Assembly (NCBI GenBank): GCA_013288345.1
Contig: JABDCA010000024.1
Span: 1 to 44,910, forward strand
Source of the DNA: Bacteroidota bacterium
GTDB lineage: Bacteria; Bacteroidota; Bacteroidia; JABEUT01
Reading direction: 5' to 3'
DNA length: 44,910 nt
Every line of letters starts with the position of its first letter. Position 1 is the stretch's first letter. The notes beneath the pieces are model-generated. The model was not told where the DNA came from. It saw only the letters and a list, made by a program, of their open reading frames with translations, and searched no databases. Below, piece after piece: positions 1 to 44,910 of this stretch. The position numbers and the translations under genes are program-made.

Positions 1-44
1 TTTACAGCAAGTAAGGCCAGGTGGGCTTTAACAACCTTACTCAT
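1..44 (-). CDS. Start of probable EamA/DMT-family transporter (partial)
   Basis: An ATG on the minus strand at 44 opens a frame that runs off the left edge and reads MSKVVKAHLALLAV. The pattern KxHLALLxV is what I know from the first transmembrane segment of Bacteroidota EamA-family (drug/metabolite) transporters. Only 14 codons are visible. The start lies 18 nt after the stop of the patatin gene, so it would be the fourth gene of that minus-strand run. The call is an inference from a very short peptide; it could be another membrane protein. Confidence 0.4.
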   Translation of the reverse strand, partial: MSKVVKAHLALLAV

Positions 45-62
45 ACAAGTGCCGCAGATGAA

Positions 63-2411
63 TCAATTAATAGACCTTTCATTGAAAATAAGAAACCCAA
101 CATGAAAAAGAAAACTAAGTTTATCGTTACTAAGCGGTTCATCATCGTAATAGTTAACACTTACGCTTACCGGCCCTATTGGCGAGTGATATACCAATGC
201 TACCATACCCACATATTCCTTAGTGGCTAAAGGCTGGCCATATACAGCAATACTGCTTGAATTTTGAATAGCCTGGTAAGGAAGAAAGAGATAGCCTTCG
301 AAGCGGAGATCGAATTTAGGCACGAAACTTATGATAAACTTTGGGCCGGCGGCGGCATAATTGAAGGCTCTGTAACGCGGTAAAAAAATAGTCTGCATTT
401 CGGGTGTAGGTTGAAAAGCAGGTGCCATGAGCGCTGTAGCATAGTAATCGCTGAACTTTGTTTGTAGTGCAAGGCCTTGAACAAAAGAGTTCGAATAAAC
501 GGCTTCGGCATAAAGGCCAAGCCTGATGAGACCTCTGCCTATGAAATACTTATCGAAGGTAACTTTAGCCTGTAACCAGTTGTGTTGCCTCTCAATTGTA
601 TCCCTGGTACCCGCATCTGTCCCCGGTGTAAATTGCTCAGTGCCGGCAACCCATTGAACATGCAGTAAAAGTCGGGTACCGGTTGTTGCATACTCTTTAT
701 CATTGAGAGTATTCCAATCGTATTTAATATATGCCGTAGCAGCTCCAAATAAGGTCTGGTCAGCAGTATCGCCATATTTAAAGTTAGTATTTTGGAAATA
801 GGTACTGTTAATATTGGTATAGCTTCCGCCCATTATCAACTTTGATTTTGCCCCAATCGGAAGCCCCATGTCTATTTTGCCAAACCCTTCATATTGTACC
901 AAATAAGCTGGTTTTATATCTTGAAAAAAATCAGAACTGCTTTGAAAATAATCGAAACGGTTATAGATAATAGCAGGTTCAAAGTACACAGGGACCGATG
1001 TAGGTAAATAGATTCGTCCTGAACCCAACACTGATGTATAAAGCTTTCCGAAATAGGTATTGGCATTCAATTGCAATTCTTCATTCCCGAGTGTGTTGTA
1101 TTGCAGGCCAACATAACCCTCGCTTATAGGCAGGTTTGATACTACACCACCAAAGCCAATCTGAAAGTGCTTCTCCTTTTTAACCGACATATCTAATCTG
1201 TAATAGCCGGTAGAGTCATTATAATCGGCCGTAGGGTAAATGCTGTGAATGTTCTGGTCTGTTGCCACCCTGAAATAGCGCGATGCCATATCGTTAACTG
1301 AAACACTTTCCTGTTTGCCAAATAGCACACTTCTGAAATACTTTTCCTGGTCAATATTTAACCCATGAAAGTTGAGCTTGTTAAATACCATTGGGTGTTC
1401 CTTCTTCTCGAAGTTCTCTCTGCGTTCCTTTAGTTTGGCATCATTCTCGCGCCTGTCAATCATTTTAATTAAGGCAGGTATTTGCCTGAGAGTTGATATA
1501 TAACCACTATCTATTAGCGCCTGAGGGTTATCTGCTGTAAGTATACCGGCCTCAACGTTAGGAATAATTATCATTCCCTTACCCGGCAAGGTATAGTTGG
1601 TACGGGTCATCAGCATGTTCTTTATTTCCGAAAGAATATTATCATCAGTTGGGGGTTGTATATTGCCCGAAACGTTACTGCCTATTATAATATCAGGGTT
1701 AAAATCCTGCTGCATTATATCGGCCGGGAAATTATTATACAAGCCTCCGTCGAACAGCATCCTGCCATTTACTGATATAGGTTTTAAATAGAAAGGATAG
1801 GAAATTGAAGCACGCACCGCCTGCCCCAGATTGCCACCATCAAAAATGTATGGCTTCTTGGCTACAATATCGGCTGCTACACAACGAAAAGGAACCATAA
1901 GGCTGTCGAACTTATTGCCCGAAGCGGATGATGCGGAAGAGAAGTATTTCATTACGGCAAAGTCAATGGGCAAAGGAGATACCAACTGTGTAGGAATGCT
2001 GGTAATTAATGTAGTATCGAGCGAAAAGTGGAATGTTATCCAGGATGCTTCCGGAGAACCTTGCTTGAAGTAGTAGGCGAATTTATTGTTTATAGTACCC
2101 GTTGCAATCTCCTGGAACTCTTTAGAAGTAACTAAGTCCTCCATTTGCTTAGGAGTATAACCGGCAGCATATAAGGCACCAATAAATGCACCCATAGATG
2201 TTCCTGTAATATAGTCAATAGGAATGTGGTTCTCTTCGAGGGCTTTTATAACACCTATGTGTGCAATGCCACTGGCACCACCGCCGCTAAGTACCAAGCC
2301 AACCTTTTGACAGTATGCAGGCGATACCAGCAGAAATATAAATGAAACAAGTAAAGAGTAGTGCTTCACTTTCATGGTCATAATTACCTCAGAAGGAGCA
2401 AATTTACTCAT
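63..2411 (-). CDS. Patatin-like phospholipase with C-terminal BamA-like beta-barrel
   Basis: Predicted exported lipid acyl hydrolase joined to an outer-membrane barrel, as in the PlpD/patatin-Omp85 group. A signal peptide ends around residue 34. The patatin core follows: oxyanion loop GGGASG at 43-48, nucleophile elbow GTSMG with Ser72, and catalytic-type Asp221 in a DGG motif. From about residue 410 to the end the protein shows alternating aromatic/polar strands typical of an outer-membrane barrel. Length 782 aa fits patatin-BamA fusions. The first ATG overlaps the upstream stop (TAATG), suggesting translational coupling; an ATG at 2375 would give a more compact signal peptide and is a fair alternative start. 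It is third in the overlapping set from 4572. The natural substrate is unknown. Confidence 0.9.
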   Translation of the reverse strand: MSKFAPSEVIMTMKVKHYSLLVSFIFLLVSPAYCQKVGLVLSGGGASGIAHIGVIKALEENHIPIDYITGTSMGAFIGALYAAGYTPKQMEDLVTSKEFQEIATGTINNKFAYYFKQGSPEASWITFHFSLDTTLITSIPTQLVSPLPIDFAVMKYFSSASSASGNKFDSLMVPFRCVAADIVAKKPYIFDGGNLGQAVRASISYPFYLKPISVNGRMLFDGGLYNNFPADIMQQDFNPDIIIGSNVSGNIQPPTDDNILSEIKNMLMTRTNYTLPGKGMIIIPNVEAGILTADNPQALIDSGYISTLRQIPALIKMIDRRENDAKLKERRENFEKKEHPMVFNKLNFHGLNIDQEKYFRSVLFGKQESVSVNDMASRYFRVATDQNIHSIYPTADYNDSTGYYRLDMSVKKEKHFQIGFGGVVSNLPISEGYVGLQYNTLGNEELQLNANTYFGKLYTSVLGSGRIYLPTSVPVYFEPAIIYNRFDYFQSSSDFFQDIKPAYLVQYEGFGKIDMGLPIGAKSKLIMGGSYTNINSTYFQNTNFKYGDTADQTLFGAATAYIKYDWNTLNDKEYATTGTRLLLHVQWVAGTEQFTPGTDAGTRDTIERQHNWLQAKVTFDKYFIGRGLIRLGLYAEAVYSNSFVQGLALQTKFSDYYATALMAPAFQPTPEMQTIFLPRYRAFNYAAAGPKFIISFVPKFDLRFEGYLFLPYQAIQNSSSIAVYGQPLATKEYVGMVALVYHSPIGPVSVSVNYYDDEPLSNDKLSFLFHVGFLIFNERSIN

Positions 2412-3205
2412 TATTGTATCTCATTAAGCACTTTACCGAAATAAGCAGGGGCCTCTAATAACCTCGAGCCATACCACGAAAAATACTCTCCGTCAACTAA
2501 AACAATCTTTGCATCAGGGCAAATCTGTCTGAACTCATCTATATGCTTGGCAGCAAAGGGGTATGGTTCCGATGACAGTAGTATTACTTCCGGGTTTTGT
2601 AGGGCTATTTCCTCTTTGGTAAGTTTAGGATACCTGCCATTGTTATTTGCAAACACATTGGTAAGGCCACACAGGCTAAGCATGTTACTTAAAAAGGTAT
2701 CACCTCCTGCAACCATATAAGGGTCTCTCCAAATAAAATAAGCGGCTTTATGTTGGGACAACTTGGCTGAAAGCAATTTACTAAAGGCTTCTTTTACTCC
2801 TTTAATCAGCTCACCTGCTTTCTCTTGTTTATCTACTAACTCGCCCACTCCATTCATCATACCCAAAGCGTCATCCAGATTATGTATGTCGCTCATCCAG
2901 ACAGGATACAACTGCATCAATTGCTTTATCTGCAGCTCTTCGTTTTCCTCTTTGTTGCCGATAATTAAATCGGGCTTGAGGGCTGCAATCTTATCAAAGT
3001 CGAGCATTTTAGTGCCACCCACGCGTAGTTTAGTTCGGTACCATTCTTCAGGATGAACACAGAACTTAGTTATGCCAACTACTTCTTCGTTTAAACCAAG
3101 CCAGTAAAGCAATTCTGTTTGCGAGGGCACGAGTGATATGATTCGTTTAGGTGGCCATTCAATGCTCAGATCCTGGCCCATCTGATCTCTGAATTCCTTT
3201 TTCAT
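2411..3205 (-). CDS. Helical-backbone metal receptor / cobalamin-binding-like protein (BtuF-like)
   Basis: Resembles the periplasmic binding proteins for vitamin B12 and iron-siderophores (BtuF/FhuD fold): an N-terminal RIISLVPSQTELLYWLG segment, a central domain with KPDLIIGNKEEN, a long linking helix, and a C-terminal half with NPEVILLSSEPYPF. At 264 aa it has the family's usual mature length but no signal peptide or lipobox: the N-terminus (MKKEFRDQMGQ) is hydrophilic. It therefore appears cytoplasmic, and no ABC permease or ATPase is nearby. Its start overlaps the upstream phosphatase stop by 4 nt and its stop overlaps the patatin start by 1 nt. The fold family is fairly sure; ligand and role are not. 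Confidence 0.8.
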   Translation of the reverse strand: MKKEFRDQMGQDLSIEWPPKRIISLVPSQTELLYWLGLNEEVVGITKFCVHPEEWYRTKLRVGGTKMLDFDKIAALKPDLIIGNKEENEELQIKQLMQLYPVWMSDIHNLDDALGMMNGVGELVDKQEKAGELIKGVKEAFSKLLSAKLSQHKAAYFIWRDPYMVAGGDTFLSNMLSLCGLTNVFANNNGRYPKLTKEEIALQNPEVILLSSEPYPFAAKHIDEFRQICPDAKIVLVDGEYFSWYGSRLLEAPAYFGKVLNEIQ

Positions 3206-4572
3206 ACCCGTATAGCCAATACCGTTACATCATCAATCTGTTCGTGCTTGCCTTTCCAACTATGATAACTTACCCGCATCTTTTCACCTACTTCTTTTAT
3301 AGGCAAATGATTATTGTTCAGCACCCATTCTTTTAATCTTTTAGTGGTCATCTTTTTACCCTGCTCTCCTCCAAACTGGTCAGCAAAGCCATCAGTGAAA
3401 AGATATAAGGTATCACCCTCATCTACTTTAATTTCATGTTCTGTAAACTGCTGGCTGCCTTCCGTAAATCCACCTATCGATATTTTATCTGGTTTTATTT
3501 CCACCAATGCATTCTCAGGTTGCGCATTGTTCTTCAGTATCCACAATGGGCGGTTAGCGCCTGCATACTTTAAAGTACGGGTATTGGTATTGAAATGACA
3601 AAGTATAATATCCATTCCATCACGGATGTTCTCATTGCCTGTCTGCTCAAAATTTATCTTGATCTCCCTGTTTACATTCTCCAATATTTTCCCTGGTGAT
3701 GTGGTTTTATTTACAGCGTCATTAAGCTTGCTTATGCAAACACTGCTTACAAAAGCGCCGGGTACTCCATGGCCTGTACAATCGCCAATAGCTATAAGCA
3801 TTTCAGTTGCCGATATCGGGTGCATCCAGTAAAAATCTCCGCTTACAATATCCTTAGGGTTAAAGAAAAGAAAATTCCTTTCGAGATACTTATCTAGGAC
3901 TGCATGAGGCGTTAACAAGGAATCCTGTATACGCTTGGCATAGTTTATACTATCAGTTATTTCCTTGTTCTTTTCTTCAATGGCCTGTTTTTGCTTTTCT
4001 ATCTGCTGGCTGTATTCTATGTTCTCCGACTTAAAGAAATAAACTATTGAGGCAAGCATGGTAAATGCAAAAACATAGTTAAGAGGAGTGAACTTCATAA
4101 GCTGGGTTACATCTCCGTCGTACACGCCATTAAAATGTTCCTGCATATACATGCAAACCATAAATAAAGTAATCAGGTACACACAATATGCAATGATCCA
4201 TGGTTTGGTATCAAACATAAATACCACTATAACCGGAAACATGAACAGGTATATTTCGGTATGTGCTACACTGCCATAAAAGTAACTGGAGCTTACAAAA
4301 AACAGAACAGATGCATTAATGGATATGTGCCTTGCAATTCTGAAAAGGCCCGAGTGGCAAAGCACAATGCCCGTCCATAAGGCAACCATATCGAAAGCTG
4401 TAAGATCTGCAAGCCTGTTAAGGCCATATATAGTTGAAATAACACAAAAGAAGAGGCAAAAGAAAGAGCCTGTAAAACAGCCCATATTAAACAGACGGCG
4501 TTTCTGTCTTTCTTTAAAAGAAAAGTCTGAGAACGATTCGGGGTCTATAATTTTTTGAAGGAGATTAGCCAT
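3202..4572 (-). CDS. Membrane SpoIIE-type PP2C serine phosphatase
   Basis: A likely signalling phosphatase acting on phosphoserine/threonine of anti-sigma-factor antagonists or similar partners. About six hydrophobic segments span residues 30-185, followed by a charged coiled coil (about 185-220, ending NYAKRIQDSLL) and a SpoIIE/PP2C domain to the end. Metal-binding motifs are visible: VSGDFYW, GDCTGHGVPGAFVS, DGFADQFGG and the terminal IDDVTVLAIRV. Length 456 aa. No STAS or anti-sigma gene is in the window, so the target is unknown. It is the first gene of a run that continues with the receptor-like and patatin genes at 4-nt and 1-nt overlaps. The upstream gap to cbs is 66 nt and shows no clear promoter. 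Confidence 0.88.
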   Translation of the reverse strand: MANLLQKIIDPESFSDFSFKERQKRRLFNMGCFTGSFFCLFFCVISTIYGLNRLADLTAFDMVALWTGIVLCHSGLFRIARHISINASVLFFVSSSYFYGSVAHTEIYLFMFPVIVVFMFDTKPWIIAYCVYLITLFMVCMYMQEHFNGVYDGDVTQLMKFTPLNYVFAFTMLASIVYFFKSENIEYSQQIEKQKQAIEEKNKEITDSINYAKRIQDSLLTPHAVLDKYLERNFLFFNPKDIVSGDFYWMHPISATEMLIAIGDCTGHGVPGAFVSSVCISKLNDAVNKTTSPGKILENVNREIKINFEQTGNENIRDGMDIILCHFNTNTRTLKYAGANRPLWILKNNAQPENALVEIKPDKISIGGFTEGSQQFTEHEIKVDEGDTLYLFTDGFADQFGGEQGKKMTTKRLKEWVLNNNHLPIKEVGEKMRVSYHSWKGKHEQIDDVTVLAIRV

Positions 4573-4638
4573 TTGCTTGTAATGAAAAACTAAAGGTACT
4601 AATTCAAAACCTGTAAACCTTTAACGCCTCCCAAAAAT

Positions 4639-6006
4639 TTAGCAAAGCGCCTCTACAATATCCTGACGGGTAATAATATGCACATCGCCTAAAGCATCTT
4701 TAACCAATACTGCATGGTTTTGAGGAGTAATAAGCTGCGAAACTTCTTCCAACGATGATTCAGGGCTAACGAATGGGAACGGTGCCTGTTTTACTTCTGA
4801 TACTTTCTGGCCACCTACTTTTGGGTTATCAATTAGTTGCCTGAATACCTCGGTATCGTTCAACGAACCTACAAACTTTGCACTATCGCCATTGCTTACA
4901 GGCACTTGAGAAATGTTGTACTTCCTCATCATTGCCACTGCTTCATGCACAGTGTCCGATTCTTTTACGGTAACCAGTGGTTTGTTTTTATGCCTTTCTA
5001 TTAATTGAAGGGCAGTGATTTTCTCTTGTGTCAGGAATCCTCTGTCTCGCATCCACTCATCATTATACATTTTGCCCAGATAACGCGATCCATGATCATG
5101 AAATATACCAACCACAACATCACCTTTCTTAAACATATGCTTCATTTGCATAATGCCCGCAATTAATGAACCTGATGAATTACCGGCCAGAATTCCTTCT
5201 TCGCGTGCAATGCGACGTGTCATAATGGCTCCGTCTTTATCGGTTACTTTTTCAAAGTGATCAATCACATCAAAGTTTACATTTTCAGGCAAAAAATCTT
5301 CACCAAAACCTTCTGTTATATATGGATAAATTTCGTTCTTATCGAATATGCCTGTTTCCTTATACTTCTTAAATACAGAACCATACGTATCAATACCCAG
5401 CACTTTAATGTTAGGGTTCATTTCTTTCAGGTATTTGGCTGTACCCGAAATTGTACCACCTGTACCCACGCAACAAACAAAGTGAGTTATTTTTCCTTCC
5501 GTTTGTTTCCATATTTCAGGGCCTGTTGTTTCGTAATGGGCCTGTGAGTTTGAAGGATTATCATATTGGTTAGGCTTCCATGAATTTGGCGTTTCCTGTA
5601 CCAGGCGCGATGAAACTGAATAGTATGAACGCGGGTCTTCAGGGTCAACATTAGTAGGGCATACCACCACTTCTGCACCAAAAGCGCGCAGTGCATCAAA
5701 CTTTTCCTTCGATTGTTTGTCGGTAGATGTAAATATGCATTTGTACCCTTTAATAACCGCCACTATGGCAAGGCCCATACCGGTATTACCGGAAGTACCT
5801 TCTATAATAGTATAGCCTGGTTTCAGTTTCCCTGCTTTTTCAGCATCTTCAATCATCTTCAGGGCCATACGGTCCTTAATACTATTACCCGGATTTACGG
5901 TTTCTATCTTAGCCAATATAGTGGCAGGAATATCTTTAGTAATACGGTTTATCTTTAGCAGTGGGGTATTGCCAATAAGCTCCAGGATGTTATTGTAATA
6001 TGACAT
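4639..6006 (-). CDS. Cystathionine beta-synthase (PLP fold plus CBS pair)
   Basis: PLP-dependent beta-replacement enzyme that condenses serine and homocysteine to cystathionine, or a close relative in cysteine/H2S metabolism. The PLP lysine is Lys44 in NSIKDR; the substrate loop EGTSGNTGMG lies near 69-78 and the phosphate-binding GTGGTISG at 181-188. Two CBS domains follow from about residue 335 to 455 (TVKESDTVHEAVAMM and the second repeat ending HIITRQDIVEAL), which probably regulate activity. The 455-aa length and domain order match bacterial CBS enzymes and exceed plain cysteine synthase (about 310 aa). It is divergent from the methionine aminotransferase gene, which fits a sulfur amino acid neighbourhood. 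Confidence 0.9.
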   Translation of the reverse strand: MSYYNNILELIGNTPLLKINRITKDIPATILAKIETVNPGNSIKDRMALKMIEDAEKAGKLKPGYTIIEGTSGNTGMGLAIVAVIKGYKCIFTSTDKQSKEKFDALRAFGAEVVVCPTNVDPEDPRSYYSVSSRLVQETPNSWKPNQYDNPSNSQAHYETTGPEIWKQTEGKITHFVCCVGTGGTISGTAKYLKEMNPNIKVLGIDTYGSVFKKYKETGIFDKNEIYPYITEGFGEDFLPENVNFDVIDHFEKVTDKDGAIMTRRIAREEGILAGNSSGSLIAGIMQMKHMFKKGDVVVGIFHDHGSRYLGKMYNDEWMRDRGFLTQEKITALQLIERHKNKPLVTVKESDTVHEAVAMMRKYNISQVPVSNGDSAKFVGSLNDTEVFRQLIDNPKVGGQKVSEVKQAPFPFVSPESSLEEVSQLITPQNHAVLVKDALGDVHIITRQDIVEALC

Positions 6007-6027
6007 ATTTCAGTTATTAATGTAGGG

Positions 6028-6035
6028 CAAAGATA
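6028..6035 (-). promoter_or_regulatory. -7 promoter box for the cystathionine beta-synthase gene
   Basis: On the minus strand the sequence reads TATCTTTG, an exact match to the Bacteroidota -7 consensus TAnnTTTG. It would place the transcription start about 15 nt before the ATG at 6006. I see no good -33 TTTG at the expected distance, so this is a motif-level call. Confidence 0.45.
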
Positions 6036-6092
6036 GTAAGATGTCGACGATTATGGCATAATAATTAGGTGGATAAAATGACTAAATTTTGG

Positions 6093-6100
6093 TAGTTTTG
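6093..6100 (+). promoter_or_regulatory. -7 promoter box for the methionine aminotransferase gene
   Basis: TAGTTTTG matches TAnnTTTG and sits 16 nt before the ATG at 6117, predicting a very short leader. No clear -33 element is visible. Together with the minus-strand box at 6028-6035 it makes the 110-nt gap 6007-6116 a divergent promoter region. Confidence 0.4.
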
Positions 6101-6116
6101 CCACTAAAGAATACAC

Positions 6117-7274
6117 ATGCCAAAGTACACCGGAACCCTACACTCTAAACTGCCTACTGTTGGCACAACCATATTTACGGTTATGTCGCAACTGGCTGCC
6201 GAACATAATGCAATAAACCTTTCACAAGGCTTCCCAAACTTTGAATGTTCACCCGAACTCGTGTCCTTGGTTAACCAATACATGAAAAAAGGGCTGAACC
6301 AATATTCGCCTATGCAGGGCATAATGCCACTGCGTGAAACCATTGCAGCCAAAATGCAGGACTTATATGGTGCAATATATAGTCCGGATAAGGAGATAAA
6401 CATTACTGCCGGAGGTACCGAGGCCATTTATGCAGCCATTACAGCAGTAGTAAATGAAGGTGACGAGGTAATTATTATAGAACCTGCATACGATTGCTAT
6501 GTACCCGCTATTGAACTGAGCGGGGGCATACCTATATATGTTAAACTTAAGGAACCCGATTATACCATTGACTGGAACGAAGTGAAGAAACTGGTGAACC
6601 AGCGCACAAGGATGATCATGATAAATACTCCCCATAACCCAACGGGAGCAGTAATGAGCGCCAACGATATGAAGATGTTGGAGAATATTACAGACGGCAC
6701 AGACATAGTTATTCTGAGTGATGAAGTATATGAGCATATAATATTCGACAACCATAAACACCAAAGTGTTTGCCTGTTCCCTAAATTGGCAGAGCGCAGT
6801 TTTGTAGTGTTTTCATTTGGTAAAACTTACCACACTACCGGTTGGAAAATGGGTTATGTACTTGCACCTGAAAGGCTAATGGCCGAGTTCCGCAAGGTGC
6901 ACCAGTTTTTGGTGTTTTGTGTAAATACACCTTTGCAATATGCTTTGGCCGATTATATGAAGAACAAAGATGCGTACATGCAATTGGGCAGTTTTTACCA
7001 GGAGAAGAGAGATTACTTTATTAAGCTTATTAAAGGTTCTAAATTCAAAATTACGCCTGCGGCAGGTTCTTATTTTCAGATGCTTGACTATAGCGGAATA
7101 ACCCAGGAGAAAGACACTGAATATGCAATAAGGCTAACCAAAGAGATTGGCGTGGCAAGTGTGCCTACATCGGCATTTTACCATGAAGCCATCGATAACA
7201 AACAACTGCGCTTTTGCTTTGCCAAGACAAACGAGACATTGGAAAAAGCAGCAGAAAAATTATGCAAAGTATAA
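6117..7274 (+). CDS. Methionine aminotransferase (YbdL/KAT-like, class I PLP)
   Basis: Fold-type I aminotransferase expected to convert 4-methylthio-2-oxobutyrate to methionine (last step of methionine salvage), often with glutamine as donor. Visible landmarks: NLSQGFPNF near 34-42 for substrate binding, NTPHNPTG at 170-177, SDEVYEH at 201-207, and the Schiff-base Lys236 in SFGKTYHTTGWKMGY. Length 385 aa is normal. The stop overlaps the omega-amidase start (TAATG), a strong hint at shared function. A kynurenine aminotransferase activity is known in this family and cannot be excluded. Confidence 0.9.
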   Translation: MPKYTGTLHSKLPTVGTTIFTVMSQLAAEHNAINLSQGFPNFECSPELVSLVNQYMKKGLNQYSPMQGIMPLRETIAAKMQDLYGAIYSPDKEINITAGGTEAIYAAITAVVNEGDEVIIIEPAYDCYVPAIELSGGIPIYVKLKEPDYTIDWNEVKKLVNQRTRMIMINTPHNPTGAVMSANDMKMLENITDGTDIVILSDEVYEHIIFDNHKHQSVCLFPKLAERSFVVFSFGKTYHTTGWKMGYVLAPERLMAEFRKVHQFLVFCVNTPLQYALADYMKNKDAYMQLGSFYQEKRDYFIKLIKGSKFKITPAAGSYFQMLDYSGITQEKDTEYAIRLTKEIGVASVPTSAFYHEAIDNKQLRFCFAKTNETLEKAAEKLCKV

Positions 7275-8053
7275 TGGAAGACCTGAAAGTTACAATAGTA
7301 CAATCATCATTACATTGGGAAGATATTGATGCCAATATTACCATGTTCAGCAAAACCCTGGATGGTATTGTTCCGGAAACAACAGACTTGATTGTGTTAC
7401 CTGAAATGTTCAGTACTGGTTTTACCATGAATGCTGAAACCCTGGGTGAAGACATGAATGGCAAGGCAGTAAGGTGGATGAAGAAAACTGCAGCCAAACT
7501 GAAATGTGTTATTACCGGAAGCCTTATTATAAAAGATAAGGGCAAGCATTACAACCGCTTGGTTTGGATGCGCCCTGATGGCACCTCCGAAACCTATGAC
7601 AAGCGCCACCTGTTCAGGATGGGTGATGAAACCAACCATTTTGCAGCAGGAACAAAACGCATTACTGTTGAACTGAAAGGCTGGAAGATATGCCCGCTTA
7701 TATGCTACGACCTTCGCTTCCCTGTTTGGAGCCGGAATACAGATACGTACGACTGCCTTATATATGTGGCTAACTGGCCCGATGTGCGCAGCTACCCCTG
7801 GAGGCAATTACTTATTGCCCGTGCTATAGAGAACCAGGCTTATACTATTGGCGTTAACCGCATTGGGGTTGATGGCAAAGACATGGACTATTCCGGTTAT
7901 TCTGCAGTTATGGACCCTAAGGGACAAATTATAAGCGCAACCAAACCCGATAAGCCTTCAGTTGAAATGGTTACCCTTTCACGCAAAGCGCTTGATGATT
8001 TCCGTAAAGCGTTTCCGGTTGCTGTAGATGCGGATAAGTTTGAAATACAATAG
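7274..8053 (+). CDS. Omega-amidase YafV-like (nitrilase superfamily)
   Basis: Carbon-nitrogen hydrolase that removes the amide from 2-oxoglutaramate, the product left when glutamine is used as amino donor. The nitrilase triad is visible: Glu44 (LPEMFSTGF), Lys110 (YDKRHLFRMG) and Cys144 (CYDLRFPVW). The LPEMF...KRHLFRMGDE context is typical of the YafV/NIT2-like subgroup. The frame stays open upstream, but I chose the ATG at 7274 because it overlaps the aminotransferase stop by one base and leaves the expected beta-strand (DLKVTIVQ) at the N-terminus; this gives 259 aa, a usual length. The two genes form a translationally coupled pair. Confidence 0.9.
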   Translation: MEDLKVTIVQSSLHWEDIDANITMFSKTLDGIVPETTDLIVLPEMFSTGFTMNAETLGEDMNGKAVRWMKKTAAKLKCVITGSLIIKDKGKHYNRLVWMRPDGTSETYDKRHLFRMGDETNHFAAGTKRITVELKGWKICPLICYDLRFPVWSRNTDTYDCLIYVANWPDVRSYPWRQLLIARAIENQAYTIGVNRIGVDGKDMDYSGYSAVMDPKGQIISATKPDKPSVEMVTLSRKALDDFRKAFPVAVDADKFEIQ

Positions 8054-8063
8054 GCATAAGGAG

Positions 8064-8085
8064 TAAGTATTAAGGGATAAGTATT
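8064..8085. repeat. Direct duplication with 14-nt period
   Basis: TAAGTATT occurs at 8064-8071 and again at 8078-8085, 14 nt apart, directly behind the omega-amidase gene. Confidence 0.5.
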
Positions 8086-8105
8086 TTCATTCGTAAAAAA
8101 TGTCT

Positions 8106-8161
8106 CGCAAAGACGCAAAGTCCGCAAAGGTTCCCGTCACTGCGAGGAACGAAGCAGTCTC
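8106..8161. repeat. CGCAAAG motif plus REP-like hairpin
   Basis: Positions 8106-8120 read CGCAAAGACGCAAAG; 14 nt of this recur at 44835-44848 at the other end of the window. Right after it, 8135-8161 contains ACTGC...GCAGT arms around GAGGAACGAA. From memory this resembles a short palindromic sequence that is dispersed in many Bacteroidota genomes; I cannot verify copy number here. Confidence 0.6.
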
Positions 8162-8170
8162 AGTATTCCG

Positions 8171-8194
8171 ATTCTTAATTATTAATTCTTAATT
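8171..8194. repeat. AT-rich direct duplication with 14-nt period
   Basis: ATTCTTAATT occurs at 8171-8180 and 8185-8194, 14 nt apart, at the left margin of the AT-rich island carrying the GIY-YIG gene. Confidence 0.5.
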
Positions 8195-8253
8195 GCTTTA
8201 GGAGTTGTTGAAAACTATAAAACTATTTTATTACCTATATTAAACATATAGTT

Positions 8254-8261
8254 TAATTTTG
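8254..8261 (+). promoter_or_regulatory. Possible -7 promoter box ahead of the GIY-YIG gene
   Basis: TAATTTTG fits TAnnTTTG. It lies about 165 nt before the GTG start, implying a long leader, and no clear -33 element accompanies it. In such AT-rich sequence a chance match is quite possible. Confidence 0.25.
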
Positions 8262-8372
8262 CATTATAGTTCATTGAAATAAAAATCAGATAGATAGTGT
8301 GGCTTACTAATAACTTAAATTATAGAAATATGATTTTTGCCCTAACAAAGACATTGGCTTATACACCAATCA

Positions 8373-8391
8373 AATAAAGTGTAACTTTATT
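8373..8391. promoter_or_regulatory. Perfect AT-rich dyad upstream of the GIY-YIG gene
   Basis: AATAAAGT and ACTTTATT are perfect inverted 8-nt arms separated by GTA. It is 35 nt before the GTG start. It could be an operator or a weak hairpin in the leader; the sequence alone does not decide. Confidence 0.35.
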
Positions 8392-8425
8392 CTACTGTAT
8401 TCAATACTTAATAAAACTTACTATT

Positions 8426-9625
8426 GTGTCAATCATAGCAAATACAAGTACAATTGAAGTACTCATTGATCCTTCTATAAATGAGTATGGAAAACTTTCA
8501 CGAATTGAATTTTTGAACAGGATTAGGAATGTAAAAAGTATTAGAACAAGAGAAACTAAGGTTAGTTTTTATCCGAATAAAAATAGCCCAACTCTTACAA
8601 ACTTTGAACAGTTATACCAAATTATCAATGACGGGAATTTTACTTTCCAAACTCTAACTAACAATAAACTCTTTGCGATTGGAATACCGAGAAAATTGTA
8701 TTTATGGTTAAGAAATACTACTATATCAACCTTACATAAACAGCTTTTACATTGGTATGCAGCATATTATGCTTTTAATTCTTTTCAAAAATTTGCTGAA
8801 GAAGAATTTGATCCATTAGTTCTATTCGAAGTAAAACAAATTTTAAACACATATTACCCGGAGAACTTGAAAGATTCTTTCAATATTGATTCTATTGATG
8901 ATTTTAAAGAACATGAAACAAAGAAGAAGAAAGCACTAAAACACTATAATGATATATCCATAAAATATACTGGCTCTCTACCACCTGAATTTCTAAAGAA
9001 TCCATATTGGAACCCTATTTCAAATATAGAGAGTAATGACCCAGACTGGGGATTAGATCGGGATTGCGCATTCAACATTCTCATTTCATATTTTAACCCT
9101 CTTGATTGGATTCGAATAATTGAAAGGAACAAGGAGAAAATGAAAGAATATTATGATGACAGTTTAAAAAGAGGAAGTATTACTGAAAATGAAATTGATG
9201 AAATGTTACTTCAAGCAGATGAAGATACTTTAGAGAGAACAGAATCTGATAGCGAAATGTGGATGAAGTGGAAATATACATTCCAGAATTTTGAAATGCG
9301 AAAAGAACATAAATACAGTATGTTGGCCAAAACTGAAAGTACTGTGGGGTTTATTTACCTAAATCAAGATGGAAATGGTGCTACAAAAATCGGGTGGACA
9401 ACGAAGACTGGAAAAGAAAGAATATCCAGTATTCAAACAGGAAATCCAACAAATGTAGTTGAAAGAGGCAGGTTTAGTGCCTCAAGTAAGAAAACCGAAA
9501 ATATTCTTCATGAAATGTTTAAAAATAAACGTGCAAGAGAAAGTGGAGAATGGTTCCATTTAAGTGAAGAAGATATTGCAAACATACTTGATTCTACTTG
9601 GAGAAATAGTAATAATATCTTTTAA
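8426..9625 (+). CDS. Large protein with C-terminal GIY-YIG (T5orf172/MUG113-like) domain
   Basis: The C-terminal 97 residues carry a GIY-YIG-type nuclease domain: FIY with Tyr311, KIG at 321-323 in place of YIG, Arg332 in ERISSIQTGNP, Glu358 in KTENILHEMF, and the closing RxxGEWFHLS typical of the T5orf172/MUG113 subgroup. The first 300 residues are hydrophilic, rich in Lys, Glu, Asn and aromatics, and I do not recognise them. Start is a GTG; no ribosome site is visible. Base use is clearly more AT-rich than neighbouring genes, with many AGA/AAA/ATT codons, and the gene is bordered by repeats, both signs of lateral transfer. Members of this domain group occur in phages, mobile elements and restriction-like settings; role here (defence, mobile element, other) is open. 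Confidence 0.75.
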   Translation: MSIIANTSTIEVLIDPSINEYGKLSRIEFLNRIRNVKSIRTRETKVSFYPNKNSPTLTNFEQLYQIINDGNFTFQTLTNNKLFAIGIPRKLYLWLRNTTISTLHKQLLHWYAAYYAFNSFQKFAEEEFDPLVLFEVKQILNTYYPENLKDSFNIDSIDDFKEHETKKKKALKHYNDISIKYTGSLPPEFLKNPYWNPISNIESNDPDWGLDRDCAFNILISYFNPLDWIRIIERNKEKMKEYYDDSLKRGSITENEIDEMLLQADEDTLERTESDSEMWMKWKYTFQNFEMRKEHKYSMLAKTESTVGFIYLNQDGNGATKIGWTTKTGKERISSIQTGNPTNVVERGRFSASSKKTENILHEMFKNKRARESGEWFHLSEEDIANILDSTWRNSNNIF

Positions 9626-9627
9626 AA

Positions 9628-9650
9628 TCCTTCCCTAAGGGAAGGATTTA
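9628..9650. terminator. Palindrome between convergent genes, possible bidirectional terminator
   Basis: Arms AATCCTTCCCT and AGGGAAGGATT are perfect 11-nt inverted repeats around one base. The element sits between the GIY-YIG gene and gpmI, which converge. It ends in only a short T run, so termination strength is uncertain. As I recall, similar CCTTCCC/GGGAAGG palindromes followed by TTAGGATGGG are common intergenic repeats in Bacteroidota. Confidence 0.5.
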
Positions 9651-9658
9651 GGATGGGC

Positions 9659-11179
9659 TTATACTAAACTCTTCCCAGTCATTTCTGCGGGCTGCTGTAA
9701 ACCCATAAGTTTTAAAACTGTAGGAGCAATATCTGCCAATCGGCCTTCAGAAACTTTATAGTTGCTATTAGATATTACAATACACGGTACAGGGTTTGTT
9801 GTATGCGCAGTATTAGGTGAACCATCAGCATTAACAACACGATCCGCATTACCATGGTCGGCAATAACAATAAACGAATAACCATTAGGCAAGCCTGCTT
9901 CCACTACTTTTTGTAGGCAAGTATCAATAGTTTCTACCGCTTTTACAATGGCACTATATACGCCTGTATGCCCAACCATATCAGGGTTAGCAAAGTTCAG
10001 GCAAACAAAATCAACTTCGCTTTTTTTAAGTTCTGCTACAATAGCATCGGTAACACCTGGGGCGCTCATTTCGGGCTGCATATCATATGTGGCCACCTTT
10101 GGCGATGGAACCATAATTCGAGTTTCTCCAATAAAAGCATCTTCTCGCCCACCAGAAAAGAAGAAAGTAACGTGAGGATATTTCTCGGTTTCGGCAATAC
10201 GTATTTGTGTTTTGCCTGCATTGGCAATCACCTCACCCAAAGTCATTTTCAAATCGTCCTTATGATATAAAACTTTAACGTTCTTAAACTTCTCATCGTA
10301 ATTGGTCATGGTAATATAGTCCAGTGGCAAAGTCTTCATGCCTTGTTCAGGCATATCTTGCTGAGTAAGCACATGAGTGATCTCCCGGCATCTGTCTGTA
10401 CGGAAGTTGAAACATATAACCACATCGCCTTCCATAATTCGTGGAGTCATATTGCTTTCAATATCCATAATGGCAATGGGCTTAATAAACTCATCGGTAA
10501 TACCCTCCGCATACGATTCCTTTATTGCAGCCAGTGCATCCGTGCTTCGCCTGCCATTACCATGCACCAACAGGTCATACGCCAGCTTAACACGCTCCCA
10601 GCGTTTGTCTCTATCCATGGCATAATAACGCCCAATTACAGATGCTATTTTAACTTGTGTATTAGCAATGTGTTTGGTTAGTGTTTCCATAAAACCCAAA
10701 CCACTCTGAGGGTCGGTATCACGTCCGTCAGTAAATGCGTGTATATAAACCTGTGAGCATTTGTTAGCCACAGCAATATCACACAAGGCCATTAAGTGAT
10801 TGATATGCGAATGCACTCCGCCATCAGATACAAGGCCTATAAGATGTACATTCTTCTTGTTCTTGCTTGCAAACTGCAAAGCCTCAACCAATACGGGGTT
10901 TGTATCCAGTACTTTGTTCTCTACATCTTTACTTATTCGTACAAGGTCCTGATACACCACACGGCCAGCGCCAATGTTCAGGTGTCCCACTTCTGAGTTA
11001 CCCATTTGTCCGTTAGGCAATCCCACATCTTCGCCCGAGGTACGCAAAGTTGAATGAGGATATTGTTTATACAGGCTATTTACAAAAGGTGTTTTTGCAT
11101 TTGCAATAGCATCTGCTTTCGAACCATCTCCAATGCCCCATCCATCAAGGATTATAAGAGCAACTTTCTTTTTATCCAT
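9659..11179 (-). CDS. gpmI: 2,3-bisphosphoglycerate-independent phosphoglycerate mutase
   Basis: Interconverts 3- and 2-phosphoglycerate in glycolysis and gluconeogenesis through a phosphoserine intermediate, using two metal ions (Mn-type in the family). It belongs to the alkaline phosphatase superfamily: ILDGWG with Asp12 near the start, catalytic Ser62 in GNSEVGH, the HAFTDGRDTDP segment, and the late metal motifs NFANPDMVGHTG and ADHGNAD. At 506 aa it is full length. The gene starts 3 nt after the stop of the sensor kinase, so the two are very likely co-transcribed. Confidence 0.97.
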   Translation of the reverse strand: MDKKKVALIILDGWGIGDGSKADAIANAKTPFVNSLYKQYPHSTLRTSGEDVGLPNGQMGNSEVGHLNIGAGRVVYQDLVRISKDVENKVLDTNPVLVEALQFASKNKKNVHLIGLVSDGGVHSHINHLMALCDIAVANKCSQVYIHAFTDGRDTDPQSGLGFMETLTKHIANTQVKIASVIGRYYAMDRDKRWERVKLAYDLLVHGNGRRSTDALAAIKESYAEGITDEFIKPIAIMDIESNMTPRIMEGDVVICFNFRTDRCREITHVLTQQDMPEQGMKTLPLDYITMTNYDEKFKNVKVLYHKDDLKMTLGEVIANAGKTQIRIAETEKYPHVTFFFSGGREDAFIGETRIMVPSPKVATYDMQPEMSAPGVTDAIVAELKKSEVDFVCLNFANPDMVGHTGVYSAIVKAVETIDTCLQKVVEAGLPNGYSFIVIADHGNADRVVNADGSPNTAHTTNPVPCIVISNSNYKVSEGRLADIAPTVLKLMGLQQPAEMTGKSLV

Positions 11180-11182
11180 CGT

Positions 11183-12136
11183 CTAAATTGTTTCTAAAGT
11201 GACTTCAAATATACTTCCCGAAGGAGTATTTTCTTTTACTATTATAGTACCATTATGCTTCTTAACAAAGTACTCTACCAGGTAAAGCCCAAGTCCAGTG
11301 CCTTTGTAGCCCGTCGAGGTACTCATACGGTAAAACTTCTGGAATATCTTTTTCCGCTCATCCATTGGTATTCCGGGCCCCTGGTCATGCACAAGTAAGA
11401 CTGTCTTATTGCCTTCTTTCTTTAAACTCACTTCTACAGGTTTATCTTTAGGGGAATATATAAGTGCATTCTCAACCAGGTTATTCACCACTGAATTAAA
11501 GGCCCAGGGATCCATTTGAGCATAAACACCTTCTTCTATGTGCTCAATTATATCACGATGAGGGTATGTACGCAGCAGTTTGTTAACGCCATTCTTCAAT
11601 GATTCCGAAAGGTTAAGTCTCTCAGTATATATTGGTACTTCTCCGTTATCGATGCGTGCAGCAACCAATATCTTTTCTAAAAGCTGGTCGAGACGGTCGG
11701 TATCTTCTAATGCATTACCTAAAGCCAATTGTTGTTGCTCGGTGGAAAGATTCCGCTTAAGTAGCGTCTCTATCTGCAAGCGCAATGATGCCACGGGTGA
11801 CTTAAACTCATGTGTTACCGAATGCAAAAAGGTCTTTTGCCTTGCCAAAAACTCCGACTCCCTTCTAAATGCCTTGCGCACCTGAGCAATACCAATAATC
11901 ATAAGCAGCAGAAATACGCTGCCTTCGCCCATTATCATGTAATACTTACTCATTAATTGCCTGTGCAATACTTCTTTGGCTGCATCGCTAAGGTTCGGTA
12001 TTGAAAGGTGCTGCGTATATATCTCCCGACTCTGTTCAGCCATATGGTATGCCCACCACAAAAACTGCACAAGCACATATATTACCAAAATGTGGAATAT
12101 GAGCAGAGCCCGGGAATATTGCTTGTTTCTTTTCAC
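11183..12136 (-). CDS. Two-TM sensor histidine kinase, orphan
   Basis: Membrane histidine kinase: transmembrane segments at about 10-30 and 72-87 enclose a short extracytoplasmic loop of about 40 residues with no recognisable sensor fold. The HisKA helix carries phospho-acceptor His109 in HSVTHEFKSP. The ATPase domain shows the N box NNLVENALIYSP, G1 box DQGPGIP and G2 box GTGLGLYLVE. There is no HAMP or PAS domain and no response regulator gene beside it, so its partner is elsewhere. It precedes gpmI by 3 nt; a regulatory link to glycolysis is only a guess. Length 317 aa is short but complete. Confidence 0.9.
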   Translation of the reverse strand: MKRNKQYSRALLIFHILVIYVLVQFLWWAYHMAEQSREIYTQHLSIPNLSDAAKEVLHRQLMSKYYMIMGEGSVFLLLMIIGIAQVRKAFRRESEFLARQKTFLHSVTHEFKSPVASLRLQIETLLKRNLSTEQQQLALGNALEDTDRLDQLLEKILVAARIDNGEVPIYTERLNLSESLKNGVNKLLRTYPHRDIIEHIEEGVYAQMDPWAFNSVVNNLVENALIYSPKDKPVEVSLKKEGNKTVLLVHDQGPGIPMDERKKIFQKFYRMSTSTGYKGTGLGLYLVEYFVKKHNGTIIVKENTPSGSIFEVTLETI

Positions 12137-12216
12137 TTAATTCTGAATTGGAGGGCTAATTTAAGGATAATCTAGTCGTCAGTTGCCTGTCTGCTATTCA
12201 CCTTCATTATTCAACG

Positions 12217-12241
12217 TTCGATATTCATTATTCGATATTCA
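12217..12241. repeat. Direct duplication with 14-nt period
   Basis: TTCGATATTCA occurs at 12217-12227 and 12231-12241, 14 nt apart, in the divergent gap between the sensor kinase and the dehydrogenase. The sequence just before (ATTCACC, ATTATTCAACG) looks like decayed copies. Confidence 0.55.
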
Positions 12242-12252
12242 AGGGGCTCTAT

Positions 12253-12260
12253 TATCTTTG
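12253..12260 (+). promoter_or_regulatory. -7 promoter box for the saccharopine dehydrogenase-like gene
   Basis: TATCTTTG matches TAnnTTTG, 15-21 nt before the two candidate ATGs at 12275 and 12281. No -33 TTTG is seen because the repeat occupies that place. Confidence 0.4.
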
Positions 12261-12274
12261 CAAGCCTTGAACTA

Positions 12275-13489
12275 ATGATTATGCAAAAAATTAAGCTAGG
12301 TATATTACGCGAAGAAAAGAACCCGCCTGAAAAGCGTGTGCCCTTTACCCCACCACAATGCAGCGAATTATTGCGTGCCTACCCGAACTTAGAGATATCG
12401 GTACAGAAGTCGAATACCCGTTGCTATACTGATGCCGAGTACCAAAGCTTTGGCCTTACATTAACTGACGACCTGAGCCATTGCGACATTTTAATGGGCC
12501 TTAAGGAAATGCCTATTGACAAGATACTAGATGGAAAGAAGTACTTCATCTTCTCCCACACAATAAAGAAACAACCATACAATGCCAAGATGTTAAAGGC
12601 AATGTTGGAAAAGAAAATACAGCTAGTCGACTACGAGTGCCTTACAGACAAGGACCATAACCGCATTATTGGCTTTGGCCGTTATGCTGGCATTATAGGC
12701 GCTTATAATGGTGTATTGGGTTATGGCAAGCGATATAACTTGTTCGATATTAAACCTGCCTACCAATGCCGCGATAGGGAAGAATTGGAAGAAGAATTGG
12801 AACGTGTGCGCCTGCCCAATATGAAGATATTGGTTACCGGTGGTGGCCGCGTGGCCAACGGAGTTATAGAAACATTGGGTATGCTAAAAATTCGGAAAAT
12901 AACTCCATATGAGTTCCTTCATTGTTCATACCGCGAGCCTGTTTACTGCCAGTTACACTCTAAAGATTATTACCAGGCAAAGGATGGCTCTTCATGGAAT
13001 TCAAAGGACTTCTACTCTCACCCGGAGAAGTATTTCTCGACTTTTTTACCTTATACCAAAGAGTGCGACCTGTTAATTACCGCTCACTTTTGGGATGTAA
13101 ATGCCCCGGTGCTTTTTACTAAGGACCAAATGAAGGTATCCAACTTCCACATAAGTGAAATAGCTGATATTACCTGTGATATTAATGGCTCGGTACCAAG
13201 TACACTTAAGGCAAGTTCTATTGCTGAGCCTTTTTACGGCTACAACCCGCTTACTGAGCAATTGGATATTCCTTTTAGCAAAACATCCATAACCATAATG
13301 GCTGTAGATAACCTGCCATGCGAGTTACCTCGTGAGGCTTCGGAAGACTTTGGGAAAGAGTTAATGGATAGGGCTATACCATCTGTATTTGGAGAAGATA
13401 CCGAAGGCATTATACAACGTGCCACTATTTGTAAGGAGGGGAAACTTACTGAGCGATATAGCTATTTGAAAGAGTACGCCGGGCAATAA
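12275..13489 (+). CDS. Saccharopine dehydrogenase-like NAD(P) oxidoreductase (Lys1-type)
   Basis: Belongs to the alanine dehydrogenase/PNT-like fold used by lysine-forming saccharopine dehydrogenases. The N-terminal domain begins LGILREEKNPPEKRVPFTP; Lys77 (GLKEMP) and His95 (SHTIKKQ) correspond in spacing to the catalytic Lys/His pair of fungal Lys1. The nucleotide-binding glycine loop is GGGRVANG at 189-196, and a late DITCDINGSVPST segment is typical of the group. Length 404 aa. In bacteria lacking the alpha-aminoadipate pathway these proteins may act in lysine degradation or on another amino acid; the window holds no partner gene. ATG 12275 and ATG 12281 are both possible starts. Confidence 0.85.
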   Translation: MIMQKIKLGILREEKNPPEKRVPFTPPQCSELLRAYPNLEISVQKSNTRCYTDAEYQSFGLTLTDDLSHCDILMGLKEMPIDKILDGKKYFIFSHTIKKQPYNAKMLKAMLEKKIQLVDYECLTDKDHNRIIGFGRYAGIIGAYNGVLGYGKRYNLFDIKPAYQCRDREELEEELERVRLPNMKILVTGGGRVANGVIETLGMLKIRKITPYEFLHCSYREPVYCQLHSKDYYQAKDGSSWNSKDFYSHPEKYFSTFLPYTKECDLLITAHFWDVNAPVLFTKDQMKVSNFHISEIADITCDINGSVPSTLKASSIAEPFYGYNPLTEQLDIPFSKTSITIMAVDNLPCELPREASEDFGKELMDRAIPSVFGEDTEGIIQRATICKEGKLTERYSYLKEYAGQ

Positions 13490-13517
13490 AAAACCGGCAC
13501 CCAACCAAAGGTGCCGG
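13488..13517 (-). terminator. Strong terminator of the dcw operon
   Basis: Perfect 8-bp stem CCGGCACC/GGTGCCGG with an 8-nt loop. Read on the minus strand, behind ftsZ, the stem is followed by TTTTTT, the classic intrinsic terminator form. It lies 40 nt after the ftsZ stop and touches the end of the convergent dehydrogenase gene, so it may serve that gene as a weaker terminator too. Confidence 0.85.
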
Positions 13518-13557
13518 CCCGTATTAACCTTTATTAACCTTAATTACATAAGCCACC

Positions 13558-15147
13558 TCAGTCGACATTATCGTGCAGGAATGAATTGTTCTGACGCAAC
13601 TCTCCTTTATTTCCTTCTCCTTCCGAAAGCGTAAATCTCGATACGTTAGACTCCGAAGAATGCGGGGTATCTCCCAATTCTACATTCCTTCTTTTATAAG
13701 CCGGTTCGTTTTCCATATCGTTCAAAGCACCCGGAGTTTTAAGTTTGTAGCTTAATTGTTTCAACTTCTCTATTCTTTCCTGCGCTTTCTTTCTTTGTTC
13801 TTCGCTGAATACAGGGTCGCTCATGTCTACCTTTTCTTCCTGTACCGGTTCATTCATAACCACCGGAATTGGAGGAGGTGTAGCCATTGGCGGCGCTGAA
13901 GCTGTAACATTTTCCCAAGGTTTGTTCGTAATCACAAACTCAATGTTGGTGTTCTCAGCAGCTATTTCATTTCCCTTAATAAATGGTTCGCTGGTTTCAA
14001 CCTTTTCCTGTTTTGGTGCTTCACTTACTACAGGTTTTACTTCTGCAGCAGGTTTCACTTCTTCGTTCAGGTTGAACATAAGCTTAGGAGCAGGAGGTGC
14101 AGCAGAAACCATTGGGTTGGTTTGAGCTACGTCATCCAAACGACGGATGATCCTTTCTACTTTCTTCTCAGCAAATGTAACCACCGGAGCAGCGCTGAAA
14201 CCTGTAGCTATAAGTGTAACATTTACCTTATTACCCAATGTTTCATCAATACCATAACCTTTTATAATGTCAGCGGTTTGACCGGCTGCCTCTTGCAGGT
14301 AGTCGGTAATTTCGCCAAGCTCATCCATGGTAATATCGTCGGTACCGCATGTAATGTTGAGCAATACATAACGTGCGCCACGTATGTTGTTATCGTTAAG
14401 TAATGGTGAAGCAAGCGCCATTTCAACAGCTCTTAATGCTCTGTTATCACCTTCAGCAGATGATGAGCCCATAATGGCAACACCACTATCCTTCATTACT
14501 GTCTGCACATCGGCAAAGTCAAGGTTAACGTGTAATGTAACCGTTATAATTTCCGCAATGCTCTTGGCAGCAATGTTCAATATATTATCAGCATGAGCAA
14601 AAGCTTCACCCAGTTTCAGGTTACCATACATCTCACGCAACTTATCGTTGTTGATAATAAGTATGGTATCTACATGCTGGCGAAGTTCTTTCAATCCTTC
14701 TTCTGCCTGTATCTTTCTTTTCTTTCCTTCGAACATAAATGGCACAGTAACAATGGCAACTGTAAGTATGCCCATTTCTTTTGCTACTTGTGCAATTACA
14801 GGCGCTGCACCTGTTCCTGTTCCGCCACCGAGGCCTGCAGTAATAAATACCATCTTGGTATTATTACCCAGAATTTTCTTTATCTCTTCCATGCTTTCCA
14901 TGCCGGCTTTCCTACCTATTTCAGGTAATGAGCCTGCGCCCCTGCCTTCGGTAAGGCCTGAACCCAATGCAATTTTAATTGGCACTGGACTAATGTCAAG
15001 CGCTTGTTGATCGGTGTTGCATACCACAAAATCTACGCCTTTAATTCCCTGGCGGTACATGTGGTTAACGGCATTGCTGCCTCCCCCTCCTACGCCTATC
15101 ACCTTGATGATAGAGGATTGGTCTTTTGGTAAATCGAAGTTAATCAT
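13558..15147 (-). CDS. ftsZ: Cell division protein FtsZ
   Basis: Tubulin-like GTPase that forms the division ring. The GTP-binding signature GGGTGTG is at 107-113 and the T7 synergy loop NLDFADV near residue 208. The globular part ends at about 325; a long Pro/Ala/Glu-rich linker (about 330-490) follows, and the C-terminus (NNSFLHDNVD) is the conserved tail that in this phylum should bind FtsA and other partners. At 529 aa it is longer than E. coli FtsZ (383) because of the linker, as usual in Bacteroidota. It is the last gene of the dcw operon, 69 nt after ftsA and just before a strong terminator. Confidence 0.98.
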   Translation of the reverse strand: MINFDLPKDQSSIIKVIGVGGGGSNAVNHMYRQGIKGVDFVVCNTDQQALDISPVPIKIALGSGLTEGRGAGSLPEIGRKAGMESMEEIKKILGNNTKMVFITAGLGGGTGTGAAPVIAQVAKEMGILTVAIVTVPFMFEGKKRKIQAEEGLKELRQHVDTILIINNDKLREMYGNLKLGEAFAHADNILNIAAKSIAEIITVTLHVNLDFADVQTVMKDSGVAIMGSSSAEGDNRALRAVEMALASPLLNDNNIRGARYVLLNITCGTDDITMDELGEITDYLQEAAGQTADIIKGYGIDETLGNKVNVTLIATGFSAAPVVTFAEKKVERIIRRLDDVAQTNPMVSAAPPAPKLMFNLNEEVKPAAEVKPVVSEAPKQEKVETSEPFIKGNEIAAENTNIEFVITNKPWENVTASAPPMATPPPIPVVMNEPVQEEKVDMSDPVFSEEQRKKAQERIEKLKQLSYKLKTPGALNDMENEPAYKRRNVELGDTPHSSESNVSRFTLSEGEGNKGELRQNNSFLHDNVD

Positions 15148-15216
15148 AACGGTTGTGTTTTAAGGTTATTTATTTGGTTTTTACGTGTTTCCTGTTTTGA
15201 ATTATTATTTATTGAA

Positions 15217-16524
15217 TTACTTTTTTTCTCCTTCTACATCTTCATCAAAAAACTTGGTGGCTCCGCTGAATATCCTGTCCATAAAGCCGCCTTTTTTCTT
15301 TTGCTTTGAATGTTGCACCACTTCAGGTTGCTTGATAACATTCTGCTCAGACTCAGTGTAGGTTTCCTTCTCAATTTCTTCGAAGCCTTTCATTACTAAG
15401 CCAACGCTAGTCGCATACAAAGGATGACTCAGATCAAATATGCCCGGAGCAAGGTGTTCGTTCGGATGGCCGATACGTGTATCCATACCGGTTACATATT
15501 CCACCAATTGCGGAAGGTGTTTAAGGTTTGCACCACCACCGGTAACTACTATACCTGCAATCAGTTTCTTTTCAAAACCTGAGTTTTTAATTTCATAGTA
15601 CACATGCTCCAGAATTTCTGCCATACGTGCATTGATGATGCATGAAAGATTTCTTACAGAAATTTCTTTATTCTGCCTGCCCTTTAATCCTGGTATTACT
15701 ACTATTTCATTTTCTTGAGATTCGGTAGGTATTGCAGAACCGAACTTTACTTTCAATTGCTCACCTTGTGTACGGATGATCTGGCAACCTTCTTTTATAT
15801 CGTCGGTTATTACATTACCACCAAATGGTATTACCGCAGTATGACGTATAATATCATCCTGGAAAATAGCCACGTCAGTTGTTCCACCACCAATATCCAC
15901 AAGCACTACGCCTGCTTCTCTTTCTTCTGCAGTAAGTACAGAGTCAGAAGATGCAAGAGCCTCTAAGGTAAGGTTGCTCATCTCTAAGCCTGCTTTCTTA
16001 ATGCACTTCCTGATGTTCATCGCTGCAGCTATTTGCCCGGTAATAATGTGGAAGTTGGCTTCCAGGCGAACGCCTGCCATACCGATCGGGTTCTTAATAC
16101 CCTGCTCGTTATCCACAATATATTCTTGCGGAAGCACTTCTATAATTTCCTCACCCGGAGGCATTACCAGCCTGTACATATCCTCAATAAGAGAATCCAC
16201 ATCGGTCTGGTTAATTTCTTTTTCCAGGTTGGCACGGGTTTTAATACCCCTGTGCTGCAAGCTTTTTATATGTTGTCCCGCAATACCTACGTTCACATAT
16301 TTTATTTCAACTCCCGATTTCTCAGAAGCTTCTTTAACAGCTTTCATAATAGATGCAACGGTCTGGTCTATATTAAGCACCACACCACGTGCAATACCTA
16401 CAGAGTCAGCCTTACCGACACCCATGATGTCTATTTTGTTGTGTTCGTTCTTACGCCCAACAATGCATACAATTTTGGTTGTACCAATGTCTAAGCCTAC
16501 AATAATGTCAGATTTGTTTTCCAT
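15217..16524 (-). CDS. ftsA: Cell division protein FtsA
   Basis: Actin-like ATPase that tethers FtsZ filaments to the membrane and recruits later divisome proteins. Actin-fold motifs: VGLDIGTTKIVCIVG at the N-terminus (phosphate 1), VDIGGGTTDVAIF (phosphate 2) and IVVTGGGANLKHL (adenosine). The SHS2/1C insert lies between about 85 and 165. The C-terminus GGFMDRIFSGATKFFDED can form the amphipathic membrane-targeting helix. Length 435 aa. It lies 6 nt behind ftsQ. Confidence 0.97.
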   Translation of the reverse strand: MENKSDIIVGLDIGTTKIVCIVGRKNEHNKIDIMGVGKADSVGIARGVVLNIDQTVASIMKAVKEASEKSGVEIKYVNVGIAGQHIKSLQHRGIKTRANLEKEINQTDVDSLIEDMYRLVMPPGEEIIEVLPQEYIVDNEQGIKNPIGMAGVRLEANFHIITGQIAAAMNIRKCIKKAGLEMSNLTLEALASSDSVLTAEEREAGVVLVDIGGGTTDVAIFQDDIIRHTAVIPFGGNVITDDIKEGCQIIRTQGEQLKVKFGSAIPTESQENEIVVIPGLKGRQNKEISVRNLSCIINARMAEILEHVYYEIKNSGFEKKLIAGIVVTGGGANLKHLPQLVEYVTGMDTRIGHPNEHLAPGIFDLSHPLYATSVGLVMKGFEEIEKETYTESEQNVIKQPEVVQHSKQKKKGGFMDRIFSGATKFFDEDVEGEKK

Positions 16525-16530
16525 AGATGT

Positions 16531-17325
16531 TTATTTTTTTGTGCACACGATTTGATGGTTGAATTTCAGGTTAATTGTTGTATAGTCGTTCCATTTGCCG
16601 GTTGCTGTTAAACCGTTGTGATATAGCACCCACAAGCGGTTAAATTTCTGTTCCATATTGGTTGTATCTCCAAATATTATCCGTTGGTTACCTACTCTTG
16701 GTACAAGGCAAAAATCTTTTGCCGTATCCATGTAAACCTGTGTAATCTGGCTGTTCCAAAATGTGTTATGGCGGATGAATGATGCAAGGCGGTATATTGC
16801 AGGCAACATAGAATGAACGGAAGTATCAGGCGCCATTTGTTTTACATTGCGCGAAGAATACATATCGTAGGGCTCAATGAAATTCCCGTTTACAATAAGT
16901 ACTTCAGGGGCATAATTAATTGATAGTGGTACTATGCTTCCTGCAGAATCAATGTAATAGCTTTCATCATTTTTATCAATTACCCTTACAATTGGTTTCT
17001 TCTGCACCAAGCGCACTTCAAGGTCTCCATCAAGTGTAGCATATACCTGCGCATCAGCAATAAACGGATTACTGCTTAACATCTTCTCTATTTTCAAGAT
17101 ATTTATTTCATCCATTGCCTTACCTACAATATTACCCTGCTGTACTTCAATAAGTTTACGCACCTCATTCGGGGTGATATAAAAATCGCTGTCATGTTGC
17201 ATAATGCGTATATCAACAAGCCTGCAAGGAGTAGTGTTGCGCTTTATCTCGGCAAAACCAAGCAAGCCCATCACTCCGCCTAAGAGCACAACCCAACCTG
17301 CTATATATACTATCTTTTTAAGCAT
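16531..17325 (-). CDS. ftsQ: Cell division protein FtsQ
   Basis: Bitopic divisome protein that links early and late division proteins through its periplasmic part. A single transmembrane helix covers residues 5-25, then a POTRA-like region (about 35-110, with NEVRKLIEVQQGNIVGKA and FIADAQVYATLDGDLEVRLVQKKPIVRV) and a beta domain to residue 264. Sequence conservation in FtsQ is low, so the call leans on position between murC and ftsA. Its start overlaps the murC stop by 8 nt. Confidence 0.93.
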   Translation of the reverse strand: MLKKIVYIAGWVVLLGGVMGLLGFAEIKRNTTPCRLVDIRIMQHDSDFYITPNEVRKLIEVQQGNIVGKAMDEINILKIEKMLSSNPFIADAQVYATLDGDLEVRLVQKKPIVRVIDKNDESYYIDSAGSIVPLSINYAPEVLIVNGNFIEPYDMYSSRNVKQMAPDTSVHSMLPAIYRLASFIRHNTFWNSQITQVYMDTAKDFCLVPRVGNQRIIFGDTTNMEQKFNRLWVLYHNGLTATGKWNDYTTINLKFNHQIVCTKK

Positions 17326-18715
17326 TAACGTATATCTTTTTTAACAATGCGGTTTTCAATGGCTCTACTAGCCTGTCTATATCACCTGCACCCATCGTAA
17401 TAAGTACTTCAGGCATATCTTTAGTTACCACATCAACCAACTCTTCTTTTGTGCACAACTTCTTATTATCTATATGTGTTTTACCTAATAACATTTTCGA
17501 ATCAATTCCATCAATAGGTAATTCTCTTGCCGGGTATATATCAAGCAGGATAAGTTTATCCAGTAATTCCAAGCTACGTGCAAAACCATCTGCAAAATCG
17601 CGGGTACGTGAATACAAATGCGGTTGGAATATGCCTGTTATTTTTTTACCCGGATACATCGCTTTAACTGAATTAATGCATGCACTCAACTCTTCAGGGT
17701 GATGCGCATAATCATCAATAAAGACAAGCTTCGGAGAAACTATTTGATAATCGAAACGACGCTGTACACCTTCAAATGTGCCTAATGCAGTTCTTATATC
17801 TTCGTTGCTTACTTTCATCAATTGAGCCACAGCAGTAGCAGCAACGGAGTTTTCAATATTATGCAAGCCCGGTATTCCAAGCTTTACATCTTTTATTTCA
17901 CCATGAGGAGTAACAAGGTCATATTGATAATGTCCGTCGCTTATTGTAATATTTTTTGCGTAGTAATCTGCTTTTTGGCTAACCGAATAAGTATATGTTT
18001 TACCACTATAATGAATTATATCGTTTACCTTTTGCTTGGTAACCAAAGAGCCATCAGCACTTATGCGATTAGCAAACATGGCATATGATTGCTGCATGCT
18101 TGCAGCATCATTATATATATCCAAATGATCAGGATCAATAGATGTGATAATGGCGATATTAGGATTTAACTGAAGGAATGAACGGTCATACTCATCAGCT
18201 TCAACTACAACCACTGTCTTCTCTGAAACATTTGCATCAAGCAATACGTTGGTATTATAATTTTTCGATACACCGCCCAAAAATGCCATACAATCAGCCT
18301 TAGCAGATTTAAGTATATGTGTTACTAATGTTGTTGTGGTCGTTTTGCCATGTGTGCCTGCAATAGCAACAGTATAATGCCCTTGAGTTATCCAACCTAA
18401 TACACCCGCACGTTTATGTAAATCATATTTATGACTTCGGAAATAAGCCAATTCAGTATGATCGTCTGGCACGGCAGGAGTATAGATAACTAAAGTATCC
18501 TTGCTGTTACTCTTTATTTCATCGTCTACCAAATTCATATCATCCTTAAAATGGATCTTTATTCCTTCCTGTTCCATCTCTTCTGTTAATGCAGAAGCCG
18601 TTTTATCATACCCACTTACTTTTTTGCCCATCGATTTAAAATAACGTGCAAGGCCACTCATACCGATACCACCGATACCTATTAAATACACATATTTTAA
18701 ATCCTTCACGTTCAT
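17318..18715 (-). CDS. murC: UDP-N-acetylmuramate--L-alanine ligase
   Basis: Adds the first peptide residue to UDP-MurNAc. N-terminal Rossmann loop GIGGIGMSGLARY, ATP P-loop GTHGKTTTTTLV near residue 120, EADEYDRSFL, DDYAHHPEEL, and QPHLYSRTRDF near the C-terminus are all standard MurC landmarks. Length 465 aa is normal. The start overlaps the murG stop by 4 nt (ATGA), indicating coupled translation. Confidence 0.98.
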   Translation of the reverse strand: MNVKDLKYVYLIGIGGIGMSGLARYFKSMGKKVSGYDKTASALTEEMEQEGIKIHFKDDMNLVDDEIKSNSKDTLVIYTPAVPDDHTELAYFRSHKYDLHKRAGVLGWITQGHYTVAIAGTHGKTTTTTLVTHILKSAKADCMAFLGGVSKNYNTNVLLDANVSEKTVVVVEADEYDRSFLQLNPNIAIITSIDPDHLDIYNDAASMQQSYAMFANRISADGSLVTKQKVNDIIHYSGKTYTYSVSQKADYYAKNITISDGHYQYDLVTPHGEIKDVKLGIPGLHNIENSVAATAVAQLMKVSNEDIRTALGTFEGVQRRFDYQIVSPKLVFIDDYAHHPEELSACINSVKAMYPGKKITGIFQPHLYSRTRDFADGFARSLELLDKLILLDIYPARELPIDGIDSKMLLGKTHIDNKKLCTKEELVDVVTKDMPEVLITMGAGDIDRLVEPLKTALLKKIYVNA

Positions 18716-19815
18716 TTCTGTTCCGTTAATGCTATTACCTCATTCGCAATTCTTACCGCTGAATCTTTTATAGCCAGTGCTGAGATATTCTTACTCAAGC
18801 TCTCTCTCATCGTTTTATCCTTTGCCAATTTCACCACAGCATTTCCAAGCTCGCTTTGTGCGCTTACATCTTTTATCATTAACGCAGCGTTATGGTTAAC
18901 AAGTTCCATTGCGTTCTTTGTCTGATGATCTTCCGACACATTAGGCGATGGAACCAAAATAGAAGGCAGTCCCGTTATACATAATTCCGACAGTGATATT
19001 GCACCTGCACGCGACACTACTGCATCAGCCACAGCGTAAGCATAATCCATCTTCGATATAAAATCATAGACTCTTATATTCGTATACTTCTTTTGCATTT
19101 CTTGTGCTTGTGTATAGTAATGCTTGCCTGTCTGCCATACCAGACGAATATTATTCTTAGCCAGTAAGTCAAGTGAAGCAGCAATACTTTCATTTATTGT
19201 CCGCGCACCAAGGCTACCACCAATAACCAATACTGTAAAGCCGGCATCTTTAAATCCAAAATATTCGCTCGCTGCATTACGCTTGCTTTGCAACTCAGCA
19301 ATATCCTGCCTTACCGGGTTACCTGTAACTATAATCTTATTTTTAGGGAAGAACTTCTCCATTCCCGGATAGGCTACACATATCTTCTTTACATGTCTAG
19401 AAAGAATTTTATTGGTAACACCAGGATATGAATTTTGTTCCTGCACCAGTGTAGGAATATGTTTGCGTATGCCTGCCCATAATGTAGGACCACTGGCATA
19501 ACCACCCACGCCTACTATAGCATCAGGATTAAATTGCGATATAATTTCTTTTGCTCTATTCACACTCTTTAACACTTTTAATGGCAGCGAAAAATTCTTT
19601 AACATATTGCTGCGCGATATACCTGCAATATCAAGCCCTTGAATCTTATACCCTGCCGCAGGCACCTTCTCCATCTCCATCCTTCCGTTGGCCCCTACAA
19701 ATAATATTTCTGTTCCCGGTCTCATCTGTTCCAATGCGCGGGCTATGGCTATGGCCGGAAATATATGTCCGCCTGTGCCTCCCCCGCTTATTATTATTTT
19801 AAGTTGTCGCGACAA
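18712..19815 (-). CDS. murG: UDP-GlcNAc transferase MurG (lipid II synthase)
   Basis: Transfers GlcNAc from UDP-GlcNAc to lipid I on the inner face of the cytoplasmic membrane, giving lipid II. GT-B fold: first glycine loop GGGTGGHIFPA at 11-21, VGVGGYASGP, HEQN-like motif as VQEQNSYPG, second loop GGSLGART, and the sugar-nucleotide site with SRAGAISLSEL and PSPNVSEDHQTKNA. Length 367 aa. It overlaps ftsW by 17 nt and murC by 4 nt. Confidence 0.98.
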   Translation of the reverse strand: MSRQLKIIISGGGTGGHIFPAIAIARALEQMRPGTEILFVGANGRMEMEKVPAAGYKIQGLDIAGISRSNMLKNFSLPLKVLKSVNRAKEIISQFNPDAIVGVGGYASGPTLWAGIRKHIPTLVQEQNSYPGVTNKILSRHVKKICVAYPGMEKFFPKNKIIVTGNPVRQDIAELQSKRNAASEYFGFKDAGFTVLVIGGSLGARTINESIAASLDLLAKNNIRLVWQTGKHYYTQAQEMQKKYTNIRVYDFISKMDYAYAVADAVVSRAGAISLSELCITGLPSILVPSPNVSEDHQTKNAMELVNHNAALMIKDVSAQSELGNAVVKLAKDKTMRESLSKNISALAIKDSAVRIANEVIALTEQK

Positions 19816-20953
19816 TGTTGTTACTTGTTATGTTTTCTGTTTCTCTGCTTACGCTTAATATTATACCTACCGCAATGCTGGTAAACCAAATTGATGTTCC
19901 TCCCATACTTATCAATGGCAACGGTTGGCCCGTTACCGGAATAAGATGGACAGCTACGCACATATTTATGAGTGCTTGCAATACCAGGTTTAATGAAAGT
20001 CCTATGGCTATCAGGCTGCCAAATGTTTTAGAGCTTTTCGTAGAAATTCTTACGCCTCTGAATAAGAAAGTGAGATAAAGGAATACAATACCTAATGCCA
20101 TAATTGTTCCGTATTCTTCTACCAGTATTGAGAAAATAAAATCCGATGAAGCCTGAGGCAAAAAATTCTTTTGTGTGCTGTTGCCAGGGCCCTTACCCAC
20201 CGGGCCGCCAGTTGCAATAGCTATCATAGCCTGATCAGCCTGATAGTTGTCTGCCTTATCACCTTTCGCAAAACTCTCAATACGCGATTTCCATGTAGAT
20301 ACACGGTTGTTAATATGTGGGAACTTAAACACAATTAGTATGAACAGGCCTGCAAAAGCTACAGCAACACCTACGGTAAGAAGTATATGCGTCATTTTAG
20401 CTTTACCAATGAACATGATACAAAGACAGTTAACAAATAAGAGAAATGCGGTAGAAAAATTCGAGGGGAATATTAATCCGCAAATAACAATTACAGGTAT
20501 AATGATCGGCAAAAAGCCTGTTTTAAAATCAGTCAATATGGTTTGTTTAATGGCAAGCATGCGTGCTACATAAATGAGCAAGGCAAGCTTGGCAAAATCA
20601 GATGTTTGGAAAGTAAGCCCCGTACCCGGGATTTGCAACCAACGGGTGGCGTTACCTGAGTTAACACCTTTAAGCAATGTGAATAACAAGAGCGGAACAG
20701 AAACGTAAAGCGCAATTTGCGATACGCGTGAGAATATAGTGTACCGAACATTATGGACAAGATAAATAAGCATAAAACCGAACATGATAATGATAAGGTG
20801 CTTAATGAGGAAATAACTTGCATTGCCCGAATGGCTTCTGTAGGCAAGCGTTTCAACCGAACTGTAAACTACAAGTACAGACACAACCGATAAGAGCAAT
20901 ACAATCACCCAAATCACCTTGTCGCCTTTTATGTAGTTAAATATTCCCTTCAT
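19799..20953 (-). CDS. ftsW: SEDS glycosyltransferase FtsW
   Basis: Polytopic SEDS protein that polymerises lipid II glycan strands at the septum together with its transpeptidase partner encoded by the ftsI gene of the same operon. About ten hydrophobic segments; conserved stretches include the FAKLALLIYVARMLA segment, the GGPVGKGPGNSTQKNFLPQASSDFIFS loop (with the essential-type acidic residue region following as VEEYG), and the late TGQPLPLISMGGTS motif. Length 384 aa. Located between murD and murG, the usual Bacteroidota place. Confidence 0.97.
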   Translation of the reverse strand: MKGIFNYIKGDKVIWVIVLLLSVVSVLVVYSSVETLAYRSHSGNASYFLIKHLIIIMFGFMLIYLVHNVRYTIFSRVSQIALYVSVPLLLFTLLKGVNSGNATRWLQIPGTGLTFQTSDFAKLALLIYVARMLAIKQTILTDFKTGFLPIIIPVIVICGLIFPSNFSTAFLLFVNCLCIMFIGKAKMTHILLTVGVAVAFAGLFILIVFKFPHINNRVSTWKSRIESFAKGDKADNYQADQAMIAIATGGPVGKGPGNSTQKNFLPQASSDFIFSILVEEYGTIMALGIVFLYLTFLFRGVRISTKSSKTFGSLIAIGLSLNLVLQALINMCVAVHLIPVTGQPLPLISMGGTSIWFTSIAVGIILSVSRETENITSNNIVATT

Positions 20954-20964
20954 CTTTTAATATC

Positions 20965-22308
20965 TTACAGAGCCCTTACTGCATCTTTAAATTGGTTGCC
21001 ACGGTCCTCATAATTCTGGAACAGATCGAAACTTGCACAAGCCGGAGAAAGCAAAACTGTATCTCCTGTTTGGCTTAACTTAGCTGCTTTCCTTACTGCT
21101 TCAGATGCTGAACCTGCTTCTATAATAGTTGGCACAAGTACAGAAAAAGCACTTATTATTTTGCGGTTGTCTTTACCCATGCAAACAATAGCCTTTACTT
21201 TTTGCTTCACCATCTCATTAAGTGTGGTATAGTCATTACCTTTATCAATACCACCTACTATCCATACAATAGGGGTATTTACGCTTTCGAGTGCATACCA
21301 AGTCGAATTAATATTGGTGGCTTTCGAATCATTGATAAACTCAACACCGTGAATGGTAGCTACATGCTCCAGGCGGTGTTCAATGTTCTGAAAGTCTGCC
21401 AGGCTCTCCCTGATCGTTTCTTTCTTGATGTCCACCACGCGTGCCGCAATTGCTGCTGCCATTGAGTTGTACACGTTGTGCGTGCCAAACAGTGAAAGTC
21501 TTTGTACTGCCATAGATAAAGGATTTTGTTTGATGTTTATAATAATTTCGTCTCCTGCTTTGTAAGCGCCTTCTGCCACCTGCTCTTTTACTGAAAATGG
21601 GTACTTTTTGGCAGCTATATTTCGTTTGCTTACTTCCGTTTTTGTAACCTCATCATCGAGGCAATAAATAAATGAATCCACTTCGGTCTGATTCTGAATG
21701 ATCCTGAATTTGGAGTTGGTGTAGTTCTCCATTTCATGGTCGTACCTGTCCATGTGGTCAGGGGTTATGTTGAGCATCACAGCCACATCGGCCTTAAACT
21801 TGTACATATCATCTAGCTGAAAACTACTTAGCTCAATTACATAATAATCGAAGTTCTCGGTAGCCACCTGGTAAGCAAAGCTTTTACCCACATTACCGGC
21901 AAGGCCAACATTAAGGCCAGCTTTTTTGAATATATGATAGGTGAGCATCGTAGTAGTCGTTTTACCATTGCTACCTGTTATGCAAACCATTTTAGCATTG
22001 GTATATCTTCCTGCAAATTCTATTTCCGAAATAACAGGTATGCCTTTTTCTTTCAGCTTCACTATTAGTGGCGCATTCTCAGGTATGCCGGGGCTTTTAA
22101 TTACTTCGTCAACCTGCATTATTTTATCTTCACTGTGTTGCTGTTGTTCAAAAGGAATATTGCCGTCCTTAAGCATGGTCAGGTACTTCTCTTTTATTTT
22201 GCCTTTATCAGATACCCACACATCCATGCCCTTCTTTTGTGCAAGAATAGCTGCGCCCACACCACTTTCTCCGGCACCCAATACGGCTATTTTTCTCCTG
22301 CTCTCCAT
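20965..22308 (-). CDS. murD: UDP-MurNAc-L-alanine--D-glutamate ligase
   Basis: Adds D-glutamate to UDP-MurNAc-L-Ala. The N-terminal glycine loop GAGESGVGAAILA, ATP loop ITGSNGKTTTTML at about 110-122, YVIELSSFQLD, NITPDHMDRY, NDSKATN and the C-terminal LSPACASFDLFQNYEDRG are diagnostic for MurD. Length 447 aa. It sits 1 nt after mraY and 11 nt before ftsW. Confidence 0.98.
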   Translation of the reverse strand: MESRRKIAVLGAGESGVGAAILAQKKGMDVWVSDKGKIKEKYLTMLKDGNIPFEQQQHSEDKIMQVDEVIKSPGIPENAPLIVKLKEKGIPVISEIEFAGRYTNAKMVCITGSNGKTTTTMLTYHIFKKAGLNVGLAGNVGKSFAYQVATENFDYYVIELSSFQLDDMYKFKADVAVMLNITPDHMDRYDHEMENYTNSKFRIIQNQTEVDSFIYCLDDEVTKTEVSKRNIAAKKYPFSVKEQVAEGAYKAGDEIIINIKQNPLSMAVQRLSLFGTHNVYNSMAAAIAARVVDIKKETIRESLADFQNIEHRLEHVATIHGVEFINDSKATNINSTWYALESVNTPIVWIVGGIDKGNDYTTLNEMVKQKVKAIVCMGKDNRKIISAFSVLVPTIIEAGSASEAVRKAAKLSQTGDTVLLSPACASFDLFQNYEDRGNQFKDAVRAL

Positions 22309-22309
22309 C

Positions 22310-23557
22310 TTATCTAAGCTTCAGGGTTACAATGGTTATAAGGGCCAGCATAATTCCAATGATCCAAAAACGCGATACTATTTTCGATTCGTGTACTTGC
22401 TTCTTTTGAAAATGGTGGTGCAATGGAGCCATTAAAAAGATGCGCTTCCCTTCGCCAAATTTCTTTTTGGTGTATTTGAAATAGCCTACCTGCATCATCA
22501 CAGACACATTCTCAATAACAAATACGCCACATAGTATTGGCAGTAAAAATTCTTTGCGAATAGCAATAGCGAATACCGCAATAATTCCACCAAGGGCAAG
22601 GCTACCTGTATCACCCATGAATACCTGTGCAGGGTATGAGTTATACCAGAGGAACCCAATACAAGCACCTACAAAAGCGCTCATAAATACAACCAATTCA
22701 CCGCAATTAGGTATGTACATAATATTAAGGTAATCCGCGAAAACCATATTACCCGATACATAAGCTAATATCATCAGCGTGGCACCTATAATTCCCGATG
22801 TGCCTGTAGCAAGTCCGTCTATACCATCTGTTATGTTGGCACCGTTAGATATGAATGTAACAATGAGTATAATAATAGGAATGAACATTATCCATGCCAG
22901 TTTCTTAGAATGTGTTCCCAGGAAACTGGTTAGTGATGAGTAATCGAATTGATTATCCTTAATGAATGGTATTGTTGTTTTCAACGACTTAGTTTCTTCT
23001 TTAGCGTACTTTGGCAATTCAGTAAATCCGGCATCTTGCCCGTTTATCATAGCAGTTTCTTTAGCACGAGAAATTTTTTCGCGTATTACAACGTGGTGGT
23101 TGAAATACATGGTGCAGGCAACAATAAGGCCGATACCCACCTGACCAATTATTTTAAAATTAGCACTCAACCCTTTTTTATCTTTCTTGAATACTTTTAT
23201 ATAATCATCTAAAAAGCCTACAGTTCCAAGCCAAACAGTAGTAATGATCATTAGCACGATATATACATTATCAAGTCGGGCAAATAATAATGTTGGAATT
23301 AGAATTGCGGAAAGAATAATAAGCCCACCCATGGTTGGGGTTCCTTCTTTTTCTTTTTGGCCGTGCAAGCCTAGATCGCGGACAGTTTCGCCAACTTGCT
23401 TTTTCCTCAACATGGCAATTAAGCGCTTGCCAAACAAAGCAGATATTATTAGTGAGAAAATAATAGCCAATGCTGCTCGGAACGTAATGTAGTTAAACAC
23501 ATTCGCGCCCGGCATGTTATACGTTTCCCTTAAATAATGGAATAGGTAGTAGAACAT
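22310..23557 (-). CDS. mraY: Phospho-MurNAc-pentapeptide transferase
   Basis: Integral membrane enzyme that loads UDP-MurNAc-pentapeptide on undecaprenyl phosphate, forming lipid I. Motifs: GTPTMGGL, the [19 protein letters not shown] loop, [12 protein letters not shown] and [10 protein letters not shown], plus HHHFQ near the C-terminus. It is 415 aa against about 360 in E. coli; the surplus is a charged insert at about residues 160-215 between two membrane segments, which I regard as the known long form of this phylum. The start overlaps the murE stop by one base. Confidence 0.97.
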
Positions 23558-25020
23558 CAGCTTTGAAAAAGGTTAAGGGTTTCAAATAAAATCTCCATAT
23601 CATCAAACGGGTGTTTTACGCCCTTTATTTCCTGGTACTTTTCATGGCCCTTGCCTGCCAAAAGAATTATATCACCCTTTTGCGCCATCTGGCATGCAGC
23701 TTTTATGGCTTCTCTCCTATCCACTATCGAAATGGTTTTTCTCTTACTGAGCACATCAACGCCCTTTTCCATTTCATGTATTATTTCAGCAGGCTCTTCT
23801 GAACGTGGATTATCAGAAGTAAGTATTACCTTATCGCTTTTGCCACATGCAATAGATGCCATTATCGGACGTTTGGTTTTATCCCTGTCGCCACCGCAGC
23901 CCACAACGGTTATTATTTTTTCATTCGGTGTACGTACTTCTGTTAATGTGGAAAGCACATTTTCAAGCGCATCAGGAGTGTGGGCATAATCAACAATACC
24001 AATGGTACCATTAGGTGATTTGGCATACTGAAAGCGTCCTTCTACAGGGTTGAGTGCGCTTAATACTTTCAGTACTTCTTCTTTTTCTTCGCCAAGTAAT
24101 ACTGCTGTGGCATATATACCCAGTAGGTTATACGCATTGAATGCACCAATTAGCTTTGTCCATAGCTCCCTGCCATCAATATTCAATACAAGGCCTTGCA
24201 GGGTATTCTCTATCACCTTGCATTTAAAGTCAGCAGAATTCTTTAGCGCAAATGTTTTCTTTTTGGCTTTGGTATTTTGCAACATTACCATACCATGACT
24301 ATCATCCCTGTTCACTAATGCAAACGCAGCAGATGGGAGCTCATCAAAGAATTTCTTTTTCGCCTTTATATAATTATCGAACGTTTTATGAAAATCTAAA
24401 TGATCGTGGGTGATATTAGTAAATACTCCGCCGGCAAAAGTTATTTCCGCTATTCTGTTTTGTACAATTGAATGAGAGCTTACTTCCATAAAGCAATGTG
24501 TGCAGTCTGCCTCAACAATTTCATTCAGCAAGCGATTCAACTCCAATGAATCCGGGGTTGTATATGCCGCAGAAAACTGCTGATCGTTGATCATATTTCT
24601 GACGGTGGAAAGCAATCCTACTTTATGCCCTAATCCACGGAACAGATTGAACAATAATGTAGCAGTAGTTGTTTTACCATTTGTACCTGTTATGCCTATA
24701 AGCTTCAACTTAGCAGAAGGATGATCGTAGAAGTTAGCGGCTATAATTGCCAGTGCTGCAGAAGAATCTTTTACTCGTACATATGTTATTCCATCAAGCC
24801 TCTTTTCAGGCATTTCCTCACACAATACTGCAATTGCTCCTTTCTCGACAGTCTGTGCAATATATTTATGTCCATCTGTTTGCAAGCCTTTTATAGCAAT
24901 GAATAAAGTACCCTCACTTACTTTACGCGAATCGAACTGAACTGACATAATTGCAACGTCAGTAGAGCCTTCAACCTCTACCAGTGCTACCTTATATAAT
25001 ATGTCTTTTAGTTTCTTCAT
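23557..25020 (-). CDS. murE: UDP-MurNAc-tripeptide synthetase, meso-DAP type
   Basis: Adds the third stem-peptide residue. ATP loop [12 protein letters not shown] at 109-120, [19 protein letters not shown] with the adjacent Lys-rich loop (IKAKKKFF) that carries the carbamylated lysine position, and [11 protein letters not shown]. The DNPRSEEP motif near residue 400 is the meso-diaminopimelate specificity signature; lysine-adding enzymes differ there. Length 487 aa. It lies 6 nt after ftsI. Confidence 0.97.
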
Positions 25021-25026
25021 TTCTGT

Positions 25027-27147
25027 TTATGACAATTGCAACAATACTTTTTGCCCTTTATTAAATTTTGTTCCTGCTGGTAATGATTGCTCAGCGACCG
25101 CTCCCATGCCCTTTACTGTAACACGTATATGATTATTCTCTAACAGGTATACAGCGTCATCTGCGCTCATGCCATGCAGATCGGGCATAATGCCCTGCTT
25201 CAACATACGTTGTGGGTTTTCGGCAGTAATGTGTATGGTAGAATCTTGCAATTCAGCGTTTACCCATCCTGCATTATTTCCTGCAAAGTGGAATGAGATG
25301 CCCATACTCTGCAATACATTATCTATATCCTTATAGCTTCCATTCTTCACAAATGGAGAACCATGTTTATTAGTTGCAAGACTATTTACAGACGGATCAA
25401 TATTTATACTGCTTGCATACACCTTATCAGCTATCTCTCTGAAAATAGGCCCTGCAGTTATATTGCCATAATACCCATCAGCGCTTGGTGAGTTCATAAT
25501 CACAATACATGAATACTCGGGATTATTTGCAGGGAAGTATCCAACAAAAGATGCCTGGTAATCTATCTTGCCGCCGGTTTTATACGCATGGCCCTTATTT
25601 GCAATCTGTGCAGTGCCTGTTTTACCGGCAATTGAATAAACAGTATTGTTCAAATTCTTTGCAGTACCATGCAATACCACACCTTCAAGCAGTTTTCTCA
25701 ATTTCTTTAAGGTTGTAGTAGAGCATATTTCAGGGTTCATTACCTGTGTAGGAAATGTCCTGACAACTTTACCTTCTTTCATTAACGCATCAACAAACTT
25801 TGGCTTCACCATTGTGCCATTATTAGCAACAGCATTATACACACTCAATGTTTGTAATGGGGTAACCTCTACACCATACCCAATAGCCAGCCAAGGCAAA
25901 CTCACACCACTCCAGTTTTTATCGCTTGGGTTTGGCATCTTAGGAATCCCTTCACCCGGAATACTTAATTGCAGCGGCTTATCTAAGCCCAAGCGGCAAA
26001 GGCCATCAACAAACTTCTTTGGTTGGTTGGCATAGTACTTGTAAATAATTTTTGATATGCCAACGTTCGACGACATTTCAAATGCTCTTTGTACACTTAC
26101 CCAACCTGTTTCATCATGTTCTGCATCGCGCATTACACGGTCGTAGTATTGGTGGGTTCCATTTTCAAGGTTAATACTGTCAGTATTATTTACGTAGCCA
26201 TCTTCCATGGCAACTATCAATGAGGAAAGCTTGAATGTAGAACCCGGTTCAGCAGCTTCGCCTAAAGCATAGTTATACGACTCCTCGTATTTGCCAGTAG
26301 AATCTTTACGGTCTAGGTTTGCAGCAGCAAGCACCCTACCTGTTTTTACTTCCATTAATACTACACAGCCATGGTCTGCATTATGCTTTATAAGTTGCTC
26401 GCGTAAGGATGTTTCTGCAACATCCTGGTAATTTATATTGATGGTCGATACTACATCTTCGCCATTTTGTGGTTGTACATCATCATCATTATTAATAGGA
26501 ACTCTTATTCCACCGGCAAGTTTCTCCATTAATATGCGGCCACTGTCGCCCCTCAAGTATTCATCAAAAGCACCCTCCAGGCCTACATCAATATTATCGC
26601 GAGTGTAACCTATTGTACGTTCAGCCAGATCACGGAAAGGTAATTCCCGTTTATAGGTCTGCTCTACTATCATACCACCCTTGTTCCTGCCAAGGCGAAG
26701 AAGAGGGAAGTGCTTTACTTTTTGCAACTGATCATACGATGCACTCTTTTTCAGTAATACATATCGTTGGTTTGATGCACGTGCGCTCTTCAGTATTCTA
26801 TAGTATTCATCAACCGATTTGTCTTTAAAAAGCTGAGCAAAAGAATTACTGAGTGAATCGATCTTTGAATTAAAAATTTCATCACTCAAATAATCAGTAT
26901 TCACATCCATAGCAATATCATAGTATGGCAATGATGTTGCCAATAGGTTACCATCCGCAGCATATATATTACCACGCATAGCTTCTATAGTACAATATGA
27001 TGTGGTCATATTGGCAGCAGCAATCTTCCATTTATTGCCTTGCAAATACTGAATGGATATTACCCGTGCAGTAATAACAATACCCAACATGCACATAAAT
27101 GCATATAGGAGGTACGTACGGAGTAATGTGCCTTTTCTTGGTTCCAT
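25027..27147 (-). CDS. ftsI: Septal penicillin-binding protein (FtsI/PBP3) with PASTA domain
   Basis: Class B transpeptidase that crosslinks septal peptidoglycan and partners with FtsW. One transmembrane helix (about 10-30), a dimerisation/pedestal region (about 50-240), then the transpeptidase domain with nucleophile Ser303 in STFK, SSN at 359-361 and KTGT at 509-512. A PASTA domain ends the protein (about 645-706); the stretch 590-640 may be a degenerate second one. At 706 aa it is longer than E. coli FtsI, typical of Bacteroidota. It begins right after the ftsL stop with no gap. Confidence 0.97.
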   Translation of the reverse strand: MEPRKGTLLRTYLLYAFMCMLGIVITARVISIQYLQGNKWKIAAANMTTSYCTIEAMRGNIYAADGNLLATSLPYYDIAMDVNTDYLSDEIFNSKIDSLSNSFAQLFKDKSVDEYYRILKSARASNQRYVLLKKSASYDQLQKVKHFPLLRLGRNKGGMIVEQTYKRELPFRDLAERTIGYTRDNIDVGLEGAFDEYLRGDSGRILMEKLAGGIRVPINNDDDVQPQNGEDVVSTININYQDVAETSLREQLIKHNADHGCVVLMEVKTGRVLAAANLDRKDSTGKYEESYNYALGEAAEPGSTFKLSSLIVAMEDGYVNNTDSINLENGTHQYYDRVMRDAEHDETGWVSVQRAFEMSSNVGISKIIYKYYANQPKKFVDGLCRLGLDKPLQLSIPGEGIPKMPNPSDKNWSGVSLPWLAIGYGVEVTPLQTLSVYNAVANNGTMVKPKFVDALMKEGKVVRTFPTQVMNPEICSTTTLKKLRKLLEGVVLHGTAKNLNNTVYSIAGKTGTAQIANKGHAYKTGGKIDYQASFVGYFPANNPEYSCIVIMNSPSADGYYGNITAGPIFREIADKVYASSINIDPSVNSLATNKHGSPFVKNGSYKDIDNVLQSMGISFHFAGNNAGWVNAELQDSTIHITAENPQRMLKQGIMPDLHGMSADDAVYLLENNHIRVTVKGMGAVAEQSLPAGTKFNKGQKVLLQLS

Positions 27148-27588
27148 TTACTTCTTTGCCAGTTTAGTATCAATTACAATTTTGTCGGGCGGTATCACCG
27201 ATTCCTTCAAACCCATATTAGCTGATGACCTTGCCACTTCTGATTCTTTACTTAAGTACATCAGCTTTGCTTTTGCTATCTGGAATTGGGTATTCAAATC
27301 TTTTATCTGTGTTGTTAATGTGTCAAGTTCTCTGTCTTTCGATTGTGCGAAGTAGCCATTTGCTATATATAAAAGGCCCATGAAAGCCAGAAAAAAGAAG
27401 AACGGCATGTGCTTGAGTGTTTGATCAGAAATAAGGAACCTGCCACTCACCACCGATGAAACAGCGCGGCCAACCTTATTGCTTCCTTTTGCAATAGGCT
27501 CAGATTCGGTTTCCGGTTCAGGTGTTTCAATCACCTGTTCCTTCAACTTCACCTCTTCTTCTATGTCGCTTTTAAGCCTGTTCTTCAT
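27148..27588 (-). CDS. FtsL-like cell division protein
   Basis: Small bitopic protein: a charged cytoplasmic stretch (1-65), one transmembrane helix (about 68-86, MPFFFFLAFMGLLYIANGY) and a periplasmic coiled coil (about 90-125). This architecture and its place between rsmH and ftsI match the FtsL-like family of Bacteroidota, which should bridge the FtsB/FtsQ complex to FtsI/FtsW. Sequence similarity to proteobacterial FtsL is not visible, so topology and position carry the call. Length 146 aa; gaps of 1 and 0 nt to its neighbours. Confidence 0.85.
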   Translation of the reverse strand: MKNRLKSDIEEEVKLKEQVIETPEPETESEPIAKGSNKVGRAVSSVVSGRFLISDQTLKHMPFFFFLAFMGLLYIANGYFAQSKDRELDTLTTQIKDLNTQFQIAKAKLMYLSKESEVARSSANMGLKESVIPPDKIVIDTKLAKK

Positions 27589-27589
27589 T

Positions 27590-28483
27590 TTATATTCTTT
27601 CTGCTATCCTCAATTTCGCACTGCGCGCTCTGCTGTTCGATGCTATTTCCTCTTCATTAGGAGCAAGAGGTTTTTTCGTTACAGGCTCAAAAGGGCGTAA
27701 ATCGTGCCCGTACATATTCTTTTGCGGAATGCCTTCAAAATTTCCGCTACGCATATAGTTCTTCACCAACCTGTCCTCCAATGAATGGTAAGAGATAATA
27801 ACCAAGCGGCCACCCTTCTTTATAACTGTTTCACTATGGCGCAATAGGTCTTTCAGTACTTCTACCTCTTCGTTCAGTTCAATACGTAATGATTGAAACA
27901 CCTGGGCCAAATATTTGTGCGCAGTTTGTGGAGGAGTGCAACCCTTAATAGCTTCTATTAAATCGGCAGTAGTCCGTATATGTTTTGCTGTTCTTGCTTT
28001 CTCAATTTGACGGGCAAGGTTTGCAGCGTTGGTTATTTCGCCATAAACCGAAAACATACTCTGCAGTTTTGCTACTGAATAGGTATTCACAATATCTGCC
28101 GCTGTACGTATTGTCTCGTTGTCCATGCGCATATCAAGCGGGGCATCAAAACGAGTAGCAAAACCACGCTCAGGTGTATCTATTTGGTGAGATGATATAC
28201 CGAGGTCAGCCAAAACGCCATCAACCTGAGTGATGCCTTTCTCGGCTAATTGTTCTTGTATAAAACGAAAATTAGAATGAATAAGCTCTAAACGTGAATC
28301 AGAGCCCATATTTTCAAATGCGTCCTTATCCTGGTCAAATGCTATTAATCTTCCGCCTTTAAGTTTTTCGAGTATTGCGTTGCTGTGTCCTCCTCCTCCG
28401 TATGTAGCGTCGACGTATGTCCCTCCATCTATGATGTTTAATCCTTCGATACTTTCATTCAGCAGTACCGCCCTATGATACAT
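27590..28483 (-). CDS. rsmH: 16S rRNA (cytosine-1402-N4)-methyltransferase RsmH
   Basis: SAM-dependent methyltransferase for C1402 of 16S rRNA in the ribosomal P site (formerly MraW). Motifs: MYHRAVLLNESIEGL at the N-terminus, SAM loop DATYGGGGHSNAIL, ADLGISSHQID, FQSLRIELNEEV and the late ISYHSLEDRLVKN. I chose the ATG at 28483 because homologues begin YHxPVLLNE; an ATG at 28498 in the same frame would add five residues. With this start it overlaps the end of mraZ by 11 nt. Length 297 aa. Confidence 0.95.
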   Translation of the reverse strand: MYHRAVLLNESIEGLNIIDGGTYVDATYGGGGHSNAILEKLKGGRLIAFDQDKDAFENMGSDSRLELIHSNFRFIQEQLAEKGITQVDGVLADLGISSHQIDTPERGFATRFDAPLDMRMDNETIRTAADIVNTYSVAKLQSMFSVYGEITNAANLARQIEKARTAKHIRTTADLIEAIKGCTPPQTAHKYLAQVFQSLRIELNEEVEVLKDLLRHSETVIKKGGRLVIISYHSLEDRLVKNYMRSGNFEGIPQKNMYGHDLRPFEPVTKKPLAPNEEEIASNSRARSAKLRIAERI

Positions 28484-28946
28484 TCCCGTTATTATCATTT
28501 GGTATTTTACCCATTACTTCTTCGGCAAGGGCGGCAAAATCATCAGCGCCCTGCTTCATGTATTTATTGTATTCTTGTTTCGACCATACTTCAATGCGGT
28601 TCGAGAAGCCAAATAACACGGCATCTTTATCGACACCTGCATGCATCATTAGCGACTTAGGCAATAGCAAACGGCCTGAACCATCCAACTCTACTTCCGT
28701 TGCTCCAGCGTTGAACCTTCTCACAAACTCTCTGTCTTTCTGTTTATAGAGATTGAGCTTACTGAAGCTTGCTGTTTCTTTATCCCACTCCTTACGCGGC
28801 CAGATATTAAGCTGCTTATCAAGCCCGCGGTTAACAACAAAATGCTTTTGCTCCTTAGCAGGCAACTGCTTCTTAAAGCCAACAGGAAGCATGAGCCTCC
28901 CCTTGTCATCAAGCTTGCATTCAAATTCGCCTATTAGAGCCGCCAT
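28473..28946 (-). CDS. mraZ: Transcriptional regulator MraZ
   Basis: First gene of the dcw cluster; an AbrB-fold DNA-binding protein that forms ring-shaped oligomers and controls its own operon. Two copies of the SpoVT/AbrB-like motif are visible: GEFECKLDDKGRLMLPVGFK at the start and ATEVELDGSGRLLLPKSLM around residues 80-100, each with the family DxKGR/DGSGR core. Length 157 aa. Its recognition sites lie directly upstream (28987-29011), pointing to autoregulation. Confidence 0.96.
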   Translation of the reverse strand: MAALIGEFECKLDDKGRLMLPVGFKKQLPAKEQKHFVVNRGLDKQLNIWPRKEWDKETASFSKLNLYKQKDREFVRRFNAGATEVELDGSGRLLLPKSLMMHAGVDKDAVLFGFSNRIEVWSKQEYNKYMKQGADDFAALAEEVMGKIPNDNNGNVS

Positions 28947-29249
28947 TTAGGTTGTTTTTATTGAGGTGTAAAAGTAGCGAAAAAATTCCCACCTTTTACC
29001 ACTTTCTCCCACTTTGTTGAAAACTTTAATTAATTGTTAATTTTCCGGCACAAGGAAATATTTTCGAATGCGCCTTTAGGCAGGCGATTCAGAGGAAATA
29101 TTACTGGTAAAACGTTATTAACTTTTTTGTGGGAGAAAATTGAAATTGTGGAAAAGAATCATAAAAATTCCTGAGTCATTGCCCGAAACCCTTAATAGGG
29201 AGTATTTAAGAAATTTTGAAGGGGAAAATGTGGGAGAGATGAGTAGGAA
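28947..29249. other. 303-nt intergenic region: dcw promoter/operator
   Basis: Between the mraZ start and the stop of the GT-C/TPR gene upstream. It holds the three MraZ boxes, a near-consensus -7 box (28969-28976, minus-strand TACTTTTA, one mismatch to TAnnTTTG), and two isolated plus-strand TGGGA motifs (29130-29134, 29231-29235). The frame open on the plus strand here has no coding character; I see no gene. No clear terminator is visible behind the GT-C gene. Confidence 0.65.
28987..29011 (-). promoter_or_regulatory. MraZ operator: three TGGGN5 repeats
   Basis: On the minus strand, in reading order toward mraZ, TGGGA (29007-29011), TGGTA (28997-29001) and TGGGA (28987-28991) are spaced exactly 10 nt apart. 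Tandem TGGGN motifs separated by 5 nt are the established MraZ-binding pattern. The nearest box ends 41 nt before the mraZ ATG, just upstream of the candidate -7 element, a good position for repression. Confidence 0.88.
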
Positions 29250-31292
29250 TTATTTATTCCCTTTGTCCTTATTGCACTTTGCTATTTTGTCTTGTATATC
29301 CTTATTCTCAGGGTCTATTTTTAGCCCCATTTTCAAATAAACAATGGCATTATCATAATCCTTTAAGGCAGTGTAGCACTCAGCTAATGTCAGGTATGCA
29401 TTTATATTTTGCGGGTTCAGTTTTAATGCTTCCTTAAAGAAGCTTATGCCTTCGTTTTTATGTCCGGCATTATATAAAATGGCGCCTTTATCAAACACTA
29501 CTTTATAATCTTTGGGAGAGTACTTTATAGCACTATCAATGCATGCAAGCGCTTTATCGTAATTAGTTAACCCGTTGTTATAACAATCGGCCAGGTTCAT
29601 ATACGCCTCACCATAACCCGGTTTAATTTGTATTGCTTTGTTAAGCAATTTCATTGCTCCGGAGAAATTATTTTTGGCAATCAGCATTTCTGCGGCATGG
29701 TTTAAATATTCAGGAGTCTGCGGAATATACTTTACCCTATATAAGTAATAGTCCTCACCAATTACAGAATTTTCAAAGGTTTCTATTTGCGTCCAACCCA
29801 TTGCCCTATAATCCTTGAAAGGATATGTCAATACAAGGACCAAATCAGTTTTCTTTTCATTTAATACCTTACTTACTTCACTCAGCAAATCTTGTTCACT
29901 AAAGTTGATAAAAGGGCCCCAGTTCTGATCGGGCAAGATGAATTTACCCCATTTTTCAGGACGCATATAATACATGTCGTGGTCGAGTATACCTGCAACA
30001 CCCGATGCCATAAAATCACCATCACCAAGTAAAGGCAGGCTATCCAGTCCGTTTTTATGGATGTATTGCGCCACAGGAATATTATTTGAGAAAGTGTATT
30101 TAACATCGAGTGTATTGGCACAACAGGAAGCCACAACCTGCACAATTAATATCAGTATTACAAAACAACGGCTTACTATTCCGCTTATCTTATCCTTAAT
30201 TACGGAACTATCGCTACAATAAAGCCAGTAACAAAGAACAAATAACAGGAATAGATGCCCATGATGCCTTATATAGCCATAGTATTTAACGTAAATAAAT
30301 AAAGCCTCGCCTATAGTGCCAATACAAAACAAGAGCAGTATTTTTTTATTATTCCTGAATAACATAACCGCCAATGAAAGGATGACCAGGCTAAGTATTG
30401 CTTCAATAAAAGAGTGATGAGGGAAATGATCTAAGGTATTGGTGCTCCAGAAATGAGAATTGAGTAAAGGCATTGGAAAGTATGTAGTAAATACGGTAGA
30501 TAATACATACATAATATGATGTGCATCCGGCTTGAATGTCCACGTAGAAAATGCTGAATCAGCAGGAGGAAAAGCAGTAAGTGCAGCAACTATAATTCCT
30601 GCCAGAATAATAAAAGTAGGCAAAATGAATCGCTTACCGTTGGCTTTATTTGCTTCCCAACTATTCCATACTATATAGATGAAAAACGGCACACCTATTA
30701 TTATGGCAAACACATTGGTTTGAAAAAGCAGGAAGAACAATACGGACAAGAGGCCTAAATATTTACCTCGATACTTAGTATATATACCCGCACATAAAAA
30801 GAGGAAGACTAATTCTACCGAATAGTTCCTGCTAATTATTGAATACTCATAGCTGAAGAAATATCCTGCACAAAATAATATGTTTTGCCATAAGCCAAAG
30901 GTGGAAAAGAAACAAAAAACAAAAACGGCACATGCTGCAATAAATACATGCACAACCTGCATTGAGAAGTAGTTGACCGTGAACTTTTGCAGAAAGAACA
31001 AAATAAGGAACCACATTTGCGGGTGACCCTCATATCGGGTATTATAAAGAAGCTCACTAAAGGAATGGCTGCACCTGACTATCTCCCATGCATGAACCTC
31101 ATCGCCCCACAATTCATGATAGTGAACCAGAATAAACTCAATTAAAAAGAAAACCATAGAAACAAGCAATGCCTGAACCATTTTACTGTTCCGGAGAAAA
31201 CCACTTGTTTCTTTTACTTCACTCTGCATCACCTGCTGCTTCTTATTATAGGACAAAGTTACGCTTATCTCATTATTTAAGTTTTCCTGCAT
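29250..31292 (-). CDS. GT-C-like membrane protein with C-terminal TPR repeats
   Basis: After a short charged N-terminus, about ten hydrophobic segments fill residues 35-370. The first loop reads ELWGDEVHAWEIVR and later EGHPQMWFL, the Asp-Glu and HP pattern of GT-C glycosyltransferases (GT39/GT83-like), which use lipid-linked sugars at the outer face of the membrane. An extracytoplasmic domain follows, then about four TPR repeats in the last 150 residues (for example YGEAYMNLADCYNNGLTNYD). I set the start at 31292 because the longer frame overlaps the divergent acyltransferase gene and its promoter; an ATG at 31229 is also possible. Length about 680 aa. Substrate unknown; possibly linked to the lipid genes across the divergent promoter. 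Confidence 0.75.
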   Translation of the reverse strand: MQENLNNEISVTLSYNKKQQVMQSEVKETSGFLRNSKMVQALLVSMVFFLIEFILVHYHELWGDEVHAWEIVRCSHSFSELLYNTRYEGHPQMWFLILFFLQKFTVNYFSMQVVHVFIAACAVFVFCFFSTFGLWQNILFCAGYFFSYEYSIISRNYSVELVFLFLCAGIYTKYRGKYLGLLSVLFFLLFQTNVFAIIIGVPFFIYIVWNSWEANKANGKRFILPTFIILAGIIVAALTAFPPADSAFSTWTFKPDAHHIMYVLSTVFTTYFPMPLLNSHFWSTNTLDHFPHHSFIEAILSLVILSLAVMLFRNNKKILLLFCIGTIGEALFIYVKYYGYIRHHGHLFLLFVLCYWLYCSDSSVIKDKISGIVSRCFVILILIVQVVASCCANTLDVKYTFSNNIPVAQYIHKNGLDSLPLLGDGDFMASGVAGILDHDMYYMRPEKWGKFILPDQNWGPFINFSEQDLLSEVSKVLNEKKTDLVLVLTYPFKDYRAMGWTQIETFENSVIGEDYYLYRVKYIPQTPEYLNHAAEMLIAKNNFSGAMKLLNKAIQIKPGYGEAYMNLADCYNNGLTNYDKALACIDSAIKYSPKDYKVVFDKGAILYNAGHKNEGISFFKEALKLNPQNINAYLTLAECYTALKDYDNAIVYLKMGLKIDPENKDIQDKIAKCNKDKGNK

Positions 31293-31307
31293 CTCCCAAT
31301 CAATTAT

Positions 31308-31315
31308 TATATTTG
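31308..31315 (+). promoter_or_regulatory. -7 promoter box for the lipid acyltransferase operon
   Basis: TATATTTG matches TAnnTTTG, 43 nt before the GTG start at 31351. A -33 TTTG is not evident. It lies in the gap between divergent genes. Confidence 0.45.
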
Positions 31316-31350
31316 TTACGATTGTAGTAAACAAAATAAGGCTTATACTA

Positions 31351-32208
31351 GTGGATAAGTTAGAGGTAAATATAGAAGAACTATTGCGCACCAAAGCACC
31401 CGGCGCATACAAATTCATTCCCCGGTTCCTAATTAAGTATGTAGAAAGGATTGTTCATGCCAAGCAAATAAATTATTTTTTAGATAACCATAGGGAAACC
31501 AAGGGAGTTGAATTCGTAAATGCAGCCCTTGCCTATATGGGTGCCAATGTATTAGTTGAAGGAATTGAAAACATCCCTAAAGAGGGAGGCTATATTTTCG
31601 CAGGCAACCATCCCCTGGGTGGGCTTGATGGACTTGCAGTTATCAGCTCAATAGCAAAAGTACGTACCGATATTAAGTTTTTTGTAAACGAGCTTTTGCT
31701 GACCTTAAAAAATCTCGATAATATTCTTGTACCGGTAAATATAAATGGTAATAGTAGCAGGCAAATGCTTGAGTTGGTAGAAAAAATATACAGTTCTGAT
31801 TATGCCATTCCTATTTTTCCTGCGGGCTTGGTTTCACGCAGACAGCCGGATGGAAGTATAAAGGACCTGCGCTGGAAAAAGAGCTTTATTACCCAGGCCA
31901 AGCATTTTAAAAAAGATATAATACCTATTTGGGTAGAAGGGAAAAATTCGAATTTCTTTTATCGTTTTGCTCAATGGCGGAAAAGGATAGGCATAAAGCC
32001 CAATATCGAAATGTTCTTCCTTCCGGATGAGATGTTTGGCCAGAAAGACAAGCGCCTGGTGGTGCATTTTGGAAAACCCGTTTCTTTCACTACCTTTATG
32101 GAATGGCAAAACGATGCAAAAATGGCAATCATGTTCCAGGATGAACTTTATCGTAAAAAAGAAAATATTGTAAGGGAGCCTTTATTTACCGCTCCTATTA
32201 AAATGTGA
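31351..32208 (+). CDS. PlsC-like acyltransferase (GlsA/OlsA-type candidate)
   Basis: Lysophospholipid acyltransferase-family protein. The acyltransferase motif is NHPLGGLDG with His87 and Asp93, that is H-x5-D instead of the textbook H-x4-D; later FPAG (IFPAGLVSR) corresponds to the glycerol-phosphate-type substrate motif. No N-terminal membrane helix is obvious. The next gene encodes an OlsB/GlsB-like N-acyltransferase. The same pairing of O- and N-acyltransferases makes glycine lipids in Bacteroides (GlsA with GlsB) and ornithine lipids in proteobacteria (OlsA with OlsB). I infer an O-acylation of a monoacylated amino acid; ordinary phosphatidate synthesis is the alternative. Start is GTG; 285 aa. 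Confidence 0.8.
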   Translation: MDKLEVNIEELLRTKAPGAYKFIPRFLIKYVERIVHAKQINYFLDNHRETKGVEFVNAALAYMGANVLVEGIENIPKEGGYIFAGNHPLGGLDGLAVISSIAKVRTDIKFFVNELLLTLKNLDNILVPVNINGNSSRQMLELVEKIYSSDYAIPIFPAGLVSRRQPDGSIKDLRWKKSFITQAKHFKKDIIPIWVEGKNSNFFYRFAQWRKRIGIKPNIEMFFLPDEMFGQKDKRLVVHFGKPVSFTTFMEWQNDAKMAIMFQDELYRKKENIVREPLFTAPIKM

Positions 32209-32228
32209 CACGCTAAAAATATACTGTT

Positions 32229-33179
32229 ATGCAACCTATAATCCCACCTATTCCAGTTGATGTACTGGCATCTGAGCTTACCCGCGACAAGTTTGTGCGC
32301 AATACCAATTATGGCAAGAACGAAATATATATTGTAACGCATCATAATGCTCCTAATGCAGTAAGAGAAATTGGCCGGTTGCGCGAACTAACATTCCGCT
32401 ATGCAGGTGGAGGAACAGGCAAGGCACTCGACCTTGATGAGTTCGACACCAACGAAAAGCCTTATAAGCAACTTATTGTTTGGAGCCCTGATGATAAAGC
32501 CATTGTAGGTTCATACCGATTTATCTGCTGCAAAGATGCTCCTGTAAAAAATGATATTATTCAATTAGCAACGGTGGAGTTATTCGAATTCAGCAATAAA
32601 TTTTTGAAAGACTACTACCCTACTACCATTGAATTAGGCAGGTCTTTCGTACAGCCTGACTACCAACCCTCATCGGCTAACCGCAAAGGATTATTCTCTT
32701 TAGATAATTTATGGGATGGCCTTGGTGCACTGGTTGTAGATTACCCGAATATGAAATATTTTTTCGGTAAAGTAACTATGTACCGCGATTTTAATGTTCG
32801 TGCCAGGGATATGATATTGTATTTTATGCAATATTATTTCCCTAATAAAGATAATCTGGTTGTACCTATTGATGCATTGCCACTTAACCACGATATGCGC
32901 AGGTTTGCAGCCAAGCTAAAAGGCAAAGATTATAAGGAAGGGCATGCCATACTTAACCAGGCAGTAAGAGCATTGGGAGAAAATATACCTCCATTAGTAA
33001 ACTCCTACATGAACCTTTCATCGACCATGAAAACCTTTGGCACCTGCCTTAACCCCGAATTTGGTGGTGTAGAAGAAACAGGAATATTAGTAACCATACC
33101 CGATATATACCCAAGTAAAAAAGAAAGGCATATCGATTCGTACCTGAAGCAGAAAGAAAAATACAAAATGCACTCCTGA
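32229..33179 (+). CDS. GNAT-fold N-acyltransferase (OlsB/GlsB-type)
   Basis: Resembles the hemolysin-like acetyltransferase group that includes OlsB and GlsB, which transfer a 3-hydroxy fatty acid from acyl-ACP to the alpha-amino group of ornithine or glycine. Visible: REIGRLRELTFRYAGGGTG at about 44-62, the LIVWSPDDKAIVGSYRF strand pair, and ATIELGRSFVQPDYQ-like core (TTIELGRSFV, about 135-150). Length 316 aa. It lies 20 nt behind the PlsC-like gene and 13 nt before the hydroxylase gene, all on one strand, so they very likely form one operon. Which amino acid is acylated cannot be told from sequence. Confidence 0.82.
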   Translation: MQPIIPPIPVDVLASELTRDKFVRNTNYGKNEIYIVTHHNAPNAVREIGRLRELTFRYAGGGTGKALDLDEFDTNEKPYKQLIVWSPDDKAIVGSYRFICCKDAPVKNDIIQLATVELFEFSNKFLKDYYPTTIELGRSFVQPDYQPSSANRKGLFSLDNLWDGLGALVVDYPNMKYFFGKVTMYRDFNVRARDMILYFMQYYFPNKDNLVVPIDALPLNHDMRRFAAKLKGKDYKEGHAILNQAVRALGENIPPLVNSYMNLSSTMKTFGTCLNPEFGGVEETGILVTIPDIYPSKKERHIDSYLKQKEKYKMHS

Positions 33180-33192
33180 TAATAATAATGGA

Positions 33193-33951
33193 ATGAGTGA
33201 GGCATTATGGTATGGCACTTCTAAACAAGATTACAGCAATAACAATACACGCTACTATAATGTAAGCGATTATTCGTGGGCTAGTGATATTGAAAAAAAC
33301 TGGCCGATTATAAAAGAAGAAGTACAAAACTTTATTGCAGAAAAGGATAACGTTTTTGTATCAAATGCTATAGCCTATAAAGGAATAACATCGGCAAAGG
33401 GTTGGAGTTCCTTATCATCTATGTTCTGGGGCTTGTATTCAAATAATGAGCCTGCACAAAAATGCCCAACTTTATTCAATATGCTTTATAAGGTTCCGGG
33501 AATTGTCTCCATATCATTCAGCCGGCTTGAACCGCAAACTAAAATAAACGAACACCACGGAGAAACTAACGCCATTATTCGCTGCCACATGGGCATTGAG
33601 GTTCCGGCAGGCTTACCGCTATGCGGAATGAAGGTAGCCGGAGAAGAAAAATGCTGGGAAGAAGGTAAATGGCTGTTTTTTAATGATGCCCAAAATCATT
33701 TTGCCTGGAACAATACAGATAAAAGACGTATCATACTTATTGTAGATGTAATACGCCCTGAGTTTATAAACCGGAAAAATGCTATTTGTGCAAGGGTACT
33801 TACTGAATATGCAATGGGCCAGAGAGAAAACAAATACAGTTCTGTAAAAAACTTACCTGAAGGAGTAAAAAAACTATTGGTGATGATTGCTATACCTATA
33901 GTATATGTAATAAGGCCCGTATCTAATCTTTTGAAAGGTAATGCCAACTAA
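33193..33951 (+). CDS. Membrane-associated Asp/Asn beta-hydroxylase-family oxygenase
   Basis: Fe(II)/2-oxoglutarate-dependent oxygenase of the aspartyl/asparaginyl hydroxylase family (LpxO/OlsC/OlsD relatives). The iron site is given by His122 in HHGETN and His169 in NHFAWNN, with the 2-oxoglutarate-binding Arg at 178/179; the RCHMGIEVP strand lies between. Near the C-terminus KLLVMIAIPIVYVI is a hydrophobic stretch that could sit in the membrane, as in lipid hydroxylases. As third gene behind two acyltransferases, a role in hydroxylating an acyl chain of an amino-acid lipid is a reasonable inference. 252 aa. Its end lies 2 nt from the convergent methyltransferase gene with no terminator between. 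Confidence 0.82.
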   Translation: MSEALWYGTSKQDYSNNNTRYYNVSDYSWASDIEKNWPIIKEEVQNFIAEKDNVFVSNAIAYKGITSAKGWSSLSSMFWGLYSNNEPAQKCPTLFNMLYKVPGIVSISFSRLEPQTKINEHHGETNAIIRCHMGIEVPAGLPLCGMKVAGEEKCWEEGKWLFFNDAQNHFAWNNTDKRRIILIVDVIRPEFINRKNAICARVLTEYAMGQRENKYSSVKNLPEGVKKLLVMIAIPIVYVIRPVSNLLKGNAN

Positions 33952-33953
33952 GG

Positions 33954-34754
33954 TTACCCTCTTTTTCTGAAAACAAACAGCTTAAAAGGAAATTTCCCAT
34001 CAGCCATTGACTTATACGTATTGGAATCGGTGGTAACCATAAAATCTTTTGCTATTGAAACCGGCATCCAAAAAGGTTTTTTATTTAAGTCTAACAGTAT
34101 CTCTTGCCTTGCACTAAGAACTGATTCAGTAATATCTCTTTCTGATATCTTGGCCATACCGGCATTTATTAGCGCATCTGCAAATGACTTAAAATCACTC
34201 TCTACCAAAAGGTCTCCATATGCAAAGTAGCCGCCCGGTTTTAATAAACGAATCACTTCATTACAAAACTTAGTATCGCGGGCAGGATATCCATGAGATG
34301 ATTCGAGGTTTACAATCACATCAAATGATTCATTTTCGAATTCCATATCCTCAGCATCCATTCTGAAGAATTTCAGGTTTGGAAAATCGTATAATTTTTT
34401 ACACCTGACAATATTCTTATCTGAAAGATCTATTCCTGTTACGATATCAGGCTTATAATAATTCACTAAAAAATATCCCCCACTTCCGAACCCACAGCCA
34501 GCCTCCAATACATTTTTACCATTAACATCAACGCCTTTAAGCAATTCATTATACATCTGAAAATGAAACCTATATGGTTCATCTTTATCAAGCAATGCTA
34601 ATTTTTCAGTTGAGGTGCAACCCAGGTTCATAAAACGCACCTTACTATTATGTTTAACTATAATATTGGCATACCGGTTATAAACAAACCTTCTGAGCTT
34701 TTTCTTTAACACAGGGGGAACCATCGAAACTATTTTGGTAAGAATTCCCGCCAT
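33954..34754 (-). CDS. Class I SAM-dependent methyltransferase (lipid-type)
   Basis: SAM motif I is VLEAGCGFGSGG at about 82-93, followed by TGIDLS (acidic loop), FRMDAEDMEFENESFDVIVNLES (motifs II/III) and RLLKPGGYFAYGD. The N-terminal part (FMNLGCTSTE, FHFQMYNELL) resembles methyltransferases of mycobacterial lipid and other polyketide-lipid pathways. Length 266 aa. Its start overlaps the sulfotransferase stop by 1 nt, so the two are co-expressed. A lipid or sugar-lipid substrate is an inference from family look and neighbours. Confidence 0.8.
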   Translation of the reverse strand: MAGILTKIVSMVPPVLKKKLRRFVYNRYANIIVKHNSKVRFMNLGCTSTEKLALLDKDEPYRFHFQMYNELLKGVDVNGKNVLEAGCGFGSGGYFLVNYYKPDIVTGIDLSDKNIVRCKKLYDFPNLKFFRMDAEDMEFENESFDVIVNLESSHGYPARDTKFCNEVIRLLKPGGYFAYGDLLVESDFKSFADALINAGMAKISERDITESVLSARQEILLDLNKKPFWMPVSIAKDFMVTTDSNTYKSMADGKFPFKLFVFRKRG

Positions 34755-35824
34755 TATTTCTTGTTTTTCTTTTTATTCTTACCCCGCAACATTTCTAATA
34801 TTGGAATAATTACATTTTTATGGGTATTTATTAATCGCCTGTACTTAAGTATGCCAAAGTATTTAACCACATAATAATATGTCCATTTTATTTTAAGCAT
34901 CCGTAATGGGCTAATGCTGATCTTCTTTATTTCGGCGCTTTGTTCATAGCCATACTTTTTCTCTGCATAGCTTCCGGCAATAGCTTCAGCAATGGCAACA
35001 TCTTCGGCGGTTAATTCTTTTTTCCATTTATCTATCATTGCCTTGTCAATAGATTTGAATAAGGCTTCATGAAATCTCATAAAACTATTGTCGTCAGTAT
35101 ACTCTTTAAATTTTGGAAACACTTTTTGGTCATGCTTTTCAATCATCTCTTTATTGAACGAAACACCCAAAAAGCTGCATATATTTTTCATTACCATTTC
35201 TGTATCAGTAACTAACGACTCATATTTTAGCGTGAACCATTTTTGCGGGGCCTTGTTCTTTGCCTCTTCAATAAGCTGGTTTACCCGCACCCACCTGTAA
35301 GCCATATCAGCAGTATCGAGGTTCAATATCCAACTGATTTTTTTATGGCTGGCTATATTGGCCCTATAATCGCGTACTATATGTATGAACTTTGCATCAG
35401 GAAATAGTTTAACCAGTTCGGGAATAAAAAAACAGTATAGCGGGTTTTTGTCTATGAATACGTTTACATCTGTCTTAGTCAGGTCAAACTGCATATAAAT
35501 AAACTTGGCAACCAATTGATACGTCAGGACTTCTTTTACATCTGTTAAAGAAGCAATGAGTTTTTCTTTATCAATGTTCCAATAGTTCTGAATAAACTGT
35601 TCTTCAAATAGTTCGTCACAAAACAAGCGGATATCCTTATCGCTCCACTTCACCTTTTTACCATATCTCAAATATTGCTTGAGAATAAAGCGAGACTCGG
35701 GTGGAGCAATTATATGAGGATGTGCATTAAGCATTACCTGTAATAAGGTGGTACCCGAGCGCTCCTTCCCGATTATGAAATTTAAAGGAGTCTTATTTAT
35801 TCTGTCAATGTTCTCTTGGGTCAT
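34754..35824 (-). CDS. PAPS-dependent sulfotransferase
   Basis: Transfers sulfate from 3'-phosphoadenosine 5'-phosphosulfate to a hydroxyl or amine. The 5'-phosphosulfate loop is GKERSGTTLLQ at about 19-29 and the 3'-phosphate motif HIVRDYRANIASH lies near residue 150. A basic, lysine-rich C-terminus ends the protein (356 aa). Sequence type is that of the broad Sulfotransfer_3 group, which includes enzymes for lipids and carbohydrates. No cysteate or capnine pathway gene is nearby, so this does not look like the classic sulfonolipid route. Forms a pair with the downstream methyltransferase. Confidence 0.85.
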   Translation of the reverse strand: MTQENIDRINKTPLNFIIGKERSGTTLLQVMLNAHPHIIAPPESRFILKQYLRYGKKVKWSDKDIRLFCDELFEEQFIQNYWNIDKEKLIASLTDVKEVLTYQLVAKFIYMQFDLTKTDVNVFIDKNPLYCFFIPELVKLFPDAKFIHIVRDYRANIASHKKISWILNLDTADMAYRWVRVNQLIEEAKNKAPQKWFTLKYESLVTDTEMVMKNICSFLGVSFNKEMIEKHDQKVFPKFKEYTDDNSFMRFHEALFKSIDKAMIDKWKKELTAEDVAIAEAIAGSYAEKKYGYEQSAEIKKISISPLRMLKIKWTYYYVVKYFGILKYRRLINTHKNVIIPILEMLRGKNKKKNKK

Positions 35825-35841
35825 AATTGTAATGCGTATTA

Positions 35842-35849
35842 CAAAAATA
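35842..35849 (-). promoter_or_regulatory. -7 promoter box for the sulfotransferase/methyltransferase pair
   Basis: Minus-strand TATTTTTG matches TAnnTTTG and lies 18 nt before the ATG at 35824, predicting a short leader. No clear -33 element. Confidence 0.4.
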
Positions 35850-35862
35850 GGAAGGTATATGG

Positions 35863-35889
35863 TTTATATCGCTAAAATCGCTAAGTTTG
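35863..35889 (+). promoter_or_regulatory. Promoter of the lipoprotein/outer-membrane protein pair
   Basis: TAAGTTTG at 35882-35889 is an exact TAnnTTTG box. Nineteen nt upstream, TTTA at 35863-35866 is one base off the -33 TTTG consensus and correctly spaced. The predicted start near 35895 supports translation from the ATG at 35917. Confidence 0.55.
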
Positions 35890-35916
35890 TATGAGATGCT
35901 TATCCCTCATCGTACT

Positions 35917-37545
35917 ATGAATAGGGCAAAAAAAGGTTTTATTCTGTTACTACTATTTTGCACGGCATGTGCCATATCATGCCGTAAGGGATCGGGCCCA
36001 AGTTGGGATACCCAGATACTGGCACCGCTTATTAAAACATCCCTATCTATTAACAATCTGGTTACCAATACATCTCTTAAAACTAATCCGGCAGATAGTT
36101 CAGTAACTTTAGTTTATACAGATTCGCTATACAGCCTTAACCTCGATAGCCTTTTGAAATTGCGAGATACTACACTTTCCTACCAGTACCCTAGCCTTGT
36201 GGGTGGTAAAATACCACCGGGTGGAGCTATCCCATTTCCCGCCTCAACAGGCCCAACACAATACAATACAGGTAATGTACAACTTACTAATGCAATAGTA
36301 TCTTCCGGTTACGTTAAACTTGAAGTAACCAGCTATTTAAGTCAACCTACCGATTATACCTACTCTGTTCCGAGTGCCACCTTGTTCGGAGCGCCACTTA
36401 ACATAACTGTAAAAGTTCCTGCGGCATCAGGAAGTACCCCCGCATCTGATTCTACTTTATATGATTTAAGTGGGTATGTTATCGACTTTACAGGCCCCAT
36501 GCATAATGGCAATAATCAGTTTTCAACTCAAATAATTGGTACTGTTGACCCCGCTGCTGATACACTTGTAACAGTTACCCTCCCAAATGGATTAATTATA
36601 AGAGCAACCTTTATTAATATAATACCCTACTATGGCCAGGGTTATTTTGGGCAAACCAAAAAGAGCATTGGGCCTAAGCAAACTAATTTCCCCCTGTTCA
36701 GTAAAATATCTTCCGGTAGCCTTAATTTAAAAAATGTGAGTGTTAACTTTACATTAGAAAATGGCCTTGGGGTTGATGCGCGCATAGTAATTCCGCAACT
36801 TTTATCAATCAATTCGCACCCCGGCGGGCAAACAATTCCGCTGAGTGGAAATATTATAAATAATGCTATTAATATTAACAGGGCCACTCAAACATATAAT
36901 CCTGCATCTCCTGTAAATCCATCTATACAAGCCTATTCGCTAAATCCCGGCAATTCAAATATTCTGCAATGGATAGATAACCTTCCAACTTCAATTGGTT
37001 ATACCATCGACCTGACCACTGACCCATTGGGTAATGTATCGGGCAATACCGATTTTGCTTTTCTCGGCCATGGTATTAAAGCATACTTAGACGTATCGGT
37101 GCCACTTTACATTGCTGCCAACAACTTAACATTAGCCGATACCATGCCGGTAAACTTTGCCAATTCGGCCCAGGCAGAACAAATTAAAAGTGGCACATTT
37201 ACTTTATATGCATCTAACTTATTCCCTTTCAGCGCCGGCTTGCAAATTTACCTGCTCGATAGCCACATGCATATTACCGATTCGTTGTGTACCTCATCTC
37301 AAACAATAGCTGCAGGAGCCGAAAACACATACGGCTTTGTAACAACGCCACAAAATTCAGTTTTAACTATACCTGTAAGCACTACGCAAGCCAATCATTT
37401 ATTCACGACCAGAAACATAATTATTACAGCCCGGTTCAATACCGGTTGCACTACCTGCATACCTGTTCAATTCAGTAAAATATATGATACTTACCTGCTA
37501 AACATTAAGTTGGTTGGTAACTTCGATTACCAGGTGAAAGGATAA
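35917..37545 (+). CDS. Exported lipoprotein, unknown function
   Basis: A lipoprotein signal peptide is clear: MNRAKK, a leucine-rich core, then AISC with Cys22 as the lipidation site. The mature part (about 520 aa) is Ser/Thr/Asn-rich, predicted beta-rich, and holds phrases such as SWDTQILAPLIKTSLSINNL near its start that I associate with uncharacterised Bacteroidota surface lipoproteins. I do not recognise a catalytic domain. Start codons at 35887 (TTG) and 35896 (ATG) exist, but the promoter position and the signal peptide favour 35917. It is followed after 14 nt by an outer-membrane barrel gene, suggesting a surface complex. Confidence 0.75.
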   Translation: MNRAKKGFILLLLFCTACAISCRKGSGPSWDTQILAPLIKTSLSINNLVTNTSLKTNPADSSVTLVYTDSLYSLNLDSLLKLRDTTLSYQYPSLVGGKIPPGGAIPFPASTGPTQYNTGNVQLTNAIVSSGYVKLEVTSYLSQPTDYTYSVPSATLFGAPLNITVKVPAASGSTPASDSTLYDLSGYVIDFTGPMHNGNNQFSTQIIGTVDPAADTLVTVTLPNGLIIRATFINIIPYYGQGYFGQTKKSIGPKQTNFPLFSKISSGSLNLKNVSVNFTLENGLGVDARIVIPQLLSINSHPGGQTIPLSGNIINNAININRATQTYNPASPVNPSIQAYSLNPGNSNILQWIDNLPTSIGYTIDLTTDPLGNVSGNTDFAFLGHGIKAYLDVSVPLYIAANNLTLADTMPVNFANSAQAEQIKSGTFTLYASNLFPFSAGLQIYLLDSHMHITDSLCTSSQTIAAGAENTYGFVTTPQNSVLTIPVSTTQANHLFTTRNIIITARFNTGCTTCIPVQFSKIYDTYLLNIKLVGNFDYQVKG

Positions 37546-37559
37546 ATTATGTTTATAGC

Positions 37560-38816
37560 GTGAAAAGGATTACATATATTTTACTTGCATTTGGAATCCT
37601 TGTATCGCTACGTACCCAAGCGCAATGGAATGATGCCATAACAGATGTACCTGCACAAAAAGATTTTACCGCGGGAATATACGGTGGTGCAGATTTCAGT
37701 TCGAATTGTATTACCAGCACATTTGCCACTAATATTTTAGAAGGCAATTATATAAGCAATACCCTAAAACAGCAGGTTGTAAATAACCTTGGAAGATTTA
37801 ACCGCTTGGGTTACATGCTTAATTATGGCGCTTATGGGGTTTGGCATTGCGATACCATTAAACAACGCGTACTGAATTTCTTTTTTGCGCTGCGCCATAA
37901 ATCGTATGTAAATGCCAATTTTTCTACCGATGCATTTAATATTGCATTTTATGGTAATGAATCGTATAGAGGAAGAACTGCCACCCTCACACCATTTTCT
38001 TTTAATTCATTGAGTTATAATCAGGCAGAAGTTGGCTTGGTTTGTACCAACTTTGGCGGGAAGGCCGAATTGGGTATTGGCCTTTCGTTTTTGGCCGGAC
38101 AGCAGTTAATGGCTATTAACGCACGTAATGCAACATTGTATACCGATTCTTCTGGCCAGAATCTGCAATTAAGTTCAAACTCACAGATGTATCGTAGCGA
38201 TACCGCAAGCAATAGTAAGTTTATAAATGGCTACGGAGCATCAATGGATATATACTTTAAAGCACCCTATAAAGTGGGCAAAAGAAATGGTACTATTTCA
38301 GTTAGTGCAACCGATTTGGGCTTTATGTTCTGGAACAGCAAATCACTTAACTATCATAAAGACACATCGTACTTTTATGATGGCTTAACTATTAACAATA
38401 TTACCGATCTGCAAAATGCAGGATTCAATACAGTATCAAAAGATAGTTTACAAAATAAGTTTTTGCCATTTGACAAAAAACACTTCTTCTATACCATTCC
38501 ATCTACCCTGGCCATAAATACCAATACCGATTTTGGAAAATATCATTTAGAAATTGGTTACTGGAATATTTTTAATGCAAATGATATTGGCTATACATAC
38601 GTACAGGGAGATAAATACCTCGCCAACGGATGGATAACATCGTTGCAATTGGGCTATGGAGGATACGAAACAGCAAATGCAGCTTTTTTAGTTTCCAGGC
38701 AAAGTCATAATTCGACTTTTAAAATGGAGCTTGACCATTTACAGGGATTAATTTTGCCTAATAAGTTTGGTGGCGCGGGGCTTTACCTTGAATACTCACA
38801 CAGTTTTGGAAAATGA
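37560..38816 (+). CDS. Outer-membrane beta-barrel protein (DUF5723-like)
   Basis: Signal peptide MKRITYILLAFGILVSLRTQAQ with cleavage after AQA, then a long beta-rich sequence with alternating aromatic residues and a C-terminal strand ending LEYSHSFGK, as expected for an outer-membrane barrel. The overall look (NEGDARKDFTAGIY-like start, NLGRFNRLGYMLNYGAYG, and the DLGFMFWN stretch) is like the DUF5723 family of Bacteroidota. Start is GTG. 418 aa. Co-transcribed with the lipoprotein gene and closed by a strong terminator. Function unknown. Confidence 0.75.
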   Translation: MKRITYILLAFGILVSLRTQAQWNDAITDVPAQKDFTAGIYGGADFSSNCITSTFATNILEGNYISNTLKQQVVNNLGRFNRLGYMLNYGAYGVWHCDTIKQRVLNFFFALRHKSYVNANFSTDAFNIAFYGNESYRGRTATLTPFSFNSLSYNQAEVGLVCTNFGGKAELGIGLSFLAGQQLMAINARNATLYTDSSGQNLQLSSNSQMYRSDTASNSKFINGYGASMDIYFKAPYKVGKRNGTISVSATDLGFMFWNSKSLNYHKDTSYFYDGLTINNITDLQNAGFNTVSKDSLQNKFLPFDKKHFFYTIPSTLAINTNTDFGKYHLEIGYWNIFNANDIGYTYVQGDKYLANGWITSLQLGYGGYETANAAFLVSRQSHNSTFKMELDHLQGLILPNKFGGAGLYLEYSHSFGK

Positions 38817-38840
38817 TGCAAACGGGAGTTTTAGACATAA

Positions 38841-38870
38841 AAAAAGCCGTTGCAATGCAACGGCCTTTTT
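38841..38870. terminator. Bidirectional intrinsic terminator
   Basis: GCCGTTGC (38846-38853) pairs with GCAACGGC (38857-38864). An A run precedes and a T run follows, so the hairpin can stop transcription from both sides: behind the outer-membrane protein gene on the plus strand and behind the lysine-rich small gene on the minus strand. Confidence 0.9.
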
Positions 38871-38887
38871 TAATAGAATCAGACAAA

Positions 38888-39085
38888 TTATTTCTTGTCA
38901 GCAGGAGCTTTCTTGTCGTCTTTCTTAGCGTCAGCTTTCTTGTCCATTTTCTTGTCAGACTTCTTGTCCATTTTCTTGTCGTCTTTCTTTTCGGTCTTTG
39001 CATCAGCTTTCTTAGGAGCATCTTGAGCAAAAGCAACGGTTCCAAAAGCGAACAGAAGAGCGGCAACGATTGATAACTTTTTCAT
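38888..39085 (-). CDS. Small exported Lys/Asp-rich repeat protein
   Basis: 65 aa: a textbook signal peptide (MKKLSIVAALLFAFGTVAFA, cleavage before QDAP) followed by about 43 residues made almost only of Lys, Asp, Ala and Met in DKK/DKKM units, with a 24-nt (8-codon) direct repeat. The mature part should be disordered and highly charged. It has its own promoter (39117-39124) and terminator (38841-38870), arguing for a real, monocistronic gene. The composition recalls periplasmic acid-shock-type proteins such as Asr, but no homology is claimed. Function unknown. Confidence 0.8.
   Translation of the reverse strand: MKKLSIVAALLFAFGTVAFAQDAPKKADAKTEKKDDKKMDKKSDKKMDKKADAKKDDKKAPADKK
38937..38980. 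repeat. 24-nt tandem repeat inside the Lys-rich gene
   Basis: A 20-nt string at 38937-38956 recurs exactly at 38961-38980, period 24 nt. It encodes repeated DKKMDKK units on the minus strand and can change length by slippage without breaking the frame. Confidence 0.8.
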
Positions 39086-39108
39086 TTTGTAAATGTTTTT
39101 GTTGGTTT

Positions 39109-40062
39109 ATGTGGCGCAAAATTATAAAAAAATTGAAACTCTACAACCTTTCAGGCAAAATATTCATAACTTGCTGGTTATTAGTTAGTTTTAGCACCAT
39201 ATCTAAGAGCCAAAACTTCTTTACACCCTCACCTATACAAAATAATAACCGCTTGGTTCCGCTACTAATTACTGAAGGAGGAGTATATGCCGGCTCAATG
39301 ATAGGACTCAATGTATTATGGTATAAAAACTATGCACACTCATCCTTTCATCTTTTTAACGATAATAAAGAATGGCTTCAAATGGACAAACTTGGGCACA
39401 TGCTTACAGCTTATACTATCGGCCGGCTTACATCTGCCCTTTATAGCTGGAGTGGTGTCAACCATTCCAAATCTACCGTTTATGGTTCAGCACTTGCTAT
39501 GGCCTACCAAACCAATATCGAAATTTTTGATGGTTTTTCAAGTGCATGGGGCTTTTCAATTGGCGATATGGTTGCCAATACTGCCGGCGCCAGTCTATAC
39601 GGACTAGAGGAAGGAAACTGGGGTGAACAAAGGATAAGCATGAAAATATCTTTCCATCCAAGCATGTATGCACAGTACCGCCCCGATGAATTAGGTACTA
39701 CTGGTTTAGAACGAAGCATTAAAGATTATAACGGCCAAACCTATTGGTGGTGTATTGCCATTGCATCTTTTTTGCCAAAGGGCAATAAGGTACCGCAATG
39801 GCTTTGTCTTGATTTTGGTTATGGCGGAGAAGGAATGGTAGGCGGCACACAAAACCCTATTATATATAATAGTAACGGTGATGAAATGTTTTTTGACCGT
39901 TATCGGCAATATTATTGTTCGCTCGATGTTGACCTTACCCGTATACAAACTAACTCGGGTGCACTAAAAGCTTTCTTCGGAACGGTTTCATTTATTAAAA
40001 TACCAATGCCTACTTTAGAATTCAGCAGGAAAAAATTCAGGTTTCACTTATTGTATTTTTAA
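39109..40062 (+). CDS. DUF2279-family exported/membrane protein
   Basis: After a hydrophobic export signal (about 17-34, IFITCWLLVSFSTISKSQ) the protein shows VYAGSMIGLNVLWYKN, then the DUF2279 core DKLGHMLTAYTIGR and a late NIEIFDGFSSAWGFSIGDMVANTAGASLY, a pattern known from predicted periplasmic or membrane proteins of unknown role. 317 aa with the ATG at 39109; a TTG at 39134 would give a shorter signal. The stop overlaps the convergent DUF1223 gene by 15 nt. The divergent small gene starts only 23 nt away, so its promoter lies inside this coding region. Confidence 0.72.
   Translation: MWRKIIKKLKLYNLSGKIFITCWLLVSFSTISKSQNFFTPSPIQNNNRLVPLLITEGGVYAGSMIGLNVLWYKNYAHSSFHLFNDNKEWLQMDKLGHMLTAYTIGRLTSALYSWSGVNHSKSTVYGSALAMAYQTNIEIFDGFSSAWGFSIGDMVANTAGASLYGLEEGNWGEQRISMKISFHPSMYAQYRPDELGTTGLERSIKDYNGQTYWWCIAIASFLPKGNKVPQWLCLDFGYGGEGMVGGTQNPIIYNSNGDEMFFDRYRQYYCSLDVDLTRIQTNSGALKAFFGTVSFIKIPMPTLEFSRKKFRFHLLYF
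39117..39124 (-). promoter_or_regulatory. -7 promoter box for the Lys-rich small gene
   Basis: Minus-strand TAATTTTG is an exact TAnnTTTG match. A GTTG (TTG at 39144-39146) lies 22 nt upstream as a fair -33 element. The start of transcription would be near 39110, giving a leader of about 25 nt. The box is within the first codons of the divergent DUF2279 gene. Confidence 0.55.
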
Positions 40063-40812
40063 TTGCGTTGCCGCAATAACCTTTCTGCTGTCAATATTTT
40101 GCACAAAGCAGATAAGCATGCTATTAGCTAAGTTTACATGTGGAGTCTCAATAGTTATTTTTCCGGTATAAGAATCAATCTTAATAGTTTTGAATACCCT
40201 TGCCACATTATCATGTGTAATGGTTTTACCGGCATTTTCTCCTCTTTTTATATGTGTAATTAAATCAGATTCAACAAGGACAAAATTTAACTCACAACCT
40301 GATGTATTACCTGTTAAACTATACTCCGCTTCTATTTTTGAGGGACCAATCTTATTCACCTTAAAGGAAACACCTGTTGCTGTTGGTTGTTGTATATGCT
40401 GTAATATTATGCTATTAATTTTACCTTCATCGCTTCCAACCATTTCGCTTTCGCCGTTTATTATGGCTTGCGGAGTATATATGGAACTTAACTTAAAGGC
40501 ATCTCCATATTTTTGCTGCCTTTGCGCATAGGCAGGAATAGCGAGGGTATCCTTCCAGCCCAGATAATTCCAATAATCTACATGAAACTCAATTATATAA
40601 ACAGGTAATGACGCAGAATCGGCCCTATGAATCAACTTATGCATAAAACTCTCTGCAGGCGGACAACTAGAGCACCCTTCTGATGAAAATAATTCTATTA
40701 AAACAAAACCCTTTGAATTATCTGAAGGAATATTTCTGTTACTCTCAGAAAAAGCAAAACAGGTAATTACAATACCCGTAACAACTATAATAAATAAGGC
40801 CTTTATTTTCAT
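40048..40812 (-). CDS. DUF1223-family exported thioredoxin-like protein
   Basis: A hydrophobic signal or anchor (about 4-21) precedes a thioredoxin-like domain with LIELFSSEGCSSCPPAE, Cys47 and Cys50 forming a CxxC site. HVDYWNYLGWKD, AYAQRQQKYG and YTPQAIINGESEMVGSD are standard DUF1223 landmarks. 254 aa. It could take part in redox or folding reactions in the periplasm; the family has no established function. It lies 49 nt downstream of the molybdopterin oxidoreductase gene on the same strand and may share its transcript. Confidence 0.85.
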   Translation of the reverse strand: MKIKALFIIVVTGIVITCFAFSESNRNIPSDNSKGFVLIELFSSEGCSSCPPAESFMHKLIHRADSASLPVYIIEFHVDYWNYLGWKDTLAIPAYAQRQQKYGDAFKLSSIYTPQAIINGESEMVGSDEGKINSIILQHIQQPTATGVSFKVNKIGPSKIEAEYSLTGNTSGCELNFVLVESDLITHIKRGENAGKTITHDNVARVFKTIKIDSYTGKITIETPHVNLANSMLICFVQNIDSRKVIAATQLKIQ

Positions 40813-40861
40813 ATCACTTTATACAATGTACGAAAAAAAACATCTGATGGTTTGAAAGAGC

Positions 40862-41671
40862 TCAGAGTGCAGCATCGTAATCATAGCCATGTTCAAACCA
40901 ATAATCTTTTGGCCGGGTGTCTGAAAAATAAATATAGCCTATTCTTTTAATGCTCTTTATACCATACTTTATCGGAATAATAAGGCGCAGCGGGTATCCC
41001 TGATTTACAGGCAATATAGAGTCATTCATTTCATAAGCTAAAATAGTCTGGGGGTGCATTATGCTCTTCATATCTATGCCCACATAATAAGCGCTATCAG
41101 GGGTCATAAGCCCCACATACTTATATATATCTTCAGGGTGATTAGGGTCAATATCTCTGCCACTATGTGTGCCTAAATGGTAATGCAGCAAAAAATCGGA
41201 AAACTTTGTGCCGCCCCAATTCGTTATCTGGCTCCATCCTTCAATGCATTTAAAATCAAACGTCAGATCCTTATATGGCAGTTTCCTTACGTCATCCATT
41301 GTCAGGTGCAGAACAGAATCAGGTGAAGTGGTTTCAGGGTGCTTATTCACAGTAAGCTTCCAATGCATAGCATCAAAATCGTCACCCATGCCTACATCTC
41401 CGTTTACCCTCACATCATTGCCAGCTTTACTCTTTGGATATTCTTTTACCAAATGACCGGTGCCAACTAAAGCATTATTTATCTTTTCATTTGCATTTAA
41501 AACGGTCCTTAGTGGTTTTAACACTCCGTCACTTTGGTCTTGATTATTGAGCCATTTCCAACCCAAAATACCAAGCGTGATAAGAAGAAAGAAAACACCA
41601 AATGAAATAATTGTCCGTTTACGGATATTGGCTCTAGTCGTTTCTTCTTCTTTCAATTCTTTATTTTTCAT
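40862..41671 (-). CDS. Membrane-anchored molybdopterin oxidoreductase (sulfite-oxidase fold)
   Basis: One hydrophobic helix (about 20-40) anchors a domain of the sulfite oxidase/MsrP type. Cys142 in DFKCIEGWSQ is the likely molybdenum ligand, and NQGYPLRLIIPIKYGIKSIKRI is the typical late segment of the Mo-cofactor domain. The N-terminus contains RKRTIISFG just before the hydrophobic stretch; it could be a Tat signal of KR/RK type, though not the classic twin arginine. 269 aa. Together with the cytochrome b gene 4 nt upstream it resembles MsrP/MsrQ-like electron transfer pairs; substrate unknown. Confidence 0.85.
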   Translation of the reverse strand: MKNKELKEEETTRANIRKRTIISFGVFFLLITLGILGWKWLNNQDQSDGVLKPLRTVLNANEKINNALVGTGHLVKEYPKSKAGNDVRVNGDVGMGDDFDAMHWKLTVNKHPETTSPDSVLHLTMDDVRKLPYKDLTFDFKCIEGWSQITNWGGTKFSDFLLHYHLGTHSGRDIDPNHPEDIYKYVGLMTPDSAYYVGIDMKSIMHPQTILAYEMNDSILPVNQGYPLRLIIPIKYGIKSIKRIGYIYFSDTRPKDYWFEHGYDYDAAL

Positions 41672-41675
41672 TGAA

Positions 41676-42395
41676 TCAGTTGATAGGTTTTTCTTCAGCA
41701 GGTTTAATTTCAGAAGGAGATGCAGACTTCACTTTTTTTATTTCAAAGCCGGTAACCATCGCCTGAAAATTGTTCCAGCCATGAATGACAACTTGTACTA
41801 GATGTATCAGGAAGAAAAAGACATAACCAATAGTGAGCACAAAATGCTCTATGCGCGCCCATTCATATCCACCTAATATGGCACATAACCAGCCAAATTG
41901 AACAGGCTTATAAATTGAAAGGCCGGTAAGCAACGAACCAAAACCCATTACAATAATAGAAGTATATGCAATTTTTTGTGCAGCATTGTACTTTGATGAA
42001 GGGGGTTCTGTTTTGCGAATATGTAAATCATGCAGCAAAACCTGCCAAGCTTCCTTAAATGATTTGCGGTTAGGGACCAGTAATCTCCATTCGCCGGAAA
42101 TGATTGTAAAAAGTACATATACAAAACCATTCAAGAAGAAAAACCACATGAACAAGAAGTGCAATGCCATACCATCTGATAATCGGCCATCAAGGTTTAA
42201 GGTACTATAAAATGAATCGGGAAAAAACTTAACCAGGGTTTTATCACCCCATCCGATTCTATATATATCATTGGCCCAGTATATCATCATACCACTCCAA
42301 ATCATTATACCTAATACCGGAAAATTGACCCAATGCGCCCAACGAATGACCAGTGGATGTTTCTTTACTATTTTTTTCTTTTCAGTGAGAGCCAT
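41676..42395 (-). CDS. Cytochrome b561-type membrane subunit
   Basis: Di-haem cytochrome b of the Ni-Fe-hydrogenase/formate-dehydrogenase type. Four membrane segments (about 22-42, 78-100, 130-150, 180-203) and haem-ligand-type histidines are visible: IRWAHWVN (His21), MALHFLFMW, and the pair in EHFVLTIGYVFFFLIHLVQVVIHGW. 239 aa. It lies directly upstream of the molybdopterin oxidoreductase, so it most likely passes electrons between quinol and that periplasmic enzyme. Confidence 0.87.
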   Translation of the reverse strand: MALTEKKKIVKKHPLVIRWAHWVNFPVLGIMIWSGMMIYWANDIYRIGWGDKTLVKFFPDSFYSTLNLDGRLSDGMALHFLFMWFFFLNGFVYVLFTIISGEWRLLVPNRKSFKEAWQVLLHDLHIRKTEPPSSKYNAAQKIAYTSIIVMGFGSLLTGLSIYKPVQFGWLCAILGGYEWARIEHFVLTIGYVFFFLIHLVQVVIHGWNNFQAMVTGFEIKKVKSASPSEIKPAEEKPIN

Positions 42396-42424
42396 GAATT
42401 TAAAAACCTAAATATAAACATGTT

Positions 42425-43330
42425 TTACATCTCAATTAAATTCCTGATATCTGCAATAAGGCCATTCGTATTTGGCGAGAACCACTTTATCTCTTTATCT
42501 TTTTTAAACCAGGTAATTTGCCTTTTGGCATAGTGCCAGGTATTTGTCTTTATATTTTGAACTGTTGTACTCCAGTCATTTTTTCCGGCAATAAAATCGA
42601 ATAGCTCAGTATAGCCGACTGTCTTTAGTGCGTTAAGTTCTTTATACGAGTAAAGGTTTTTACATTCATCCAGCCAACCAGCCGCCAACATATCATCAAT
42701 TCGCTTATCTATGCGTTGTATTAGTTCTTCTTTCTCTAATTGCAAACCAATTTTAAGTACCGAGAAGTCGCGTGTAGCTACTTTCTTTTTCCTGAACTGC
42801 GAATACGGCAAACCTGTTTGATGAATTACTTCGAGCGCCCTTATTAACCTGCGTGGATTATTCCTATCTACAATATCATAATAGGCTTTATCCTTCTCTG
42901 CAAGTTCCTGCTGAATTACAGTAATGCCTTTATCCCGTAATATTTTTTCATAAGTCTCTCTTAATTGTAAATCGGCATCAGGAAGTTCATCAAAGCCATT
43001 GCAAAGCGCATTTATAAAAAGTCCTGAGCCACCTGCCAATACAACTTTATCATGATTTTTAAAAAGTGTACTTAAACAGGCAAGCGCCTCTTTTTCATAC
43101 TTACCGGCATTGTACTCATCATGTATTGATAAGTTATTTATAAAGTGATGGGGTACTTTATTCAATTCTTGAGCAGAAGGTTTGGCGGTACCAATTTCCA
43201 TTTCGCGGTAAAACTGGCGCGAATCAGCCGAAAGGATTTCGGTTTTAAGTTTTAGCGCTATGTCAATAGCAATAGCTGTATTTCCGACAGCAGTAGGGCC
43301 AACAATTGCTATCAGTAGTTTATTCGACAA
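42425..43330 (-). CDS. miaA: tRNA dimethylallyltransferase MiaA with altered P-loop
   Basis: Isopentenylates A37 of tRNAs reading UNN codons. Recognisable motifs: IVGPTAVGNTA at 9-19, SADSRQFYREMEIGTAKP with Asp36, HHFINNLSIHDEYNAGKYEKEA, LAGGSGLFINAL and NPRRLIRALEVI, and the C-terminal YAKRQITWFKK. 301 aa, full length. The P-loop reads G-N-T where the family has G-K-T/S: residue 17 is Asn (AAT) instead of Lys. All other landmarks are intact, so either the base is an error or the enzyme has an unusual active site. Confidence 0.95.
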   Translation of the reverse strand: MSNKLLIAIVGPTAVGNTAIAIDIALKLKTEILSADSRQFYREMEIGTAKPSAQELNKVPHHFINNLSIHDEYNAGKYEKEALACLSTLFKNHDKVVLAGGSGLFINALCNGFDELPDADLQLRETYEKILRDKGITVIQQELAEKDKAYYDIVDRNNPRRLIRALEVIHQTGLPYSQFRKKKVATRDFSVLKIGLQLEKEELIQRIDKRIDDMLAAGWLDECKNLYSYKELNALKTVGYTELFDFIAGKNDWSTTVQNIKTNTWHYAKRQITWFKKDKEIKWFSPNTNGLIADIRNLIEM

Positions 43331-43345
43331 TGTAAAATGGATTTT

Positions 43346-43996
43346 TTAGATATCTTCCTCTTCGAAGCTACCTTCTTCTTCAAACTCGCCACCCGATTCC
43401 TCTTCTTCCTCTACCGCATCACCTTCGCCTAATTCTTCAGCCTCCGATTTTGTGCGCAGCGGCATTGGGCCTTCAGATTCCTCGCCCTCACCTTCGTGAT
43501 ATTGCTCAGTTACTTTATGCACATATTTATCATCCTCTTCAAGCAATATATCATCATCCTCTTCAACTACATCGGTCGGTAAGGTTGCCCTGTATTGAGC
43601 AGGAGCATTACCATTACTCTTTGATATGCGTGGATAATCAACAGGAGAATCAGGGAGAATTTTTGCAAGTTCCACGTGAAGAGTCCAGCAAGGGCCTTCA
43701 GGATCGAACTCATATACAAACTTCTGGTGCGGGTCGTCAATAAGCGATGCTATTTTGGTTTCGTGCATCCACAAACCTTTTTGTAGTGCTTTGCGGCTAC
43801 GCAATATCCTCACTTCTTTACCCTTGCGCCATGTATCATTACTTACATAAAAGGAAGCGCTGTGAGCATCATCGAACTTGATTGCATTTTGGATTGTATT
43901 ATGCAAGTCTTCGAATGTCTGGGTCGATTTTATTTCAATCTCGCGCCAAACGCTCTCATCATCCTCAAAATATACTTTAAAGCGATACACCGCCAT
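43346..43996 (-). CDS. pRiA4b ORF-3-like protein with acidic tail
   Basis: The N-terminal 120 residues match the plasmid pRiA4b ORF-3 domain in style: YRFKVYFEDDESVWREIEI, TFEDLHNTIQNAIKFDDAHSASFYVS, then the strand and aromatic pattern to about residue 125. The last 75 residues are extremely rich in Glu and Asp. 216 aa. The name comes from a plasmid gene, but nothing mobile surrounds it here; such proteins are common chromosomal genes of Bacteroidota with unknown role. It is 15 nt upstream of miaA and 55 nt downstream of the xerD remnant. Confidence 0.8.
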   Translation of the reverse strand: MAVYRFKVYFEDDESVWREIEIKSTQTFEDLHNTIQNAIKFDDAHSASFYVSNDTWRKGKEVRILRSRKALQKGLWMHETKIASLIDDPHQKFVYEFDPEGPCWTLHVELAKILPDSPVDYPRISKSNGNAPAQYRATLPTDVVEEDDDILLEEDDKYVHKVTEQYHEGEGEESEGPMPLRTKSEAEELGEGDAVEEEEESGGEFEEEGSFEEEDI

Positions 43997-44051
43997 ACGT
44001 CATTCTTTGGTACAAATATAGAAAAATGATTTTTGCCTCCAAAATCATTTT

Positions 44052-44636
44052 TTATTTTCTTGGATGGAACCGTAAAATAGCGTCTCGGAGGTACTCGCGG
44101 TTTAAGTGGGTATATATTTCAGTAGTAGTAATGCTTTCATGGCCAAGCATTTCCTGCACGGCGCGTAAATCGGCGCCGCCTTCTACCAAGTGCGTGGCAA
44201 ACGAGTGCCGGAATGTATGCGGACTTATTTTTTTATGCAAGCCTGCTTTTTCTTTTAATTGCTGAATAATGAGAAATACCATTACCCTGCTCATTTTATT
44301 ACCATTTTTATTCAGGAATAAAATATCCTCAGCTGTTTTTTTGGCAGATATATGGCACCTTACTTCATTTAAATAAATACGAATGAATTTGGCGGTACTT
44401 TCACCTAAAGGCACAATGCGTTGTTTATTCCCTTTACCAATTACCCGCACATATTCTTCCTCAAACGAAACATCTGAAATTTTTAAGCCAACCAATTCAG
44501 ATACACGCAGGCCGCAGCAGTATAGTGTTTCAAGCATGGCTTTATTCCGTTGCCCTTCGGGCTTACTTAAATCGAGCAAGGCTATCATCATATCTATCTC
44601 TTCCACACTTAATACTTCGGGTAATTTTTGGGCCAT
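44052..44636 (-). pseudogene. xerD: XerD-type tyrosine recombinase lacking the N-terminal domain
   Basis: The catalytic domain of a XerD-like recombinase is intact: Arg44 (GLRVSEL), the beta-hairpin Lys (GKGNKQR), His140-x-x-Arg143 (HTFRHSFATH), His166 (GHESITTTEIY) and nucleophile Tyr175. XerC/D proteins are about 300 aa; here only 194 remain. The N-terminal core-binding domain of about 105 residues is missing: upstream of the first Met the same frame reaches a stop after five codons, and none of the three frames of 44637-44817 resembles it. The sequence is therefore cut at about 44637. MAQKLPEVLS probably corresponds to an internal position of the full protein. It is either a real truncation or an assembly join. 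Confidence 0.75.
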
Positions 44637-44639
44637 TGT

Positions 44640-44817
44640 CAGGGCGCATGGTCATTTTTACAGAACTTTCCGTAAGACATGGAAAAAACGCAAAGCAGTG
44701 CAGGCTTCAGTTACCAATCCCGAGGTTTCTACTATTTACCGCCGAAGCATTGTACGTAAATATTTTTTGCAGAATAAAAAAGTGTTTTCACAACTCGATC
44801 CCAAAGACTTTTACTGA
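44640..44817 (+). pseudogene. Possible 3' gene fragment abutting the xerD truncation
   Basis: On the plus strand a frame ending at 44817 encodes about 58 residues of protein-like character (FYRTFRKTWKKRKAVQASV ... SQLDPKDFY). It has no start of its own on this side of the xerD break; its frame continues only into xerD antisense. It looks like the tail of a gene whose beginning was lost at the same point where xerD loses its 5' half. I do not recognise the product. Confidence 0.25.
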
Positions 44818-44824
44818 AAATTTA

Positions 44825-44903
44825 ACCGCAGAGCCGCAAAGACGCAAAAAATTATGAAAACAAATAGACTGTTATTGGTTTGGCGCCTTTGCGACTCAGC
44901 GGT
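44825..44903. repeat. Imperfect inverted repeat, REP/MITE-like
   Basis: Arms at 44825-44845 and 44883-44903 pair in 18 of 21 positions (ACCGCnGAGnCGCAAAGnCGC) around a 37-nt AT-rich spacer. The CGCAAAGACGCAAA part recurs at 8106-8119. I recall similar ACCGCAGAG...CGCAAAG motifs dispersed in many Bacteroidota genomes. Confidence 0.6.
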
Positions 44904-44910
44904 GAAAAAT

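Follow-up and report, generated by a model that had tools for sequence, protein, structure and literature searches.

What is a hydroxylase gene doing directly behind the two genes of a glycine-lipid pathway? The question is raised by a 44,910-nt contig of a Bacteroidota bacterium, referred to below as the window, in which putative genes for an O-acyltransferase, an N-acyltransferase and an Fe(II)/2-oxoglutarate (2OG) hydroxylase follow one another on the same strand. A sequence-only reading had taken the three for a combined operon that would make a hydroxylated amino-acid lipid. The answer reached here is a different one: on balance, the hydroxylase probably helps to tailor an amino sugar that is acylated and possibly sulfated, its gene being now placed behind glsAB. 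Family membership, catalytic residues, tree placement, co-occurrence and synteny form the basis of this explanation.

The glsA-glsB pair and its neighbours

The first gene, glsA (31351-32208, plus strand), starts with GTG and encodes a predicted lyso-glycine-lipid O-acyltransferase of 285 residues that match PF19576 and PF01553 above cut-off and carry NHPLGGLDG and FPAG motifs. It is followed by glsB (32229-33179, plus strand, ATG start), whose 316-residue product, a predicted glycine N-acyltransferase, matches PF13444 above cut-off, and then by the hydroxylase gene (33193-33951, plus strand, ATG start), encoding 252 residues with a PF05118 match above the Pfam cut-off. The open reading frame (ORF) coordinates confirm the tight, same-strand arrangement first described, with gaps of 20 nt between glsA and glsB and of 13 nt between glsB and the hydroxylase gene.

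Both acyltransferases pass the equivalog cut-offs of curated NCBIfam models for glycine-lipid synthesis, GlsA with 327 bits on NF053697 (cut-off 260) and GlsB with 475.8 bits on NF053696 (cut-off 300), so that glycine is the predicted head group. The OlsF model gives 192 and 203 of 620 bits on the first and second proteins, and two OlsB models give 19 bits on GlsB. The NHPLGGLD and FPAG motifs are present in all eight listed GlsA sequences; the catalytic motif is spaced H-x5-D, whereas H-x4-D is usual in PlsC. A comparison of GlsB with the PDB returned no match at E up to 1. Judged by these family models, the pair very likely makes the known bacterial glycine lipid. The proposed acyltransferase pair is thus borne out on its glycine branch, the second enzyme falls inside the OlsB/GlsB clade, and the amino acid that had been left open is, as a best guess, glycine. 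Like the known GlsA/GlsB synthases, the two genes are adjacent and score above the curated cut-offs; unlike them, they are followed in this genus by variable hydroxylase and sulfotransferase genes, and their head group is a predicted one.

Divergent from glsA lies a gene for a multi-transmembrane protein with C-terminal tetratricopeptide repeats (29250-31418, minus strand; TPR Pfam matches, nine hydrophobic stretches), of which syntenic copies occur at loci L053 and L055. The start called for it runs into glsA, and the real one probably lies within the ORF. An ORF at 28473-28946 (minus strand), near the end of a cell-division (dcw) cluster, is mraZ-like; the gene names nuo, mraZ and dcw were assigned by reading ORFs. 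Homologues of this mraZ-like gene adjoin or neighbour glsA at L053, L054, L055, L063 and L072; this setting, with the cell-division cluster close by, is that of glsA in the window and in genomes G009, G005, G004, G010 and G015. A pattern scan of 28901-33300 found no -33/-7 promoter and returned a -7-like TATATTTG at 31308.

Downstream on the opposite strand, and absent from the sequence-only reading, lie genes for a SAM methyltransferase (33954-34754, minus strand; PF13649, PF08241) and for a PF13469 sulfotransferase, called ST-alpha (34754-35824, minus strand; 124.5 bits). The methyltransferase gene converges on the hydroxylase gene, with 2 nt between the ORF ends, and its top NCBIfam models, both below cut-off, are phthiotriol-dimycocerosate (163 of 300 bits) and fatty-acid O-methyltransferase (144.6 of 400). 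A cassette clearly foreign by base composition is unsupported, as GC is 0.377 for the hydroxylase gene, 0.358 for the methyltransferase gene and 0.354 for the sulfotransferase gene, against 0.395 for the window.

Family and tree placement of the hydroxylase

By family, the third protein is a 2OG hydroxylase (PF05118, 135 bits). It had been assigned to the LpxO/OlsC/OlsD group, and membership of the OlsC or LpxO families is rejected: with the OlsC model (NF052565, cut-off 450) the protein scores 118 bits and with the LpxO model (NF033391, cut-off 500) 77, no OlsD model being among its matches, while three OlsC plasmid references score 530-536 and a Caballeronia LpxO reference 506.8. In a quick, midpoint-rooted tree, whose 88 rows comprise 82 hydroxylases of the retrieved loci (ORFs shorter than 190 aa excluded) and six plasmid references, the OlsC and LpxO references fall on one side (side A) and the window's hydroxylase on the other (side B), across a dividing branch with SH-aLRT 100; the single LpxO reference forms a long branch. 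What it shares with OlsC and LpxO is the PF05118 family and the catalytic residues; scores, tree side and gene context set it apart. Side labels were given to PF05118 matches of at least 105 bits, minus one in G099 (C17:51627-51986, 107 bits), and weaker matches (about 80 bits or less) are unplaced, their genomes being counted below among the others. Scanning genome contigs for the hydroxylase turned up a single relative locus.

The catalytic residues are H121 (about position 33553), R130 (about 33580), H169 (about 33697) and R179 (about 33727). Both iron-binding histidines, H121 and H169, and the 2OG-binding R179 are present and in register with those of human AspH; all 60 rows on side B, a plasmid reference among them, have R130, H169 and R179, and 58 have H121. 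Membrane association, also claimed earlier, is suggested by a single hydrophobic segment close to the C-terminus (mean of 1.76 over the 19 residues that start at 225) and by a C-terminal helix at 223-248 in a structure model from 34 sequences (mean pLDDT 92.3).

AspH entries are the sole strong PDB matches (best E 1.3e-17), aligning across residues 31-193, about 160 residues in all. Since the substrate of AspH is a peptide, could the window's enzyme act likewise on a protein or peptide side chain, its glsAB and sulfotransferase neighbourhood being incidental? Cupin_8/JmjC-like genes, which occur within 6 kb at 5 of the 44 loci on side B (4 of 23 on side A), would fit such a substrate together with the AspH likeness, but side-B hydroxylases are surrounded by acyl-ACP and sugar-transfer genes, and we consider this reading very unlikely.

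The variable zone behind glsB

Is the order of the three genes kept elsewhere? Of 395 sampled genomes in the class, 75 have PF05118 and 246 match GlsB, a number that includes distant, OlsF-like matches. With GlsB called positive at 277 bits or more, 28 genomes carry both among the matches listed. The hydroxylase gene stands directly behind glsB in three of these (the window's own genome G000, G009 and G005), all of the window's genus, and in the other 25 the two genes lie on separate contigs or more than 50 kb apart. The combined operon, expected to keep its order in relatives, is thus found in 3 of 28 genomes and one genus among the matches listed, which comes close to the lack of any conserved order that was named beforehand as telling against it.

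That the enzyme hydroxylates the GlsA/GlsB glycine lipid, giving a product perhaps sulfated or methylated, is in our view possible but rather unlikely. The hydroxylase gene does keep a tight, co-directional gap of 9-13 nt behind glsB in all three genomes, a point in favour of this lipid that also counts against the amino-sugar explanation, and the adjoining methyltransferase scores best, though below cut-off, on lipid O-methyltransferase models. The rarity of the adjacency and the position of the enzyme off the OlsC/LpxO side weigh the other way, as does G004, in which a GlsB 93% identical to the window's is followed directly by a sulfotransferase gene and not by a hydroxylase gene (PF05118 gave no match in this 68%-complete assembly). 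An Olivibacter has yielded (2,3,4-trihydroxy-15-methylhexadecanoyl)glycine, and in the lipoamino acids of Chitinophaga eiseniae the ester-linked chains are hydroxylated (PMC8433624), so that hydroxylated lipoamino acid chemistry exists in the phylum; for the ornithine and lysine lipids of Pseudopedobacter, the hydroxylating enzyme was reported as undetermined (PMC4484230). The Olivibacter N-acylglycine and the Pseudopedobacter report both lend support to a hydroxylated glycine lipid, which, if true, would amount to a new enzyme assignment and not to a new kind of lipid.

The genes behind glsB differ even among the nearest genomes: hydroxylase, methyltransferase and sulfotransferase in the window; hydroxylase, sulfotransferase, SDR and sulfotransferase in G009; hydroxylase and two sulfotransferases in G005; a sulfotransferase in G004. 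Identity to the window in G009 and G005, respectively, is 94 and 91% for GlsB and 84 and 77% for GlsA, 51 and 43% for the hydroxylase, and 53 and 52% for the syntenic ST-alpha. Differing gene content, these identities and the tree placement together mark the interval from glsB to the gene at 35887 as a variable zone. It might be a recombination hotspot gathering surface-glycan genes, whose copies there would have no pathway role; the differing contents of the four genomes would be expected of it, but the intact reading frame and catalytic residues of the hydroxylase speak against it, and we hold it to be highly improbable.

The tree adds a further complication. Support of 98/95 joins the G009 hydroxylase to two paralogues located elsewhere in G002 and G006, and a single clade of glsB-adjacent hydroxylases is weakly rejected by a borderline AU test, run after the quick tree was seen (p 0.025 with three rows, 0.042 with two). 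The glsB-adjacent hydroxylases of the three genomes may therefore represent more than one lineage. If the G009 copy is indeed another paralogue, the spot behind glsB was filled twice, which could mean selection. It is conceivable, and in our judgement distinctly unlikely, that two paralogous hydroxylase lineages, accompanied by genes for sulfotransferases and a methyltransferase, reached this spot, and that in this genus a cassette for glycan tailoring now serves a membrane lipid, namely a glycine lipid that it hydroxylates, sulfates or methylates.

A putative acyl-sugar island and the side-B hydroxylases

Beyond the genus, many side-B hydroxylase genes adjoin an operon with two KASIII genes, a ketoreductase, a GT2 and a GNAT gene. 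Within the genus this island reads KASIII-ACP-KASIII-ketoreductase-ArnC-like-PseH-like GNAT, with an 80-residue ACP-like ORF between the two KASIII genes. Its GT2, with two hydrophobic stretches towards the end, is nearest to ArnC (169 of 529 bits), and its GNAT is nearest to PseH (61 of 93 bits); both scores are below cut-off, which weighs against the amino-sugar explanation. By analogy with the Flavobacterium psychrophilum genes described below, the expected product of the island is a short hydroxyacyl group attached to an amino sugar.

All 35 genomes with a side-B hydroxylase have the island GNAT, counted at 60 bits or more (71 genomes, from 85 with any match), against 36 of 360 others (Fisher p 1.4e-30, ignoring kinship). 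GlsB of at least 277 bits is found, among the matches listed, in 24 of 35 against 126 of 360 (p 1.8e-4). This enrichment tells against the amino-sugar explanation; that 11 of 35 side-B genomes are without such a GlsB among the matches listed, and none is without the GNAT, tells against the glycine lipid. Relatives are non-independent (L094, L095 and L096 are near-copies) and kinship inflates the p-values, but the contrast of 35/35 with 24/35 is independent of them. At the level of loci, KASIII and GNAT both lie within 6 kb of 18 of 44 side-B hydroxylase genes and of 0 of 23 on side A, and a sulfotransferase gene lies within 6 kb of 12 of 44 and 1 of 23; the 14 of 44 side-B loci with no GNAT, sulfotransferase or Cupin_8 gene within 6 kb count against the amino-sugar explanation.

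Where a sulfotransferase gene lies within 6 kb, it stands tail to tail with the hydroxylase gene at 8 of 13 loci, the two ends overlapping or separated by fewer than 50 nt; in the window the methyltransferase gene occupies that position. The ST-alpha clade has six members, one in each of six genomes of the genus: in G000, G009, G005, G002 and G006 the gene is beside or near that of the hydroxylase, and in G004 it adjoins glsB. The underlying tree covers the sulfotransferases of the retrieved contigs and thus omits others of the genus, including 100-bit matches in G001, G002 (C126), G006 (C119) and G009 (C97).

Where is the island in the window's own genome? It lies on contig C1 at about 67.9-73.9 kb and includes the ACP-like ORF as well as KASIII proteins bearing GCSG cysteine motifs, and the window's hydroxylase gene, the one PF05118 gene found in that assembly, is outside it. 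In G000, G009 and G004 two genes bound the island, one for a phosphoribosyltransferase (85-89% identity to that of G000) and one that is E1-like (90-94%), and no match to a hydroxylase or sulfotransferase was found between these flanks. In the two sister species G002 and G006 these flanks recur (65-66% and 84%) and surround the island with the hydroxylase gene, ST-alpha, further sulfotransferase genes and other genes, the GNAT being about 17 kb (G002) and about 14 kb (G006) from the hydroxylase and ST-alpha genes on one contig. Across the 11 genomes of the genus, the hydroxylase occurs in five and the GNAT in six, and all five hydroxylase genomes carry the GNAT. Neither gave a match in G007, G008 and G010, possibly incomplete assemblies (99, 61 and 84% complete) in which glsB is present; the E1-like gene, the one flank sought there, stands without an adjoining island. 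Identities within the genus are 56-59% for KAS3A, 57-68% for the GNAT, 58-66% for the GT2 and 72-77% for KAS3B; the hydroxylase has diverged more than every island gene compared, another point against the amino-sugar explanation. The simplest account is that hydroxylase and sulfotransferase genes moved out of the island, themselves or as copies, to the place behind glsB; we infer both the move and its direction, and the borderline tree allows more than one event.

In the explanation that we prefer, a tailoring role in amino-sugar acylation, GlsB would put a 3-hydroxyacyl group onto glycine and GlsA a second acyl chain onto its 3-hydroxyl, as predicted from their families. Separately, the two KASIII enzymes, ACP and ketoreductase would supply a short (hydroxy)acyl group, which the PseH-like GNAT would transfer to an amino sugar; the ArnC-like enzyme, which suggests an undecaprenyl-phosphate carrier, would hand the sugar to undecaprenyl phosphate. 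The hydroxylase would then add a hydroxyl to the amide-linked acyl part, and the nearby sulfotransferase would sulfate the product. Here we infer the substrate, the hydroxylation site, the order of steps and the sulfated target. No APS kinase turned up in the G000 assembly (87% complete), a point against this explanation, in which the supply of sulfate donor is an assumption. In the window's species and two relatives, the hydroxylase and sulfotransferases would work from behind glsB, with the rest of the island elsewhere, and the hydroxylase gene would probably be transcribed by read-through from glsA-glsB.

A described system resembles the island. According to passages of PMC6519341, the O-polysaccharide R-group genes wfpC-wfpG of Flavobacterium psychrophilum code for a pair of 3-ketoacyl-ACP synthases together with an ACP, a reductase and an acyltransferase; these are predicted to make a 3,5-dihydroxyhexanoyl group and attach it to the 4-amino sugar Qui2NAc4N. 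By description, the likeness lies in this gene set; wfpG is a pglD homologue, whereas the island here has a PseH-like GNAT, and those passages mention no hydroxylase, sulfotransferase or ArnC-like gene. Among the titles listed we found none on an island with both hydroxylase and sulfotransferase genes, which does not show the island to be unpublished.

A tempting three-gene pathway call is thereby corrected. An uncharacterised hydroxylase clade is tied to a recurrent Bacteroidota island that combines acyl-ACP synthesis, ArnC-like and PseH-like sugar steps and, often, sulfotransferases, and whose product could be looked for by mass spectrometry. For the fatty-acyl hydroxylase of ornithine and lysine lipids discussed in PMC4484230, the OlsC-like proteins of family f44, such as that of L071 at 9757-10530, would be better candidates.

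Surroundings of the glycine lipid genes

A multi-transmembrane protein with C-terminal TPRs is encoded beside glsA in the window (29250-31418). Of the 44 hydroxylase loci on the side of the hydroxylase tree that holds the window's own copy (side B), 17 have a broadly similar membrane/TPR protein within 6 kb by blast, a count in which the underlying match may rest on the TPRs alone. As for glsA and glsB themselves, they share one contig in all other genomes of the genus having both genes; in G007 they are found on separate contigs, with glsA on C60 (locus L137, 1587-2567, reverse strand) and glsB on C180 (L062, 9992-11044, reverse strand).

Oxygenase clusters and sulfotransferase neighbors

Three adjacent PF05118 hydroxylase genes occur in five loci (L066, 2321-4543; L094, 5844-8115; L095; L096; and L099, 5898-8084), and the members of such side-by-side triplets fall in different parts of the tree. 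Several Cupin_8/JmjC-like oxygenase genes are present in the islands of G006 and G002 (L059, 10282-13584; L132, 892-3096). Tail-to-tail hydroxylase and sulfotransferase genes, their ends less than 50 nt apart or overlapping, are found across several families (L053, L054, L059, L086, L093, L103, L109, and L111). Despite the sulfotransferase in the window's own genome, its assembly (87% complete) gave no match to APS kinase; such a match is present in 6 of the 11 genus genomes.

OlsC-like hydroxylases of family f44

The search for GlsB returned a distant match in 12 genomes of family-level group f44, ten of which carry a PF05118 gene. Because of their long frame (638 aa in G053), these distant matches are read as putative OlsF. 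One hydroxylase of the family (L071, 9757-10530, reverse strand) reaches 345 of 450 bits with the OlsC model. Further OlsC-like members are found in L073-L077, L079, L080, L082, and L083, and all ten f44 hydroxylases in the tree group with the three OlsC references. These OlsC-like proteins are candidates for the ornithine/lysine-lipid hydroxylase.
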